Origin: Actinoplanes lobatus
Lineage (GTDB): Bacteria > Actinomycetota > Actinomycetes > Mycobacteriales > Micromonosporaceae
NCBI RefSeq assembly: GCF_014205215.1
Contig: NZ_JACHNC010000001.1
Coordinates: 10,288,501-10,352,500 of the forward strand
Length of the DNA stretch: 64,000 bases
Reading direction: 5' to 3'
The notes beneath the pieces are model-generated. The model did not search any database. It saw only the letters and a list, made by a program, of their open reading frames with translations, and was not told the origin of the DNA. The position numbers and the translations under genes were made by a program. Within the stretch, counting starts at the first letter, position 1, and each line of letters opens with the position of its first letter. Below, piece after piece: positions 1 through 64,000 of this stretch.

Positions 1-464
1 AACAGTTCGCCCAGTCCGGGCGCCAGCGCCGCGGCGTGGTCACCGGTTTCGAGTTCCCATCCGGGTGGGAGTCCCTGCTGCCAGTAGACGACGGCGCCGT
101 CGCCTTCGGTGTCCACATAGAATCGGTCGAGGTATTCGAATCCGCCGAACGGCAGGTACCGCAGCTTTGCCGATCCGGCCAGCTCGGTCTCGTGGTCGAT
201 CCATCCCCACAGGTCGTGATAGCCGTCGTGGGAACCGAACACCTCGCTGAACGAGACGGGCGCGTCCAGGTCGTAGTCGAGTCGGCCGCCGAATGCGCTC
301 CGCCACAGTGCGACCAGTTCCACCGGAATGGTTCCGGAACACCGGGCCGCCACGGCCGCGAGGGTTTCGGCGTCGATCGGCGGTTCCGCTTCGGTGATGA
401 TCCGGTTCGCGAAAACCACGATCCCGGCTTCGGCGGCGGTTTCTTGGTCTCTTTCGCTCAGCAC
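1..464 (-). CDS. SMI1/KNR4 (SUKH)-like protein, 3' end outside window
   Basis: The reading frame starts at a GTG at 464, preceded by GAGAGAG about 8 nt upstream, and stays open for 154 codons to the left edge, so the C-terminus is missing. The translation has SUKH hallmarks: IPVELVALWRSAFGG near residue 47 (the usual IP..L..LY...NGG start), then LRYLPFGGFEYLDRFYVDT and a VVYWQQGLPPGWEL strand. SUKH proteins often act as immunity proteins against polymorphic toxins, but many are of unknown role. No toxin gene is visible here. The gene downstream on the same strand lies outside the window. The family call is from motif recognition only. Confidence 0.72.
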   Translation of the reverse strand, partial: MLSERDQETAAEAGIVVFANRIITEAEPPIDAETLAAVAARCSGTIPVELVALWRSAFGGRLDYDLDAPVSFSEVFGSHDGYHDLWGWIDHETELAGSAKLRYLPFGGFEYLDRFYVDTEGDGAVVYWQQGLPPGWELETGDHAAALAPGLGEL

Positions 465-633
465 GGGGCCACTCTCTCAAATTCATCACCCCTTTTCTGG
501 TACGGGACTGGCAATTCCGCCATATTTGCCCCGTTCCCGGAAGCTCCCGGCGATCATCTGCCGGGGCGCGCCCGTGCGGCCGCATCCGGGCTCAGCTGCC
601 GAAACAGGCCGCGAAACAACGGGCCGGGCTACC

Positions 634-1050
634 TCAGCAGGCCGCGATCACCGCGGCCGGCAGTCCGGAGGCCTGGCAGCCGTACCATCTCTGCTGGTAT
701 CCGTCGACCTTGACGGTGAGGGAGTCGGAGGAGTCGGCGTACCGGAGCAGTTCGATGGTGCCGGTGGTCCCCCAGACCGGATATTTCAGGTTGATCGTCG
801 ACTCGGACACCTCGAAGGTGAAGGTTTTCTGGCTCTGTACCGGCCACGCGGTCTGGCTGGGTAGATAGCTTGTCGAATACCCGCTGCCGGTGTCGGAGTC
901 GAAATGCCAGATCAGCGACGGGGTGAACTGGTCGCCTCCCGGCTGGTACCAGGTTTCGCTGTCGCTGTCGGCGCTGGCCGGTGCAGCGATCAGCAGGCTC
1001 GCGAGAAATCCCGCCAGAACCGCCATCCGCCTGATCGTCGCCGTTCCCAT
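634..1050 (-). CDS. Small secreted protein, unrecognised
   Basis: 138 residues from the ATG at 1050; an upstream in-frame ATG (1098) would put 16 non-hydrophobic residues before the signal peptide. A GGAAGGCGGGG stretch lies just upstream. The first 27 residues form a clear Sec signal (Arg-Arg, hydrophobic core AVLAGFLASLLIAA, cleavage near ASA-DS). The mature part is about 110 residues, rich in Ser, Thr, Tyr and Trp, probably all beta, with two cysteines near the C-terminus (YGCQASGLPAAVIAAC) that could pair. I do not recognise a family. It sits 169 bp upstream of the SUKH-like gene on the same strand; whether the two are linked is unknown. Confidence 0.7.
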   Translation of the reverse strand: MGTATIRRMAVLAGFLASLLIAAPASADSDSETWYQPGGDQFTPSLIWHFDSDTGSGYSTSYLPSQTAWPVQSQKTFTFEVSESTINLKYPVWGTTGTIELLRYADSSDSLTVKVDGYQQRWYGCQASGLPAAVIAAC

Positions 1051-1236
1051 GGCATCCCCGCCTTCCGTAGCCGATGCACACCACGGTATTCGCAGCATTA
1101 CCGACGGTGAACGGAATTCATTCCGGGGAGCGGTTCACGACCGTCCACCGGGTTACCGGCATTGCGATCACCGACCCGGATGTGGTGGCCGTTGCCGCAG
1201 CCGGGCCCGCAGCGGGCCTACGGCCTTGACCCGGCA

Positions 1237-1268
1237 GACGGCCGCCCCGAACCGGCGGGGCGGCCGTC
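1237..1268 (-). terminator. Hairpin terminator downstream of acyl-CoA dehydrogenase gene
   Basis: A perfect 13-bp stem (1237-1249 with 1256-1268) and a 6-nt loop lie about 50 nt beyond the stop of the minus-strand dehydrogenase gene. There is no clear U-run. A second short perfect dyad is at 1204-1218. The rest of 1051-1315 shows no gene. Confidence 0.6.
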
Positions 1269-1315
1269 GTTGTGGTTGTGGCGCGCGGTCACCCGTACCG
1301 GAAAGGGGTGGTTTT

Positions 1316-2440
1316 CTACAGGCCGTAGGTCTTGCCGATGATGTCGCGCTGGATTTCGCTGGTGCCGCCGTAGATCGTCGAAACCAGGGTGGCGCGGACG
1401 TGGCGTTCCATGTCGTATTCGGTGGCGTAGCCGTAGCCGCCCATCATCTGCATGCCGGCCAGCGCCACCTGGCGGGCGACCTCGGTGGTCTTGAGTTTGA
1501 CCATGGAGCTTTCGCGCGGGAGGACCTTGTGGGGGTCGCGGTCGGCGAGGGTGGCGACGCGGTGGACGAGCAGGCGGCAGCATTCGATCTCGGTGGCCAG
1601 ATCGGCGACGCGGTGGCGCAGGGCCTGGAAGGAGCCGACCGGGCGGCCGAACTGTTTGCGCTGCTTGATGAAGTCGAGGGCGTCGTCGAAGGCGCGCTGG
1701 GCGGTGCCGAGCATGAGGGCGGCGAGGATGAGGCGCTCGACGTTGAGGCCGGCCATGAGTTGCTGCCAGCCGCGGTCGACGGTGCCGACGACGGCGTCGG
1801 CGGGGACCACGACGTCGGTGAAGTAGAGGTCGTTGACCTCGCGGCCGCCCATCGTCTCGATGCCGCTGATCCGCAGGCCGGCGGCGTCGGTGGGGACCAG
1901 CAGCATGGTGAGGCCGTGGTGGTCGCCGGGGTGTCCTCCGGTGCGGGCGACCAGCAGGATGGCGTCGGCGATGTGGGCGTTGGAGCACCACGTCTTCTGG
2001 CCGTTGATGACGTAGCCGTCGTCGGTGAGCACGGCGCGGCAGGAGAGGTTGGCGACGTCGGAGCCGGCTTCCGGTTCGGACATGGCGATGGCGTAGACGC
2101 GGCCGGTGGCGAGGCCGCCGAGGACGGTCTTCTTCTGGGGTTCGCTGCCGGAGCGTTCGACGGCGGCGGCCACGATGGCGCTGGTGGTGAAGCCGCCGAC
2201 GGGGGCCTGGCCGTAGCCGACCTGTTCGAGGAAGAGGCAGGTGTCGACCATGCCGGCGCCGGCGCCGCCGTACTGGTCGGGGACGGTGACGCCGAGCCAG
2301 CCGAGGTCGGCCATCTTGCGGTAGATGTCGGGGTGGTGGGGGCCGTCGCCGCGCTGTTCGCGGGTGCCGGTCTCGCGCCGGCAGAAGTCGGCGACGGCGT
2401 CCACGAAAGCCCGCTGCTCATCCGTTAGATCGATGCTCAT
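1316..2440 (-). CDS. Acyl-CoA dehydrogenase
   Basis: 374 residues, full family length. It has the three-part fold: N-terminal helices (DLTDEQRAFVDAVADFC), middle beta domain with the flavin/substrate motif YAIAMSEPEAGSDVANL, and a C-terminal helical domain ending in MMGGYGYATEYDMERHVR and IYGGTSEIQRDIIGK. It oxidises an acyl-CoA to the 2-enoyl-CoA using FAD. The usual MCAD-type catalytic Glu in IYEGT is Gly here (IYGGT), as in many bacterial relatives, so the base position cannot be fixed by eye. It is divergent from the aldehyde dehydrogenase gene, and the region between them holds the TATCAAA repeat shared with the GntR locus. It probably belongs to one catabolic pathway with the next four genes; the substrate is unknown. 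Confidence 0.93.
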   Translation of the reverse strand: MSIDLTDEQRAFVDAVADFCRRETGTREQRGDGPHHPDIYRKMADLGWLGVTVPDQYGGAGAGMVDTCLFLEQVGYGQAPVGGFTTSAIVAAAVERSGSEPQKKTVLGGLATGRVYAIAMSEPEAGSDVANLSCRAVLTDDGYVINGQKTWCSNAHIADAILLVARTGGHPGDHHGLTMLLVPTDAAGLRISGIETMGGREVNDLYFTDVVVPADAVVGTVDRGWQQLMAGLNVERLILAALMLGTAQRAFDDALDFIKQRKQFGRPVGSFQALRHRVADLATEIECCRLLVHRVATLADRDPHKVLPRESSMVKLKTTEVARQVALAGMQMMGGYGYATEYDMERHVRATLVSTIYGGTSEIQRDIIGKTYGL

Positions 2441-2498
2441 GTCGTCACCTTCCGATGGTTTGTGCAGGTGGGGCGTAATGTTGACAGCGACCGTAACA

Positions 2499-2512
2499 TA
2501 TCAAATATCAAA
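2499..2512. promoter_or_regulatory. Candidate GntR operator, copy 1
   Basis: TATCAAATATCAAA, a tandem repeat of TATCAAA, lies between the divergent acyl-CoA dehydrogenase and aldehyde dehydrogenase genes, 23 nt before the ATG at 2535. The identical 14-mer occurs at 4635-4648 beside the GntR gene. Both sites are A/T islands in very GC-rich DNA. Confidence 0.6.
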
Positions 2513-2534
2513 TTTTCAGCGTCGGGAGTTCGCC

Positions 2535-3971
2535 ATGGGCACTGTCTTGCGCTCCTACTCACCCGGCACCACGGACGTCGTCGGGGAGTACCCGTTCGCC
2601 GATTCCGAGGCTGTCCGGGCCGCCGTCGACCGGGCTCGGGACGCCGCCCGCTGGTGGGGTGGCCTGAGCTTCAAGGAGCGCCGGGTGCGCCTGCTCGCCT
2701 GGAAGCGGGCGATCGCCACCCGGATCGAGGAACTGGCCGCACTGGTGTCGGCGGAGACCGGGAAACCGGTCGACGACGCCGTCCTGGAGGTGATGCTCGC
2801 GGTCGAGCATCTGGACTGGGCGGCCCGCAGCGCCGGCAAGGTGCTGGGCCGGCGGAAGGTGCCGTCCGGGATGCTGGCGGCCAACCATGCGGCGACCCTG
2901 GAGTACCTGCCGCTCGGTGTGGTCGGGGTGATCGGGCCGTGGAACTATCCGGTCTACACGCCGCTGGGCTCAGTGTCGTACGCGCTGGCCGCCGGCAACG
3001 CGGTCGTGTTCAAGCCGAGCGAGCACACCCCGGGCACCGGGCAGTGGCTGGCCGAGGCGTGGCCGGGTGAGCAGCCGGTGCTCCAGGCCGTGGTGGGCGA
3101 CGGCACGACCGGGGCGGCCCTGTGCTGGTCCGGAGTGGACAAGATCGCGTTCACCGGGTCGGCGGCGACCGCCCGCAAGGTGATGGCGGCCTGCGCGGAG
3201 ACGCTGACGCCGCTGGTGGTGGAGGGCGGCGGCAAGGACGCGCTGATCGTGGCGGCCGACGCCGACCTGGACGCGGCGGCGCGGGCGGCGGCGTTCGGCG
3301 GGTTCGGCAACTCCGGGCAGACGTGCGCGGGCGTGGAGCGGGTGTACGTGGTCCGGTCCGTCTACGAGGACTTCCTGAACCGGTTACAGAAGCTGGCCGA
3401 GTCGGCGTCGTACGGCCCGATGACCACCCCGGAGCAGCCGGCGATCGTCCTGTCGCACGTGGAGGACGCGCTGGCCCGCGGCGGCCGGGCCATCGTCGGC
3501 GGGCCGGAGTCGGTGCAGGGCGCCCGGATCGCGCCGGTCGTACTGGCCGACGTGCCGGAGGACTCGACGGCGGTGACCGAGGAGACGTTCGGCCCGACGC
3601 TGGTGGTGAACCCGGTCGCCGACCTCGACGAGGCGGTCCGCCGGGCGAACGCGGTGAAGTACGGCCTGGCCGCGTCGATCTTCTCGAAGGACGGGCACGC
3701 GGCGGCCGGCATCGCGCGGCGGCTGCGGACCGGGGCGGCGTCGATCAACGCGGTGCTGGGGTTCGCCGGGGTGCCGTCACTGCCGTTCGGCGGGGTGGGC
3801 GACTCCGGGTTCGGCCGCATCCACGGGGCGGACGGGCTGCGCGAGTTCTCCCGGGCGCAGTCGGTGACCCGGCAGCGCTTTCACGCGCCGCTGGATCTGA
3901 TGCGGCTGGACCGGGATCCGAAGGTGATGGCGCGGGCGGTGAAGCTCTTCCGGATGCGCCACGGACGTTAG
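2535..3971 (+). CDS. NAD(P)-dependent aldehyde dehydrogenase
   Basis: 478 residues from the ATG at 2535, with GGGAG a few bases upstream; longer versions of the frame run back through the divergent promoter. ALDH landmarks in order: VIGPWNYPVY (cofactor/oxyanion Asn), KPSEHTPGT, IAFTGSAATAR, the general-base Glu in VVEGGGKDALI, the nucleophile in NSGQTCAGVERVYV, and EETFGPTL near the C-terminus. It oxidises an aldehyde to the acid, in the cytosol. It is transcribed away from the acyl-CoA dehydrogenase and converges on the GntR gene, the two stop codons overlapping by 4 bp. It likely handles an aldehyde produced by the LLM or MpaB-like oxygenase. Substrate unknown. Confidence 0.93.
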   Translation: MGTVLRSYSPGTTDVVGEYPFADSEAVRAAVDRARDAARWWGGLSFKERRVRLLAWKRAIATRIEELAALVSAETGKPVDDAVLEVMLAVEHLDWAARSAGKVLGRRKVPSGMLAANHAATLEYLPLGVVGVIGPWNYPVYTPLGSVSYALAAGNAVVFKPSEHTPGTGQWLAEAWPGEQPVLQAVVGDGTTGAALCWSGVDKIAFTGSAATARKVMAACAETLTPLVVEGGGKDALIVAADADLDAAARAAAFGGFGNSGQTCAGVERVYVVRSVYEDFLNRLQKLAESASYGPMTTPEQPAIVLSHVEDALARGGRAIVGGPESVQGARIAPVVLADVPEDSTAVTEETFGPTLVVNPVADLDEAVRRANAVKYGLAASIFSKDGHAAAGIARRLRTGAASINAVLGFAGVPSLPFGGVGDSGFGRIHGADGLREFSRAQSVTRQRFHAPLDLMRLDRDPKVMARAVKLFRMRHGR

Positions 3972-4600
3972 CCGCCCCAGATGCCCAGGCCGTCGAGGTG
4001 TTTGACCAGGCGCTCCGCCCCATCGGTGAAGTGCCTGGTCATCGCGGTGCGGGCGCCGGCCGCGTCGGCTTCGGCGAAGGCGGTGAGCAGCGCCTCGTGG
4101 TCGGTGCGCATGCCGTCGCGCCAGCCGGGGTCGGCGGAGTAGACGCGGGCCGGGGTGTAGCGGGTGGCGGTGCGCAGGAACCAGCTGAGCTTGCGGGAGT
4201 GGGCCATCCGGTTCACGGCGCGGTGGAACTCGTACTCGTACGTCTCGACGTCGGCGGCGCGGCGGGCGCGGGCCACCTTGGCATGCGCCACCCGCAGCTC
4301 GGCCAGCTGGGCCTCGCCGATCGCGACGGCCACCCGGGCGGCCAGCTCACCGGCGATGTCGCCCTGCAACTGGAAGACGTCGAGAATGTCCTGCCGGGAC
4401 AGTGGGGCCACCACATATCCTTTGCGCGGCTCCAGGATGACCATGTCCTCGCCGCGCAGTGTCAGCAATGCCTCCCGGACCGGGGTGATACTGACCCCGA
4501 GGCCGGCGGCGACCTCCTCGAGCCTGATGCGGGCGCCGGGGCGAAGGTCTCCGGACATGATCCTGGTCCGCAGTGCGGATGCGACCTCTTCGGAGAGCAT
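3968..4600 (-). CDS. GntR-family regulator, FCD (FadR) subfamily
   Basis: 210 residues. The N-terminal winged helix covers about residues 1-65 (ALRTRIMSGDLRPGARI, VSITPVREALLTLRGE, EPRKGYVVAPL). The C-terminal FCD helical domain carries metal- or ligand-site residues in YEFHRAVNRMAH and the late TDHEALLTAF and MTRHF histidines. GAGAGG precedes the ATG at 4600. It sits between the aldehyde dehydrogenase and LLM genes and is divergent from the latter. The 14-bp element at 4635-4648 in its own promoter region, repeated at 2499-2512, suggests it controls itself and both flanking transcription units. FCD regulators usually respond to an organic acid or acyl compound. Confidence 0.92.
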   Translation of the reverse strand: MLSEEVASALRTRIMSGDLRPGARIRLEEVAAGLGVSITPVREALLTLRGEDMVILEPRKGYVVAPLSRQDILDVFQLQGDIAGELAARVAVAIGEAQLAELRVAHAKVARARRAADVETYEYEFHRAVNRMAHSRKLSWFLRTATRYTPARVYSADPGWRDGMRTDHEALLTAFAEADAAGARTAMTRHFTDGAERLVKHLDGLGIWGG

Positions 4601-4634
4601 GTCCGTCTACCTCTCGCTTTATCAGGCTTCACCG

Positions 4635-4648
4635 TATCAAATATCAAA
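4635..4648. promoter_or_regulatory. Candidate GntR operator, copy 2
   Basis: TATCAAATATCAAA in the 67-bp gap between the divergent GntR and LLM-oxidoreductase genes, identical to 2499-2512 and in the same orientation relative to the plus-strand gene. In both places it lies 19-23 nt ahead of the start codon, where it could overlap the promoter core. Confidence 0.62.
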
Positions 4649-4667
4649 AAACACGGGAGGTTCGACG

Positions 4668-5681
4668 ATGCGCCTGGCAACGACACTGATGTATGCGGGA
4701 GACCCGCGGACGACCGCGGACGAGGTGGCCGGCTGGGAGCGGGCGGGCCTCGACATCCTGTGGGTGGCGGAGGCGTACGGGTTCGACGCTCCCACGATCA
4801 TGGGCTATCTCGCGGCGAAGACCGAGCGGGTGCAGATCGGCTCGGCGATCCTGCCGATCTATTCGCGTACGCCGGCGCTGCTCGCGCAGACAGCGGCCGG
4901 TCTGGACGCGATGTCCGGCGGCCGGGCCATCCTCGGCCTGGGCGCGTCCGGGCCGCAGGTCGTGGAGGGCTGGCACGGCGTGCCCTACGACAAACCGATC
5001 GGCCGGACCCGGGAGATCATCGAGATCTGCCGGGCGATCTGGCGGCGCGAGGTGATCGACCACGACGGCCTCTACCGGATGCCGCTGCCCGGCGGCCTCG
5101 GCAAGCCGCTGAAGATCCTCACCCACCCGGTGCGCGACCGGATCCCGGTCTACGTGGCGTCGCTCGGCGCGGCCAACGTACGGATGACCGCCGAGCTCGC
5201 CGACGGCTGGCTGCCGTTCCTCTACATCCCGGAACGCGCCGCCGACGTGTGGGGCAAGCCGCTGGCCGAGGGCACGGCAAAACGAGACGCCGACCTGGCG
5301 CCGCTGGAGGTGGTGGCCGGCGGCCCGCTGGCGATCGGCGACGACGTCACCGGTCTGCGGGATCTGGCCCGGCCGATCGTCGCCCTGTACGTCGGCGGGA
5401 TGGGCGCCAAGGGCCGCAACTTCTACCACGACGTGGTCAGCCGGTACGGGTTCGAGGCCGCCGCCGACCGCATTCAGGAGCTGTACCTGTCCGGACACAA
5501 ACAGGAGGCGGCGGCCGCGGTTCCCGACGAGCTGCTGGAGCTGACCAGCCTGATCGGCCCGGAGTCGTACGTCCGGGACCGGATCGCCGCGTACAAGGAG
5601 GCCGGAGTGACCGTGCTGAACGTGATCCCGTTCGGTGACCCGCTGCGCCAGATCGCCCGTGTGAAGGAGTTGATCAGCTGA
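4668..5681 (+). CDS. LLM-class F420-dependent oxidoreductase
   Basis: 337 residues from the ATG at 4668, with GGGAGG 7 nt upstream. It is a luciferase-like TIM barrel: GWERAGLDILWVAEAYGFDA, VQIGSAILPIYSRTPALLAQTAAGLDAMSGGR, LGLGASGPQVVEGWHG, then IPVYVASLGAANVRMTAELADGW and the late GPESYVRDRIAAYKEAGV. This pattern is typical of the F420-using branch in actinobacteria rather than the FMN luciferases; the cofactor is inferred from that similarity. It is transcribed with the MpaB-like gene, one base apart. Probably an oxidation or reduction step in the GntR-controlled pathway; substrate unknown. Confidence 0.9.
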   Translation: MRLATTLMYAGDPRTTADEVAGWERAGLDILWVAEAYGFDAPTIMGYLAAKTERVQIGSAILPIYSRTPALLAQTAAGLDAMSGGRAILGLGASGPQVVEGWHGVPYDKPIGRTREIIEICRAIWRREVIDHDGLYRMPLPGGLGKPLKILTHPVRDRIPVYVASLGAANVRMTAELADGWLPFLYIPERAADVWGKPLAEGTAKRDADLAPLEVVAGGPLAIGDDVTGLRDLARPIVALYVGGMGAKGRNFYHDVVSRYGFEAAADRIQELYLSGHKQEAAAAVPDELLELTSLIGPESYVRDRIAAYKEAGVTVLNVIPFGDPLRQIARVKELIS

Positions 5682-5682
5682 G

Positions 5683-6600
5683 ATGGGCCGTTTCGACCTG
5701 GCGAGACGCATCGCCGCGCTGGACCCCGAGAAGGACCACCTGGAGATCTACCAGATCTCCTCCGGACAGGAGTTCCCCTGGGACTACACCCGGGCGCTGG
5801 AGTTCGCCCTGTTCCGCACCTACTGCGTGCCGAGCATCTCGAAGCTGCTCGCGGCGACCGGCGAGTTCCGGGACAGAGCACAGCGACGGTACGACGACAC
5901 GGCGCTGCTGATGGCGGAGATGGCGGCGCACGGCTACGACTCGGACCGCGGCCGGGAGGCGCTGAAGGTGGTGAACCGGGCGCACGGCCGCTATGCGATC
6001 AGCAACGACGACATGCTGTACGTGCTGTCGACGTTCATCTACGACCCGATCGACTGGATCACCCGCTACGGCTGGCGGCCGCTGCACTCCAACGAGAAGC
6101 TGGCGGCCTACTTCTACTACCGCGAGGTCGGCAAGCGGATGGGGATCAAGGACATCCCGCAGACCTTTCCGGATTTCCGGAACTTCAAGGATTCGTACGA
6201 GGAGAGGCACTTCGTCTATTCGGACACCAACCGTGAGATCGGGGAGTACACGGTCGGCCTGTTCGCGGGCTGGTTCCCCGCCCCGATGAGGCCGGCCGTG
6301 CGCCTGGGGGTCCGCGGGATGCTCGACGACCGGATGCTGCGGGCGTTCGGGTTCGAGCCGGCGCCCGCGTGGGTCGGCGCCCTGGCCGGGGCCGGTCTGA
6401 AAGCCCGCGCCGGGGCGCTGCGGTTCTTCCCGCCGCGCCGCGAGTCGGTGCTCGGCAACCCGAAGAGCAACCACACGTACCCGGGTTATCCGACCGGTTA
6501 CCGGCCCTCGGACCTGGGTGCGCCGCCTCCGCCGGACGATCTGCCGGAGGAGCTGCGGCGGCCATCACGTCAGGACCAGGGGAATATTGACATGGCCTGA
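5683..6600 (+). CDS. MpaB/rubber-oxygenase-like (DUF2236) oxygenase
   Basis: 305 residues, starting one base after the LLM stop codon (TGAgATG), so translation is probably coupled. The central region YTRALEFALFRTYCVPSI, RYDDTALLMAEMAAHGYDS, VNRAHGRYAISNDDMLYVL, IDWITRYGWRPL and YFYYREVGKRMGI fits the MpaB/Lcp domain, a helical b-type haem oxygenase fold. The His in NRAHGRY is a candidate haem ligand. The C-terminal tail is Pro-rich. MpaB in mycophenolate synthesis cleaves an isoprenoid chain and Lcp cleaves rubber. Together with the aldehyde and acyl-CoA dehydrogenases this suggests oxidative cleavage of a long or branched chain; that link is inference. Confidence 0.82.
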   Translation: MGRFDLARRIAALDPEKDHLEIYQISSGQEFPWDYTRALEFALFRTYCVPSISKLLAATGEFRDRAQRRYDDTALLMAEMAAHGYDSDRGREALKVVNRAHGRYAISNDDMLYVLSTFIYDPIDWITRYGWRPLHSNEKLAAYFYYREVGKRMGIKDIPQTFPDFRNFKDSYEERHFVYSDTNREIGEYTVGLFAGWFPAPMRPAVRLGVRGMLDDRMLRAFGFEPAPAWVGALAGAGLKARAGALRFFPPRRESVLGNPKSNHTYPGYPTGYRPSDLGAPPPPDDLPEELRRPSRQDQGNIDMA

Positions 6601-6669
6601 CGCATTGCTGACCTTCGATCCCTGGGGGTTTGCTGTGAGCACTGTCTTCCCCAGATCCGGAGGTCGTTC

Positions 6670-7932
6670 ATGAGACGACGGTCCTTCGCGGTGCTCGCCG
6701 CGGTCGCGATGTGCGCGACCGCGGCGATCAGCGCCTCCTCCCCCGCCACCGCCGAGACGGTGCCCGACCCCGCCGGCGAGTACGAGATCTACGACGTCCG
6801 CACGCTGGCCCAGCGCAACACGATCACCCGTACCGGTGTGGCGATCGACGACATCGAACACGGTGTCGCGACGGTGACCGCCACCGGCGCCGAGGTGTCC
6901 CGGCTCAAGCGGCTCGGCTTCACCATCGAACCGGTGCTGCGCACGCTCGACTTCCCGCCCGCCGACTCGGCCTACCACAACTACGCCGAGACGATCGCCC
7001 AGATCAACTCGGTGGTGGCCGCGTACCCGGCGATCGCCAGCAAGCGGGTGCTCGGCACGTCGTACGAGGGCCGGCAGATCGTGGCCGTGAAGATCTCCGA
7101 CAACGTGGGCACCGACGAGTCCGAGCCCGAGGTGCTGTACGACGCCAACCACCACGCCCGTGAGCACCTGACCGTGGAGCAGGCGCTCTACCTGCTCGGC
7201 CAGTTCACCGGGTCGTACGCCACCGACACCCGAATCAAGAACATTGTGGACACCCGGGAGATCTGGATCGTCCCGATGGTCAACCCGGACGGCGTCGAAT
7301 ACGACATCGCCACCGGCAGCTACCGGTCGTGGCGCAAGAACCGGCAGCCCAACAGCGGTTCCAGCTACGTCGGCACCGACCTGAACCGCAACTACAGCTA
7401 CAACTGGGGCTGCTGCGGCGGCTCGTCCGGCACCACGTCGTCGGCCACCTACCGCGGTCCGTCCGCGTTCTCGGCGCCGGAGACCCGGGTCATCCGGGAC
7501 TTCGTCAACAGCCGGGTCGTCGGCGGGGTGCAGCAGATCAAGGCGGCCATCGACTTCCACTCCTACTCGCAGCTGGTGCTGTGGCCGTACGGGCACACCA
7601 CGGCGAACACCGCCACCGGCATGAACGCCGACCAGGCCAACACGTTCGCCACGCTGGGCCGGCAGTTCGCGGCCACCAACGGCTACACCCCGCAGCAGTC
7701 CAGCGACCTCTACATCACCGACGGTGACTCGCTTGACTGGCTGTGGGGCGTGCACAAGATCTTCGCGTACACCTTCGAGCTGTACCCCGGCAGCTCCGGC
7801 GGTGGCGGCTTCTACCCGCCGGCCAGCGTGATCCCGGCGCAGACCTCCCGCAACCGGGAGGCGGCGCTGCTGCTGGCGGAGGCGGCGGACTGCCCCTACA
7901 AGGTGATCAACAAGCAGTCCACGTACTGCTGA
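6670..7932 (+). CDS. Secreted zinc carboxypeptidase (M14)
   Basis: 420 residues with a Sec signal ([20 protein letters not shown], cleavage near ATA-ET) and GGAGG 6 nt before the ATG. A propeptide-like stretch of about 80 residues precedes the catalytic domain. Zinc-binding HHAREH supplies the first His and Glu, and [17 protein letters not shown] supplies the third ligand. [11 protein letters not shown] carries the substrate-binding Asn-Arg, and FELYPG holds the general-base Glu near the end. It removes C-terminal residues from extracellular peptides. It has its own hairpin terminator and is followed by a secreted trypsin, forming a small exoprotease group. Confidence 0.95.
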
Positions 7933-8853
<921 letters not shown>

Positions 8854-8876
8854 CCGGCCCTCCCGTTCCCCACGCT

Positions 8877-8910
8877 CCGGGCGCCCGCCGTTCATCCGGC
8901 GGGCGCCCGG
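8877..8910 (+). terminator. Terminator of the trypsin gene
   Basis: Perfect 14-bp stem (8877-8890 with 8897-8910), loop TTCATC, 23 nt after the stop codon and followed by GTGTTTG. It directly abuts the next gene. Confidence 0.85.
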
Positions 8911-8925
8911 GTGTTTGCTGGGGGG

Positions 8926-9417
8926 ATGACGATCAAGCCCACCCGGACACTGGAGCCGGACCGGCTCGCGGAGCGGGTCCTCAATCTGTTCGCGTCGCTG
9001 AACATGTGTGTGCTGGCCACCAGTGACCCGGACGGGGCGCCGCACGCCACCCCGGTCCGCTACTTCTCTCGGGACTTCACGCTGGTCTTCACGGCGCTCG
9101 GCAGCTCGCCGAAGATCCGGAACCTGCGGGCCGACCCGCGGATCTCGGCCGGGGTCTTCGCGCCGCTCGCCGGGCCGGAGAGCAGCCGTGGGGCGCAGCT
9201 CTTCGGGACCGCGCGGGTGCTGGCGCCCGGCGATCCCGGCTTCGACGAGCACTGGGCGATCGTCAGCCCGCGGATCGACGAGGCCGAACGCGCCAGTTTC
9301 CTCGCCGACCCGTCACGCTGTGTGCTCGGGGTGATCAGCCCGGACCGGATCGTCTACACCGATCACTGGCTCAAACGGGACGGGTACGCGCCCCGTCAGA
9401 CTCTGAAGCTCTCCTGA
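8926..9417 (+). CDS. Pyridoxamine-5'-phosphate-oxidase-like flavin (split-barrel) protein
   Basis: 163 residues from the ATG at 8926. An in-frame GTG at 8911 lies in the tail of the preceding terminator, and neither start has a well-placed ribosome site, so the start is uncertain. PPOX features: FASLNMCVLATSDPDGAPHATPVRYFSRDFTLVF, SPKIRNLRADPRISAGVF and GTARVLAPGD. Members bind FMN, F420 or haem; which one cannot be told here. The last 47 bp overlap the convergent hydrolase gene, so the two 3' ends share sequence. Confidence 0.8.
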   Translation: MTIKPTRTLEPDRLAERVLNLFASLNMCVLATSDPDGAPHATPVRYFSRDFTLVFTALGSSPKIRNLRADPRISAGVFAPLAGPESSRGAQLFGTARVLAPGDPGFDEHWAIVSPRIDEAERASFLADPSRCVLGVISPDRIVYTDHWLKRDGYAPRQTLKLS

Positions 9418-10252
9418 GGAAGGCGACCGCACCGGCCACCGCCTCGGCACGGGCGGCGGCGCCCGCCGGATCGTCCGGGAACAGGTGATGGTGCTCGACG
9501 GCGTCGCCGAGGGTGCTGCCCGTCGCGCCCGGAATCAGGTCGAGGTAGCGCAGCGCGATCTGCTCGGGCGGGGTGATCACGTCGGCGCCGGCCCAGCGGA
9601 TCTCCACCGGGCGGTTCACCGCGCGCAGGCTCACCTCGTCGGCCATCCCGCCGTCGCCCGGGCAGATCAGGTAGGCGGCCCGCACCCGGTCGTCGCTCTG
9701 GTCGGCGGCCGCCTCGGCCAGGAACGCGCCGATCGTCTCTCGCGTGACGGCGCCGCGCAGCCACTCGAACGCGGTCGGGAACTCGGGCATCGCCGGTTCG
9801 GGCACCCGGCCCTCGGCCAGCAGCCGCAGCGACGCCGGGTCGAGACGGACACCGACCAGGGCGGCCGACGCGTAGCCGCCGGCCGAGAATCCGGCCGCGG
9901 CCACCCAGCCGATCCGGTGCTCGGCCTCGATCACGTCGAGCGCGTGCCGCAGATCGGCGGGCCGCTCCCAGATCCGCAGGAACGCCGGCGCCAGGTAGCC
10001 GTCCACCCAGTTGTTGCCGTGGTGGTCCACCGCGGCGACCAGGAAACCGGCCCGGGCCAGCGGCTCGGCGAGCCAGGCCAGATCCTGTCCGGCGGCGCCG
10101 GTGCCGTGCGACAGCAGCACCAGCCGGGCCGGGTCGCCGGTGGCCGGGCCGTCCGGCTCCCACAGGTGGATCCGCACCGGCCGGGCCCGCTCCGGGTCCT
10201 CGAAGGACGGACGGCTCCGGTCGATGGACTCGATGGTCCGCGGCGTGGGCAC
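9371..10252 (-). CDS. Alpha/beta hydrolase, dienelactone-hydrolase/PAF-acetylhydrolase-like
   Basis: 293 residues. Oxyanion motif LLSHGTGAAG, nucleophile elbow AAGFSAGGYASA, a later acid-bearing strand (RWAGADVITPPEQ) and the catalytic His region DAVEHHHLFP give a complete triad. No signal peptide, so probably cytosolic. It likely hydrolyses an ester or lactone; the substrate is unknown. The 3' end overlaps the PPOX gene by 47 bp in convergent orientation. It follows the NADAR gene on the same strand with a 9-bp gap and probably shares its transcript. Confidence 0.85.
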   Translation of the reverse strand: MPTPRTIESIDRSRPSFEDPERARPVRIHLWEPDGPATGDPARLVLLSHGTGAAGQDLAWLAEPLARAGFLVAAVDHHGNNWVDGYLAPAFLRIWERPADLRHALDVIEAEHRIGWVAAAGFSAGGYASAALVGVRLDPASLRLLAEGRVPEPAMPEFPTAFEWLRGAVTRETIGAFLAEAAADQSDDRVRAAYLICPGDGGMADEVSLRAVNRPVEIRWAGADVITPPEQIALRYLDLIPGATGSTLGDAVEHHHLFPDDPAGAAARAEAVAGAVAFLRRASESDGARTRPV

Positions 10253-10261
10253 GGACGGACG

Positions 10262-10816
10262 TTACCGCAACTCCTCGCGCACCCGCATGAGCGCGAATCC
10301 CAGCAGGTTGAGGCCGCGCCAGCGGGACGGGGCCGAGGCGGCGTCGTCGTCGCGGGACAGGCCGATGCCCCAGATCCGGTCCCGCGGGCTGGCCTCGACC
10401 AGGATCCGGTCGCCGGTGCCCAGCAGATAGGTGCGCAGCGCCGGGTCACCGCCGAACTTCGCCAGGTTGCCGGCCACCACGATCGGTACGCGGTGATCGT
10501 TCCACGTCCTCTGATCGAACCCGGCCACCCGGCCGCCCAGCTTCTTCGCCTCGTGCGGATGCCCGGCGGCCAGGATCCGCTGTGCCATGGCGCCGTCGCC
10601 GAACAGCACCGCCTTGCGCCACATCATGTAGTGCTCGGCCGTGGCGAACCGGGTGCCGTCGACGGTGAACGGCGACGGGAACCACTGGCTGAGACAGCCG
10701 GCGCCGATGCTGCCGTCGTGCTCGGGCTGGTGCCCCCAGAAGAACAGGAATTTCAGCCGCTGCTCGGTGACCTCCGCCACCACCAGGTCATCAACGGTAC
10801 GCATCGCTCCGGACAT
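10262..10816 (-). CDS. NADAR-family N-glycosidase (YbiA-like)
   Basis: 184 residues from the ATG at 10816; a second ATG at 10804 has GGAG just upstream, and the true start is one of these. Family motifs: KFLFFWGHQPEHDG, LSQWFPSPFTVDG, FATAEHYMMWRKAVLFGD, AKKLGGRVAGFD, RTYLLGTGDRILVEASPRDRIWGIG and LNLLGFALMRVR. YbiA hydrolyses the N-glycosidic bond of riboflavin-pathway intermediates, and other NADAR proteins remove ADP-ribose-like groups. It is the first gene of a probable two-gene unit with the alpha/beta hydrolase. Confidence 0.93.
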   Translation of the reverse strand: MSGAMRTVDDLVVAEVTEQRLKFLFFWGHQPEHDGSIGAGCLSQWFPSPFTVDGTRFATAEHYMMWRKAVLFGDGAMAQRILAAGHPHEAKKLGGRVAGFDQRTWNDHRVPIVVAGNLAKFGGDPALRTYLLGTGDRILVEASPRDRIWGIGLSRDDDAASAPSRWRGLNLLGFALMRVREELR

Positions 10817-10880
10817 GCCCGGAAGTCTGCCCGCCCCGGTCACAAAAGGCCCACGGTTTTCTCCGCCCGTACGATCGGAA

Positions 10881-11942
10881 TCAACCGCTGAAGCGGGGGC
10901 TGCGGGCCATGGCCTGGTAGGCGGTCAGCGCGGCGGAGTCGGTGTCGAAGCGGAAGTTGTGGTCGGTGCCCTCCTGGATGTCGGTGTCGAACCAGACGAC
11001 GGCGCCGACCGCGGGGGTCTTCTCGACCCAGGAATGCAGCTGCTTGATCCACTTGGCCTTGCCCTGGACCGCGGCGGTCTCCGACAGGATGATCGGCTTC
11101 TTGCCGCCGAACCGGTCGGTGACCGGGTCGAACAGGGTCGACGGGGTCTCGTTGAAGAAGTTGTAGCCGGAGATGCCGACCCAGTCGACGTAGTCGTCGC
11201 CGGGGTAGTAGCCCTGCACCCTGTTCCAGGAGTCGCCGGGTGACGAGTTCCAGTTGGGACTCCACACCCAGGACACGTTGTCGGCGCCCTGCTCGGCGAA
11301 GATGCGGTGCAGGCGACGCCACACCTTCACGTAGTTCGCGGCGCTCTGCCCGTTCTGTGCGCCGCCCCACTCGAACCAGTCGCCGTTCATCTCCCAGCCC
11401 CAGCGCAGCAGGATGGGGCGTTTCATGCCCTTGAGCTTGCGGGCGACCGAGCGGATGTTGCCGTCCGAGCCGCCGTCGAGGATGCCCGCGTAGGGGGCGC
11501 CGTGCCAGGAGACCATCAGAACGCTGCTCTTGGCGACCTCCGGCTCGGAGGTGGGCACGTAGCCGTCCCACGGGTAGAAGCGGTGGACGATCCGCTGCTC
11601 CCGGCCCAGCTGCCGGCGGCGCAGGGCGAGGCTCTGCTGGAGGCTCTTGCCGCCGAGCGCCAGATAGGAGCCGAGCATCACCCGGTCGGCCGGGGCCTGG
11701 ACGGCACCACCGAGACCGGAGGACGCCACGGTGGACGCCGAGGCGGATGGGGCCGCAGCGCTGGAGGTGACGGTCATCGCCGGGCCGAGCCGGGCGGTCG
11801 CCCCGGGGGACGCGGACGGCGGCACGGACGGCGGCGCGACTCCTCCCGCCTGTACGGACGGCGTCTCCGCCGACGACGCCGAGCCACAGCCGGCGGCGCC
11901 GGTGAGAGCCAGCAGGGTCAGCAGCTGACGGCGCTTCAGCAC
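10881..11942 (-). CDS. GH26-type glycoside hydrolase lipoprotein (beta-mannanase-like)
   Basis: 353 residues if started at the GTG at 11942, which gives a compact lipoprotein signal: VLKRRQLLTLLALTGAAGC with the lipid-bearing Cys at 19. Longer in-frame starts add about 46 residues without signal character. A Ser/Ala/Pro linker of about 65 residues leads to the catalytic domain: LGSYLAL, ILLRWGWEMNGDWFEWGG with the acid/base Glu, VSWVWSPNW, DDYVDWVGISGYNFF, and the nucleophile in PIILSETAA. GH26 enzymes cleave beta-mannan or mixed-linkage glucan. Presumably anchored to the outer face of the membrane. Divergent from the secreted paralogue at 12252. Confidence 0.88.
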   Translation of the reverse strand: MLKRRQLLTLLALTGAAGCGSASSAETPSVQAGGVAPPSVPPSASPGATARLGPAMTVTSSAAAPSASASTVASSGLGGAVQAPADRVMLGSYLALGGKSLQQSLALRRRQLGREQRIVHRFYPWDGYVPTSEPEVAKSSVLMVSWHGAPYAGILDGGSDGNIRSVARKLKGMKRPILLRWGWEMNGDWFEWGGAQNGQSAANYVKVWRRLHRIFAEQGADNVSWVWSPNWNSSPGDSWNRVQGYYPGDDYVDWVGISGYNFFNETPSTLFDPVTDRFGGKKPIILSETAAVQGKAKWIKQLHSWVEKTPAVGAVVWFDTDIQEGTDHNFRFDTDSAALTAYQAMARSPRFSG

Positions 11943-12183
11943 ACGCCCGTTGCCCGGCTCCAAAACGACACCCACCCCCGATGAGACGACCTGTGAATCC
12001 GCCTCATCATGCCCTACCGCCACGGAACGCGTCTCACCTGAACAGCCGGATGACCCAGCCCACAGCCGGATCCCGGGCACTTTCCATCATGTCCGACAAA
12101 GCCTCCGCGGGCATTCTTGTCCGGTTGTCACCGGACCGTCCGCGACCGTCTCGGCCGTTTCCCGGACGGTGACCGAAATGGCA

Positions 12184-12207
12184 CGTAACTTCATCGGCGA
12201 GTGCCGG
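12184..12207 (+). promoter_or_regulatory. Shared upstream element of secreted paralogue 1
   Basis: CGTAACTT followed by a GCGAGTGCCGG core ends 44 nt before the ATG at 12252. It matches 19 of 24 positions in 12956-12979, which sits at the same place (39 nt) before the second paralogue. Both are preceded about 29 bp upstream by CCGTTTC-CGGA (12155-12166 and 12926-12938). It may be a promoter, an operator or a leader RNA. The rest of 11943-12251 shows no gene. Confidence 0.5.
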
Positions 12208-12251
12208 GGACGCTGTTCCAGCGGTCTCGGTGAGAATCAGGAGATTTGTTT

Positions 12252-12848
12252 ATGAGAATTCGTAAGAATCGTGTTCTGGCCACCGGGTGCCTCGTCCTGG
12301 CGACTGCCGGGCTCGCCCTCACCACCGCCGCTCCGGCCGTGGCCGCGCCGGGCACCGTCGTCGTGGGAGCGGACTATCCGCCACCCGGCGACCCGTACGG
12401 CGACGGTTATCCCGGCGGGGGCGGCTACCCCGGCGGAGGCGACTATGGCGGAGGCAACTATCCGGGCGGGGGCGGCTACCCCGGCGGGGGTGGCTATCCC
12501 GGCGGAGGTGGCTACCCCGGCGGAGGCGGCGAACCGGGCGGAGGCGGCTACCCCGGCGGCGACTACCAGGGCGACAGCGGAATGCCTGGTGGTGGCTACC
12601 AGGACGACAACCGCAAGCCCGGCGGCTACCAGGACGACTACCGCAACACCGGGAAGGCGTCGAAGAAGCAGTTCAAGAAGGGCTTCAAAGAGGGCTTCAA
12701 GGACGGCCTCAAGCTGTCCAAGAGGTCGTGCAAGCGCCCGTCGAGCTTCCGGGAAGCGCCGGCGAAGAGCGGCGGCGCCTTCGAGCGCGGCTATGCGCAG
12801 GGATTCGACTCGGGCTTCACGAAGGGGTCCGGCAAGAACTGCCACTGA
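12252..12848 (+). CDS. Secreted Gly/Tyr/Pro-rich repeat protein, paralogue 1
   Basis: 198 residues from the ATG at 12252, with AGGAG about 10 nt upstream. Signal peptide (RIRKNR then a hydrophobic core to APAVAA, cleavage near 32). Residues 42-105 are YPPPGD plus about ten (G)YPGGGG-type repeats, likely disordered or wall-spanning. Residues 138-198 form the part shared with the next gene: FKKGFKEGFKDGLKLSKRSC, a spacer, then FERGYAQGFDSGFTKGSGKNCH. Aromatic-Gly pairs recur every four residues and there are two cysteines (160 and 197). No family is recognised. A role in the cell envelope or in aggregation is only a guess. Confidence 0.8.
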   Translation: MRIRKNRVLATGCLVLATAGLALTTAAPAVAAPGTVVVGADYPPPGDPYGDGYPGGGGYPGGGDYGGGNYPGGGGYPGGGGYPGGGGYPGGGGEPGGGGYPGGDYQGDSGMPGGGYQDDNRKPGGYQDDYRNTGKASKKQFKKGFKEGFKDGLKLSKRSCKRPSSFREAPAKSGGAFERGYAQGFDSGFTKGSGKNCH

Positions 12849-12955
12849 TTGATACCACTCCGCGGGTTCGCTCGCGCGCTGTTACCTGAACGACCTCAGA
12901 ATTCCGGCCGAACGTCTCTACCACACCGTTTCGCCGGATGCCCGCGGACTTGGAG

Positions 12956-12979
12956 CGTAGCTTTTTTGCCGAGTGCCGG
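12956..12979 (+). promoter_or_regulatory. Shared upstream element of secreted paralogue 2
   Basis: CGTAGCTT, a T-run and GCCGAGTGCCGG; second copy of the element at 12184-12207, ending 39 nt before the ATG at 13019. The conservation of sequence and spacing upstream of two paralogues suggests common regulation or a recent duplication. Confidence 0.5.
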
Positions 12980-13018
12980 AACACCGCAAAAGGCTCCGGC
13001 GACAACGGGGAGAGATTC

Positions 13019-13435
13019 ATGAAACTTCGCAAGAGTTGTGTCCTGGCCGCCAGCACGCTCGTCCTGGCGACAGTCGGAACGTCACTGACCGGATCGCCCG
13101 CGATGGCGGCGCCGAACACCAGCGCCGCGAACACCGTCGCCTCGGTCTACCCGCCGCCGGGCGGCGACGACGACGAGTACGACTACGGCTACCGGGACCG
13201 TTACCGCGACCGCTACGACGACACCTACCGCGGCTACGGCGAGCGTTACGCCTTCCGGGCGGGCTTCGACCGCGGCTACGAGGAAGGCTTCCGTCAGGCC
13301 AAGCGGTTCTGCCGCAAGGCGCGCGAATACAACTACCGGTACGGCGGCGGCTACCGCAGCGCCTACGAGCGTGGTTACGAGCGCGGCTACGACACCGGCT
13401 TCGCGCGGGGATGGCGCATCTTCTGCTACCACTGA
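13019..13435 (+). CDS. Secreted Tyr/Arg/Asp-rich protein, paralogue 2
   Basis: 138 residues from the ATG at 13019, preceded by GGGGAGAG. Signal peptide with cleavage near SPAMA-AP (about 31), then VYPPPGGDDDEYDYGY as in paralogue 1 but without the PGGGG repeats. Residues 78-98 (FRAGFDRGYEEGFRQAKRFC) and 116-138 (YERGYERGYDTGFARGWRIFCYH) align with the end of paralogue 1, including both Cys (98 and 136) and the every-fourth-residue Gly pattern. The repeat module therefore seems free to vary while the two-Cys domain is kept. No known family recognised. Confidence 0.8.
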   Translation: MKLRKSCVLAASTLVLATVGTSLTGSPAMAAPNTSAANTVASVYPPPGGDDDEYDYGYRDRYRDRYDDTYRGYGERYAFRAGFDRGYEEGFRQAKRFCRKAREYNYRYGGGYRSAYERGYERGYDTGFARGWRIFCYH

Positions 13436-13449
13436 GTGCTAGTTGACGT

Positions 13450-13481
13450 CACCGGCCGGAACAGCACTGTTCCGGCCGGTG
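13450..13481. terminator. Bidirectional terminator
   Basis: Perfect 15-bp stem (13450-13464 with 13467-13481) closed by only two bases, centred between the convergent secreted-protein gene (stop 13435) and acyl-CoA ligase gene (stop 13486). Confidence 0.85.
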
Positions 13482-13485
13482 CCGT

Positions 13486-15321
13486 TCATCCGCCGTACAG
13501 TGCGCCGATCTCGCCGGCGTAGCGCTCCTGGATCACCCGGCGGCGCAGTTTCAGCGTCGGGGTGAGCTCCCCGGTCTCCGGGGTCCACGAGCGCGACAGG
13601 ATCCGGAACGTCTTGACCTGCTCCGGACGGGACAGTTTCGCGTTGGCGACCGCCACCGCCGCCTCGATCTCGGCGATCAGCACCGGATCGTTCGCGAGCT
13701 CGGCGACGGCGCTGGACGGCAGCCCTTTGGACCGGGCCCAGAGCGGGGCGATCTCCTCGTCCAGGACGATCAGCGCGGTCACGTACGGCCGCCGGTCACC
13801 CACCGCGACCGCCTGCGCGATGAGCGGATGCGCCCGCAGCAGGTTCTCGATCTGCGCGGGTGAGATGTTCTTCCCGCTCGAGTTGATGATCAGTTCCTTC
13901 TTGCGGTCGGTGATGGTGAGGAAGCCCTCGTCGTCGAGGACGCCCACATCACCGGTGGCCAGCCAGCCGTCGGCGTCGGTGATCGGCTCGACGCCGCCGT
14001 CGGCGCGCAGGTAGCCGGCGCAGACCAGCGGCCCGCGGACCAGGATCTCCCCGTCCTCGGCGAGCCGGATCTCCATGCCGCCGTTGGGCCGGCCGACCGA
14101 TCCGGTACGGAAGTGCTCCGGCGTGTTGATCGTCGCCGTACCGGTGGTCTCGGTCAGGCCCCACACCTCCAGCACGTCGATCCCGATGCTGGCCAGGTAG
14201 TCGAGCACCTCGACCGGGATCGGCGCCGCACCGCTGCCGGCCCACAGCATGTTGTCCATGCCGAGCCGGGCGCGCAGCGGCTTGAGCACCTGGGCGTCCA
14301 GGGTGGCGTGCTTGGCGGCCAGTTCCTCGGGGACCGGCTGTTCGGCCCCGCGCAGCCGGTAGACCTGGAGGGCGACCTCCCGGGCCATGTCGACGGCCGC
14401 CTTGATCTGCGGGTCGGCGGCGGCGAGCTGCCCCTGCACGCCGGCGACCATCTTCTCCCAGATCCGCGGTACGCCGAAGAACGACATCGGCCGGATCTTG
14501 ACCAGCCCGCCGAGCAGCTGGGCCGGGTCGGAGCAGATGGTGACGTGCCCGGCCCGGTAGATCGGGTTGTAGACGCCGAGGACGCGTTCGGCGATGTGCG
14601 CGAGCGGCAGGTACGCCAGCGACTCGGTGTGCTCCGGGGTGTCGATGGTGTGCTGCATGACCACGGTCTGGTAGATCACGTTGTGGTGGGTGAGCACGAC
14701 GCCCTTGGGGTCGCCGGTGGTGCCGGAGGTGTAGAGCAGGGTGACCGGCTGGTCCGGCCGGACCTCCCGCCACGCCTTCTCGAACGCGGCCGGGTCGGCC
14801 TGATGCGCGGCGGAACCGCGGACGGCGACCTGGCGCAGCGAGACCACCCGGTCGGCGCCGGTGTCGCCGGTGTTCTCCGCGTCGACCACCACCACTCGGC
14901 GGATCTCCGGTACGTCGTCGAGGATCGGCTGCCAGCGTTCCAGCGCCGCCCGGTTCTCCAGGACGACGATCTCGGCGTGGCTGTGCCGGGCCAGGTAGCG
15001 CAGCTGGTCGGTGGAGAGGGTGGCGTAGACGGTGGACGGGACGGCGCCCAGGTGGGCGGCGGCGAGGTCGACGATCCAGTGTTCGGGCCGGCTGGACATC
15101 ATGATCAGCAGCCGGTCGCCGGAGCTCAGCCCCAGGTCGGCGAGCCCGCGGGAGACCACGGTGATCTCGTCGCGCAGCTGCCGCCAGGTCAGCGTCTCTG
15201 GTGAGCCGAGCCGGCTGAGCGCCGGCAGATCGGGGTGTTCGGTCGCGTTGCGGTGCACCAGTGCGGGAATCGTCAGATCGCGGGCGATGTCTGAGCATCG
15301 CTGTGCAAGGGCGGGATCCAT
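13486..15321 (-). CDS. Long-chain fatty acid-CoA ligase
   Basis: 611 residues from the ATG at 15321, which has AGGAGG 6 nt upstream; a frame extending to 15378 adds 19 residues without a ribosome site. Adenylate-forming signatures: TLLYTSGTTGDPKGVVLTHHN (P-loop), SFFGVPRIWEKM, VLEVWGLTETTG (A5), the DGWLATGDVG hinge Asp, ITDRKKELIINSSGKNISP, and a C-terminal TPTLKLRRR replacing the usual K-containing tail. The length and the KNISP form match the FadD15-type long-chain ligases of actinobacteria. It activates fatty acids for beta-oxidation, fitting the neighbouring fadA-fadB. The upstream region carries AAGTTAG motifs shared with the fadA promoter. Confidence 0.94.
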   Translation of the reverse strand: MDPALAQRCSDIARDLTIPALVHRNATEHPDLPALSRLGSPETLTWRQLRDEITVVSRGLADLGLSSGDRLLIMMSSRPEHWIVDLAAAHLGAVPSTVYATLSTDQLRYLARHSHAEIVVLENRAALERWQPILDDVPEIRRVVVVDAENTGDTGADRVVSLRQVAVRGSAAHQADPAAFEKAWREVRPDQPVTLLYTSGTTGDPKGVVLTHHNVIYQTVVMQHTIDTPEHTESLAYLPLAHIAERVLGVYNPIYRAGHVTICSDPAQLLGGLVKIRPMSFFGVPRIWEKMVAGVQGQLAAADPQIKAAVDMAREVALQVYRLRGAEQPVPEELAAKHATLDAQVLKPLRARLGMDNMLWAGSGAAPIPVEVLDYLASIGIDVLEVWGLTETTGTATINTPEHFRTGSVGRPNGGMEIRLAEDGEILVRGPLVCAGYLRADGGVEPITDADGWLATGDVGVLDDEGFLTITDRKKELIINSSGKNISPAQIENLLRAHPLIAQAVAVGDRRPYVTALIVLDEEIAPLWARSKGLPSSAVAELANDPVLIAEIEAAVAVANAKLSRPEQVKTFRILSRSWTPETGELTPTLKLRRRVIQERYAGEIGALYGG

Positions 15322-15400
15322 GAGCTGCCTCCTGGAGAGCCGAAGACGGACGGCTATGGCGCGACTGTAAACGCGCACTAACTTCCTGGGAAGGCAAGGA

Positions 15401-15420
15401 GCGAATCCGGCCTAACTTTT
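15401..15420 (-). promoter_or_regulatory. Candidate TetR-type operator upstream of acyl-CoA ligase gene
   Basis: Read on the minus strand: AAAAGTTAGGCCGGATTCGC, 80 nt before the ligase start. It matches 16 of 20 positions at 16714-16733 in front of fadA. A second core (AAGTTAG) lies at 15378-15384, nearer the ligase gene. Confidence 0.5.
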
Positions 15421-15430
15421 TCGGCGCGGA

Positions 15431-16636
15431 TCAGGCACGGAGCACCGTCAGAGCGAGCCGGACGAGGTGCCGGTCCATACCCGAGCGACGATCGAAACGA
15501 ACCAGCCGGCTCAGGTCGGTGACCAGGTTGAGACCGGCATGGACCAGCACCCGGGCCTCCGGCACGGGCAGTCCGGGGCGCAGCCGGCCGAGCAGCCGGA
15601 CCCACTCCTCCACATGCAGCCGCTGCACCTTGCGCAGCTCATGCCGGTCGGCCTCGGGCAGGTTGTTGTTCTCCGCGAGGTAGACCGACACCAGCGCGCT
15701 GCGCTCGAAGGTCAGCTCCACGTAGGACTCCGCCATCCGGCGCAGCGCGTCCTCGTCGTCGGTCGCGCCGGCCAGGGCGGCGGCGGTCGACTCGGCCACC
15801 CGCTCCGAGGCCCGATAGAAGGCGGCCGCGAGGATGTCGGCTTTGCCGGGGAAGTAACGATAGACACTGGACGCGTTGATCCCCGCGGCACGACCGATGT
15901 CCTCCACACCGACGGCGTGGTAGCCGTACCGATGGAAGAGCTTGACCGACTCGGCCAGCAGGATCTCCCGGCGCGCGGTCACCCCCAGCGTCGGCTCCGG
16001 TTCCGGGTACTCCGTCGTGGGCGCCGCCGGCGTCGCCGGCTCGTCGCGCAGCACCGCCCAGGCCACGCGGCGCAGGACGGCCTCACCCCGGCCCCGCGCG
16101 ATCACCGCCCGGTGCGTGCCCAGGCTGCCGAACACGCTGAGAGCGGCGCGGACCATGGCGGCCGCGTCCCGGCCGGAGAGCTCGGGCCGCAGACCCCGCA
16201 ACGGTACGGCGAGACGCTCCGCCAGCACCCCGAGGTCCACCATGAACTCCTCCCGGTGCTCGGGCGCCAGATAGCGCCACTCCCACTGGTAGAGCCCGGC
16301 CACCCGGCGGTGCTCGACGGCCAGCCGGGCCAGCACCACCAGCAACCGGTCGAGCCGCTGCTCCGGATCGGGACCGTCGGGCAGGTCGGTGGCGGCCAGC
16401 ACCGCGTCGGCGAGCTGGCGGGTGGCGTGGATCAGCATCGCGTACTTGTTCGGGAAGTGGCGGTAGATGGCCGGACCGCTGATCCCGACCACGGTGGCGA
16501 TCTCGTCGAGACTCACCCCGTGGTAACCCCGGTCACAGAACATCTCCGCAGCGGCCAGGGCGAGCTGCGTCTTACGGTTCTTCGGCCGCTTGCGGACCTC
16601 GGCTGGGGCCGGCTCGCCGGCCGCGGCGATGCTCAT
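15431..16636 (-). CDS. Regulator with two complete TetR units in one chain
   Basis: 401 residues from the ATG at 16636, about twice the usual TetR length. HTH 1 is at about 22-68 (TQLALAAAEMFCDRGYHGVS, ISGPAIYRHFPNKYAML). It is followed by its own helical ligand domain and a Pro/Glu linker near 199-218. HTH 2 is at about 221-268 (REILLAESVKLFHRYGYHAV, INASSVYRYFPGKADIL) with another ligand domain. It is therefore an intramolecular tandem rather than a homodimer of single units. It lies between the acyl-CoA ligase gene and divergent fadAB, and AAAAGTTAG elements precede both. Likely a repressor of this fatty-acid degradation set released by acyl-CoA; the ligand is inferred. Confidence 0.9.
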   Translation of the reverse strand: MSIAAAGEPAPAEVRKRPKNRKTQLALAAAEMFCDRGYHGVSLDEIATVVGISGPAIYRHFPNKYAMLIHATRQLADAVLAATDLPDGPDPEQRLDRLLVVLARLAVEHRRVAGLYQWEWRYLAPEHREEFMVDLGVLAERLAVPLRGLRPELSGRDAAAMVRAALSVFGSLGTHRAVIARGRGEAVLRRVAWAVLRDEPATPAAPTTEYPEPEPTLGVTARREILLAESVKLFHRYGYHAVGVEDIGRAAGINASSVYRYFPGKADILAAAFYRASERVAESTAAALAGATDDEDALRRMAESYVELTFERSALVSVYLAENNNLPEADRHELRKVQRLHVEEWVRLLGRLRPGLPVPEARVLVHAGLNLVTDLSRLVRFDRRSGMDRHLVRLALTVLRA

Positions 16637-16713
16637 GACGCACAGCCTATCGGTGATCTGTGGTTCGCCCGACCTTCGTCGCCATATCCTTGACACCTAG
16701 CGGAAACATCGGC

Positions 16714-16733
16714 AAAAGTTAGCCGCAATTCGC
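16714..16733 (+). promoter_or_regulatory. Candidate TetR-type operator upstream of fadA
   Basis: AAAAGTTAGCCGCAATTCGC, 17 nt before the fadA ATG and downstream of a TTGACA hexamer at 16690-16695. It shares its first nine bases and TTCGC end with the site at 15401-15420. Confidence 0.5.
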
Positions 16734-16750
16734 ATCCAGGGGAGCAGTCG

Positions 16751-17965
16751 ATGACGACCGAGGCCTATCTGTACGACGCCGTGCGCACGCCGCGCGGCCG
16801 GGGGAAGAAGACCGGATCCCTGCACGGGGTGAAACCCATCTCACTGGTGGTGGGTTTGATCGACGAGCTGCGGCGACGTTACCCGGGCGTGGACCCGGCC
16901 GACATCGAGGACGTGGTCCTCGGCGTGGTGTCCCCGCTCGGCGACCAGGGCTCCGACATCGCCAAGACCGCCGCGCTGGCCGCCGGCCTGCCGTACGAGT
17001 CGGCCGGCGTCCAGCTCAACCGCTTCTGCGGCTCCGGCCTGGAGGCGGTCAACATCGCCGCCCAGAAGATCCGCTCCGGCTGGGAGGACCTGGTCCTCGC
17101 CGGCGGTGTCGAGTCGATGTCGCGGGTGCCGATGGGCTCCGACGGCGGCGCCTGGGCGATGGACCCGGACACCGCGCTGAACACCGACTTCATCCCGCAG
17201 GGCATCAGCGCCGACCTGATCGCCACGATGGACGGGTTCAGCCGTGAGGACGTCGACGCCTTCGCCGTCGGCTCCCAGCAGAAGGCGGCGAAGGCCTGGC
17301 AGAACGGGTACTTCGACCGTTCCGTCGTCCCGGTCCGTGACCGCAACGGCCTGCTCATCCTCGACCGCGACGAGCACATCCGCGCGGACAGCACGGTGCA
17401 GAGCCTGGGCAAACTGCCCGCCTCCTTCGCCACCATCGGCGACCAGGGCGGCTTCGACGCCGTGGCGCTCCAGAAATACCACTGGGTCGAGAAGATCAAC
17501 CACGTGCACAGCGCCGGCAACTCCTCCGGCATCGTGGACGGCGCGGCACTGGTCATGATCGGCTCCGAGCGGGCCGGGCAGCGCGCCGGGCTCACCCCGC
17601 GCGCCCGCATCGTCTCCGCCGCGCTCAGCGGCGCCGACCCCACGATCATGCTGACCGGCCCGGCCCCGGCCGCCCGCAAGGCGCTCGCCAAGGCCGGCCT
17701 GACCGTCGACGACCTCGACCTCGTCGAGATCAACGAGGCGTTCGCGGCCGTCGTGCTGCACTTCATCGACGACCTCAAACTCGACCCGGAGAAGGTCAAC
17801 GTCAACGGCGGCGCGATCGCCATGGGCCACCCGCTGGGCGCCACCGGCGCCATGATCCTCGGCACCCTCGTCGACGAGCTGGAGCGGCGCGGTGGCCGGT
17901 ACGGCCTGGCCACGCTCTGTATCGGCGGCGGCATGGGCATCGCCACCATCGTCGAACGGCTCTGA
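16751..17965 (+). CDS. fadA: Acetyl-CoA acetyltransferase (thiolase, FadA type)
   Basis: 404 residues, ATG with GGGGAG upstream. Thiolase residues: nucleophilic Cys in [13 protein letters not shown], the [19 protein letters not shown] block with catalytic His, and the second Cys in [11 protein letters not shown]. The [11 protein letters not shown] motif follows the EIN strand. It cleaves 3-ketoacyl-CoA with CoA in the last beta-oxidation step. Fourteen bases separate it from fadB, so the two form an operon encoding the trifunctional activities. Divergent from the double-TetR gene. Confidence 0.95.
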
Positions 17966-17979
17966 GGGGAAAACCGACA

Positions 17980-20124
17980 GTGACTGACACCATTCGCTAC
18001 GACCGCGGTGACGACGGCATCGTCGTGCTCACCCTCGACGACCCGCGCCGCGGCGCCAACACCATGAACGACGCGTACGTCGCCAGCATGGAGGCCACCG
18101 TCTCCCGCCTGGAGGCCGAGCGCGACCAGATCACCGGCGTCATCATCACCTCGGCGAAGAACTCCTGGTTCGCCGGCGGTGACCTGGACCAGCTCGGCTC
18201 CGTACCGGCCGACCAGGGCCAGGACGTCTTCGACCTGTCCACCCGGGTCAAGGGCCAGCTGCGGCGGCTCGAGACGCTCGGCAAGCCGGTCGTCGCCGCC
18301 ATCAACGGCTCCGCGCTCGGCGGTGGACTGGAGCTGGCGCTGTCCTGCCACCGGCGGATCGCGCTGAACAACCCGAAGACCGAGATCGGCCTGCCCGAGG
18401 TCACCCTCGGACTCCTCCCGGCCGGTGGCGGCGTCGTCCGTACCGTCCGGTTGCTCGGTCTTGTCAATGCTCTGACCCAGGTGTTGCTCCAGGGCACCCG
18501 GCACCGGATCGCTGCGGCGCTCAAATTGGGCCTCGTCGACCAGGTCGTGGACACCCCGGACGAGCTGATCGCCGCGGCCCGCGAGTGGATCGCCGCCAAC
18601 CCGGCCGCCGCCCAGCCGTGGGACACCAAGGGCTACAAGATCCCCGGCGGCACCCCGTCCACCCCGGCGCTCGCCTCGATGCTGCCCGCCTTCCCGGCGA
18701 ACCTGCGCAAGCAGCTCAAGGGCGCGTTCTACCCGGCGCCGCGCAACATCCTGTCGGCCGCCGTCGAGGGCGCCCAGGTCGATGTGGACACCGCGTTCGT
18801 CATCGAGACCCGCTACTTCGTCGAGCTGGTCACCGGCCCGGTCGCCAAGAACATGATCAAGGCGTTCTTCTTCGACCTGAACGAGGTCAGCCAGCGCGAC
18901 ATCGGCGAGGTGCCGCCGATCACCAAGGTGGCCGTCCTCGGCGCCGGCATGATGGGCGCCGCCATCGCGTACGTCTGCGCCCGCGCCGGCCTGCCGGTGG
19001 TCCTGCGCGACGTCTCCCTCGACGGCGCCGTCCGCGGCAAGGGCTACGCCGAGAAGATCGTCGCCAAGGACGTCGGCCGCGGCCGGATCAGCGAGGACAA
19101 GGGCCGCGCCCTGCTCGGCCTGATCACCGCCACCGACCAGGTGGCCGACCTGGCCGGCGCCGACCTGGTGATCGAGGCCGTCTTCGAGGACCCGGCCCTC
19201 AAGCACAAGGTCTTCGCCGAGATCGAGGGCATCGTGGCGCCCGACGCGCTGCTCTGCTCCAACACCTCCACGCTGCCGATCACCGCGCTCGCCGACGGCG
19301 TCCAGCGCCAGGCCGACTTCATCGGCCTGCACTTCTTCTCCCCGGTCGACAAGATGCCCCTGGTCGAGGTGATCAAGGGCGAGAAGACCAGCGACCTGAC
19401 CGTACGCCGGGCGCTCGACGTGGTCCGCAGGCTGCGCAAGACGCCGATCGTGGTCAACGACAGCCGCGGCTTCTTCACCAGCCGGGTGATCGGCACCTTC
19501 ACCAACGAGGGCATCGCGATGCTCGCCGAGGGTGTCGCGCCGGCCAGCATCGAGCAGGCCAGCAGCCAGGCCGGTTACCCGGCCCCGGTGCTCCAGCTGA
19601 TGGACGAGCTGACCCTCACCCTGCCCCGCAAGATCCGCAACGAGTACCGGGCCGCCGCCTCGGCCGCCGGCCAGCAGTGGGAGGCGCACCCCGCCGACGA
19701 GGTCATCGACCGGATGATCGACGAGTTCGGGCGGCCCGGCCGCTCCGGCGGGGCCGGCTTCTACGAGTACGCCGACGGCCGGCGCACCGGGCTGTGGGCG
19801 GGCCTGTCCGCCTTCGCCAAGCCCGACGTGACCATCCCGTTCGAGGACCTCAAGGAGCGGATGCTCTTCATCGAGGCGATCGAGACGGTGAAATGCCTTG
19901 ACGAGGGGGTGCTGCTGTCGGTCGCCGAGGCCAACATCGGCTCCATCTTCGGCATCGGCTACCCCGGCTGGACCGGCGGTGTGCTCCAGTACATCAACCA
20001 GTACGAGGGCGGCCTGCCCGGCTTCGTGGCCCGTGCCCGGCAGCTCGCCGAGCGCTACGGCGACCGGTTCACCCCGCCGCCGCTGCTGATCGCCAAGGCG
20101 GACGCGGGCGAGATCTTCGCCTGA
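17980..20124 (+). CDS. fadB: FadB-type enoyl-CoA hydratase/3-hydroxyacyl-CoA dehydrogenase fusion
   Basis: 714 residues, GTG start with GAGGGG upstream. The N-terminal crotonase domain (about 1-190) holds the oxyanion motif in [10 protein letters not shown] and the two glutamates in [12 protein letters not shown] and [19 protein letters not shown]-binding domain starts near 307 with [16 protein letters not shown]; the catalytic His-Glu region is [20 protein letters not shown], and the C-terminal helical dehydrogenase domain is duplicated. It hydrates 2-enoyl-CoA and oxidises the 3-hydroxyacyl-CoA. The partner thiolase is immediately upstream. Confidence 0.95.
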
Positions 20125-20134
20125 GTCTCCTCCG

Positions 20135-20165
20135 GGCCCGCTCCCCTGAGAAAGGGGGGCGGGCC
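20135..20165 (+). terminator. Terminator of the fadAB operon
   Basis: 12-bp stem with one G-T wobble (20135-20146 with 20154-20165) and a 7-nt loop, 10 nt after the fadB stop. Confidence 0.8.
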
Positions 20166-20259
20166 TGGGCGATATCCGTCACTTGACGGCGGCCGGTAGG
20201 ACACCCGGCCGATGCATGATCCATGATCTCCGGACTACCGTCCATGCCGGAGGTTGATC

Positions 20260-20949
20260 ATGAATCAGGACGAGGAGTTACCGGGCGAGCCGTGGACCCC
20301 CGCGGTCGAGGCCCTGCTGCGGCACCTGGCGGACGCCGGGTTCGACGGCGCGCCGCCGGTCGAGGAGCAGACCCTCCGGGGCGTACGCACCGGAACCGTG
20401 CTCCCCTGGCCCGAATGGACCCGCCAGGACGACACCCTCTGGCAGGTCGCCCAGTGGCTGCGCGAATACCACGAGGCCGTCGCCGACTTCGTCCCGCCCG
20501 ACGACGCGATCTGGCGCAAGGGCGGCGCCTGGGAACCCGGGCTCGTCATCGGCCACAACGACGTGGCGCCCTACAACGCCACCCGGGCCGGGCAGCGCCT
20601 CACCGGCTTCGTCGGCTGGGACTTCGCCGGCCCTGTCACCCGCGCCGCCGACCTCGCCTTCACCGCCTTCGCCTGGGTGCCGCTCAACGCCCGCGACGTC
20701 GGCTTCGCCGAGGGCTGGACCGCCTTCGCCGACCGGCCCCGCCGGCTGCGCATGCTGCTCGACGCCTACCGCTGGCAGGGCACCGCCGCCGACATGATCC
20801 GCGAGGTCCGCGACCGCATCAGCGCCGCCATCCACGACATCCGCCGCCTCGCCACCGCCGGCGACCACGACTGCCGCGAACTCGTCCACTCCGGATTCGA
20901 CGCCCGCCTCGCCATGGCCGTGAAGGAGCTGGCCACCTTCCCGGGGTGA
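20260..20949 (+). CDS. Aminoglycoside-phosphotransferase-like protein, shortened N-lobe
   Basis: 229 residues from the ATG at 20260, with GGAGG 6 nt upstream. The catalytic loop VIGHNDVAPYNATRAG (Asp acts as base, Asn binds metal) and the metal-binding FVGWDFAGPVTRAADLAF, equivalent to DFG, are intact. The N-lobe is reduced to about 95 residues, and I see neither a glycine-rich loop nor a convincing ATP-anchoring Lys-Glu pair. It resembles the small APH-fold proteins common in actinobacteria, which may phosphorylate small molecules or be inactive. A resistance role is not supported by anything else here. 65 bp upstream of the PIG-L gene. Confidence 0.82.
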   Translation: MNQDEELPGEPWTPAVEALLRHLADAGFDGAPPVEEQTLRGVRTGTVLPWPEWTRQDDTLWQVAQWLREYHEAVADFVPPDDAIWRKGGAWEPGLVIGHNDVAPYNATRAGQRLTGFVGWDFAGPVTRAADLAFTAFAWVPLNARDVGFAEGWTAFADRPRRLRMLLDAYRWQGTAADMIREVRDRISAAIHDIRRLATAGDHDCRELVHSGFDARLAMAVKELATFPG

Positions 20950-21014
20950 CCCTGGGGTAACCCGGACAAGTGACCCGTGAGCATCCGGCGAGCACACGGC
21001 CCCAGCATGAGACC

Positions 21015-21794
21015 ATGCTCACCGAACTCGGCACCATCCTGGGCGTCTGGGCGCACCCCGACGACGAGGCCTACCTGTCCGGCGGCCTGATGGCCCTGGC
21101 CCGCGACGCCGGCTCCCGGGTGGTCTGCGTCACCGCCACCCGCGGCGAACGCGGCACCCCCGACCCGCACACCTGGCCACCACACCGCCTGGCCGAGCGC
21201 CGCACCACCGAACTCGACGCCTGCCTGCGCCTGCTCGGCGTCGAGGAACACCACTGGCTCGGCTACCCCGACGGCCGGTGCGCCGAAATCCCGCCATCCG
21301 CGGCCGTCGACCGGCTCAGCACCCTGATCGCCGAGATCCGCCCGGACACCGTCGTCAGCTTCGGCCCCGACGGCAACACCGGCCACCCCGACCACCAGGC
21401 CGTCGCCCGCTGGACCGCCACCGCCGTCGACCACGCGGCCCCCGCACACACCCGCCTGCTCCAGACCGCGGTATCCGCCACCTGGGCCGACCGGTGGCGC
21501 ACGGTCAACGACCGCTTCCGGATCTTCCTCCCCGGCTACCCCAAAACCCGGCCGGAACAGGCTTTGACCCTGCACCTCACCCTCGACGAACCCACTGTGG
21601 ACCGCAAACTGCGCGCCCTGGCCGCCCAGACCACCCAGACCTCGGCCCTCATCGCCGAGATGGGCCCAGCCGCCTACGCCGCATGGATCGCCGAGGAGGC
21701 CTTCACCGAGGCGGCGCCCCTCCCCCACCATCCCTGCCCCCGCTGCTGGTGGAACCCCGACGAGGCCCGCTGGAGGTGCGCCACTCCCTCGTGA
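21015..21794 (+). CDS. PIG-L family zinc deacetylase
   Basis: 259 residues from the ATG at 21015; an upstream GTG (20970) adds 15 residues, and neither start has a strong ribosome site. The zinc motif AHPDDEAYLSGG near the N-terminus and the later NTGHPDHQAV supply the His-Asp-Asp/His ligands. TATRGERG and HRLAERRTTELDACLRLLGV are typical of the MshB/GlcNAc-PI deacetylase fold. It probably removes an acetyl from an N-acetylated sugar or similar. It ends in a Cys/Trp-containing tail (HPCPRCWW) not usual for the family. Confidence 0.88.
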   Translation: MLTELGTILGVWAHPDDEAYLSGGLMALARDAGSRVVCVTATRGERGTPDPHTWPPHRLAERRTTELDACLRLLGVEEHHWLGYPDGRCAEIPPSAAVDRLSTLIAEIRPDTVVSFGPDGNTGHPDHQAVARWTATAVDHAAPAHTRLLQTAVSATWADRWRTVNDRFRIFLPGYPKTRPEQALTLHLTLDEPTVDRKLRALAAQTTQTSALIAEMGPAAYAAWIAEEAFTEAAPLPHHPCPRCWWNPDEARWRCATPS

Positions 21795-22419
21795 AAACCC
21801 GCATCGGTACGACCAACCCCGTCCCCAACCGCATCCACCCCGTCCCCCAGCTGTCCGCCACCTGATCCCCGGTCCATCAGGCGAGGCCCGCACCGGCCCG
21901 ATCCGCGACTCACCCTCCGGGCCCTACCCCACCCACAGCATCCGGCCCGCCCCACAACCAGCCCGGCCCGCCACCCCACCTTCACGGCGCCCAACCCCCA
22001 CGCCCAACCCCCGCGCCCCGCCACCGACACAGCCCCGGCCAGCCCTCGGTGCCCAACCAGCCGCGTTCCGCACCGCCCACCAACCACCCACACCCTCACC
22101 ACCAAGCCCCACGCCACCACCACCCAGCCACACCCACACCACCCATCGCCCAGCCGCGCCTACACCACCCATCGCCCAGCCGCGCCTACACCACTCGTCA
22201 AGCCGGCACCCGACCCAGCCGAACCCCAGCCACTCACCACCGCGGCACCCGACCGGCCAGGACCGATTGCGATCAGGTGAATCACGCATGCATCCTGCTG
22301 CCGGCAACCTGGCGAGAATCGTGTCGACAATTTCCGAACGGATCGCATCTCCCAAATTGGCATGATCGACTTCTTGTACGGCCTTACACTTTTCCTTCTG
22401 GGCGCAGGACAATTTATGC
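21795..22419 (+). other. Long non-coding stretch, strongly C-rich on the plus strand
   Basis: No convincing gene. From about 21,850 to 22,250 the plus strand is almost devoid of T and G-poor (long runs of C and A), giving marked strand asymmetry just downstream of the PIG-L gene. It includes a perfect 26-bp tandem repeat at 22136-22161 and 22162-22187. The last 150 bp is much less GC-rich and contains A/T-rich words, so it is a likely promoter region for the gene at 22420. Confidence 0.6.
22136..22187 (+). repeat. 26-bp tandem repeat, two exact copies
   Basis: The unit begins ACACCACCCATCGCCC and ends AGCCGCGCCT. Two identical copies abut, followed by a partial third (ACACCACT). Confidence 0.85.
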
Positions 22420-23619
22420 ATGGCCCAGATCCAGTTGTTCACTGCGAGTGAGCTTGCCACAATGCGCGATCGACGCGCACGTCGCAATTACTCTCCGGCG
22501 GCTGAGGAATTCCGCCGCGAGCATGAGCGTCATCGCGCATGGGGTCTAGGCCAGCGTCACGCACAGCGCTTGCGCCGCGCCCGCACGCAGGCAATTCCGT
22601 GGCCCCACACCCCCGCCGACCCCGTGCCCGAGGCCCACACCGACACCGTGCCCGACACCGAGGCCCAGACCCAGGCCCAGGCCGCGCCCGACACCGAGGC
22701 CCACACCGCCACCGCGCCCGACACCGAGGCCCAGACCCAGGCCCAGGCCGCGCCCGACACCGAGGCCCACACCGCCACCGCGCCCGGCACCGAGGCCCAC
22801 GCGGACACCCGCGCTCAAACCCTTCCCGACACCTCCGCCGATGCCGAGGCCCACGCTGGCGTCTGCACTCAAACCCTTCCTACAGCCCGGGCCCTTGCCG
22901 GGGCCAAGAGCCGTGACCAGCGCGAAGGTGACATCCACGCCGATCAGGCCGCTGGATCGCCCCACATTTGCGTTCGAGCCCGTCACTTCGAAGCGTCGGC
23001 GTGGCGCCCAACCAGCTCACCGACGGTCGCCGGCCGGGCCACGACGCCCGGTCGACGAGCGGTCATGGGATCCCAGCTCTCGACAGCCGAAGGTAGAACT
23101 CAAACCCTCATCGGCGTGGAGCCTCTGGGACTCGGCCGACCCGGCGCCACTCCAGGACAGAGACCCGAGCAGGGCCGTTCAGCGACGGTACCCACCAGTG
23201 AAGACAGGGCCGCTGCTGGGCTAGCGGGTCTACCTTCACCCGTCAGCTGTTCTGCCATGCGGGCCACTCGCGAACGAGACTCCATCGCACGCCCGCTACG
23301 ACGACCAGCCGGTGGCCGGCCAAGCCCACTGATCAGCCCAGCGCACCAAAGGCGGGTCATAGGCCGGCCAGTCCTACGCAGCCGCTTCCTAAACCATCCC
23401 AACCCTTTTATTCAGGTACAAACAAACTCACACGACTGGAGATCGAATCTATCCGGAAGCCCGCCCTGCATTTCGGTGGGCGCGACCACCCACAGGAATT
23501 TTCGCCTCGTGGTTTGCGACGGAAACCGAGCATCCCGCTTCACGCTTGATTCCTCGCCTGCCGCACTTTTTCTGGCAGGTCATCCGGAATGGCGTCGCGC
23601 CTCAATGACGGCACCATGA
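22420..23619 (+). CDS. Unrecognised protein with a repeat region; C-terminal part doubtful
   Basis: 399 codons from the ATG at 22420 (AGGAC about 9 nt upstream). The first 55 residues look genuine: ELATMRDRRARRNYSPAAEE then FRREHERHRAWGLGQRHAQR, a charged helical segment. Residues 78-121 are two exact 22-residue repeats (PDTEAQTQAQAAPDTEAHTA and TA), with degenerate extensions to about 150. The remaining 250 residues have no recognisable domain, and their codons lack the strong G/C third-position bias of neighbouring genes, so this part may be translated by accident or not at all. Base use unlike the surroundings could mean acquired or decayed DNA. Confidence 0.45.
   Translation: MAQIQLFTASELATMRDRRARRNYSPAAEEFRREHERHRAWGLGQRHAQRLRRARTQAIPWPHTPADPVPEAHTDTVPDTEAQTQAQAAPDTEAHTATAPDTEAQTQAQAAPDTEAHTATAPGTEAHADTRAQTLPDTSADAEAHAGVCTQTLPTARALAGAKSRDQREGDIHADQAAGSPHICVRARHFEASAWRPTSSPTVAGRATTPGRRAVMGSQLSTAEGRTQTLIGVEPLGLGRPGATPGQRPEQGRSATVPTSEDRAAAGLAGLPSPVSCSAMRATRERDSIARPLRRPAGGRPSPLISPAHQRRVIGRPVLRSRFLNHPNPFIQVQTNSHDWRSNLSGSPPCISVGATTHRNFRLVVCDGNRASRFTLDSSPAALFLAGHPEWRRASMTAP
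22651..22782 (+). repeat. 66-bp tandem repeat inside the coding frame
   Basis: Two copies of a 66-bp unit (22651-22716, 22717-22782), each itself made of two related halves beginning CCCGACACCGAGGCCCA. The unit length is a multiple of three, so changes in copy number keep the frame. Confidence 0.85.
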
Positions 23620-24349
23620 AGCGGGGCGCTCGAATCCGACACGCAATGCGCGGGAACGGTTTGGGCGTGTCCGTTTTCCGGTGGCTGTGCGCTGAGGCCG
23701 AGATTGTCCGGCTGGTCCTGGCTGCTATCTCAACGGCGCCGAGACGGCGCTCGAAGCAGTACCCGGGCGCGGACGAAGTTGACCGGGCAACCCAACCCGG
23801 CGCGCGGCACGCGGACGGGGAAGCGCGGGGTGGGCAACCCGGCCCGGCACGCGGCAACCGCCCGGGCAGCACGCGGACGGGGAAGCGCAGGCGGACAGTC
23901 CGGCCCGGCACGCGGACGGGGAAGCGCGGGTCGGCAGTCCGGCCCGGCACGCGGCAAACGCCCGAGCGGCACGCGGACGGGGAAGTGCGGGTGGGCAACC
24001 CAGCCCGGCACGCGGCAAACGCCCGAACGGCACGCGGGCGGGGAAGCACGGGTCGGCAGTCCGGCCCGGCACGCGGGCGGGGAAGCGCGGGTCGGCAGTC
24101 CGGCCCGGCGCGCGGCAAACGCCTGAGCGGCGGCCGGGTGTGGAAGAGGGTGGGCGGGTAACCCAGCTCGGAGCACAACGAGCGGCTGAGGGGGTCGTGG
24201 GTGTAGGTGAGGGTGAGTTGGGGCCCGGCCCGGCGTGCGGCGAACGACTGAAGGGGTTGTGGGTGTTGGTGAGGGTGAGTGGGCAGCTCAGCCCGGCGGG
24301 GGCGGCACGGGCTTGAGTGGGGACTGGGTCGCGGGAGATGGCGGAGCGG
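23620..24349. other. Repeat-rich intergenic region downstream of the ABC exporter
   Basis: No gene supported. It holds the 39/61-bp array (23799-24130), a looser pair of about 70-bp repeats rich in GTGAGGGTGAG (about 24,170-24,290), and near the ABC stop codon a box at 24291-24312 (minus strand GCCCGTGCCGCCCCCGCCGG) that recurs at 55946-55967 and, in reverse, at 56863-56880. The first 170 bp is less GC-rich. Confidence 0.6.
23799..24130 (-). repeat. Compound tandem repeat array
   Basis: Six to seven imperfect units. The core is 39 bp (begins GGCACGCGGACGGGGAAGCG, ends GGCAGTCCGGCCC). In several units a 22-bp insert (CGGCAAACGCCCGAGCGGCA plus 2 bp) makes a 61-bp version. It lies 3' of the ABC exporter gene. 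Confidence 0.8.
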
Positions 24350-26110
24350 TCATAGGAAGGGGGACGGCGTCACTCGTACGATCGATGGGGTTTGATCTGC
24401 CAGGGAGCGGTAGTAAGGGTCGGAGCGCTGCAACTCGCTGTGTGTGCCTGTGGCTGTCACCACGCCCGCGTCGATGACCAGGATCTGGTCGGCGGAGCGG
24501 ATGGTGGTGGAGCGGTGGGCGATCACCATGAGTGAGCAGACCGCGGAGACCTCGCGGAGGGTGGCCGTCAAGGCCCGTTCGCTGTCGGGGTCCAGGTGGG
24601 CGGTGGGCTCGTCCAGCAGGATCAGCTCGGGGCGGGCCAGCAGGCAGCGGGCGATCGCGACGCGCTGGCGCTGGCCTCCGGAGAGGCGGCGGCCCCGTTC
24701 TCCTACCGGGGTGTCCAGGCCCAGCGGGAGGGCGGAAACGACCGGGAGCAGGCCGGTCATCGCCAGGACGCGGCTCAGTTCGTGGTCGTCGGGCCGGGTG
24801 GCGCCGTAGAGGAGGTTCTCGCGGAGGGTTCCGGCCAGCAGGGGGCAGTCCTGTTCGACCAGGCCCACCGTGGCGCGGTGGTGGGCGTAGCGGGTCCAGC
24901 GGGCGTCGCGGCCGTTCAGCAGGACGGTGCCGCGGTCCGGGTCGTAGAAGCGTTCGGCCAGGGCGAAGATCGTCGACTTGCCGGCGCCGGACGGGCCGAC
25001 CAGGGCCGTCTGGCCGCGGGACGGGACGGTGAAGCCGATGCCGCGCAGCACCGGGCGGCCGGGCTCGTAGCCGAACCAGACGTCGCGGAACTCCAGGACC
25101 GGCGACGGACGGCGGGTGGCGCCGCGGACCCGGGCCACCGCGATCGGGCGGTCGCCCTCGACCGGCAGGGACAGCACCTCGTTGATCCGGTGCAGCGCGC
25201 CGGAGCCCTGCTGGACGGCGCTCACCGCCTGGAAGATCTCGTAGATGGGGGCCGCCAGGTAGGTCATCGCCAGGGTGAAGCCGACCAGTTCGCCCAGGGT
25301 GATCGCGCCGGACGACACCCGGGACGCGCCGACCAGCAGGACCGCCAGGAACGCGCCGCTGACCGCCAGGTCGTTGGCCGGGCCGCTGAGGGCGACCATG
25401 CCGGCCATCCGCAGATTCGCCAGGTAGGCGTGCCGCGCCGACGAGTCCAGGCGGTCGGCTTCGGCCCGTTCCGCCCGGCAGGCCCGCACCACCCGGATGC
25501 CGCCGAGGACGCGTTCCAGATCGGACAGCAGCATCCCCTCCGCTGACTGGGCGGTACGCGACGCGATCCGCACCCGGCGCACCACCGCCAGCAGCGCCCC
25601 GAACGAGCCGCCGAACAGCACCACGACGGCGGCCAGCAGCCACGGGTCCAGCCACGCGAGCACGCCGACCGCCGCGATCAGGCCGATCAGCCCGGCCACG
25701 CCGGTGCCGAGGCTCTGCGCGATCAGCGTCTTCACGGCGGCCGTGTCGCCGCAGGCGCGGGCGATCAGATCCCCGGTACGTCCACGCTCCAGCACCGACA
25801 GCCGCACCCGCAGCAGGTGGCCGGTCACGTCCCGGCGCAGGTCACGGGTCATCGTCTCGCCGGTGTGCGCCTGGACGTACCGGGCCAGGGCCAGGGCGCT
25901 GGCCTGCGCCGCGAACAGGGCGGCCAGTGCGCCGATCACCGGCCAGGGCAGCCGGCCGGCCGCGGCGCCGTCGACCGCGAGCCGGGCCAGCAGCGGCTGG
26001 GTGAGCGCCAGCAGGGTTCCGAAGAGACTGAGTGCGGCCGCTCCCAGGATGCGCCCGCGATAGCCGCGGGCCAGCCGGTGCAGGTCCCGCCACCGGGCCA
26101 GGTCAGCCAT
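24350..26110 (-). CDS. ABC exporter, fused membrane and ATPase domains
   Basis: 586 residues from the ATG at 26110; the frame continues 390 bp further upstream but those residues have no membrane character. Six membrane segments span about 15-290 (for example ILGAAALSLFGTLLAL, VIGALAALFAAQASALALA, LIGLIAAVGVLAWL). The ATPase domain has Walker A LVGPSGAGKST, Q-loop GLVEQDCPLLAGT, signature RLSGGQRQRVAIARC, Walker B ELILLDEPTAHLD and H-loop VIAHRSTTI, so it is intact. A half-transporter of the lipid/drug exporter class that works as a dimer; the substrate is unknown and there is no neighbouring partner gene. Divergent from the MatB-like gene. Confidence 0.93.
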   Translation of the reverse strand: MADLARWRDLHRLARGYRGRILGAAALSLFGTLLALTQPLLARLAVDGAAAGRLPWPVIGALAALFAAQASALALARYVQAHTGETMTRDLRRDVTGHLLRVRLSVLERGRTGDLIARACGDTAAVKTLIAQSLGTGVAGLIGLIAAVGVLAWLDPWLLAAVVVLFGGSFGALLAVVRRVRIASRTAQSAEGMLLSDLERVLGGIRVVRACRAERAEADRLDSSARHAYLANLRMAGMVALSGPANDLAVSGAFLAVLLVGASRVSSGAITLGELVGFTLAMTYLAAPIYEIFQAVSAVQQGSGALHRINEVLSLPVEGDRPIAVARVRGATRRPSPVLEFRDVWFGYEPGRPVLRGIGFTVPSRGQTALVGPSGAGKSTIFALAERFYDPDRGTVLLNGRDARWTRYAHHRATVGLVEQDCPLLAGTLRENLLYGATRPDDHELSRVLAMTGLLPVVSALPLGLDTPVGERGRRLSGGQRQRVAIARCLLARPELILLDEPTAHLDPDSERALTATLREVSAVCSLMVIAHRSTTIRSADQILVIDAGVVTATGTHSELQRSDPYYRSLADQTPSIVRVTPSPFL

Positions 26111-26248
26111 CCCACCGCCCCTCTCACCAGGGGATTTGGACACCAGTAGATTTAGACCGTAGGCAGACGTTTCGGACAGCGACAACGCCGGTGCCCGGAT
26201 CCCAGGCGCGGCAAGGGGCGAGCCGTCGCACTTTCGTAGGATCCGGTC

Positions 26249-27586
26249 ATGCCGTTGCTCACCGCACTGCACGAAGCCGCCGACCTGGAAGCGGCGGTGA
26301 CCGCGCCGGACGGGTCGCTGTCCCGTCACGAGTTGCTGGACCGGGCCGGGCGGGTGGCCGCCGAGATCGCCGGGGCGCCGATCGTGGCGGTGGATGCGAC
26401 GCCGAGCCTGTCGACGATCGTGGCGGTGACCGGGGCGCTGCTGGCGGGGGTGCCGATCGTGCCGATCCCACCGGACGCGGGTGTTCTGGAGCGGCGGCAC
26501 ATCCTGGAGGATTCGCGAGCAGCGCTCATTTTGCCCGATTTTATCCCTCTAAATCCGGGCAAGTCGGAGGTCTCCGCGGCGCTCGTCCTCTACACCAGCG
26601 GCACCACCGGCGCCCCCAAGGGCGTCGTGATCTCCGAAGAGGCCATCGCCGCCGACCTGGACGCCCTGGCCGCCGCCTGGCAGTGGACCCCCGACGACAC
26701 CCTGGTCCACGGCCTGCCCCTCTACCACGTCCACGGACTGGTCCTGGGCATCCTGGGACCCCTGCGCCTGGGATGCCGCCTGATCCACACCGGCCGCCCC
26801 ACCCCGGCCAACTACGCGGCCGCCGCCGGAACCATGTACTTCGGCGTACCCACCGTCTGGTCCCGGATCGCCGCCGACCCCACCGCCGCGAAGGCGCTGG
26901 AACCCGCCCGCCTGCTGGTCTCCGGCAGCGCCCCGCTCCCGCCCTCGGTCTTCGACGGTCTCGCCACGCTGACCGGGCAGTCCCCGGTCGAGCGGTACGG
27001 CATGACCGAAACCCTGATCACGGTGAGCACCCGCGCCGACGGCGAACGCCGCCCCGGCCAGGTGGGCACTCCCCTGCCCGGGATCGCGACCCGGCTGGCC
27101 GACGAGTCCGGCGCACCGCTGCCCGCCGACGGCGAGACCATCGGCCACCTCCAGGTGACCGGGCCCACCCTGCTCGACGGCTATCTGCGCGACGGCGGCG
27201 TACGGGCCCCCGACCTGGTCGACGGCTGGTACCCGACCGGCGACGTGGCGACGATCGCCCCCGACGGCTGGCACCGCATCGTCGGCCGCGCCTCCACCGA
27301 CCTGATCAAGACCGGCGGCTACCGGGTCGGCGCCGGCGAGGTGGAGGACGCCCTGCTGCTGCACCCGGCGGTACGGGAGGCCGCGGTGATCGGCACCCCG
27401 CACGCCGACCTGGGGGAGCAGATCACCGCGTACGTGGTCGGCGATCCGGTCACCGAGCAGGAACTGATCGCCTTCGTCGCCGAACGCCTGGCCGCCCACA
27501 AACGGCCCCGCCGGGTACGCCACGTCGCAGAACTGCCCCGCAACGCCATGGGCAAGGTGCAAAAAGGTTTGCTCTCCTCGGATTGA
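26249..27586 (+). CDS. matB: Malonyl-CoA synthetase (MatB-like acyl-CoA ligase)
   Basis: 445 residues, shorter than typical acyl-CoA ligases and typical of actinobacterial MatB. P-loop LVLYTSGTTGAPKGVVIS, then LVHGLPLYHVHGLVLGILGP, MYFGVPTVWSRIA, LLVSGSAPLP, VERYGMTETLITVSTRADGE, the hinge WYPTGDVATI, VGRASTDLIKTGGYRVGAGE, and the catalytic Lys in RNAMGKVQKGLLSSD. The LPLYHVHGLVLGILGPLR block and the ERYGMTETL block are as I recall for Streptomyces MatB. It activates malonate (or methylmalonate) to the CoA ester, for fatty acid or polyketide use or malonate detoxification. No matA/matC neighbours are visible, so substrate preference remains inferred. Confidence 0.78.
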   Translation: MPLLTALHEAADLEAAVTAPDGSLSRHELLDRAGRVAAEIAGAPIVAVDATPSLSTIVAVTGALLAGVPIVPIPPDAGVLERRHILEDSRAALILPDFIPLNPGKSEVSAALVLYTSGTTGAPKGVVISEEAIAADLDALAAAWQWTPDDTLVHGLPLYHVHGLVLGILGPLRLGCRLIHTGRPTPANYAAAAGTMYFGVPTVWSRIAADPTAAKALEPARLLVSGSAPLPPSVFDGLATLTGQSPVERYGMTETLITVSTRADGERRPGQVGTPLPGIATRLADESGAPLPADGETIGHLQVTGPTLLDGYLRDGGVRAPDLVDGWYPTGDVATIAPDGWHRIVGRASTDLIKTGGYRVGAGEVEDALLLHPAVREAAVIGTPHADLGEQITAYVVGDPVTEQELIAFVAERLAAHKRPRRVRHVAELPRNAMGKVQKGLLSSD

Positions 27587-27622
27587 CTCAACCGGCGGCC
27601 CACCGTTGCCGATCGAGCCGCC

Positions 27623-29848
27623 GTGACGAAACCATCCCTGCGCACCGCCACCGGGCTGGCCGTGTGCGCGGCGGCCTGGGTGCTGGCCGCCTTCATCATC
27701 GCCGTCGTCGGCATGCTGCGACCGGTGCCGTCCTGGCTGCTCTGGCCCGCCGCCGTCGGCAGCGTCGGCACCGCGATCGCGGCCTGCCGGGTCGCCGCGG
27801 CCGGCGGGAAGGGACCGGTCCGTCTCCTCTGGCGGCGGTTCTCGATCGCCTGCGCGCTGCTGCTCGCCGGCATCGGGGTGCAGATCGTCAGCCAGGCGGT
27901 TCTCGGTGCCGCCCTGAGGCCGATGAGCCCGATCACGGCGGCCCTGTTCGCCATCGCGGCCGGCTACGCCATGCTGGCGGTCTTCCGGCTGCCGACGGCC
28001 CGTGGCAGCTGGCGGACCACCCTCGCGACCTTCCTGGACGTCGCGATCGTCGGGGTGGCCGCGGCGGTCGTCCTCACCCACTTCCTCGTGCGTACCACCC
28101 CTGACGGCTCCGGTAGCCCGATCACCGCCGCGCTGCTGGTCACCGTGGTGCTGGTCGCGTCGTCGACGATCGTCATGGTGCTCAAGGTGGGCGTCACCGG
28201 CGCCGCACCGGTCCTGGCTCCGGCCCTGTGGGCGCTCGCCCCGACCGGCCTGCTCGGCCCGGTCGCCTGGCTGCTGCGGCCCGCCCTGGACCCGTGGCCG
28301 CACCTGAGCGGCGCCGTCATCGCGCTGCCGATCGCCGGTCTCCTGTTCACTCTGGCCGCCTGGGTCCAGACCCGGACCGTGGCGTCCGAGCCCCGCCCCG
28401 CCACACGCCGGATCAGCCTCGTCCCGTACATCGCGGTCGCGGTGGTCGTCATCCTGCTGATCACCGTCACCCTGCGCACCGGCTTCCTGCCGCCCCGCCT
28501 GGCCGGCGGGTCCGTGGCGCTGACCGTCCTCGTGATGATCCGGCAGCTCGCCGCGCTGCTCGACAACTCGGTGCTGCTCGACCGGATGGAGGACCAGGCC
28601 CAGCACGACGAACTGACCGGCCTGCCGAACCGGCGGCTGTTCACCACCACCCTGGCGGAACGCACCGCGCCGACCACGGTCGCGGTCTGCGACCTGGACG
28701 GGTTCGCGGCGCTCAACGACCAGCTCGGCGACGACGTCGGCGACATCCTGCTGCGCGCCGCCGCCGAACGGGTCGCCGCGGTCACCGGCGGCGCCGTGGT
28801 GGTGGCCCGGCTGCTCGGCGACGAGTTCGGCGTCCTGATGCCCGGCATCGACGCCGACCTCGCCGAAACCCTGGTGGACGCGTTCCGCACCCCGTTGCGG
28901 GTGGACGACCGGGTTCTCCTGGTGACCGTCACGTCCGGGGTGGCGACCGGCGCCGGGGAGGCGGTGCCGGACCTGCTGCGCCGCGCCGAGCTGGCCCTCC
29001 AGGCGGCGAAGTACACCGGCGCGGACCGGGCCCGCGAGCACACCAGCGCTCTCGACGCCACCGCCCAGCACCACGCCGAACTGGCCGCCGGCCTGCGCCG
29101 CGGTCTCGAACGGGGCGAGTTCAAGCTGCTCTACCAGCCGATCGTGGAACTGCCCAGCGGCTCGGTCGCCGCTGTCGAGGCACTGATCCGCTGGCAGCCG
29201 AACGACCAGCCGGTGATCTCGCCGGCCGAGTTCATCCCGGTCGCCGAGCACAGCGGCCTGATCATCGACCTGGGCGCCTGGATCATCGACACCGCCTGCG
29301 CCGACGCCGCCGCCTGGCAGCTGCGGTACGGCACCGCCGGACCACTCGTCAGCATCAACGTCTCGGCCCGGCAGCTGCTCGACCCGGACCTGCCCGGCAT
29401 GGTCGCCGACGCGCTGTCCCGGCACGGGCTCACCCCGGACCGGATCACCATCGAGATCACCGAGACCGCGGTGTTCGCCGGCGGCGCGGCCATGGAGACC
29501 GTCCGCGAGCTCCGCGAACTCGGCGTCGGCGTGGCGCTGGACGACTTCGGCACCGGGCACAGCTCGCTCACCCTGCTGCGTACCTGCCCGGTCACCACTC
29601 TCAAGGTGGACAAGTCGTTCATCGACGACCTCAACGGCACCGCCGAGCAGGAGGCGATCGCCTCGTCGCTGAGCACCATCGCGGCGACGCTCGGCCTGCG
29701 CGCCGTGGCCGAGGGTGTGGAGACCCAGGACCAGGCGGACCGGCTGCACGCGCTCGGCTACCGGTACGCCCAGGGCTTCCACTTCTCCCGCCCGATCCCG
29801 GCCCCGGACATCGATGCCCTGCTCAACGCCCCGGTGCTGACCGCATGA
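27623..29848 (+). CDS. Membrane-anchored GGDEF-EAL protein (c-di-GMP turnover)
   Basis: 741 residues, GTG start. About 300 residues with eight or so hydrophobic segments (for example VLAAFIIAVVGML, ALLLAGIGVQIVSQAVL, AVVVILLITV) precede a GGDEF domain (DQAQHDELTGLPNRRLF). The signature there reads RLLGDEFGVL, Leu replacing the first Gly, so cyclase activity may be lost. The EAL domain looks complete: VEALIRW, SINVSARQL, ITIEITETAV, LDDFGTGHSSL, TLKVDKSFI, AVAEGVETQ and YAQGFHFSRP. Likely a membrane phosphodiesterase for c-di-GMP with a regulatory GGDEF domain. It begins 36 bp after matB and may be co-transcribed. Confidence 0.93.
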   Translation: MTKPSLRTATGLAVCAAAWVLAAFIIAVVGMLRPVPSWLLWPAAVGSVGTAIAACRVAAAGGKGPVRLLWRRFSIACALLLAGIGVQIVSQAVLGAALRPMSPITAALFAIAAGYAMLAVFRLPTARGSWRTTLATFLDVAIVGVAAAVVLTHFLVRTTPDGSGSPITAALLVTVVLVASSTIVMVLKVGVTGAAPVLAPALWALAPTGLLGPVAWLLRPALDPWPHLSGAVIALPIAGLLFTLAAWVQTRTVASEPRPATRRISLVPYIAVAVVVILLITVTLRTGFLPPRLAGGSVALTVLVMIRQLAALLDNSVLLDRMEDQAQHDELTGLPNRRLFTTTLAERTAPTTVAVCDLDGFAALNDQLGDDVGDILLRAAAERVAAVTGGAVVVARLLGDEFGVLMPGIDADLAETLVDAFRTPLRVDDRVLLVTVTSGVATGAGEAVPDLLRRAELALQAAKYTGADRAREHTSALDATAQHHAELAAGLRRGLERGEFKLLYQPIVELPSGSVAAVEALIRWQPNDQPVISPAEFIPVAEHSGLIIDLGAWIIDTACADAAAWQLRYGTAGPLVSINVSARQLLDPDLPGMVADALSRHGLTPDRITIEITETAVFAGGAAMETVRELRELGVGVALDDFGTGHSSLTLLRTCPVTTLKVDKSFIDDLNGTAEQEAIASSLSTIAATLGLRAVAEGVETQDQADRLHALGYRYAQGFHFSRPIPAPDIDALLNAPVLTA

Positions 29849-29891
29849 GTCTCAACACCGCTGACATATGACAGGGCTATAGTCCTCGCCC

Positions 29892-30659
29892 GTGCCGCCT
29901 CTCTTCGCCGCCAGTGACATGCACGGACACCGAACCGAGTTCCGCGACGCCCTGCACGAAGCCGGCCTGATCGACGCGGCCGGCGACTGGTGCGGCGCGG
30001 ACGCCCGGCTGTGGCTGCTCGGCGACTACTTCGACCGCGGCCCCGACGGCCTCGGCATCGTCGACGACATCCGCCGCCTGCACGCCCAGTCCGGCGGCAA
30101 CGTCCGGGCGCTGCTCGGCAACCACGAGGTGTTCCTGCTGGCCGCACACCGCTTCGGCACCGATCCGGTGCCGGGCTGGCCGGCGTCGGAGGGCGGCTAC
30201 TACGGGGCCTGGCGCCTCTACGGCGGCCGCGAGAACGACCTGCGCGGCCTCACCCCCGACCACCTGGCGTGGCTGGCCACCCTCCCGGCGCTGACCGTCG
30301 CCGACGACCACCTGCTGACCCACTGCGACAGCACCGCGTACCTGGAGTTCGGCGCCTCCCTCACCGCCGTCAACGATCACGTGGCCGGCGCACTGGCCAG
30401 CAGCGACCCGTACATCTGGCTGCACCTGTGGTCCCGCTTCTGCGGCCGCGGCGACCTCCGCTCCCCCGCCGCCGTCGACAAACTGCTGTCCGCCTACGGC
30501 GGTTCGACCATCGTGCACGGCCACAGCACGCTGCTCAGCCACTTCGGCCTCACCCCGGCCCAGGCCGTCTCGGCCCACCGCTACAACGGCGGCCGCGTCA
30601 TCGCCGTCGACGGCGGCGTCTTCGAGGGCGGCCGCATCCTGGTCACCCGTCTGACCTGA
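29892..30659 (+). CDS. Calcineurin-like metallophosphoesterase
   Basis: 255 residues, GTG start 43 bp after the GGDEF-EAL gene. All metal ligand motifs are present: ASDMHGHRTEF, LLGDYFDRGPDG, ALLGNHEVFLL, a middle LLTHCDST and late IVHGHSTL. The GDYFDRGPD form is that of the PPP-type/ApaH-like phosphatases, which act on phosphoproteins or dinucleoside polyphosphates. No signal peptide. Substrate not determinable. Confidence 0.92.
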   Translation: MPPLFAASDMHGHRTEFRDALHEAGLIDAAGDWCGADARLWLLGDYFDRGPDGLGIVDDIRRLHAQSGGNVRALLGNHEVFLLAAHRFGTDPVPGWPASEGGYYGAWRLYGGRENDLRGLTPDHLAWLATLPALTVADDHLLTHCDSTAYLEFGASLTAVNDHVAGALASSDPYIWLHLWSRFCGRGDLRSPAAVDKLLSAYGGSTIVHGHSTLLSHFGLTPAQAVSAHRYNGGRVIAVDGGVFEGGRILVTRLT

Positions 30660-30853
30660 CACGGCTCGCTCCGCTTCGCCTCTTTCCAGCTTTTGTACGG
30701 CTACGCGCCCCCATTCGTGCGGGCGGCGACCTGATTGCCACGCGCGCCCGCGAGGCCCACGCCGGGCGTAGATCGTGTGCCCCCACCTCACCCCTTCGAC
30801 AGCCCCGGCCAAGACCCGGGCGTGGCGGGCGAGGGCGCGGGTACGGTGCGGGT

Positions 30854-31090
30854 GTGAGTCTGTGTCCCGAATGCGGCGTGGCCGGGGTACCACTGATCTT
30901 CGGCCTTCCGGTGCCGGAGGCGCTCGCGGCCGCGCAAAACGGAGAGCTGGCACTCGGTGGTTGTCTCATGCCCCCGCGGCCACCCAACTGGGAGTGCCCC
31001 GGCGGGCACCGATGGCGCGACGGGGACGAGACCGCGTTCGACGAGCGGCTGCTGACGGTTCTCGCCGCGCACGGGTACCGCCCCGATTGA
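30854..31090 (+). CDS. Small putative zinc-ribbon protein
   Basis: 78 residues from the GTG at 30854, identified by the reading frame LCPECGVAGVPLIFGLPVPE, then GELALGGC and WECPGGHRWRDG. The CPECG/C-P-G-G-H pattern looks like a zinc site, and the overall arrangement (CPxCG ... YGLP ... LGGC ... P.W.C ... HRW) occurs in a small unnamed bacterial family as I remember it. No function assigned. The 190 bp upstream holds no other gene; GC-rich words before the GTG give only a weak ribosome site. Confidence 0.78.
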   Translation: MSLCPECGVAGVPLIFGLPVPEALAAAQNGELALGGCLMPPRPPNWECPGGHRWRDGDETAFDERLLTVLAAHGYRPD

Positions 31091-31298
31091 GCCCGGGCCA
31101 CGACCCTCCGATCACGCACAGCTGCCACACAGCAACGCATGTCGTACCTGCTGATGACTCATCGTGCCGTCTCGAATACCGAGACCCGTTGGGCTCGCCC
31201 TGGCTTGCGACGGTCATGTACCGTTCCGTCGCGCCGGGGTCGGGTGGGCATCACCGTCGATACCGGTATGTCCGCTATCGGGGTGAACGGGGAACCGG

Positions 31299-32275
31299 GT
31301 GAAGAGACGTGTGTGCGTGATGGCCTCGGCTGTCGTGGTGCTCCTGGGCGGCTGTACGTCGGAGGGCGAACAGGCGCAGACCCCGGAGCTCGAGGCCCGC
31401 GGGACCGTGCTCACCACCGTTCAGCCGACACGGCAGGATCTGGTGAACCAGATCAGCCTGGCCGGGAAGGTGACCATCAACCCGACGTTCGGGATCGTCG
31501 CCCCGGCCGAGGGCGAGCTGCGGTTCACCGACCGGCAGCCGACGACCGTGCCGGTGGTGCGGGACACGTGGGTGGCGTCGGTGTGGGCCGGTGGTGCCCC
31601 GCGCCGGGTGTACATCCCGGAGGGCTCGATCATGGCCGGGCGGCTGATGGCCGACAAGTCGCCGGTGTCGAAGGGCATGCCGATCATCTCGGCGAAGCAC
31701 GTCGGCTACGGCATCGTGGCCGACATCGACAGCGCGCAGGCGTACCGGATCTCCGGTTCCGTGAAGTCGATCAAGGCGCAGATCAAGAACGGTCCGGGGC
31801 CGTTCAACTGCGAGCCGATCGGCACCATCGCGGCGCTGCCCGCCGGGACACTGCCGGAGCCCGAGCCGGATCCCACCACGCAGCCGACCGCGAACCCGTC
31901 GGCGCCCCCGGTGACCCCGGAGGAGCCGGCGCCCGACGCCGGTGGCGCGACCGGTTCCGACCCGACCGGCCTTCAGGTGGTCTGTGTCGCCCCGGCCAAG
32001 ATCAAGCTGATCAACGGCTCGGACGTCACCCTCGACGTGATCACCGGCCGGTCCGAGGACGCGCTGGTCCTGCCGGTCGAGGCGGTCGCCGGTTCGCAGG
32101 GTAAGGGCAAGGTCGACCTGGTCATCGGCGAGGATCGGCGGCGCAAGACGATCGACGTGACGCTGGGCATCTCGGACGGCAAGGTCATCGAGATCAAGAA
32201 GGGCCTCCAGGGGAACGAGACCATCGCTGTTCCCGGGCCGAACCTGCCGACCCCGCCGCCGGGCGAGGTGACCGG

Positions 32276-32279
<4 letters not shown>
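31299..32279 (+). CDS. Lipoprotein adaptor (membrane-fusion-type) of a MacB-like efflux system
   Basis: 326 residues, GTG start; signal with lipobox VVLLGGC (Cys 19). After VQPTRQDLVNQISLAGKVTI the protein has beta-barrel and barrel-sandwich-like strands, a Pro-rich insert of about 50 residues (PEPEPDPTTQPTANPSAPPV), then a C-terminal region LDVITGRSEDALVLPVEAVA and VTLGISDGKVIEIKKGLQGN resembling the membrane-proximal part of RND/MacA adaptors. It overlaps the ATPase gene by 4 bp (GTGA). In a Gram-positive cell it would sit on the outer face of the membrane beside the MacB-like permease. Substrate unknown. Confidence 0.82.
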
Positions 32280-32961
<682 letters not shown>

Positions 32962-32965
<4 letters not shown>

Positions 32966-34254
32966 TCCGTCTGTCGGGGCGCTTCCGCTCGGCTCTCATC
33001 ATCGGGTTGCAGGGCATCCGGTCCCGCAAGACCCGCACCCTGCTGTCCATGATCAGCCTCTTCCTCGGTGTGCTCGCCGTCGTGGTGGTGCAGGCCGGCG
33101 CCAGCATCGCCGAGCGGGCCCTGCTCGCCGACATGGAGCTCCAGCGCGGCATCGACGGCACCAAGGTCATGAGCATGGCCCCGCAGCCGCGGGTCAGCGA
33201 GATCATCATGGACACCGTTCCCGGCCGGGACGACGCGGTGGCCATGGTGGGCGTCTCGGCGATCATCGGTGAGCCCGGGGTCCGGCCGGTCAACCCGAAC
33301 GCCTCGCCGTTCGACGAGACCGGGTTCTACGGCATGCCGATGGTGTGCGACGCGACCGGCAACTGCCGGGAGCAGACCCCCGCGGAGGCCGGTCCGGAAG
33401 GGCAGGCCATCGAGGTACGGCTGACCGCGCTCACCGGCGACATCCGCCAGTTCAAGCCCTTCCGCCCGGAGTCCGGCCACTGGCTCGACTTCGATTCGAT
33501 GCCGATGATGGCGCCGCGGCTGGTCCTCAACAAGGAGGCGGCCAAGGGCTTCGAGCGCTACCGGGTGCCGGCCGAGATGCGCGTGCCGGGTGCCAGTGCG
33601 AACCTGACGCCGCAGCTCATCGGTGTGGTCGACGACGGGGACTACTCGCCGCGGGCGTACGTGCGGATGGACGAGATGGCCAACTGGATCCCGGCCACGA
33701 AACTCGTCGACCCGTCGATGGGCGAGATGAACGTGCTGATGACCGGGAACACGCCGGTCGAGCAGGTGCTCACCAGCAAGCTCAAGGCGATCAACGCGGA
33801 GCCGTACGTCGATCTGATCAACTCGCGCAAGGACCAGGAGAAGGAACTGGCCCTGATGCGGCTGATCTTCCTGTCGATGGCCGGCCTGGTCCTGCTGATC
33901 GGTGTGGCCGGCATCCTGAACGTCGGTCTGGCCACCGTCGGCGAACGGGTCGAGGAGTTCGCGCTGCGCCGTGCGGTCGGCACACCCCGCGCCCTGCTGG
34001 CCGGCATCGTCCTGGCCGAGACGCTGATCACCGGCCTGCTCACCGCGGCCCTGGCGATCGGGGTGAGCGCCGTGGCCCTCAAGGGTTTGGTCATGCTGGC
34101 CGGCAACTCCGAGCCGTTCCTGAAGGGTGTCGTCTTCCCCTGGGACGCCGGGGTGGCCGGGGTGATCGCCGGCCTGATCGCCGGTGTGCTCGGCGGCTTC
34201 GTCCCGGCGATCCGGGCGGCCGGAATCCCCATCGCCACGGTCATGAGAGCGTGA
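32962..34254 (+). CDS. MacB/FtsX-type ABC permease
   Basis: 430 residues starting in an ATGA overlap. One membrane segment near the N-terminus (SMISLFLGVLAVVVVQAG), an extracellular domain of about 250 residues, then three segments at the C-terminus (LIFLSMAGLVLLIGVAGI, ETLITGLLTAALAIGVSAVA, VAGVIAGLIAGVLGGFVPAI), with the FtsX signature VGERVEEFALRRAVGTPRAL. This is the MacB topology. The extracellular domain contains a Cys pair (CDATGNC). Together with the adaptor and ATPase it forms a complete tripartite-like efflux or signalling complex. Confidence 0.93.
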
Positions 34255-34259
34255 TCATT

Positions 34260-34296
34260 TGTGGCGCCGGCGGTGGTTTCCGCTGCTGGCGCCACA
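34260..34296 (+). terminator. Terminator of the MacB-like operon
   Basis: Dyad TGTGGCGCC / GGCGCCACA (34260-34268 with 34288-34296), starting 5 nt after the permease stop, with partial pairing inside the loop. Confidence 0.6.
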
Positions 34297-34378
34297 TGGG
34301 GTAGAGCCCCGATCAACGCGTTGTTATCGTCAACACCCGTTCCGGGATTGATGATCGCCGTTGACGGGGGATTCACCG

Positions 34379-35365
34379 ATGCGCAGACGTTTGTTCATAT
34401 CACTCGGAGCCGCCGGCATGTGCTCGGTGCTGGCCGGCTGCGGGACCGACGAGCAAGAGGGCTTCAACCTGCGGGACGTCCCCAGCGGCCCGATCGTCCT
34501 GGGGTTCTCCCAGGTCGGCTCGGAGAGCGGCTGGCGTGAGGCGAACACCGCGTCGATCAAGAAAGCGGCCGAGCGCAACCGGATCACGCTGAAATTCGAC
34601 AACGCCGAGGGCGACCAGAAGAAGCAGATAGCGGCGATCCAGTCGTACATCGCCGCGAAGGTGAACGTGATCGCCTTCTCGCCGGTGGTGGAGACCGGCT
34701 GGGACGACGTACTGCGCCAGGCCCGCGACGCCGGAATCCCGGTGGTGCTCACCGACCGGCTCATCGAGACCTTGGACGAATCGCTGTACGTCAGCTCGAT
34801 CGGCGCCGAGTTCGCGTCCGAGGGCAACCTGGCGGCGCTCTACCTGGAGAACGACTACGAGGGCACGAGCGGCCACGTCAACGTCGTGGAGCTGCTCGGC
34901 ACCCGCGGATCGTCGCCGACGAAACTGCGTACCGAGGGCTTCCGGGAGACCGCCTCCCGGCACGGCAAGCTGCGGGTGATGGACAGCGAGACCGGCAACT
35001 GGACCGTGGCCGGCGGTGAGGCGGCCATGAAGAAGCTGCTGCGCCGGGTCAAGACCATCGACGCCGTCTTCGCGCAGAACGACGACATGGGCCTGGGCGC
35101 GATCAAGGCGTTGCAGGCCGCCGGAAAGAAGCCCGGCACCGACGTCCGCATCGTCACCGTGGACGCCACCAGGGCCGGGTTGACGGCCCTGGCGGCGGGC
35201 AAGCTGAACTACGTCGTCGAGTGCAGCCCGGAGATCGGTGAGCAGCTGATGGCGGTGGTCGTCGACCTGTTCTTCGGCGGCCAGGTGCAGAAGCGCGTGG
35301 AGTCGGAGAAGGCCGTCTTCGACTCCGACAGTGCGGCCGACGCGCTGCCCGACCGCACCTACTAG
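34379..35365 (+). CDS. YtfQ-like sugar-binding lipoprotein, orphan
   Basis: 328 residues from the ATG at 34379, with GGGGG about 10 nt upstream. Lipoprotein signal MRRRLFISLGAAGMCSVLAG with Cys following. The mature protein matches the galactofuranose/ribose binding class: GFSQVGSESGWREANTASIK, IAFSPVVETGWDDVLRQARD, AGIPVVLTDRLIE, AVFAQNDDMGLGAIKALQ and a late YVVECSPEIGEQL. Binding proteins of this kind normally have ytfR/ytfT partners, but no ATPase or permease of that type lies nearby. Its stop codon overlaps the rluB stop from the other strand (shared CTAG). Confidence 0.9.
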   Translation: MRRRLFISLGAAGMCSVLAGCGTDEQEGFNLRDVPSGPIVLGFSQVGSESGWREANTASIKKAAERNRITLKFDNAEGDQKKQIAAIQSYIAAKVNVIAFSPVVETGWDDVLRQARDAGIPVVLTDRLIETLDESLYVSSIGAEFASEGNLAALYLENDYEGTSGHVNVVELLGTRGSSPTKLRTEGFRETASRHGKLRVMDSETGNWTVAGGEAAMKKLLRRVKTIDAVFAQNDDMGLGAIKALQAAGKKPGTDVRIVTVDATRAGLTALAAGKLNYVVECSPEIGEQLMAVVVDLFFGGQVQKRVESEKAVFDSDSAADALPDRTY

Positions 35366-36099
35366 TCGCCGACCGCCTTGAACAGGGCGGCGACCTCCGC
35401 CTGCGACAGGTGGCGGAACCCGCCGGGCCGCAGGTCGCCGAGGCGGATCGGGCCCACCGCCGTCCGGATGAGCCGGGTGACCGGGTGCCCCACGGCGTCC
35501 ATCATCCGGCGGACGATGTGCTTGCGGCCCTCGTGCAGCACGATCTCCACCTGGGCGGTCTTGCCGATCGCGTCGACCAGCCGGAAGGAGTCCACCTTCG
35601 CCGGGCCGTCCTCCAGCTCGATGCCCTTCTGGAGGGCCCGGCCCACGGTGCGCGGCAGCGGCCCGACCACCTCGGCCAGGTACGTCTTGTTGATCTCGTA
35701 CGACGGGTGCATCAGCTTGTGCGCCAGCCCGCCGTCGTTGGTGAACAGCAGCAGCCCCTCGGACTCGGCGTCGAGCCGGCCCACGTGGAACAGCCGCTGC
35801 TCGAAGTTGGCGCCGAGGAAGTCGGCCAGCTCGGTGCGGCCCTTCTCGTCGTCGAGGCTGGAGACGACGCCGCGCGGCTTGTTCAGCGCCACGTAGACGA
35901 GCTTGGTGTTGGTGATCACCCGCTGCCCGTCGACGTGGATCTCCGCCGTGGCGGGGTCGACCTTGTCGCCGAGCTTGGCGACCCGGCCGTTGACGGTCAC
36001 GCGCCGCCGGAAGATCAGGTCTTCGCAGGCGCGCCGGGATCCAACACCGGCCGCAGCCAGGACTTTCTGGAGGCGTTCGGCGGTGTCAGCCTGAGGCAT
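35362..36099 (-). CDS. rluB: 23S rRNA pseudouridine synthase, RluB type
   Basis: 245 residues from the ATG at 36099; a longer frame adds only six residues. The S4 RNA-binding domain is at the start (RLQKVLAAAGVGSRRACEDLI, VNGRVAKLGDKV). The catalytic domain has VALNKPRGVVSSLDD, LFHVGRLDAESEGLLLFTND (catalytic Asp in GRLD) and VLHEGRKHIVRRMMDAVGHP. It isomerises a uridine in 23S rRNA. It begins inside the 3' end of scpB (14-bp overlap), giving the usual actinobacterial order scpA-scpB-rluB. Confidence 0.95.
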   Translation of the reverse strand: MPQADTAERLQKVLAAAGVGSRRACEDLIFRRRVTVNGRVAKLGDKVDPATAEIHVDGQRVITNTKLVYVALNKPRGVVSSLDDEKGRTELADFLGANFEQRLFHVGRLDAESEGLLLFTNDGGLAHKLMHPSYEINKTYLAEVVGPLPRTVGRALQKGIELEDGPAKVDSFRLVDAIGKTAQVEIVLHEGRKHIVRRMMDAVGHPVTRLIRTAVGPIRLGDLRPGGFRHLSQAEVAALFKAVGD

Positions 36100-37156
36100 C
36101 GAGCACTTCTTCCACATCGTCGGGCAGGAATGGGGCGAGCGGCGGCAGCTGGTCGACCGAGTTGAGGCCGAGCTTCTCGAGGAACAGCGACGTCGTCCGG
36201 TACAGGTATGCCCCGGTTTCCGGTTCGGTGCCGCACTCCTCGATCAGGCCGCGAGTGACCAGCGTACGCATCACCCCGTCACAGTTCACACCGCGGATGG
36301 CCGAGATGCGCGATCGGGTCACCGGCTGTTTGTAGGCGACTACGGCGAGTGTCTCCAGGGCGGCCTGGGTGAGCCGGACCGATTGGCCGTCGAGGACGAA
36401 CCGTTCGACGTACTGCGCGTACTCCGGGCGGGTGTAGAGACGCCACCCGCCGGCCGCCCGCCGCAGGTCGATGCCGTGCCCGGCCGCGGTGTAGCGCGCC
36501 GAGACGTCCTCCAGGACGCGGGCGATCCGCTCCACCGGCTGCTCCAGGACCTGCGCCAACTGCAACTCGCCCACCGGCTCGTCGACCACCAGCATGATCG
36601 ATTCGAGGGCCGCCGCCAGCTCTGCGTCGTCCATCACAACAGCGGGGGTACGGGTCGGAGCGGGCGGTTCCTCCCGCCGTGGCCGCGCCTGGGCGGGAAC
36701 CGCGGCCCTGGGTTCCGGCCGCGAAGGCGCCGCCTCGGGCTCGGGTTCCGAAGGCCCGGATTCCGAAAGCTCGGGTTCCGAAGACTCGGGCTCGGATTCC
36801 GAGAGCTCCGCCTCGGGCTGCGGAAGCTCCGGCTCAGCCAAAGGCTCGGGCTCCGTCTCGGTGGAAAGCTCGGCCTCCGCCTCGGCGGAAAACTCGGGCT
36901 CCGCCTCAGCCGAAAGCTCGGCCTCCGCCTCAGCCGAAAGCTCGGCCTCCGCCTCAGCGGGAAGCTCGGCCTCCGCCTCAGCCGAAAGCTCGGCCTCCGC
37001 CTCAGCGGGAAGCTCGGGCTCCGCCGAAGGCGAAGGCGCAAGCTCGGACTCGGCCGCGTCCTGGTACTCCCGGTCCGGCTCCCGGCGCCGCTCCCACGGC
37101 GGCACCCACGCGGCCGCCTGCGCCGCCAGCGACTCGGGACGCTCCTCGCTGCTCAC
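36086..37156 (-). CDS. scpB: Segregation and condensation protein B with acidic repeat extension
   Basis: 356 residues, nearly twice the usual ScpB length. The conserved double winged-helix core starts near residue 172 (DDAELAAALESIMLVVDEPV, GWRLYTRPEYAQYVERFVLD, LTQAALETLAVVAYKQPVTR, IRGVNCDGVMRTLVTRGLIE). The first 170 residues are a Glu/Ser/Pro-rich tail. Residues 45-100 are about seven copies of an 8-residue AEAEAELS/P unit, followed by SEPE-type repeats. ScpB works with ScpA and SMC in chromosome compaction. The tail is probably disordered and strongly acidic. The start overlaps the scpA stop by 4 bp. Confidence 0.94.
   Translation of the reverse strand: MSSEERPESLAAQAAAWVPPWERRREPDREYQDAAESELAPSPSAEPELPAEAEAELSAEAEAELPAEAEAELSAEAEAELSAEAEPEFSAEAEAELSTETEPEPLAEPELPQPEAELSESEPESSEPELSESGPSEPEPEAAPSRPEPRAAVPAQARPRREEPPAPTRTPAVVMDDAELAAALESIMLVVDEPVGELQLAQVLEQPVERIARVLEDVSARYTAAGHGIDLRRAAGGWRLYTRPEYAQYVERFVLDGQSVRLTQAALETLAVVAYKQPVTRSRISAIRGVNCDGVMRTLVTRGLIEECGTEPETGAYLYRTTSLFLEKLGLNSVDQLPPLAPFLPDDVEEVLDASG
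36857..37024 (-). repeat. 24-bp coding repeat in scpB
   Basis: About seven imperfect copies of a 24-bp unit encoding AEAEAEL(S/P). Copies differ at synonymous sites and at the last Ser/Pro codon, as expected from expansion by slippage followed by drift. Confidence 0.85.
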
Positions 37157-38094
37157 GAACTCTCCTCCACAGCCACCGGGGCCTCATCACCCGTGCCAAG
37201 ATCGCCATCAGAGCCGGGATCGTCAAGCCGTTCCGCCGGTGTTTCGCCCGATTCGGCACTTTCGGCCTCCGGTTTGCTGCCCTCGTAGTCGTCGATGTCG
37301 AGCTCGACGTCCGAGTCACCGCCGATCCATCGGACGGTCAGCTCGTCCAGCGACACCGGCTGCTCGAACTCGATCAGCCCTTCCCGGTACAGCTCCAGCA
37401 GGGCCAGGAACCGGGCCACCACCTCGAGGGTGTTGTCACAGTCGGCGACCAGCAGGCTGAACGTGGCGGTGCCGGCCCGGCGCAACCGGTCGCGCAGCAG
37501 CGTGGCGTGTTCCTTGACGCTCACCCGCACCTGGTGGATGTGAGCGATCGACACCTGCGGCGGGCCGGGCTTGGGCAGGAAGCTCTTCAGCGCCAGTTTC
37601 AGCAGCCGTTGCGGGCCGACTCCGAGGACCAACTCGGGGAGCGCGTCCGCGTACCGCTGCTCCAGGGTGACCAGCCGCGGCCAGCGACGCGCCCCGGTGG
37701 CCTCGAGCTCCGCGATGTGCGCGGCCGCCTCTTTGAAGGCCTTGTACTGCAGGAGCCGGGCGAACAGCAGGTCGCGGGCCTCCAGCAGGGCCAGGTCCTC
37801 CTCGTCCTCGACCTCGGCGGCGGGCAGCAGCCGGGCCGCCTTGAGGTCCAGCAGGGTCGCCGCGACCAGCAGGAACTCGCTGGCCTCGTCGAGGTCCCAG
37901 TCGTCGCCCATGGCCCGGATGTAGGCGATGAAGTCGTCGGTGACCTGATGCAGCGCCACCTCGGTGACATCCAGCTTGTGCTTGCCGATCAGCTGCAGAA
38001 GCAGATCGAACGGCCCGGTGAAATTCTCCAACCGGACCGTGAAGCCACCAGTGGGCTCCGTCTCCTCTTCAAGCACGTGCCGACCGTAGACCAT
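37153..38094 (-). CDS. scpA: Segregation and condensation protein A
   Basis: 313 residues from the ATG at 38094; an upstream GTG at 38121 would add nine. N-terminal FTVRLENFTGPFDLLLQLIGKHKLDVTEVALHQVT is the kleisin part that contacts SMC, followed by FLLVAATLLDLKAARLLP and a C-terminal winged helix (VVARFLALLELYREGLIEFE). The last 45 residues are acidic. It forms the SMC-ScpAB complex with scpB, which follows with a 4-bp overlap. Confidence 0.95.
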   Translation of the reverse strand: MVYGRHVLEEETEPTGGFTVRLENFTGPFDLLLQLIGKHKLDVTEVALHQVTDDFIAYIRAMGDDWDLDEASEFLLVAATLLDLKAARLLPAAEVEDEEDLALLEARDLLFARLLQYKAFKEAAAHIAELEATGARRWPRLVTLEQRYADALPELVLGVGPQRLLKLALKSFLPKPGPPQVSIAHIHQVRVSVKEHATLLRDRLRRAGTATFSLLVADCDNTLEVVARFLALLELYREGLIEFEQPVSLDELTVRWIGGDSDVELDIDDYEGSKPEAESAESGETPAERLDDPGSDGDLGTGDEAPVAVEESS

Positions 38095-38196
38095 GCCTAT
38101 GCCGAGTTCCTCCGAGCGCACTCCTTTCCAACGTCACAGACGTTGCCGGGTTACCGGCCGGTTACATTCCTTCACAATCCCCGTTACGCTGCGGCG

Positions 38197-38721
38197 ATGC
38201 GGTCACTGATCTCGCCACGGCTGCTTCTGCGTGAGTGGGAGGAGAAGGACATCGACTTCCTCCTCGACATGTACTCGCGCTGGGAGGTGGCCCGCTATCT
38301 CGGCTCGGCGCCACGCGCCCTCACCGGCCACGACGACGCCGTCGCCACGTTGACCCGGTGGCGGGCCCGGCAGGACGACGTGCACACGATCTGGGCGATC
38401 CAGGACCGGGCGACCGGTCACCTGCTCGGCACCGCGCTGCTGGTCCCGCTGCTCGGCTCCGGCGAGAAGCTGGCCCCCACCGGCGAGACCGAGATCGGCT
38501 GGCACCTGCATCCGGACGCGTGGGGCAAGGGGTACGCCACCGAGGCGGCCAACGCCGTGATGGCGTACGCGGCCCGGTCCGGCGTCTCGCCCGTGCTGGC
38601 CGTCACCTGGCCGGAGAACACCGCGTCGCAGGCGGTCTGCCAACGGCTCGGAATGCGCCACCTGGGGCAGACGGACCGGTACTACAACAGGACTTGCGAA
38701 CTGTTCACGAACGCATCGTGA
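38197..38721 (+). CDS. GNAT-family N-acetyltransferase (RimJ-like)
   Basis: 174 residues. SPRLLLREWEEKDIDFLLDM opens the fold; the acetyl-CoA site is in HPDAWGKGYATEAANAVMAYA, and VLAVTWPENTASQAVCQRLG is the conserved late motif. It belongs to the RimJ/RimL-like acetyltransferase group that acts on ribosomal proteins, amines or antibiotics; the substrate cannot be named. Divergent from scpA; weak ribosome site, and an A/T-richer stretch upstream probably holds both promoters. Confidence 0.9.
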   Translation: MRSLISPRLLLREWEEKDIDFLLDMYSRWEVARYLGSAPRALTGHDDAVATLTRWRARQDDVHTIWAIQDRATGHLLGTALLVPLLGSGEKLAPTGETEIGWHLHPDAWGKGYATEAANAVMAYAARSGVSPVLAVTWPENTASQAVCQRLGMRHLGQTDRYYNRTCELFTNAS

Positions 38722-38723
38722 AA

Positions 38724-38753
38724 CGGACCGCCGCGTGATTGCGCGGCGGTCCG
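38724..38753. terminator. Bidirectional terminator
   Basis: Perfect 12-bp stem (38724-38735 with 38742-38753), loop TGATTG, between the convergent GNAT gene and the Lys/Ala-rich gene. Confidence 0.88.
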
Positions 38754-38758
38754 GCGAA

Positions 38759-39001
38759 TCACTTCTTCTTGGACTTCTTGTCCTTCTTGGACTTCTTCTC
38801 GGCCTTGGCGGGAGCGGCCTCCACGGGAGCCTCCTCGACGGGAGCGGCCTCCACGGGAGCCTCCTCGACGGGGGCGGCCTCGACGACGGCCGCCTTCTCC
38901 TTCTTGGCCTTCTTGACCTTGGCCTCGACGACCGGCGCCTCGACAACCGGCGCGGCCTCGACCACTACCGCCTTCTTGGCCTTCTCTTTGGTCTTACCCA
39001 C
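38759..39001 (-). CDS. Small Lys/Ala-rich basic protein
   Basis: 80 residues from the GTG at 39001, chosen because AAAGGAGG lies 5 nt upstream; the ATG at 39019 has no such site. Composition is almost only Lys, Ala, Val, Glu and Pro: VGKTKEKAKKAVVVEAAPVV opens it, APVEEAPVEA repeats follow in the middle, and the C-terminus is KAEKKSKKDKKSKKK. It resembles the Lys/Ala/Pro tails of histone H1-like and HU-fusion proteins of actinobacteria, so binding to DNA or RNA is plausible, but there is no folded domain to prove it. Own terminator, monocistronic. Confidence 0.75.
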   Translation of the reverse strand: MGKTKEKAKKAVVVEAAPVVEAPVVEAKVKKAKKEKAAVVEAAPVEEAPVEAAPVEEAPVEAAPAKAEKKSKKDKKSKKK

Positions 39002-39193
39002 GTCGGCCTCCTTTCGCATGACTGCTTCACGCGACCCGGCCGGCGCGCGTGTGCACGCGACTGTAGTGGATCTTGGGATATCTGTGGTTGGTGTGATGGA
39101 AGTGAAATGTTCACCATCCGGCTAACCGGAAAGCCCGCCGGACGCCGGACCAAAATCGACTCCCCGTGACACATCCCGACGTAGGGTGGGCCG

Positions 39194-39460
39194 GTGATCC
39201 GCAAACACGTCCTCGCCGAAGGCCTGGTGCAGGGCGTCTTCTTCCGCGATTCGTGCCGCCGCGTCGCCTGCCGGCACGCGGTCCGCGGCTGGGTGCGCAA
39301 CCTGCCGGACGGCCGGGTCGAGGCGGTCTTCGAGGGCGATCCGGAGGGCGTCGCGCAGCTGGTCAGCTGGGCGCGGACCGGCCCGACCGGCGCCCGCGTG
39401 GACAACCTGGAGGTTCACGAGGAGCCGGCCGAGGGCTTCGACGCCTTCACGATCCGCTGA
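39194..39460 (+). CDS. acyP: Acylphosphatase
   Basis: 88 residues, GTG start. The phosphate loop GLVQGVFFRDSCRRVA (with the binding Arg) and GWVRNLPDGRVEAVFEGD (with the catalytic Asn) are diagnostic. It hydrolyses acyl phosphates such as carbamoyl or 1,3-bisphosphoglycerate phosphates in the cytosol. Convergent with glpK1, 28 bp apart. Confidence 0.95.
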   Translation: MIRKHVLAEGLVQGVFFRDSCRRVACRHAVRGWVRNLPDGRVEAVFEGDPEGVAQLVSWARTGPTGARVDNLEVHEEPAEGFDAFTIR

Positions 39461-39488
39461 CCACTGTCCAGCTCGGACGATGAAACGG

Positions 39489-40964
39489 CTACGACGGTTC
39501 GGGCCGGCTGAACAGGATCGAGCACTCCACGGCACGCCGCCAGTTCGCGTATTCGCCGGCACGCCGGGCCGCGTCCATCCGGGGCCGCCACCGGCCGGCC
39601 ATGTGCCGGTTGGCGTGCAGGTCCCGCAGATCCGACCAGTAGCCGACGGCCAGCCCGGCCGCATAGGCGGCGCCCAGCGACACCGTCTCGGCGACCATCG
39701 GCCGCAGCACCGGGACCTCCAGGAAGTCGGCGACGATCTGCATGAGCAGGTTGTCCGCGGTCATGCCACCGTCCACGTTGAGCGCGGTCAGCGCCAGGCC
39801 GGAGTCGGCGTTCATGGCGTCGACCACGTCGCGGGTCTGCCAGCCGGTCGCCTCCAGCACCGCACGGGCCAGGTGCGCCTTCGTGATGTACGAGGTCAGC
39901 CCCACGATGACGCCCCGCGCCTCGCTCTGCCAGTAGGGCGCGAACAGGCCGGAGAACGCCGGCACGATGTAGCAGCCGCCGTTGTCACGGACCGTCCCGG
40001 CCAGGGTCTCGATCTCCGAGGCGGTGCCGATCAGGCCCAGGTTGTCACGGACCCACTGGACCAGCGACCCGGCGATCGCGATCGATCCCTCCAGCGCGAA
40101 GACCGGCTTCTCGGCGCCGATCCGGTAGCCGACCGTGGTGATCAGCCCATGACTCGACCGGACCTGTTTCGTACCGGTGTTCATCAGCAGGAATCCGCCG
40201 GTGCCGTAGGTGCACTTGGCCTCGCCCGGCTCGAAACACGTCTGCCCGAACAGTGCGGCCTGCTGGTCGCCGATGGCGGCGGCGATCGGCACTCCGGGCA
40301 GGACGGCTTCGGCGGTGCCGTAGACCTCGGCCGATGATCGGATCTCGGGAAGCATCGCCCGCGGGATCCGGAACAGCCGGAGCAGTTCGTCGTCCCAATC
40401 GAGATCGTTCAAATTCATCAGCATGGTACGGCTGGCGTTGGTCACGTCGGTGAGGTGCCGTCCGCCGGTCAGGTTCCAGATCAGCCACGAGTCGACGGTC
40501 CCGAACAGCACCTCACCGCGTTCGGCGCGCTCCCGCAGCCCGGGGGTGTGCTCCAGCAGCCACTGGATCTTCGTGGCCGAGAAGTAGGTGGCCGGCGGCA
40601 ACCCGGTCCGGCTCGTCACGAGATCCGCGTCGATGTCGCCGGTGGCCGCGCGGGTGTCCTGCCAGACGATCGCCGGCGCCACCGGCACCCCGGTCGCCCG
40701 GTCCCACAGCACCGTCGTCTCCCGCTGGTTGGCGATCCCGATGGCCGCCACCTCGGATGGAGCGACGCCGGCCTCCCGCAACGCCCGCTCGATCAGCCGC
40801 CGCACGTCCCGCCAGATCCGGGCCGCGTCGTGCTCCACCCAGCCGGGCCGCGGATACGACTGCGAATGCTCGGCCCGCACCACCGACACGACGGTCGCCC
40901 GCCGGTCGAACAGGATGCACCGCGTCGACGTCGTCCCCTGATCCACCGCCAGCACGTAGCTCAT
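39489..40964 (-). CDS. glpK: Glycerol kinase, copy 1
   Basis: 491 residues, full length, with GGGAGGGGGCGGAG before the ATG. FGGY-family motifs: [86 protein letters not shown] and [14 protein letters not shown]. It phosphorylates glycerol to sn-glycerol-3-phosphate. It is 34 bp downstream of the GylR-like gene on the same strand, so probably one operon. Residues 120-241 are nearly identical at DNA level to the other glpK while both ends are clearly diverged, a gene conversion signature. Confidence 0.95.
40242..40607 (-). repeat. glpK conversion tract, inverted copy 1
   Basis: 366 bp matching 42208-42573 in reverse orientation with four mismatches counted by eye, against only about half identical residues in the flanking parts of the proteins. 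Confidence 0.9.
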
Positions 40965-40998
40965 GACTCCGCCCCCTCCCGGTCGCCCGCACGCCCGC

Positions 40999-41769
40999 TC
41001 ATGACCCGGACACGTCCCGCGAGATCGACCGGGCGGCCGCCACCACGTGCTCGACCAGGCCGGGCCGGGCCTGCCGCCGCGTGTCGGTGAGCCGCTCCAC
41101 CGGCCCGGCGATCCCGACCGCGCCGACGACCAGCCCGCCCGAGGTGCGCACCGGCGCGGCGATCGCGGCCAGGCCCGGCCGCCACTCCTCCACCGAGAGG
41201 CCCCAGCCCCGGGCGCGGGTCTCGGCGAGTGCCCGGGCGAGGGCTTTCCGGTCGGTCACCGTCCTTCGGGTGTACGCGTCCAGCCCACCCGCCACGGCGG
41301 CCTCGGTGGCCGTCGCGTCGTGGGCGAGCAGCACCTGACCGAGCGCCGTCGCATGGGCGGGCAGCCGCACCCCGGTGTCGAGTGACTGGGCCGAGTCGTC
41401 GGGCCGGAACACGTGGTGCACCACGACCACCTCACCGTCGCGCAGCACGCCGAGCCGAACCTCCTCGCCGCTGCGGGCGGCCAGCGCGTCCGCCCAGTTG
41501 AGGGCGCGCCCGCGCAGTTCGTTGGCGTCGATCCCGGTGGAGCCCAGTTCGAGCAGCCCGCGGCCGAGCCGGTACCGGGCGGTCCGCGGGTCCTGCTCGA
41601 CGAACCCGACGTGCTCCAGGGTCCGCAGGATGCTGTGTGCCGTGGATTTCGGCAGGCCGAGCGCGTCCGCGATCTCCTTGACGCGCAGCCGGTCCTCCCC
41701 CGCCGCGAGCAGGCGCAACACGGCCGAGGACCGCTCGATGGACTGGATCATGCCGGGCACGTGCGACAT
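40999..41769 (-). CDS. gylR: IclR-family regulator of glycerol genes (GylR-like)
   Basis: 256 residues from the ATG at 41769, or 250 from the ATG at 41751; neither has a good ribosome site. N-terminal winged helix [18 protein letters not shown] and [20 protein letters not shown], then the IclR effector domain ([73 protein letters not shown]). In Streptomyces the GylR regulator of this family controls the glycerol operon. Here it lies between two glpK genes, one downstream and one divergent with glpD, and a perfect palindrome covers its start. Confidence 0.88.
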
Positions 41770-41777
41770 TGTCGCAC
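41761..41777. promoter_or_regulatory. Candidate GylR operator overlapping the regulator start
   Basis: GTGCGACATTGTCGCAC, a perfect 8-bp inverted repeat around one base. It overlaps the first codons of the regulator gene and lies 65 bp before the divergent glpK2, well placed to control both directions. Confidence 0.68.
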
Positions 41778-41841
41778 GAGGGCCGTTGCCCCGCCCCGCT
41801 GTGCTCCCTAACGTCCGCGTCGTCGAGGACGGGAGGCACTT

Positions 41842-43320
41842 GTGGCGCACTACATCGGCGCGCTCGATCAGGGCACCACCAGCACGCGGTTCATGATCTT
41901 CGACCGGGCCGGTCGTGAGATCGGCCGCCACCAGCTGGAACACCGGCAGATCCAGCCACGCTCCGGCTGGGTCGAACACGATCCGGCGGAGATCTGGGAG
42001 AACACCCTCAAGTGCATCGAGGGGGCGCTCGCCGGCGCCGGGCTGACCCCGGCCGACCTGGCCGCCATCGGGATCACCAACCAGCGGGAGACCGCGGTGC
42101 TGTGGGACCGGGCGACCGGCACGGCGGTGGCTCCCGCGATCGTGTGGCAGGACACCCGTACCGATTATCTGGTCTCCGCTCTCGATCCTGACCTGATCCG
42201 GGAGCGCACCGGGTTACCGCCGGCCACCTACTTCTCGGCCACGAAGATCCAGTGGCTGCTGGAGCACACCCCCGGCCTGCGGGAGCGCGCCGAACGCGGT
42301 GAGGTGCTGTTCGGGACCGTCGACTCGTGGCTGATCTGGAACCTGACCGGCGGACGGCACCTCACCGACGTGACCAACGCCAGCCGTACCATGCTGATGA
42401 ATTTGAACGATCTCGATTGGGACGACGAACTGCTCCGGCTGTTCCGGATCCCACGGGCGATGCTCCCCGAGATCCGATCATCGGCCGAGGTCTACGGCAC
42501 CGCCGAAGCCGTCCTGCCCGGAGTGCCGATCGCCGCCGCCATCGGCGACCAGCAGGCCGCACTGTTCGGGCAGGCCTGTTTCGAACCGGGCGAGGCCAAG
42601 TGCACCTACGGCACCGGCGGATTCCTGCTCATGAACACCGGCACCACACCGGTCCGGTCCAGCCACGGCCTGATCACCACGGTCGGCTACCGCTTCGGCG
42701 CCGAGAAGCCGGTCTTCGCACTGGAAGGCTCGATCGCGGCGTGCGGATCCGCCATCCAGTGGCTGCGCGACCAGCTCGGCGTCCTGGACAGCGCCGCCGA
42801 CAGCGAAACCCTCGCCCAACAGGTCGACGACAGCGCCGGCGTCTGCTTCGTCCCGGCGTTCTCCGGCCTGTTCGCGCCCTACTGGCGGCCGGACGCGCGG
42901 GCCGCCATCGTCGGGCTGTCCCGCTTCCACACCGCCGCCCACATCACCCGGGCCGCGCTGGAGGCCGTCTGCTACCAGACCCGCGACGTGGTCGAGGCGA
43001 TGGCCCAGGACTCCGGCACCGTCCTCGACTGCCTCCAGGTCGACGGCGGCGTCACCGCCAACGCGCTCTGCATGCAGTTGCAGGCCGACATCCTCGGCGT
43101 ACCGGTCAGCCGCCCGGTGGTCGCCGAGACCACCGCCCTCGGCGCCGCCTACGCGGCCGGGCTCGCGGTCGGCTTCTGGACCTCCCTCGACGAGCTGCGC
43201 GCCAACCGCCACGAGGACCGGCGCTGGCAGCCGTCCTGGTCCGCGGCCCGGCGCACCGAAGGCATCACCCGCTGGCGAGCGGCCATCGACCGCACCCTCG
43301 ACTGGGTCAGCGTCGGCTGA
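41842..43320 (+). CDS. glpK: Glycerol kinase, copy 2
   Basis: 492 residues, GTG start with GGGAGG 5 nt upstream. Motifs as for copy 1: [84 protein letters not shown]. It is followed after 22 bp by glpD, so this copy is the one placed with the dehydrogenase, and it is divergent from the GylR-like gene. The N- and C-terminal thirds differ widely from copy 1, but residues 123-244 are almost the same. Two kinases may differ in expression or affinity; no glpF transporter gene is in the window. Confidence 0.95.
42208..42573 (+). repeat. glpK conversion tract, inverted copy 2
   Basis: Partner of 40242-40607. Differences are at 42216, 42276, 42453 and 42465. The longest identical runs are 42277-42452 (176 bp) and 42466-42573 (108 bp). 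After 42573 mismatches become frequent. Confidence 0.9.
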
Positions 43321-43342
43321 CCAAATTTCCGGAAGGAACAGA

Positions 43343-45049
43343 ATGAAAACCGGAGTGATCTCGCCCCAGGCCCGTGCCAAGGCCCTTGAAGTCATGTCGT
43401 CCGGCGACGAACTGGACGTGCTGGTCGTCGGCGCCGGAGTGGTCGGGGCCGGCTCGGCCCTGGACGCCGCCACCCGTGGCCTGTCCGTCGGCCTCCTGGA
43501 AGCCCGCGACTTCGCCAGCGGCACCTCCAGCCGGTCCAGCAAGCTCATCCACGGCGGCCTGCGCTACCTGGAGATGCTCGACTTCAGCCTGGTCCGGGAG
43601 GCACTGCGGGAACGCGGCCTGCTGATCCAGAAACTCGCCCCGCACCTGGTCCGCCCGGTGCCGTTCCTCTACCCGCTGCAACGCCGGGCGTGGGAGCGCC
43701 TCTACGTCGGCGCCGGCGTCGCCCTCTACGACATCCTGGCCCTCTCCGGCGGCGGCGCGGGCGTGCCCGTGCACCGGCACCTGAGCCGGGTCGAGGCGCT
43801 CAAGGCGTTCCCGTCGCTGCGCCCGGAGACGCTGGTCGGCGCGATCCGCTACTACGACGCGCAGGTCGACGACGCCCGGCACACCATGTTCCTGGTCCGC
43901 ACGGCGGCCGCGCACGGGGCGCACGTGGCGTCGCGTACCGAGGTGGTCGGCTTCCTGCGGGAGGGCCGCCGGGTCGTCGGCGTCCGGGCCCGCGACCTGG
44001 AGACCGGCGCCGAGTTCGAGATCCGCGCCCGCACGGTGATCAACGCGACCGGTGTGTGGACCGGCGACAGCCAGGCCCTGCTCACCGGTGAACGCGGCGA
44101 ATTCAAGATCACCGCGAGCAAGGGCATCCACCTGGTGGTGCCGCGCGACCGGATCGCCGGCCGCACCGGCATGATTCTGCGTACGGCGACGAGCGTGCTG
44201 TTCGTGATCCCGTGGGACCGGCACTGGATCATCGGCACCACCGACACCAAGTGGAACCTCGACAAGTCCGACCCGGCGGCGTCCGGCCAGGACGTCGACT
44301 ACCTGCTCGACGAGGTCAACAAGGCCCTCGCCACGCCACTGACCAGGGACGATGTGCAGGGTGTCTACGCCGGCCTGCGCCCACTGCTGTCGGCCGAGGC
44401 GGCCAGCACCGCCAAACTGTCCCGCGAGCACGCGGTCGGCAACCCGGTCCCCGGGCTGATCGTGGTCGCCGGCGGCAAGTACACGACGTACCGGGTGATG
44501 GCCAAGGACGCGGTCGACGCCGCCGCCCGCGACCTCGCCACCCGCGTGCCGGCGTCCTGCACCGACCAGGTGCCGCTGCTCGGCGCCGACGGCTACCGCG
44601 CCGCCTGGAACCGGCGCGCCGCCCTGGCCCGCGCCCACGGCCTGCACGTCACCCGGGTGGAGAACCTGCTCCGCCGCTACGGCACCCTGATCGACGAGGT
44701 GCTCACCCTCATCGAGGACGACCCGGCCCTCGGCCTCCCGCTGGACGGCGCACCCGGCCACCTGCGTGCCGAGATCGTCTACGCGGCCAGCCACGAGGGC
44801 GCCCGCCACCTCGACGACGTACTGGCACGGCGTACCCGGATCGCTTTCGAAACCCCCGACCGGGGCGTCGCCGCATCCCGCGCGGCCGCCGCCCTGATCG
44901 CGCCGGTCCTGGGCTGGTCGCAGGAGGAGACGGACCGCGAGGCCGCCACCTACGAATCCCACGTGATCGCCGAACTGGCCGCCCAGTCCCAGCCCGACGA
45001 CGAATCCGCCGACGCCACCCTCCGCGGCACGGCCCTCACCCCGGCCTGA
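43343..45049 (+). CDS. glpD: Glycerol-3-phosphate dehydrogenase (FAD-dependent)
   Basis: 568 residues. FAD dinucleotide-binding VLVVGAGVVGAGSALDAATR, then FASGTSSRSSKLIHGGLRYLE, AIRYYDAQVDDARHTMFLVR, TVINATGVWT, IPWDRHWIIGTTDT, GVYAGLRPLL and IVVAGGKYTTYRVMAKDAVD, with the C-terminal helical domain. It oxidises glycerol-3-phosphate to dihydroxyacetone phosphate and passes electrons to quinone at the membrane. In an operon with glpK2, 22 bp upstream; together they channel glycerol into glycolysis. Confidence 0.97.
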   Translation: MKTGVISPQARAKALEVMSSGDELDVLVVGAGVVGAGSALDAATRGLSVGLLEARDFASGTSSRSSKLIHGGLRYLEMLDFSLVREALRERGLLIQKLAPHLVRPVPFLYPLQRRAWERLYVGAGVALYDILALSGGGAGVPVHRHLSRVEALKAFPSLRPETLVGAIRYYDAQVDDARHTMFLVRTAAAHGAHVASRTEVVGFLREGRRVVGVRARDLETGAEFEIRARTVINATGVWTGDSQALLTGERGEFKITASKGIHLVVPRDRIAGRTGMILRTATSVLFVIPWDRHWIIGTTDTKWNLDKSDPAASGQDVDYLLDEVNKALATPLTRDDVQGVYAGLRPLLSAEAASTAKLSREHAVGNPVPGLIVVAGGKYTTYRVMAKDAVDAAARDLATRVPASCTDQVPLLGADGYRAAWNRRAALARAHGLHVTRVENLLRRYGTLIDEVLTLIEDDPALGLPLDGAPGHLRAEIVYAASHEGARHLDDVLARRTRIAFETPDRGVAASRAAAALIAPVLGWSQEETDREAATYESHVIAELAAQSQPDDESADATLRGTALTPA

Positions 45050-45056
45050 CCGACCC

Positions 45057-45092
45057 GGCGCTCCGGCGTGCGAGGGGGCACGCCGGAGCGCC
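45057..45092. terminator. Bidirectional terminator
   Basis: Perfect 15-bp stem (45057-45071 with 45078-45092) with a 6-nt loop, filling the gap between convergent glpD and the HNH nuclease gene. Confidence 0.9.
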
Positions 45093-45839
45093 TCACCTCA
45101 GCAATGCGCGGCGCACCACCGGGTCGCGCAGGACCCGCACGATCTCCGGCACCTTCCGGAAGACGACCGCCGCGCCCGGCGACTCGACCTGGCGCAACAT
45201 GGCCTGGCAGACATCCGCGCAGGGCTGCTCCCTGATGATGTGCGACAGGGCGTCCGGCTCGTAGAGGCCCGAGCCTCGCTCGGCCTCGCGCCACTGCCGC
45301 AGGCACATCACCACCACGGCGAACGCCTGAAGCCGACCGCGCGCCAGAATCGGGCGGTTCAGGCCGAAGACCTCGATGCTGCGGGTGCCCTTCTCTGTGA
45401 GCGGCCGGTATTCGCCGACCGACAACGACAGCAGCAGGTGCTCGAAGGGGTCCTCGGCGCTCGGATCGATCAGCAGCGGACGCCCGTCATCGTCCACCGG
45501 GTACCGGTCACGCTTGTGGTGGCTGTTGCAGTGCGAACAGGCGAGCAGGTGGTTCAGCCAGTCGAAGGTGCGCAGCGGGTTGCAGGCCAGCGGCTCGTGA
45601 TGGTCGATGTCGGTGCCCTGGTTGTCACCGCAGTACATGCAGCGTTCGGCTCCGGGCGCCATCCGTGCGAGCAGTGCCCGGACCGGTGTGGTGACGTCGG
45701 TCCTCGTGCTGCTACGCCGCCATGTCTCCCGTGCCGTCGCGGCCCGGCCGGAGGGTTCCACCGCGCGGATCTCGCCTGTCAGGACCGCCATGCGGTTGCC
45801 GACGTCAGTCGGCAGGTCGGCCCGGATGATCGGGATCAC
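45093..45839 (-). CDS. HNH endonuclease, Septu PtuB-like
   Basis: 248 residues. The nuclease core at about 67-110 reads CMYCGDNQGTDIDHHEPLAC, then FDWLNHLLACSHCNSHHKRD: two CxxC zinc pairs (67/70 and 101/104), the DHH catalytic His pair and the downstream Asn and His. This WxNLLLACxxCN form is that of PtuB (TIGR02646-like) proteins. The start overlaps the ATPase stop by 4 bp (ATGA), so expression is coupled. PtuB is the nuclease effector of Septu defence; here it is longer than the classic members, with about 65 extra residues ahead of the core. The nuclease call is firm, the defence role inferred. Confidence 0.85.
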   Translation of the reverse strand: MIPIIRADLPTDVGNRMAVLTGEIRAVEPSGRAATARETWRRSSTRTDVTTPVRALLARMAPGAERCMYCGDNQGTDIDHHEPLACNPLRTFDWLNHLLACSHCNSHHKRDRYPVDDDGRPLLIDPSAEDPFEHLLLSLSVGEYRPLTEKGTRSIEVFGLNRPILARGRLQAFAVVVMCLRQWREAERGSGLYEPDALSHIIREQPCADVCQAMLRQVESPGAAVVFRKVPEIVRVLRDPVVRRALLR

Positions 45840-47233
45840 CGCTCGGGACGGTCCCGGTCGGCGACGATCCGGGCCGCGAGTTCCTCGACTCTGGCAACCG
45901 GTGAACTGGTGAGCTTGTCCCGCAACTGTTCATACCGGCGGACGGCGTCCGCGCCGGCCCGGCCGAGGAGGACGTCCGTCTCCAGGTCGACCAGTTCGCG
46001 TCGCAAGCGCAGGGCCACGTCCGAGTACGGCGTGTCGAGGCCGAACAACTCGGACATGACCGCGTCGTCGCCGCTGCCGTAGACGATCCGCTCGTACATG
46101 TCCCGCCCTACGATGCGCGGTGGCTGCTCCTCCTCCGGCCCCGGCAGACGGATCAGGCCGTTCTCGTCCGCGGCCTGGCAGATGTACGGACTGTGCGTGG
46201 TCACTATGAACTGGATCCGCGGGAAGTGCGTCTTGAGCCAGCCACCGATCCGCTGCTGCCAGGACACGTGCAGGTGCGCGTCCACCTCGTCGATCAGGAC
46301 CACCCCCGGTGCGGTGATGACGATCGACCCGTCGCGCTCGTCGACCGGCAGCCGGCCGTGGGCATCATGAATCTGCTTGAGGAGATCGACGACGAGGGCG
46401 GCCACGGTCCGGTACCCGTCACTCATCTCGCGGAGCGCGAACCTGTTCCCGTCCCGCTCGACCCAGAGTCCTTCCGAGTCGACATCACAAACCTGATAAC
46501 GGTCGGGCAGCAGTCCATCTCCGAGGACCGCAAGCGCGGCATCCTTGAGTTCCTCCGCGCCGGGTCGCTGCTCCAGAGCTCGGAGATGTTGCTCGATCAA
46601 CCAGGTCACGCCGTCCGCCAGCGAGGCGTCCTCGTAGAAGAGGCTGGCCATCCGGGCCGCGGGAACACGACTCGACTTGAGCCGCTGCGCATCGCCCGAA
46701 CCACCGGCAAGCCGCCGGAACGGCCCGTACCCCACGCACAGCCACCCCAGCGGGTTCTGCCTCCAGGGTCCACGCCGAGAAGCATCCCCGTGGATGTCCG
46801 GCTCATCGGGATCCGCATCGGGCCCGGTCAGGAACCGCACCGGCATCAGTGCCGGCTGGTTCTCCGGGTGGCCGGCCATCATGAAAGGGATATTCGACCA
46901 GGCCAGTCCGGCACGGAAGGATTCGTCAGGTGGACGGTGGCTGTTGGCGAAACGATCGACGGCCGGGTCGAACTCGAGCCGCACGGTCACCATCGCATTG
47001 TCGACACCGATCGATATCCAGGATCCGAAGTCGGCCACCAGATTGCGGGCGACGTCCGGCCCGGCGGCGGCGAGTGCCACCGCTCGAAGAAGCGAGGTCT
47101 TGCCGGAACCGTTACGGCCGGCGATGACCGTCCATCCGGCTAACGATCCATCCGGGCGAGTGAGATCCAGCCGGAAACTTCGGGAGCCATGGAAGCCCCG
47201 GATATCCGCAAGCTCGATCTCCTTGATGTACAT
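45836..47233 (-). CDS. AAA/SMC-like ATPase, Septu PtuA-like
   Basis: 465 residues. The N-terminal start IKEIELADIRGFHGSRSFRL is typical of RecF/OLD-like ATPases. Walker A GRNGSGKT (39-46), signature-like REMSDGYRTVAALVVDLL (about 268-285), Walker B VVLIDEVDAHLH (311-322) and H-loop FIVTTHSPYI (342-351). There is no TOPRIM domain, which separates it from OLD/GajA nucleases. The last 60 residues are a charged helix (about 410-465). Paired with the HNH gene by a 4-bp overlap, this is the PtuA-PtuB arrangement. Leader of the pair; no strong ribosome site before the ATG. No retron reverse transcriptase is adjacent. Confidence 0.85.
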   Translation of the reverse strand: MYIKEIELADIRGFHGSRSFRLDLTRPDGSLAGWTVIAGRNGSGKTSLLRAVALAAAGPDVARNLVADFGSWISIGVDNAMVTVRLEFDPAVDRFANSHRPPDESFRAGLAWSNIPFMMAGHPENQPALMPVRFLTGPDADPDEPDIHGDASRRGPWRQNPLGWLCVGYGPFRRLAGGSGDAQRLKSSRVPAARMASLFYEDASLADGVTWLIEQHLRALEQRPGAEELKDAALAVLGDGLLPDRYQVCDVDSEGLWVERDGNRFALREMSDGYRTVAALVVDLLKQIHDAHGRLPVDERDGSIVITAPGVVLIDEVDAHLHVSWQQRIGGWLKTHFPRIQFIVTTHSPYICQAADENGLIRLPGPEEEQPPRIVGRDMYERIVYGSGDDAVMSELFGLDTPYSDVALRLRRELVDLETDVLLGRAGADAVRRYEQLRDKLTSSPVARVEELAARIVADRDRPER

Positions 47234-47339
47234 GGGGCCAGATTAGCGAGCAGCGCCCTCGCTCTCCCGCCATCACGGCCCACACCGCCGACCGCACGCC
47301 GGCCGGCGCGCACGCGGCGGGCCTCCGAGCGGAGCCGGG

Positions 47340-48584
47340 TCAGCGGTCGGGGCCGGCCACCCGGCGCGGGGTCGCGTAACGATGGCGGGCCGCCGGGCGG
47401 GGCGGAGCCGGGGCCGATGGGCCGGCCGGTAAGCGCGGCCGCCGGATGCGGGAGGCCGTGCCGAGGGCGAAGGCGACCGCCGCCGCGACGGTGACGCCGC
47501 CGCACAGCAGGAGGGTTCCGGTGTAGCCGAGGATTTCGACGGCCCCGCCGGCCACGATGCCGGCGATCACCATCCCGGCCGTGGTGGCGTTGGCGAACAG
47601 GGTGGTGGCGCGCCCGGTGGCCGGCGCCATCACGTCCTGGAAGTAGCGGATCCCGGCCGCGCCGACGACGGCCACCGCCACGCCGCGTACCACCTGGCCG
47701 GCGATCAGCAGGGGCAGGCCGCGGGCCAGGACGGTGAGGCCGAAGAAGAACACGAAGCAGCCCATCCCGGCGAGGATGACCAGTCGCTGGCTGACGTGCC
47801 CGGGTACGGCGGCAAGCGCGAGCGCGGCCACCACCTCGACGGCCGCGCAGACGCTGAACAGCACGCCGACGGCCGAGTACGGCTGGTGCAGTTCCCGGGT
47901 GACGTACAGCGGCATGGCGACCGACCCGGCGAACATGGCGGTGAAGAACAGGGTGACGCCGAGTGTCAGCAGGACGGTGGCGATCCGTGGCAGGGGCCCG
48001 CCGGCCGGCGCACCCACCAGCGCACCGGCCGGCGGGTCGTGGCGGGGTGCCGGGACGGCGGCGAGCACCCAGGCGGCCGCCACGGCGAGGACGGCTCCGG
48101 CGTACCGGGGTATGGCGGCGTGCCCGGCGGTGGCCAGCACCGCGGTGCCGAGCAGTGGGCCGAGTGCCCAGGCCAGCGACCACACCGACCGCAGCAGTGG
48201 CACCGAGCTCCGGGCTGCCGGGCCGCCGCCGGGCAGGGTGCGGGCGAGGGCGAACAGTTGGGGGAAGGCGGCGGCGAGCGCGCCGAGCAGGGTGACGGCC
48301 AGCAGGATGAGCAGCGGGAACGAGGTGATCACGGTCATCAGGCAGAGGGCCACGCCGCCGGAGAGCATGGCCGCGGCGGCGTAGCCGCGGGATGGTCGCC
48401 GGTCGAATCCGCGGCCGGCCAGCCAGCTGAGGAGGATGCCGCCGACTCCGTGGACGGAGACGAAGACGCCGGTCTGCCAGGGGCTGAGCCCGATCACATC
48501 GGTGACGAACAGGACGAAGTACGAGCCGACCATCGAATCGGCGACGCCGAGCAGCAGCACAGCGACAGCCAGTGACATCGACAT
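47340..48584 (-). CDS. MFS exporter, sugar-efflux (SetA)-like
   Basis: 414 residues with twelve hydrophobic segments (for example LAVAVLLLGVADSMVGSYFV, LILLAVTLLGALAAAF, LVILAGMGCFVFFFGLTVLA, VVRGVAVAVVGAAGIRYF). The block RSSVPLLRSVWSLAWALGPL between segments 4 and 5 is the SET-family signature. The C-terminal tail is basic and Pro-rich. SetA-type proteins expel sugars, sugar analogues or some drugs using the proton gradient. Same strand as the ATPase gene downstream, 106 bp apart, without a terminator between them; a functional link is not evident. Confidence 0.85.
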   Translation of the reverse strand: MSMSLAVAVLLLGVADSMVGSYFVLFVTDVIGLSPWQTGVFVSVHGVGGILLSWLAGRGFDRRPSRGYAAAAMLSGGVALCLMTVITSFPLLILLAVTLLGALAAAFPQLFALARTLPGGGPAARSSVPLLRSVWSLAWALGPLLGTAVLATAGHAAIPRYAGAVLAVAAAWVLAAVPAPRHDPPAGALVGAPAGGPLPRIATVLLTLGVTLFFTAMFAGSVAMPLYVTRELHQPYSAVGVLFSVCAAVEVVAALALAAVPGHVSQRLVILAGMGCFVFFFGLTVLARGLPLLIAGQVVRGVAVAVVGAAGIRYFQDVMAPATGRATTLFANATTAGMVIAGIVAGGAVEILGYTGTLLLCGGVTVAAAVAFALGTASRIRRPRLPAGPSAPAPPRPAARHRYATPRRVAGPDR

Positions 48585-48617
48585 CGCTCAAACACTAGCT
48601 GTGCCGAGCGGGAAAAA

Positions 48618-49289
48618 TCAGGCCCAGATCCGCAGGAAAAGTGCACCCAGGAAGTCGATGATCATGACGATGATCGGGTAGCCGGTCGGGAAGAAGGCGC
48701 AGATCAGGAGGATCAGGACACCGATGTTCTTGTCCTCGAGCCAGAGCCGCATCCAGTTCATGCTCGGGCCGGGCGTACGCAGCGCGTTCCACAGGACGCC
48801 GAACCCGTCCAAAGGCGGAATCGGAATGAGCGCCAGCAGACCGAAGGCGAGCAGCCCCACGCCCAACGACAGGACCACCTGCTGCACGTACGGCAGGAAT
48901 CCGGCCCCGAAGAGCACATCCCCGACATTCAGCTGGTCGAGCGGATTGTCCGGGAACGCCAGCGAGTACCCCGCGATGATCACCTCACCGCTGAGGATGC
49001 AGGCCACCGGCCCGGCCGCGAACACCGCCGCCGCCCGGCCCCGGCCCCGCCAGCGGGACACCTCGTCGACCGACACCACCTTGCCCCAGCCGGTACCGCC
49101 GACCGCCGCCGCGACCGCCCCGAACGGGTCGATGTCCTCGCGCAGCCGCAACCGCAGCGACTGCCGGCGCTCGGCCAGCCCGACGGTGCGCGCGGTGAAC
49201 CGCATGGCCGCGGCACGCAGCCACAGGGCCAGCAGAAAGGCGACCAGCAGAGAAGCGAACGCCACCGGATCGCCGAGCGCGAAGAGCAC
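48618..49289 (-). CDS. M50-like membrane protein lacking the zinc motif
   Basis: 223 residues, GTG start. Membrane segments are at about 5-28, 85-105, 130-160 and 195-220. The later site-2-protease landmarks survive: DIDPFGAVAAAVGGTGWGK and the LDG motif in LLALIPIPPLDGFGVLWNAL. The first segment, where HExxH should stand, reads FLLALWLRAAAMRFTARTVG with no His-Glu pair. It is therefore probably a non-proteolytic M50 relative. It starts 11 bp after parA, in an operon. Confidence 0.78.
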   Translation of the reverse strand: MLFALGDPVAFASLLVAFLLALWLRAAAMRFTARTVGLAERRQSLRLRLREDIDPFGAVAAAVGGTGWGKVVSVDEVSRWRGRGRAAAVFAAGPVACILSGEVIIAGYSLAFPDNPLDQLNVGDVLFGAGFLPYVQQVVLSLGVGLLAFGLLALIPIPPLDGFGVLWNALRTPGPSMNWMRLWLEDKNIGVLILLICAFFPTGYPIIVMIIDFLGALFLRIWA

Positions 49290-49300
49290 GGGTGCGGAAC

Positions 49301-50233
49301 CTAGCCTCGATCTGCCTGGGCGGCGATGACCTCGCGAGCGAGCTGACGGTAGTTACGGGCACCGGAGGAGGCAGGATCCAGCGTAGTGATCGGGGCGCCC
49401 GCCACGGTCGACTCGGGGAACTTCACCGTCTTGGTGATGACCGTCTGGTACACCTTGTCGCCGAACGCCTCGACCACCCGCTGCAACACCTGGCGGCAGT
49501 GGGTGGTCCGGGAGTCGTACATGGTGGCGAGGATGCCCTCGAGCTCCAGGTCGAAGTTGAGCCGCTCACGCACCTTGTCGATGGTGTCCAGCAGCAGGGC
49601 CACACCGCGCAGCGAGAAGAACTCGCACTCCAGCGGGATGAGCACGCCGTGCGCGATGGTCAGCGCGTTGATCGCCAGCAGGCCCAGCGAGGGCTGGCAG
49701 TCGATCAGGATGAAGTCGTACTCCTTGCGGACCGAGCGCAGCGCCCGGGCCAGCGCCATCTCCCGGGCCACCTCGTTGACCAGCTGGATCTCGGCCGCCG
49801 AGAGGTCGATGTTGGCGGGCAGCAGGTGCAGGCCGGCCACATCACTCTTGATGATGACGTCCTCGGTGGTGACGTCGTCCTGCATGAGCAGGTTGTAGAC
49901 GCTCAGGTCGAGGTTGTGCGGGTTGACGCCCAGGCCGACCGAGCAGGCGCCCTGCGGGTCGAAGTCGACGAGCAGGACCTTGCGCCCGTACTCCGCGAGG
50001 GCGGCGCCCAGGTTGATCGTGGTGGTCGTCTTGCCGACGCCACCCTTCTGGTTCGCCAGGGCGATGATCCGGGCCGGGCCGTGCTTGTCGGTCGGCATCG
50101 GCTCGGGGATCGGGCGGCGCATCGTGTACGCCGTGGGGTCGGCGGGACCCAGATCGGCACCGAGATCCAGGGAGCTCTGCTGTTCCCGGAGCGCGGAAGT
50201 CCAGGCCTCTGCGCGCTCGCCGTTCCCTGACAT
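49301..50233 (-). CDS. ParA/Soj-family ATPase, orphan
   Basis: 310 residues from the ATG at 50233 with GGAAGGGGG upstream. Deviant Walker A ALANQKGGVGKTTTTINLG, then VLLVDFDPQGACSVGLG, FILIDCQPSLGLLAINALT and IPLECEFFSLRGVALLLDTI identify ParA. About 55 residues precede the ATPase core. No parB or parS is nearby, unlike the origin-proximal parAB. Its place between xerD and scpAB is that of the extra ParA seen near scpAB in many actinobacteria. Followed in the operon by the M50-like gene, suggesting a membrane-associated partner. Confidence 0.93.
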   Translation of the reverse strand: MSGNGERAEAWTSALREQQSSLDLGADLGPADPTAYTMRRPIPEPMPTDKHGPARIIALANQKGGVGKTTTTINLGAALAEYGRKVLLVDFDPQGACSVGLGVNPHNLDLSVYNLLMQDDVTTEDVIIKSDVAGLHLLPANIDLSAAEIQLVNEVAREMALARALRSVRKEYDFILIDCQPSLGLLAINALTIAHGVLIPLECEFFSLRGVALLLDTIDKVRERLNFDLELEGILATMYDSRTTHCRQVLQRVVEAFGDKVYQTVITKTVKFPESTVAGAPITTLDPASSGARNYRQLAREVIAAQADRG

Positions 50234-50344
50234 CGTCCCCGCCCCCTTCCGACCCGTGTCGGAGCCGATGCCCGACTGTACGCCACGCACACTGCCCCTT
50301 CGGGGTCAGCCGTTCGGCGTGTCGCGCCTACGCATCCATAGCCT

Positions 50345-51259
50345 CTAACGAGCCCGCGGGTGTGTGGTCGCGTACACCTCACGGAGGCGCTCGACGGTCA
50401 CCAGGGTATACACCTGCGTCGTGGTGACCGAGGCGTGTCCCAGCAGTTCTTGCACCACCCGAACGTCAGCCCCACCATCGAGCAGATGCGTCGCGTACGA
50501 GTGACGCAGCGTGTGCGGACTCACCGCATAGGGACCGTCCACCGGGAGACCCACGGCGCTGGCCCACCGGTGCAGTACGGCCCACGCGCTCTGCCGGGAC
50601 AGCCGGCCGCCCCGGGAGTTCAGGAACACCGCCGGCGTCCCGCGACCGCCAATGATCAGGGTGGGCCTCGCCCGTACCAGATAGGCCCGCATCGCGGCCC
50701 GCGCGTAACCGCCCACCGGGACCAGCCGGGTCTTGCCGCCCTTGCCCCGCAGCACCACCGCGGGATCGACGTCCAGGGCCAGGTCGTCGATGTCGGCGCC
50801 GACCGCCTCGGAGATCCGCGCCCCGGTGCCGTAGAGGAACTCCAGCAGCGCCCGGTCCCGCAGGCCCAGCGGCGAGTCGCTGTCGGGCGCCGCCAGCAGC
50901 CGCTCCACCTGGTCCACGTCGAGCGCCTTGGGCAGCCGCCTCGGCGGGGCCGGCGGGCGCACGTCGGCCGCCACGTCGTGCGGTACCAGCCGCTCGCGGA
51001 CCGCGAAGCGGTGCAGGCCGCGCACCGCGGAGACGGCCCGCGCCGCCGACGCCGACGCCAGCCCCTCCTCGCGCAACCGGGCCAGGTGCCCGGCCACGTC
51101 CGACGCCCGCACCCCGGCCAGGTCGGTGATGCCCGCCGCGGTCAGCCCTTCGGCGTACCGGTCCAGGTCGCGGCGGTAGGAGGCCACGGTGTTGCGGGAC
51201 AGGCCCCGCTCCACGCTCAGATGGTCCAGATAGGTTCGGATCGCCCGGTCCAGGCTCAG
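50345..51259 (-). CDS. xerD: Tyrosine recombinase XerD, apparent CTG start
   Basis: 304 residues. SAM-like N-terminal domain ([20 protein letters not shown]) and catalytic domain with Arg in [16 protein letters not shown], Lys in [12 protein letters not shown], His-x-x-Arg in [31 protein letters not shown] with His and the nucleophile Tyr. It resolves chromosome dimers with XerC. No ATG, GTG or TTG is available in frame near the needed N-terminus. A CTG at 51259 has GGAGG 7 nt upstream and overlaps the ald stop as CTGA, exactly like the ATGA overlaps elsewhere in this window. Confidence 0.93.
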
Positions 51260-52371
51260 TGGAGCACCTCCGTCAGGGCGATCGACCGCATCCCGTGCGC
51301 CTCGGCGACCGGACCGCAGACCACTTCGCCGCCGAACGTGTTCAGCCCCGCGGCCAGCGCCGGGTCGCCCCGCAGGGCGTCGCGCCAGCCGAGGTTGGCC
51401 AGTTCGAGAGCGTACGGCAGGGTCACGTTGGTCAGCGCGTAGGTGCTGGTGTGCGGCACCGCCCCGGGCATGTTCGCGACGCAGTAGAACATCGACCCGT
51501 GCACCCGGTAGGTCGGGTCGTCGTGCGTGGTCGGGTGCGAGTCCTCGAAACAGCCGCCCTGGTCGATCGAGATGTCGACCAGCACGGTGCCCGGTTTCAT
51601 CCGCGCCACCAGATCGTTCGGGATCAACGTCGGCGCCTTCGCGCCGGGCACCAGCACCGCGCCCACCACCAGGTCCGCGTCCAGGACGGCCTTCTCGATC
51701 TCGTACGCGTTGGAGGCGATCGTCTGGACGTGCCCGCGATAGTCGGCGTCCACCGCCCGCAGCCGGGCCACGTTCTTGTCCAGCAGCAGCACCTCGGCCT
51801 GCATGCCGAGCGCGATGGCGGCCGCGTTCAGCCCGGACACGCCGGCGCCGATCACCACCACCTTCGCGGCGTACACCCCGGGCACCCCGCCCATCAGCAC
51901 GCCGCGCCCGCCGCCCTGCCGCATCAGGTGGTAGGCGCCCACCTGCGGGGCGAGCCGTCCGGCCACCTCGGACATCGGGGCCAGCAGCGGCAGCGACCGG
52001 TCCGGCAGCTCGACCGTCTCGTACGCGATCCCGGTCACCCGGCGGTCCAGCAGCGCGTCGGTGCACTCCTTGGACGCCGCCAGATGCAGGTACGTGAACA
52101 GCACCTGACCCGGGCGCATCCGGGCGTACTCCTCGGGGAGGGGTTCCTTGACCTTGAGGACGAGATCGCCGGCCTCCCAGACGGCGTCCGCGCCGGGCAG
52201 GATCGACGCACCGGCGGCCCGGTAGTCGGCGTCGCTGATCGACGATCCGTCACCGGCGCCTGACTGCACGCTGACCTGGTGTCCGGCCCGGACGAACTCG
52301 TTGACCCCGGCCGGGGTGACGGCCACCCGGTACTCGTTGTTCTTGACCTCGGTGGGTATCCCGACCCTCAT
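51256..52371 (-). CDS. ald: Alanine dehydrogenase
   Basis: 371 residues, exact family length. [21 protein letters not shown] with the catalytic Lys/Arg region, [24 protein letters not shown] with catalytic His, NAD fold [20 protein letters not shown] and [20 protein letters not shown]. It converts L-alanine to pyruvate and ammonia with NAD, or the reverse. No ribosome site before the ATG at 52371, suggesting a leaderless transcript. It overlaps xerD by 4 bp, so xerD is translated from the ald message. Confidence 0.96.
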
Positions 52372-52462
52372 ATCCGGCCAGCGTACGCCTGACCTGCGGA
52401 TCTTTCCGGATTCGTGCACCGGTATCCCCCGGTCGACGGTCCGGGCTGTACGGTTCCACCCG

Positions 52463-53674
52463 ATGAGCGGCTTTCCCTGGCTTCTGGTGGACCAGAACAG
52501 CGACGACGGTGAACTCGTCATCGCCGCCTGCTCCGACGTCGACGGCCTGTTCGTCGATGCACCGCAACCGCCGGTCGAGCGGTACAGCCTGCTCGGCTGC
52601 GAACCGGCCGGACGGCTGCGCGACGCGTGCGACGGCTTCGGCGCCGGCTGGCTGGGCAACATCGGCCTGGACGCCATCCACCCGCCGCACTCCAAGCACC
52701 CGGCGCACTGCTGGCACTGCGCCGAGGAGCTGCTCGACATCAGGGTGCTGGGCGCCCGCCCCTCACTGCTCGGCTCCCGCCTGCTGGACGTGACACTGGA
52801 GGGCCGCCTGCGGATCGAGGAGCTGGCCCGGTTCGCCCGCGGCGCGGACCGCGCGCCGGAGGCCGACGGCTACCTTCTGGTCGGCGTGACCGGCCACGGC
52901 GACGAGGACTTCGGCTCCTGCCGCGAGGTGGACGGGGTGTTCCGCAACCGGCCGGCGCCGTCGCCCCGGGGCGCCGCCCTGATCGGCTGCCGGCCCGAGC
53001 CGCCGCTGCAACGGGCGCTGGACGCGCTGGCCCGCGGCGGCGCCCGGCGGCGGCGCTGGATCCAGGCGTCGATCTTCAGCGTGGACCGGGACGGCACGGC
53101 GGTCGGCATGGTCGGCGCCGCGATCGGCGCGGAGGTCGCCGCGGTCCGCCCGTCCCGGCTCGGCGACGGGCTGGTCGACGTCACCCTGGAACCCACGTAC
53201 GGCGACGCCATCGGCGCCCCCCGCCCGACCGGCGCCCGCTCGGTGTGGCACCGCTGGCGGGCCGGCCGCCCGGACGTGGTCGGCGAGTGGGCCGAGTACG
53301 ACGCCGACCTGCGCCACGAATGGGCCGGTGTGGCGCTGGCCCACCATCACCACGGCCGCCCGGACCGCCCGGCCGGGGCCACCTACCACCTGGCCGGACG
53401 CCACATCACCGACGTCGAGGGCTTCTTCTGCGCGATCGGCGAGGCGATCAACGGCCCCGGCGGCTACTTCGGCTGGAACCTGGGCGCCCTGCACGACTGC
53501 GCGGGCGGCGGCTGGGGCGCGGGCCCCGGCTTCCGGCTGGTCTGGCACGACTCCGAGGTGGCCCGCACGAACCTGGTCCCGGGCTACGACCGCCGCTTCT
53601 GGACGCCGGCCGTGACGATGGACGACCTGCTCGGCTACCTGGCCGACTCGAACGTCGACGTCGAGCTGCGCTGA
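52463..53674 (+). CDS. Large protein with C-terminal barstar domain
   Basis: 403 residues. The last 97 residues (307-403) match the barstar fold: ATYHLAGRHITDVEGFFCAI, GEAINGPGGYFGWNLGALHD, FRLVWHDSEVAR and a final helix DDLLGYLAD. The first 300 residues are unrecognised, with Trp/Cys/His-rich parts (HPAHCWHCAEELLDIRVLGA) and a repeated motif R-P-S-(L)-L-G-x-x-L-x-D-V-T-L-E seen twice (near 98 and 230), suggesting an internal duplication. Barstar-type proteins bind RNases of the barnase type. No such toxin is visible, so it may be an orphan immunity protein or a regulator. Confidence 0.85.
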   Translation: MSGFPWLLVDQNSDDGELVIAACSDVDGLFVDAPQPPVERYSLLGCEPAGRLRDACDGFGAGWLGNIGLDAIHPPHSKHPAHCWHCAEELLDIRVLGARPSLLGSRLLDVTLEGRLRIEELARFARGADRAPEADGYLLVGVTGHGDEDFGSCREVDGVFRNRPAPSPRGAALIGCRPEPPLQRALDALARGGARRRRWIQASIFSVDRDGTAVGMVGAAIGAEVAAVRPSRLGDGLVDVTLEPTYGDAIGAPRPTGARSVWHRWRAGRPDVVGEWAEYDADLRHEWAGVALAHHHHGRPDRPAGATYHLAGRHITDVEGFFCAIGEAINGPGGYFGWNLGALHDCAGGGWGAGPGFRLVWHDSEVARTNLVPGYDRRFWTPAVTMDDLLGYLADSNVDVELR

Positions 53675-53694
53675 CCGATTCCGCCCACACCGCC

Positions 53695-54090
53695 TCAGGT
53701 GCTGACGTCGCGCTTGTTCGCGGTCAGCGTGTGCGCGTCCTGGTCCGGCTGGCCGAGGCCGAACGAGATGATCCGCCGCGGGTGGATCCGGATGATCGGC
53801 TCCGGCCCGTCGACCGCCTCCCCACGGCCGCGGATCTCCAGGCAGCGCACCCGCCACGGGTTCACCGACGGCACGTCGTCGACCACGAACGCGACCCGGC
53901 CGTTCGCGGCCACGTTCCGGTACTTGCGGCTGGCCGCCATCTTCCAGCCCCGGACGTCGATCGTCGCGGTCTCCGGGTTGTAGGTGAAGCCGACCGGGCT
54001 GACCTGCAACGTCCCGTCCGGCTGGACGGTGGCCAGACGGCCGAGCCGTTGTCCGGCGAGATACGCGAGCTCCTCAGCGGTGAATGCCAT
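53695..54090 (-). CDS. PPOX-class F420-dependent oxidoreductase
   Basis: 131 residues from the ATG at 54090 with AAGGTGGG upstream. Motifs RLGRLATVQPDGTLQVSPVG, TIDVRGWKMAASRKYRNVAA and RVAFVVDDVPSVNPWRVRCL are those of the short F420-binding split-barrel proteins of actinobacteria. It probably reduces a small substrate with F420H2. Divergent from the glycosyltransferase gene across a 52-bp gap holding a perfect dyad. Confidence 0.88.
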   Translation of the reverse strand: MAFTAEELAYLAGQRLGRLATVQPDGTLQVSPVGFTYNPETATIDVRGWKMAASRKYRNVAANGRVAFVVDDVPSVNPWRVRCLEIRGRGEAVDGPEPIIRIHPRRIISFGLGQPDQDAHTLTANKRDVST

Positions 54091-54103
54091 GAACCCACCT
54101 TGC

Positions 54104-54125
54104 GACCTCAACAAAGGTTGAGGTC
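54104..54125. promoter_or_regulatory. Perfect dyad between divergent genes, with leaderless promoter to the right
   Basis: Arms GACCTCAAC (54104-54112) and GTTGAGGTC (54117-54125) around AAAG. The shape resembles MerR/SoxR-type boxes. A TACGAT at 54131-54136 lies 6 nt before the ATG at 54143, which lacks a ribosome site, so that gene is probably leaderless and the dyad covers its -35 region. The regulator is not in the window. Confidence 0.62.
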
Positions 54126-54142
54126 AAGACTACGATGTATCG

Positions 54143-55225
54143 ATGCGTGTCCTCTTCGTCTCCGCGCCGCTGACAGGACACGCCTTTCCGCTGGTCCCCC
54201 TGGCCCGGGCGGTCCGCGAGGCGGGCCACGAGGTGCTGCTGGCCACCGCCGGCGACGGGTTGCGGGCCGATCTGCCGGTGCGGGACGTGGCTCCCGGGTT
54301 CCGGTTCGGTGCGGTGGCGGCGGCCACGATGGTGCGGCATCCGCTGCTGATCCGCTCCGAGCTGGCCGGCACCGGCGGCACCCGGATGGTGGGCCACCTG
54401 TTCGGCGCGGTCAACGACCGGCTGATCCCCGGGGTGCTGGCCGCCGCCCGCCAGTGGCGCCCGGACCGGATCGTCTACGAGCCGCTCGCCGCGGCCGGGG
54501 CGGTGGCCGCGGCCGCCGAGGACGTGCCCGGCATCCTGCACGAGAACTCGCTGTACGACGGCCCCGTCCTGCTCGCCGCGACCCGGCTGCGCGGCCGTCC
54601 GGCCCTGGCCGCCCCGGCCGCGGTGATCCGGATCGCGCCGGCCAGCGTCGCCGGTCGAGGGCTCCACCTGCCGATGCGACCGATTCCGCACACCGGCGGC
54701 GAGCCGCTCCCGGCGTGGCTGGCCGAACCGCCGCGGCGCCCGCGCGTACTGGTCAGCCGCAGCACCGTCGCCCAGCCCGGCCCGGACCGGCTGATGTCCC
54801 GGGTGGCCGCCGCCGCGGAATCCGTCGACGCCGACGTCGTACTGGTCCGCCCGGACCGCCGGGCCGCCGCCCGGACGCTGCCGCCGAACGTGCGCACCAC
54901 CGGCTGGATCCCGATCGCCACCGCCCTGGCCGCCGGCGCCGCGATCGTCCACCACGGCGGCGCCGGCACCTGCCTGGCCGCGCTCACCGCGGGCGTGCCA
55001 CAGCTGATCGTCCGGGGCGCCGGCGACCGGCGGCACAACGCCGAGCTGGTCGCGGCCCGCGGCGCCGGCATCGCCACCGACGAGCGCGACATCACGCCCG
55101 AACTGCTGACCCGCCTGATCACCGATCCGGTGGTGGCGGCCGCGGCCCGCGAGGTCAGCGCCGAGATCGCCGCCATGCCGCCGCCCGAGCAGCTGATCGA
55201 GGCGATCCGGCAGGCCGGCCGATGA
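54143..55225 (+). CDS. GT1-family glycosyltransferase (UGT/MGT-like)
   Basis: 360 residues. N-terminal VLFVSAPLTGHAFPLVPLAR (GHxxP acceptor-site motif) and C-terminal donor site VHHGGAGTCLAALTAGVPQL with DRRHNAELVAARGAG. It is shorter than usual (about 390-420), with reduced loops in the N-domain. GT1 enzymes move a sugar from an NDP-sugar to small hydrophobic acceptors; the acceptor is unknown. Coupled to the next gene by ATGA. Confidence 0.9.
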   Translation: MRVLFVSAPLTGHAFPLVPLARAVREAGHEVLLATAGDGLRADLPVRDVAPGFRFGAVAAATMVRHPLLIRSELAGTGGTRMVGHLFGAVNDRLIPGVLAAARQWRPDRIVYEPLAAAGAVAAAAEDVPGILHENSLYDGPVLLAATRLRGRPALAAPAAVIRIAPASVAGRGLHLPMRPIPHTGGEPLPAWLAEPPRRPRVLVSRSTVAQPGPDRLMSRVAAAAESVDADVVLVRPDRRAAARTLPPNVRTTGWIPIATALAAGAAIVHHGGAGTCLAALTAGVPQLIVRGAGDRRHNAELVAARGAGIATDERDITPELLTRLITDPVVAAAAREVSAEIAAMPPPEQLIEAIRQAGR

Positions 55226-55827
55226 CACTGATCAAGTGGGTGACCTGCGCGGTCACCGACACGGACCGCTTCCACACCGGACAGTCCGGCTGGGGTGAGC
55301 TGCGGGCGCGGCCCGGCTTCCTCGGCCAGTCCGGCGGCTGGAGCCGCAACACGCCCGGCTACGCGCACGTCTTCGGCCTCTGGCACGACCACGCGGCCTA
55401 CCGGGCGTTCATGGCCGGACCGCACGACCGGCTCGCCGCCGCCCAGGCCGGGACCTACCGGTCCATCGAGACACGTCTCTTCGAGGCGATCGAGACCGAC
55501 CTCACGGCGGCCGGGCTGGTGCGGCTCGCCCACTGTCGCGTCCATCCCGGCCTCGACCACGATTTCGTACGCGCACAGCAGACCGTCTGGACCCCCGGCA
55601 TGGCCGCCGCCCCCGGTTTCCGCGGCTGCTCGTACGGCACCGCCGACGCGCCCGGCCGCCCCGGCCAGATCGAGTTCCTGGTGCTCTCCGGCTGGGCGTC
55701 CGCCGCCGACCACGACCTCTACCGCCGGGACCGCTTCCCCGGCCTGTACCGCCGCTCCGGCGCCGCCGGCCACCTGGCCGCGATCGACGGCGACCTGATC
55801 GACACGGTCCCGGAGTGGACCGTCTGA
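55222..55827 (+). CDS. DUF4937/YdbC-like protein
   Basis: 201 residues, starting in an ATGA overlap with the glycosyltransferase. LIKWVTCAVTDTDRFHTGQS and RARPGFLGQSGGWSRNT match the YdbC-like family opening, a ferredoxin-like (dimeric alpha/beta barrel) fold, and a second related half follows (LVRLAHCRVHPGLDHDFVRA, AAPGFRGCSYGTADAPGRPG). Function unknown; the fold is shared with antibiotic monooxygenases and heme-handling proteins. The overlap implies a role linked to the glycosyltransferase. Confidence 0.8.
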   Translation: MTLIKWVTCAVTDTDRFHTGQSGWGELRARPGFLGQSGGWSRNTPGYAHVFGLWHDHAAYRAFMAGPHDRLAAAQAGTYRSIETRLFEAIETDLTAAGLVRLAHCRVHPGLDHDFVRAQQTVWTPGMAAAPGFRGCSYGTADAPGRPGQIEFLVLSGWASAADHDLYRRDRFPGLYRRSGAAGHLAAIDGDLIDTVPEWTV

Positions 55828-55838
55828 AGACCTTCCGG

Positions 55839-55994
55839 TGGTCGAGGTCCGCGGTTTCGCTTCCGCCCCTTCCCGGTACACGTGACGCCGTCCCGCCTCA
55901 TCCGCCCCGTCCCGTCCGGTCGGCGCGATCTCCCTGCCCGCTCCCGCCCGTGCCGCGCCCGCCGGGCTCAGATCGGTGCCCGGGCAGGCCGGCC
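55839..55994 (+). repeat. Outer inverted arm, left
   Basis: Begins TGGTCGAGGTCCGCG and includes CCCGTCCCGTCCGGTCGG and GCCCGTGCCGCGCCCGCCGG. About four in five positions match the right arm by eye, with a few short gaps. Confidence 0.8.
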
Positions 55995-56090
55995 AGGCCA
56001 CCACTTCCTCAATTGCCGCCGGCTCACCTTCCGGGTCACACCAGGCGAATGGCCGCGGTGCCGCCGGCCTGCCCACTCCCAGCCGCAACG

Positions 56091-56303
56091 CCGGGTGGGT
56101 GGTTGCGGTGGCGGTCGCCAGGCAACCCGGGGCGCTACTCCCAGCCATCACGCCAGTCACGCCAGGCGGGTGGTTACGGTAGTGATCGCCAGGCACCCAA
56201 GACGCTGCCCCGGCCATCACGCCAGTCACGCCAGGCGGGTGGTTACGGTACTGATCGCCAGGCAACCGGGGCGCTGCTCCCGGCCGTCACGCCGGTCGCG
56301 CTG
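56091..56303 (+). repeat. Tandem repeat of about 69-71 bp, three copies
   Basis: Each copy has GGGTGGTT(A/G)CGGT, then GATCGCCAGGCA or GGTCGCCAGGCA, a variable middle, and CATCACGCCAGTCACGCCAG. Copies start near 56097, 56168 and 56237. The last copy is degenerate at its end. Confidence 0.82.
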
Positions 56304-56832
56304 CGGGAAGCCGTTGGGAGTCACTCCCCGTGACTATGGCGGTGAGCGAGTGGAGGCGCGTGGTACATCGGTGCTGTTCCGGCAAGCTCGATCTTCCACA
56401 AGGGTCGGTGAACGGGGTCCCTCGCTTACACGGAGTGCCGGCCGGCCGGGTTTGTGGGGTGAGCGCGCACGAAAGCCGTCGAGTGGGCGGCCGTCCCGGC
56501 GATGGGCGGGGTGGGCGCACACGCTAGCGATGTCGTGGTCGCCTACCTGCCCTATAACGGTGGTGGCCGCACATGCGGCGACTTGCGTGTGCGGCCGCCG
56601 GCCCCGACGGGACCGCGGATGACGATCGCCGTGACCGGCGCAACGGCCGAGAGCGGCAACCCGGGTGCCTGGCCAGCAAGACCGCAACCGCCCACCCCGG
56701 GCGACCGGCGGCACGGCCAAGAGCAGGCACCCGAATGCCTGGCAACCACCACCGCAACCACCCACCCGGGGCGACCGGGCGCAGAGGACGGGGAGCCGGC
56801 CGTGAGCGGCGGCAGACAGGGGGTGACGGCGA

Positions 56833-56984
56833 CCAGCCGGGCCCGCCCGGACACCGATCTACGCCCGGCGGGGGCGGCACAGGCGGGAGCGGGCAGCAAG
56901 CGTGCACCGACCGGACGGGACAGGACACATGAGGCGGGACAAGGTCACGCGTACCGGAAAGAAGTGAAACGCGGACCTCGACCA
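56833..56984 (-). repeat. Outer inverted arm, right
   Basis: On the minus strand begins TGGTCGAGGTCCGCG, 10 nt after the MFS stop, and contains CCTGTCCCGTCCGGTCGG and GTGCCGCCCCCGCCGGGC (56863-56880), the box also found beside the ABC exporter at 24291-24312. Confidence 0.8.
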
Positions 56985-56994
56985 CGAACGATCT

Positions 56995-58242
56995 CTAGGC
57001 GGTCGCGGCGGCCGGGACGTTGCGGGGTGTCCGCTCGACCCAGCGCACCACCGGCAGGCACAGCGCACCGCACAGCGCGAAGACCCCGCCGATCACCCAC
57101 CAGCCCCAGCCGCCGGTCTCGATGGCCAGGATGGTGAACCCGGCCGGCCCGACCATCTTGGCGAGCCCGCCCACCGACCGGCTCATCCCCACATAGGCGC
57201 CGCGCTGCCCGGCCGGCGGCAGTTCGGTGTTCAGATACCACTGTGCCGACGACAGCCACAGTTCGGTGCCGGTGAACAGCACCACCGCCACCGCCAGCAC
57301 GGCGACCGTCACCCAGCCCCCGGTCCACCCGCTGAGCGCCACGATCGGGCAGGCCACCGCGGCCGCCACCGCCGACCACCGCAGCAGCCGGGTGGACCCG
57401 GTCAGCGTGTCGGCGCCCCGCGCGGCCCGCACCTGGAGCAGCACCGCCATCGCCGTGTTCAGGGCGAAGAGCGCTCCGAGGACCGGTTTCGGCGCGTCGG
57501 TCATGGTGATCGCCCACAGTGGCAGGATCTCCGCCCAGACGGTGCTGTGCAGCCAGAGCACCCCGAAGAGCACGGCCAGGCCGGTGAACGGGCGGTCCCG
57601 CAGCACACCCCATGGGCTGGGCCGCTCCCCGTCGGCGGGCGGCGGCGCCACGGCGGGCGGCATCCGGGCCACGAAGACGGCGTTGAGGGCGGTGCCGGCG
57701 GCCGCGGTCAGCACCAGGATCAGCAGGCCGGGCCGGGAGTCCAGGGCCAGCGCGAGGGCGCCGATGCCGGAGCCGACGGTGAACCCCACGTTCAGGTACG
57801 CCCGGGCGAACGCCATGACGCGTACCCGGTTCTCCTTGGGCACGACGGCCGCGGTGTAGACGACCCGGCCCGCGTTCGCCAGTGTCTCGGCCGCCGTCTG
57901 CGTGCTGATCACCAGCAGGAACAGCGCGAATCCGTCGGCCAGCGGGTACGCCGCGAATGCCGCCGCCTCGGCGATCGCCCCGGCCACCCAGGCGCGCCGG
58001 CCGCCGATCCGGTCGGCGAGGTGCCCGAACGGGAACGATCCGGCCAGTCCGACGAACCCGGCCACGGACAGGCCGATGCCGATCTGGACCGGTTCGAGGC
58101 CGACGTACAGGCTGAAGAAGACCACGCTCCCGGTGAGGAAGGTGCCGTTGCCGACCGCGTAGAGCGCCGACTGGAACGCGAGCGCACGCGGCAGCCCCGG
58201 CGGCGGCAGGATCTTCCCGATTCTTCCCCAGAGCGCATTCAT
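56995..58242 (-). CDS. MFS transporter (drug efflux-like)
   Basis: 415 residues from the ATG at 58242; a GTG at 58248 would add two. Twelve hydrophobic segments. Loop 2-3 motif GSFPFGHLADRIGGRRAWVA corresponds to the MFS G-x-x-x-D-R-x-G-R-R signature, and VMAFARAYLNVGFTVGSGIG and RGAYVGMSRSVGGLAKMVGP are typical of DHA1-type exporters. It lies 48 bp downstream of the TetR gene on the same strand, so it is likely in one operon with that regulator and possibly exports the same class of compound that the divergent macrolide transferase modifies. Confidence 0.88.
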   Translation of the reverse strand: MNALWGRIGKILPPPGLPRALAFQSALYAVGNGTFLTGSVVFFSLYVGLEPVQIGIGLSVAGFVGLAGSFPFGHLADRIGGRRAWVAGAIAEAAAFAAYPLADGFALFLLVISTQTAAETLANAGRVVYTAAVVPKENRVRVMAFARAYLNVGFTVGSGIGALALALDSRPGLLILVLTAAAGTALNAVFVARMPPAVAPPPADGERPSPWGVLRDRPFTGLAVLFGVLWLHSTVWAEILPLWAITMTDAPKPVLGALFALNTAMAVLLQVRAARGADTLTGSTRLLRWSAVAAAVACPIVALSGWTGGWVTVAVLAVAVVLFTGTELWLSSAQWYLNTELPPAGQRGAYVGMSRSVGGLAKMVGPAGFTILAIETGGWGWWVIGGVFALCGALCLPVVRWVERTPRNVPAAATA

Positions 58243-58290
58243 CAACACCTATAAGATCATTGCCCACCGCCCCGGAAGAAGAGGGGTGGC

Positions 58291-58869
58291 TCAACGACGT
58301 AACGCGGCCAGCGCCAGATCGAGCAGGCCGTCCGCGTACTCCTCGGTGAGCGGCCCGGTCCGCAGCATCCACCGGTGGTACATCGGCCCGATGAGCAGCT
58401 CGACGGCCTGATCGAGGTCGGCGTCCGCCCGCAGGTCACCGGCCTCTCGGGCGGACCGCAGCCGCGCCACGATCGTGCCGAGCTGTGGCCGCAGCAGCCG
58501 GTCGCGGACCTGCTCGGCGAAGGTCTCGCTGGTCAGCGCCTCGACGGTGAGCGCCCGGGTGGTGGCCGACAGCCGCGGGTCGGCCAGTTCGGCGACGATG
58601 GCCCGGATGACCGGCCGCAGATCCGCCTCGAGGTCGCCGGTGTCCGGCAGCGGCGGCGGTTCGGACGCGCCGGCCTGCTCGACGAGCGCGTCGAGAACCA
58701 CCGCGCCGCGTCCGGACCACCAGCGGTAGATGGTCTGTTTGCCGACGCCGGCGCGGGCGGCGATCGCCTCGATGGTCAGGTCGGCGTATCCCGACTCGTG
58801 CAGCAGGGCCAGCGCGGACTCCAGGATCGCCTGGCGGGAGCGTTCGCTGCGGCGGGCGGCGTTGGGCAT
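58291..58869 (-). CDS. TetR-family repressor of the macrolide transferase/exporter locus
   Basis: 192 residues. HTH at about 10-57 (SRQAILESALALLHESGYAD, VGKQTIYRWWSGRGAVVLDA) with a C-terminal TetR helical domain. The start at 58869 has TAAAAT (58881-58876 on the minus strand) 6 nt upstream and no ribosome site, so the mRNA is probably leaderless. Two identical 19-bp palindromes lie between it and the divergent glycosyltransferase, one in its own promoter spacer and one over the transferase promoter. Autorepression and control of the transferase are thus well supported. Confidence 0.92.
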   Translation of the reverse strand: MPNAARRSERSRQAILESALALLHESGYADLTIEAIAARAGVGKQTIYRWWSGRGAVVLDALVEQAGASEPPPLPDTGDLEADLRPVIRAIVAELADPRLSATTRALTVEALTSETFAEQVRDRLLRPQLGTIVARLRSAREAGDLRADADLDQAVELLIGPMYHRWMLRTGPLTEEYADGLLDLALAALRR

Positions 58870-58883
58870 GACGGCATTTTACA

Positions 58884-58902
58884 ACGAGACGCTACGTCTC
58901 GT
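58884..58902. promoter_or_regulatory. TetR operator 1
   Basis: ACGAGACGCTACGTCTCGT, arms ACGAGACG/CGTCTCGT around CTA. It lies just upstream of the -10 box (TAAAAT) of the TetR gene and next to the TTGACA at 58904-58909 read on the plus strand. Confidence 0.85.
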
Positions 58903-58922
58903 CTTGACAGCCCGGCGTGAAA

Positions 58923-58941
58923 ACGAGACGCTACGTCTCGT
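58923..58941. promoter_or_regulatory. TetR operator 2
   Basis: Identical 19-mer to operator 1, 39 bp further on. It covers the expected -10 region downstream of TTGACA (58904-58909) and ends 21 nt before the transferase ATG, where binding would block transcription. Confidence 0.85.
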
Positions 58942-58962
58942 CTAGTTGAAAGGGAGAACCTC

Positions 58963-60138
58963 ATGCCGCACATCGCCATGGTCAGCATCCCCGCGCCCGG
59001 ACACGTCAACCCGAGCGCCGAGGTGATCCGGGAACTCGTCGCCCGCGGCCACCGGGTCACCTACGCCAACGACGTGAGCTGGGCCGACGCCCTGACCGCC
59101 ACCGGGGCCGAGTTCAAGCCGTACACGTCGACGCTGCCCGCCGCCGGCAACGGCGCCGACGGCGACATGATCGACCAGCTCACGCTCTTCCTCGACGACG
59201 CGATCGCGATGCTCCCGCAGCTGCGCGAGGCGTACGGGAACGACCGCCCCGACCTGTTCCTCTACGACATCGCGGCCGCACCGGTCCGGCTGCTCGCCGA
59301 ACAGTGGGGCATCCCCGCGATACAGATCTCCCCCACCTACGTCGCCTGGGACGGCTACGAACAGGAGATGGCGCCCTACGTCGACCAGATGCGCGCCGAC
59401 CCACGCGGCGCCGGCTACTACCGCCGCTTCGAACAGTGGCTGCACGACAACGGCTCCTCGATCACCGACAGCGCCGCCTTCCAGGGCCGCCCCGACCGCG
59501 CGCTGGTGCTCATCCCCCGGCACATGCAGCCGAACGCCGACCGCGTCGACGACAAGGTCTACTCGTTCGCCGGGCCGGTCCTCGGCGACCGCGCCGCCCA
59601 GGGCACCTGGACCCGTCCCGCGGAGGCCGCGAACGTGCTGCTCATCTCCCTGGGCTCGGCCTTCACCGAGCACCCGGAGTTCTACCGCCGCTCGATCCGG
59701 GCCTTCGGCGACCTGCCCGGCTGGCACGTCGTGCTCCAGATCGGCTCGAAGGTCGAGGAGTCCGAACTCGGCGACATCCCCGCGAACATCGAGGTCCACC
59801 CGTGGGTGCCGCAACTGGAGATCCTGCGCCGGGCGGACGCGTTCCTCACCCACGGCGGCATGGGCGGCAGCGTCGAGGGCCTCTTCTGCGGCACCCCGAT
59901 GCTCGTCGCACCGCAGGCCGCCGACCAGTTCGGCAACGCCGACCGACTGGTCGAGCTGGGCGTCGCCCGGCGGATCGACACCGCCGGGATCACCGCGGAT
60001 CAGTTGCGCTCCGCGTTCCTCACCCTGATCGACGATCCCGGCGTACGCGCGACGAGCACCCGGATCAGCCGGGAACTGCACACGTCCGGTGGCGCCGGAT
60101 ACGCCGCGGCGCTCATCGAGGCGGAACTGCCCCGATGA
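58963..60138 (+). CDS. Macrolide-type glycosyltransferase (OleD/MGT-like)
   Basis: 391 residues, ATG with AAAGGGAG upstream. Close to OleD/Mgt as I recall them: IAMVSIPAPGHVNPSAEVIR, ELVARGHRVTYAND, FKPYTSTLPAAG, LVLIPRHMQPNADRVDDKVY, LLISLGSAFTEHPEFYRRSI, DLPGWHVVLQIGSKVEESEL, VHPWVPQLEILRRADAFLTH and GTPMLVAPQAADQFGNADRL. OleD-type enzymes inactivate macrolides by adding glucose from UDP-glucose and accept many other acceptors. Control by a TetR repressor and an adjacent MFS pump suggest inducible self- or cross-resistance. Confidence 0.9.
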   Translation: MPHIAMVSIPAPGHVNPSAEVIRELVARGHRVTYANDVSWADALTATGAEFKPYTSTLPAAGNGADGDMIDQLTLFLDDAIAMLPQLREAYGNDRPDLFLYDIAAAPVRLLAEQWGIPAIQISPTYVAWDGYEQEMAPYVDQMRADPRGAGYYRRFEQWLHDNGSSITDSAAFQGRPDRALVLIPRHMQPNADRVDDKVYSFAGPVLGDRAAQGTWTRPAEAANVLLISLGSAFTEHPEFYRRSIRAFGDLPGWHVVLQIGSKVEESELGDIPANIEVHPWVPQLEILRRADAFLTHGGMGGSVEGLFCGTPMLVAPQAADQFGNADRLVELGVARRIDTAGITADQLRSAFLTLIDDPGVRATSTRISRELHTSGGAGYAAALIEAELPR

Positions 60139-60153
60139 GCGCCACGGTAGGAC

Positions 60154-60729
60154 TCAGGAACCCAGCAGGGCCCAGCCGGAGTCGCGGGCCCGGGCGGCGG
60201 CCAGCAGGCCGCAGACCGCCGCGGCGTTGGTGATCTCGCCGCGGAAGACCATAGCGACGCACTCGTCCAGGTCGACCCGGCGCACCTGGAGGTCGGCCTC
60301 CTCGGCGGTCCGCACGTGCCGGTCCGCCTCGGGCACCGGCGACAGGTCGCGGGCCAGGAAGACCCGGACGAACTCGTCGGCGAAACCGGGCGAGGTGTGC
60401 AGGTCGATCAGCGGCTCGATCCGCCCGGCCGTCAGGTCGGCCTCCTCGGCCAGCTCGCGGCCGGCGGTGAGCGCCTCGTCCTCGCCGACCACGTCGCGCA
60501 GCCCGGCCGGCAGCTCCCACAGGTGCTGCCCGACCGGATGCCGGTACTGACGGATCAGCACCACCCGGTCCTGCTCGTCGAGGGCGACCACGACGACGGC
60601 GCCACGGTTCTCCACCACGTCGCGGGCCGCGGTGCCGCCGTCGGACATGGTGACCTCGTCGGTGTAGACCGAGAAGATCGCACCGTGGTACCGCTCCTCC
60701 CGGGACAGCCTCTCGTGTGCGAAGGCCAT
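60154..60729 (-). CDS. Nudix hydrolase, ADP-ribose pyrophosphatase type
   Basis: 191 residues. LIRQYRHPVGQHLWELPAGL, then the Nudix box GEDEALTAGRELAEEADLTA with the metal-binding REL-x-EE (the usual Gly after EE-x is Asp here) and LHTSPGFADEFVRVFLARDL. The layout is that of the actinobacterial ADP-ribose hydrolase found next to pyrG. It splits ADP-ribose to AMP and ribose-5-phosphate. It starts one base after the pyrG stop, so the two are translated from one message. Confidence 0.94.
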   Translation of the reverse strand: MAFAHERLSREERYHGAIFSVYTDEVTMSDGGTAARDVVENRGAVVVVALDEQDRVVLIRQYRHPVGQHLWELPAGLRDVVGEDEALTAGRELAEEADLTAGRIEPLIDLHTSPGFADEFVRVFLARDLSPVPEADRHVRTAEEADLQVRRVDLDECVAMVFRGEITNAAAVCGLLAAARARDSGWALLGS

Positions 60730-60730
60730 G

Positions 60731-62476
<1,746 letters not shown>

Positions 62477-62571
62477 TCACCGTAACACTGTTTGCCGGGG
62501 CCGCCATGTTCGGGCTGGTCGGCGTGCGTGTCAGTGAGGCTTGTTCACGACCCGCCGCGCGCGGCGCCCAG

Positions 62572-62600
62572 CGGGGAGGCGGCTAAGATGCGCCTCCCCG
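62572..62600 (-). terminator. Terminator of the right-edge membrane protein gene
   Basis: Perfect 10-bp stem (62572-62581 with 62591-62600) and a 9-nt loop, beginning 17 nt after the stop codon at 62618 on the minus strand. The rest of 62411-62617 has no gene and probably contains the pyrG promoter. Confidence 0.78.
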
Positions 62601-62617
62601 TGGCGAAGAAGCCGCCG

Positions 62618-64000
62618 TTACGGCACCCGAACCGGGTCATCGTCCGATTTGCGGAGCAACGGACCGCCCGGACCGTCGGTCTCACCCGGCGGTGGGGTCC
62701 GGTCGGCGGCGTGCAGCAGCACCCGCAGCGCCGTGAGAACCGCCACCGGCACCGCGGCGGCCGCCGCCGCACCGGCCGCACCCAGCGCTGTGCCGCCCAG
62801 CACCCCGGCGATCAGGGTGGCCACCACGGTTCCGGCCATCCCGGCCCGGACCGCCGGATGCAGGCCGTAGACCCGGTTCAGGCCACCCCACGGCGAGAAC
62901 TGGCAGAACACCAGCATCGCCGCCCCGAGCAGCGCCAGCAGGCTCAGCGGGCTGTCCAGCAGCGCCAGCCCGTTGGCCGCGGCGGCCCGCTGCATGGCCG
63001 GGCCGGCCGTGCCGTCGCCGAGCGCGGTCAGGAACCGGCCGAGCGTGCCCTGTTCCAGCGGCGCCCGGCTCAGGTCCAGCACCGCGAACGTGATGGTCAC
63101 CGCGATGCCGGTCATCGCCGCCCAGGCGAACCGGGGGAAGGTCAGCCAGCCGCCGGTGCTGATCGCCGCGGCCACACACACCCCGGCCGTCACCGCGATC
63201 GCACCGACCGGGTCGGCGCCCAGGTACGGGCTGCCCACCATGACCACACCCAGCCCGCCGAAGGTGACCACGACCAGCGGCCGCCACCGCCGGCTCACCC
63301 ACTGCGCCAGCGACCCGGCCAGCAGCAGCAGACCGGCCACGAACACGCCCAGGCCGACACTGCCCAGCCCGGCGTACCGGATCCCGTGGATCGCCGAGTA
63401 CCCGGCCACCCCGTTGAGCTGCAACCGCGCCCCGGTGAGCAGGTCCACCGCCACCACCAGCACGCTGACCGTGGCCACCGCGGCCATCGGCCACAGGGTC
63501 CGCTCGTACCGCGGCGCCAGCCGGATCAGCAGCGTCCCCACGGCCATCAGCACGGCCGTCGCCGCCCCGAACATCCACGCCGGGTGCTCGCTGCCCCACC
63601 ACGGCACCACGTCGGCCAGCAGCGCCGCCGGAATGGCCAGCCCGGCCGCGATCAGCGCCAGCTCGGCCAGGACGACGAGACGGCGCGGCGGCAGCGGCGG
63701 CCCGAGCGGCCCGGCGTGCCGCCGGGCCCGGATCAGCACCGGGACGACGGCGGCGAACAGCAGCAGCTGCACGATCGCCAGCACGGTGAAGAAGATCTCA
63801 GCGACACCGCGCTGGGCGATGGCCCGCCGGTCGGCGTCCCGGTCGCCCTGCATCGCCTTGCCCGGGTCGTCGGGGCGGCCCGGCAGGACGGTCGCCGCGT
63901 ACCCGGCGAACAGCTTCTCCGGGGCCGGCCGGCCCAGCGCCGACAGCACGGTCGGGGCCAGGTCGACCAGTTGCAGGTAGCCCTCCCGGCCGGTGCCGGC
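62618..64000 (-). CDS. Multi-pass membrane protein, C-terminal part only
   Basis: The frame is open from the stop at 62618 to the right edge (461 codons), so the N-terminus is missing. The first visible residues (GREGYLQLVDLAPTVLSALG) resemble the end of an alkaline-phosphatase/phosphodiesterase-like domain, where a LVQLTDLAPTLL motif is usual. Then come about ten membrane segments (for example IFFTVLAIVQLLLFAAVVPV, LVVLAELALIAAGLAIPAAL, LGVFVAGLLLLAGSLAQWV) and a short charged C-tail (LLRKSDDDPVRVP). Role unknown; an envelope function is plausible from topology. Located upstream of pyrG on the same strand. Confidence 0.75.
   Translation of the reverse strand, partial: AGTGREGYLQLVDLAPTVLSALGRPAPEKLFAGYAATVLPGRPDDPGKAMQGDRDADRRAIAQRGVAEIFFTVLAIVQLLLFAAVVPVLIRARRHAGPLGPPLPPRRLVVLAELALIAAGLAIPAALLADVVPWWGSEHPAWMFGAATAVLMAVGTLLIRLAPRYERTLWPMAAVATVSVLVVAVDLLTGARLQLNGVAGYSAIHGIRYAGLGSVGLGVFVAGLLLLAGSLAQWVSRRWRPLVVVTFGGLGVVMVGSPYLGADPVGAIAVTAGVCVAAAISTGGWLTFPRFAWAAMTGIAVTITFAVLDLSRAPLEQGTLGRFLTALGDGTAGPAMQRAAAANGLALLDSPLSLLALLGAAMLVFCQFSPWGGLNRVYGLHPAVRAGMAGTVVATLIAGVLGGTALGAAGAAAAAAVPVAVLTALRVLLHAADRTPPPGETDGPGGPLLRKSDDDPVRVP

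Follow-up and report, generated by a model that had tools for sequence, protein, structure and literature searches.

Recurrent, segment-limited gene conversion between two divergent glycerol kinase genes of Actinoplanes, as read from genome comparison

Recurrent concerted evolution of duplicated bacterial genes has been surveyed in 682 species, and the two tables of that survey hold 26 such genes, including tuf, amoCAB, psbA and nuoL, with glpK not among them.(PMC6053082) As that survey describes them, the copies are alike over nearly their full length, gene conversion is the cause, and the pattern recurs in at least five species.(PMC6053082) The two glycerol kinase genes considered here, K1 and K2, resemble these cases in occupying conserved places, in being closer to their own-genome partner than to their orthologs, in doing so in at least five species, and in the probable involvement of gene conversion. 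They differ in being homogenized only at about residues 76-284 of 492, while their ends have long diverged, so that likeness over the full length is not found.

A second comparison is offered by tufA and tufB of Salmonella, where, as here, two chromosomal paralogs undergo non-reciprocal exchange in tracts bounded by the ends of homology.(PMC5485169) The tuf genes are, however, nearly identical throughout, which K1 and K2 are not, and Salmonella possesses a MutS-type mismatch repair that shortens the tracts,(PMC5485169) whereas the Actinoplanes genome studied here possesses NucS and gave no match to MutS1. The gene cluster itself has been described: gylR and a second glpK upstream of glpFKD are reported in most Actinoplanes genomes.(PMC9732521) Our locus shares this gene make-up, but glpF, which belongs to the published cluster, would not fit into the 72 bp between the regulator gene and K1, and the passages that describe the cluster make no mention of gene conversion.(PMC9732521)

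Among the titles and abstract openings listed by our searches on conversion in glycerol kinase, on concerted, partial or ectopic conversion in bacteria and on Actinoplanes glpK, whose scope left out most subscription journals, no earlier report of the present case was found. Within the limits of that literature, it is new that recurrent conversion should have stayed for so long within the middle of two enzymes that have diverged elsewhere, while another pair of the genus does not convert. Recurrent concerted evolution is already known; its confinement to a segment is the unusual part.

The paired kinases and their shared tract

The window, by which we mean the whole stretch of 64,000 nucleotides analyzed, comes from Actinoplanes lobatus, the genome of which comprises 10.4 Mb in 2 contigs. 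The locus reads K2 (39489-40964, minus strand, 491 amino acids), an IclR-family regulator (40999-41769, minus strand), K1 (41842-43320, plus strand, 492 amino acids, GTG start) and, directly after K1, a glpD-like gene for an FAD glycerol-3-phosphate dehydrogenase (43343-45049, plus strand). K2 and K1 score 688.8 and 716 bits against TIGR01311 (glycerol_kin, cut-off 590.35), K1 also matching the solved glycerol kinase 2d4w with 604 bits; both are thereby assigned to GlpK by a curated model, and activity on glycerol is predicted for them. The regulator, "GylR-like" by its place only, matches NCBIfam IclR-type models below their cut-offs, and its reading frame is open to 41979, with a probable start at 41769; the best NCBIfam match of the glpD-like gene is PRK12266 (331.2 bits, below the cut-off of 360). 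The two kinase genes contain inverted arms of 813 nt each, 87% alike and separated by 1594 nt. Two repetitive stretches lie nearby: nine overlapping repeat copies with a period of 24 nt at 36779-37080, inside a minus-strand reading frame (36086-37156) and encoding a run rich in Ala, Glu, Ser and Leu, and a minus-strand reading frame of 86 amino acids at 38759-39019, rich in Lys, Ala, Val and Glu, with repeats spaced 15 nt.

A sequence-only reading of this DNA had drawn attention to two 366-bp tracts, one in K2 (40242-40607, minus strand) and one in K1 (42208-42573, plus strand), as the product of recent local conversion after long divergence. Codon alignment of both genes confirms that these tracts differ at just four sites (40599/42216, 40539/42276, 40362/42453 and 40350/42465), each silent and at a third codon position, and that the lengths given for the identical runs, 176 and 108 bases, are correct. 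The longer run exceeds the maximum of 51 obtained from 300 codon shuffles. Third positions of the two genes agree at 118/122 within the tract, at 34/74 in the N-terminal flank and at 118/202 in the C-terminal flank, and when the K1 tract is compared with K1 and K2 of the remaining 29 genomes that have two copies the best match reaches 92/122. The sequences nearest to the tract are K1 of G007, K1 of G055 and K2 of G025, a mixed set that points to neither copy as the donor. The two copies are sisters with support of 0.99 in a tree of the tract and 0.98 in a tree of residues 76-285, and the tract is one of the fresher tracts of the genus, the most recently homogenized part of both genes.

The sharp fall in identity said to mark both edges is present at the 5′ edge. 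On the 3′ side identity declines in steps, to 85-92% and then to approximately 62-72% only near 40090/42730, and the conversion zone is therefore wider than the tract. Sliding trees and fixed differences place this wider conversion-prone zone, with approximate edges, at 40119-40739 in K2 (minus strand) and 42067-42693 in K1 (plus strand), corresponding to about residues 76-284 of K1. That the tract could be an artifact of assembly collapse is unlikely, because the copies are not identical, the assembly consists of just 2 contigs, and other assemblies display the same pattern, including single-contig ones such as G022, where 609 identical bases are found (among the matches listed).

GC-biased conversion was considered and set aside, as across alignment blocks GC3 is not clearly higher in the middle than in the ends: 93.6, 94.2, 95.0 and 92.8% in the middle blocks of K1 against 94.6, 95.0 and 94.6% in its end blocks, and 94.3, 92.0, 89.1 and 88.9% against 93.0, 93.8 and 92.3% for K2. 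A search of plasmid DNA returned 414 records with glpK-like matches; in 6 of these records the best place had 80-90% identity, and none covered 80% of the query.

Exchange across the genus

A close K1 was found at E <= 1e-240 in 30 of 67 genomes of the genus, that of the window included, the other 37 having no K1 of this locus (locus 1) at that threshold. Together with A. rectilineatus, found among the matches listed, this gives 31 loci, of which 30 hold two copies; A. sandaracinus, where the regulator, K1 and glpD are present and K2 is absent, is excluded from all pair counts, and the sequences number 61 in total (31 K1 and 30 K2). Early comparisons of identity and GC3 cover 25 pairs and later analyses 30. 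The genome of the window also carries a second divergent glpK pair (locus 2, contig C1 at 4801643-4806335), arranged around an IclR gene and accompanied by glpD; it has the K1 and K2 classes in common with locus 1 and is without sign of conversion. Control material consists of 11 further kinase pairs from Actinoplanes: 8 cluster as locus 2, and the remaining 3 (G030, G041b and G037) fall elsewhere in the flank tree; the 8 genomes of the locus-2 control represent part of the locus-2 pairs of the genus.

In 90-bp windows, own-genome identity of K1 and K2 is approximately 47-82% in the ends and higher in the middle, where some genomes reach 100%; the rise is weak in others, such as G059, and edges and freshness vary between genomes. 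The longest identical runs are 609 bases in G022, 165 in G052, 155 in G007, 127 in G048 and 122 in G039, with 347 in G049 in a separate alignment (266 under different alignment and gap handling). For 22 of the 30 pairs, none of 300 codon shuffles reaches the longest run observed, which does not hold for the other 8. Since conserved motifs alone may lengthen such runs, the other kinase pairs form a better control than shuffles, and among these 1 of 11 exceeds its shuffles, with a run of 38 bases. No identical run is longer than 23 bases in any N-terminal flank or 34 in any C-terminal flank, against a median of 60.5 in the core.

Trees of the N-terminal and C-terminal flanks, each of 61 sequences, separate K1 from K2 with support of 1.0 and contain no own-genome sister pairs. 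Trees of the middle lack this split and contain 7 own-genome sister pairs for residues 76-285 and 10 for the 366-bp tract. When 150-bp trees are slid along the 30 pairs, a single change of K1/K2 label is needed in codon windows 1-50, 26-75 and 51-100 and again from 276 to 475, while 10-20 changes are needed in windows 76-125 through 226-275, and window 251-300 needs 7. Random label swaps within genomes give means of 21-26 changes, above the 7-20 observed, so that the K1/K2 signal of the middle is much weakened rather than fully erased. The 11 control pairs need one change in every window, against 3-9 in the middle windows of 11 locus-1 pairs.

The same boundary is apparent in the proteins. Of 63 fixed residue differences between K1 and K2 at locus 1, 62 lie in the ends and 1 at 76-290, with none between residues 73 and 285 among the 61 sequences. 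Locus 2 has 63 fixed differences within residues 74-284 alone, where locus-1 pairs drawn at random, 8 at a time in 200 sets, give a mean of 0.5. At K1 residues of about 122-190, mean identity between genomes is 80.6% for K1-K2, on a par with the 81.4% for K1-K1 and 80.7% for K2-K2 of orthologs, and it is 86.7% for own pairs (25 pairs). Own partners are mutually nearest among the 61 sequences in 19 of 30 genomes, in each of these for at least one middle window of 90 bp, in none of the flank windows, and in none of the 11 other kinase pairs; copies of one genome are thus closer than orthologs in more than five species. Compared with locus 2, the middle that both genes share resembles K1 at about residues 166-210 and K2 at about 211-270, which suggests exchange in both directions, although this mosaic rests on short stretches and protein trees of the half-cores yield no clean clades.

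These comparisons demonstrate, at the level of sequence, that exchange is recurrent and confined to this zone, that the loci examined hold no fixed inversions, and that the other kinase pairs tested are free of it; conversion between the two middles is probably two-way. The sequence-only reading was right about long divergence followed by local conversion, as trees of tract and flanks, orthologs and the paralogous control all testify. Where it fell short was in treating this as a single recent event. The freshness of the window tract and the close sisterhood of its two copies are what one conversion in this genome alone would leave behind; own-pair windows with differing edges in 19 genomes, this one included, and 7-20 label changes inside the zone leave that explanation almost no credence.

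Purifying selection on an active-site middle, keeping the copies alike with no recombination, would agree with the placing of the glycerol-site residues, which we take to be R83, E84, W103, Y135, D245 and F270 in E. coli numbering: all fall within the exchanged middle and are invariant in the 31 K1 and 30 K2. As a sufficient cause it is nevertheless very improbable. The likeness extends to silent sites, where the window pair far surpasses any match with the other 29 genomes, the own partner rather than the ortholog is so often nearest, and locus-2 pairs, expected to be under the same constraint, differ by their 63 fixed residues. Equal conservation of this segment among all glpK genes, which the sequence-only reading had named as its own refutation, is not found, orthologs differing at silent sites and locus 2 in its residues. 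Contradicted as the only force, purifying selection may still help to retain conversions.

How exchange may be confined

Gene order and orientation are identical in all 30 two-copy Actinoplanes loci, and in each of the 31 loci glpD comes after K1. As the paralogs are syntenic and their flanks split into K1 and K2, they are not independent duplications. In G038 approximately 6.8 kb separate K1 from the regulator gene (L057, 4700-11470), with reading frames that, named by eye, are hydrolase-, ABC transporter- and two-component-like. It had been proposed that crossing-over in the tract could invert the GylR-like gene, which might then act as a reversible switch, and the geometry of the arms would permit this. 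Inversion would, however, yield hybrids of K2 N-terminus with K1 C-terminus and the converse, and none of the 30 assembled two-copy loci is reversed or has mismatched N- and C-terminal types. One orientation is present in 30/30 assemblies, where an invertible switch would present both, and we regard a switch as having a very slim chance of being correct. With order and orientation constant and terminal types always matching, only non-crossover products are seen.

The account that we consider highly probable is that K1 and K2 represent two ancient glycerol kinase classes forming an interrupted inverted repeat around the GylR-like gene, between which homologous recombination, resolved without crossing-over, would repeatedly copy stretches of tens to approximately 600 bp from one middle (about residues 76-284) to the other, probably both ways. 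If conversion requires near-identity, the middle would be self-sustaining, as conversion keeps likeness and likeness permits conversion, while the ends, at approximately 47-82% identity, would lie out of its reach. Recombination is rarely initiated where long identical runs are lacking, and initiation in the flanks would be rare, since no identical run there exceeds 34 bp; NucS-type repair limits recombination of dissimilar sequences in a different way. Selection would hold the ends apart because class-specific residues that both loci conserve are located in them, and would also purge crossovers because these would join the wrong ends and part glpD from its promoter.

Whether the identity threshold or selection on the flanks is the leading force may be argued either way, both being compatible with these sequence data. 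A view in which selection dominates, favoring exchange of the middle through joint optimization of glycerol binding and discarding edge-crossing hybrids as useless, with the threshold secondary, has a low but appreciable probability. In its favor, zone edges are much alike across the genus, and the 43 class-specific residues common to locus 1 and locus 2 are all located in the flanks. One of these positions, K1 residue 407, is Asn in 31 K1 and 8 locus-2 K1, and its K2 counterpart is Asp in 30 K2 and 8 locus-2 K2; it aligns with E. coli Asn415, presumably an adenine contact, and this class difference may reflect different nucleotide handling. K1 also lacks the residues aligned to E. coli 234-236, which we take to be part of the fructose-bisphosphate site, and K2 of the window has the same sequence there. 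Against a leading role for selection, the short identical runs of the flanks might by themselves bar conversion, and likeness of the middles is not required, because clade A barely converts and locus 2 is viable with different middles. Selection to keep both copies functional or alike, also put forward in the sequence-only reading, is likewise not needed, and is weakened by the near-stop of conversion in clade A.

Under the account favored above, a lineage whose middle drifts apart would leave exchange for good. Clade A, of seven species (G004, G009, G010, G036, G038, G051 and G059), seems to be leaving, and locus 2 may already have left. Tentatively, and with some doubt, we would go further and regard the genus as holding a bistable, segment-limited exchange in its homogenized (locus 1), departing (clade A) and fully separated (locus 2) states, with a shared, evolving substrate-binding middle and class-specific ends kept through many speciations. 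If this holds, the identity-threshold theory of escape from gene conversion would become directly measurable in nature. Across 30 species the middle of these two genes has a history separate from that of their ends, and a kinase pair of the same genus that does not convert serves as control; together they provide a natural series for testing when paralogs escape homogenization; full-length glpK trees of this group should be read with caution, as they combine two histories.

Conversion is not equally active everywhere, because in 5 of 30 genomes the own partner is nearest for neither copy in any window, and 8 of 30 have a longest run that lies within the range of the shuffles. In clade A any middle window needs just 1-2 label changes, so conversion has nearly stopped there since the origin of the clade. 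A locus with the same gene set occurs in a second genus of this family (G125, L161), counted separately as its own-partner windows had no congener for comparison; there too the middle is raised, with an identical run of 65 bases.
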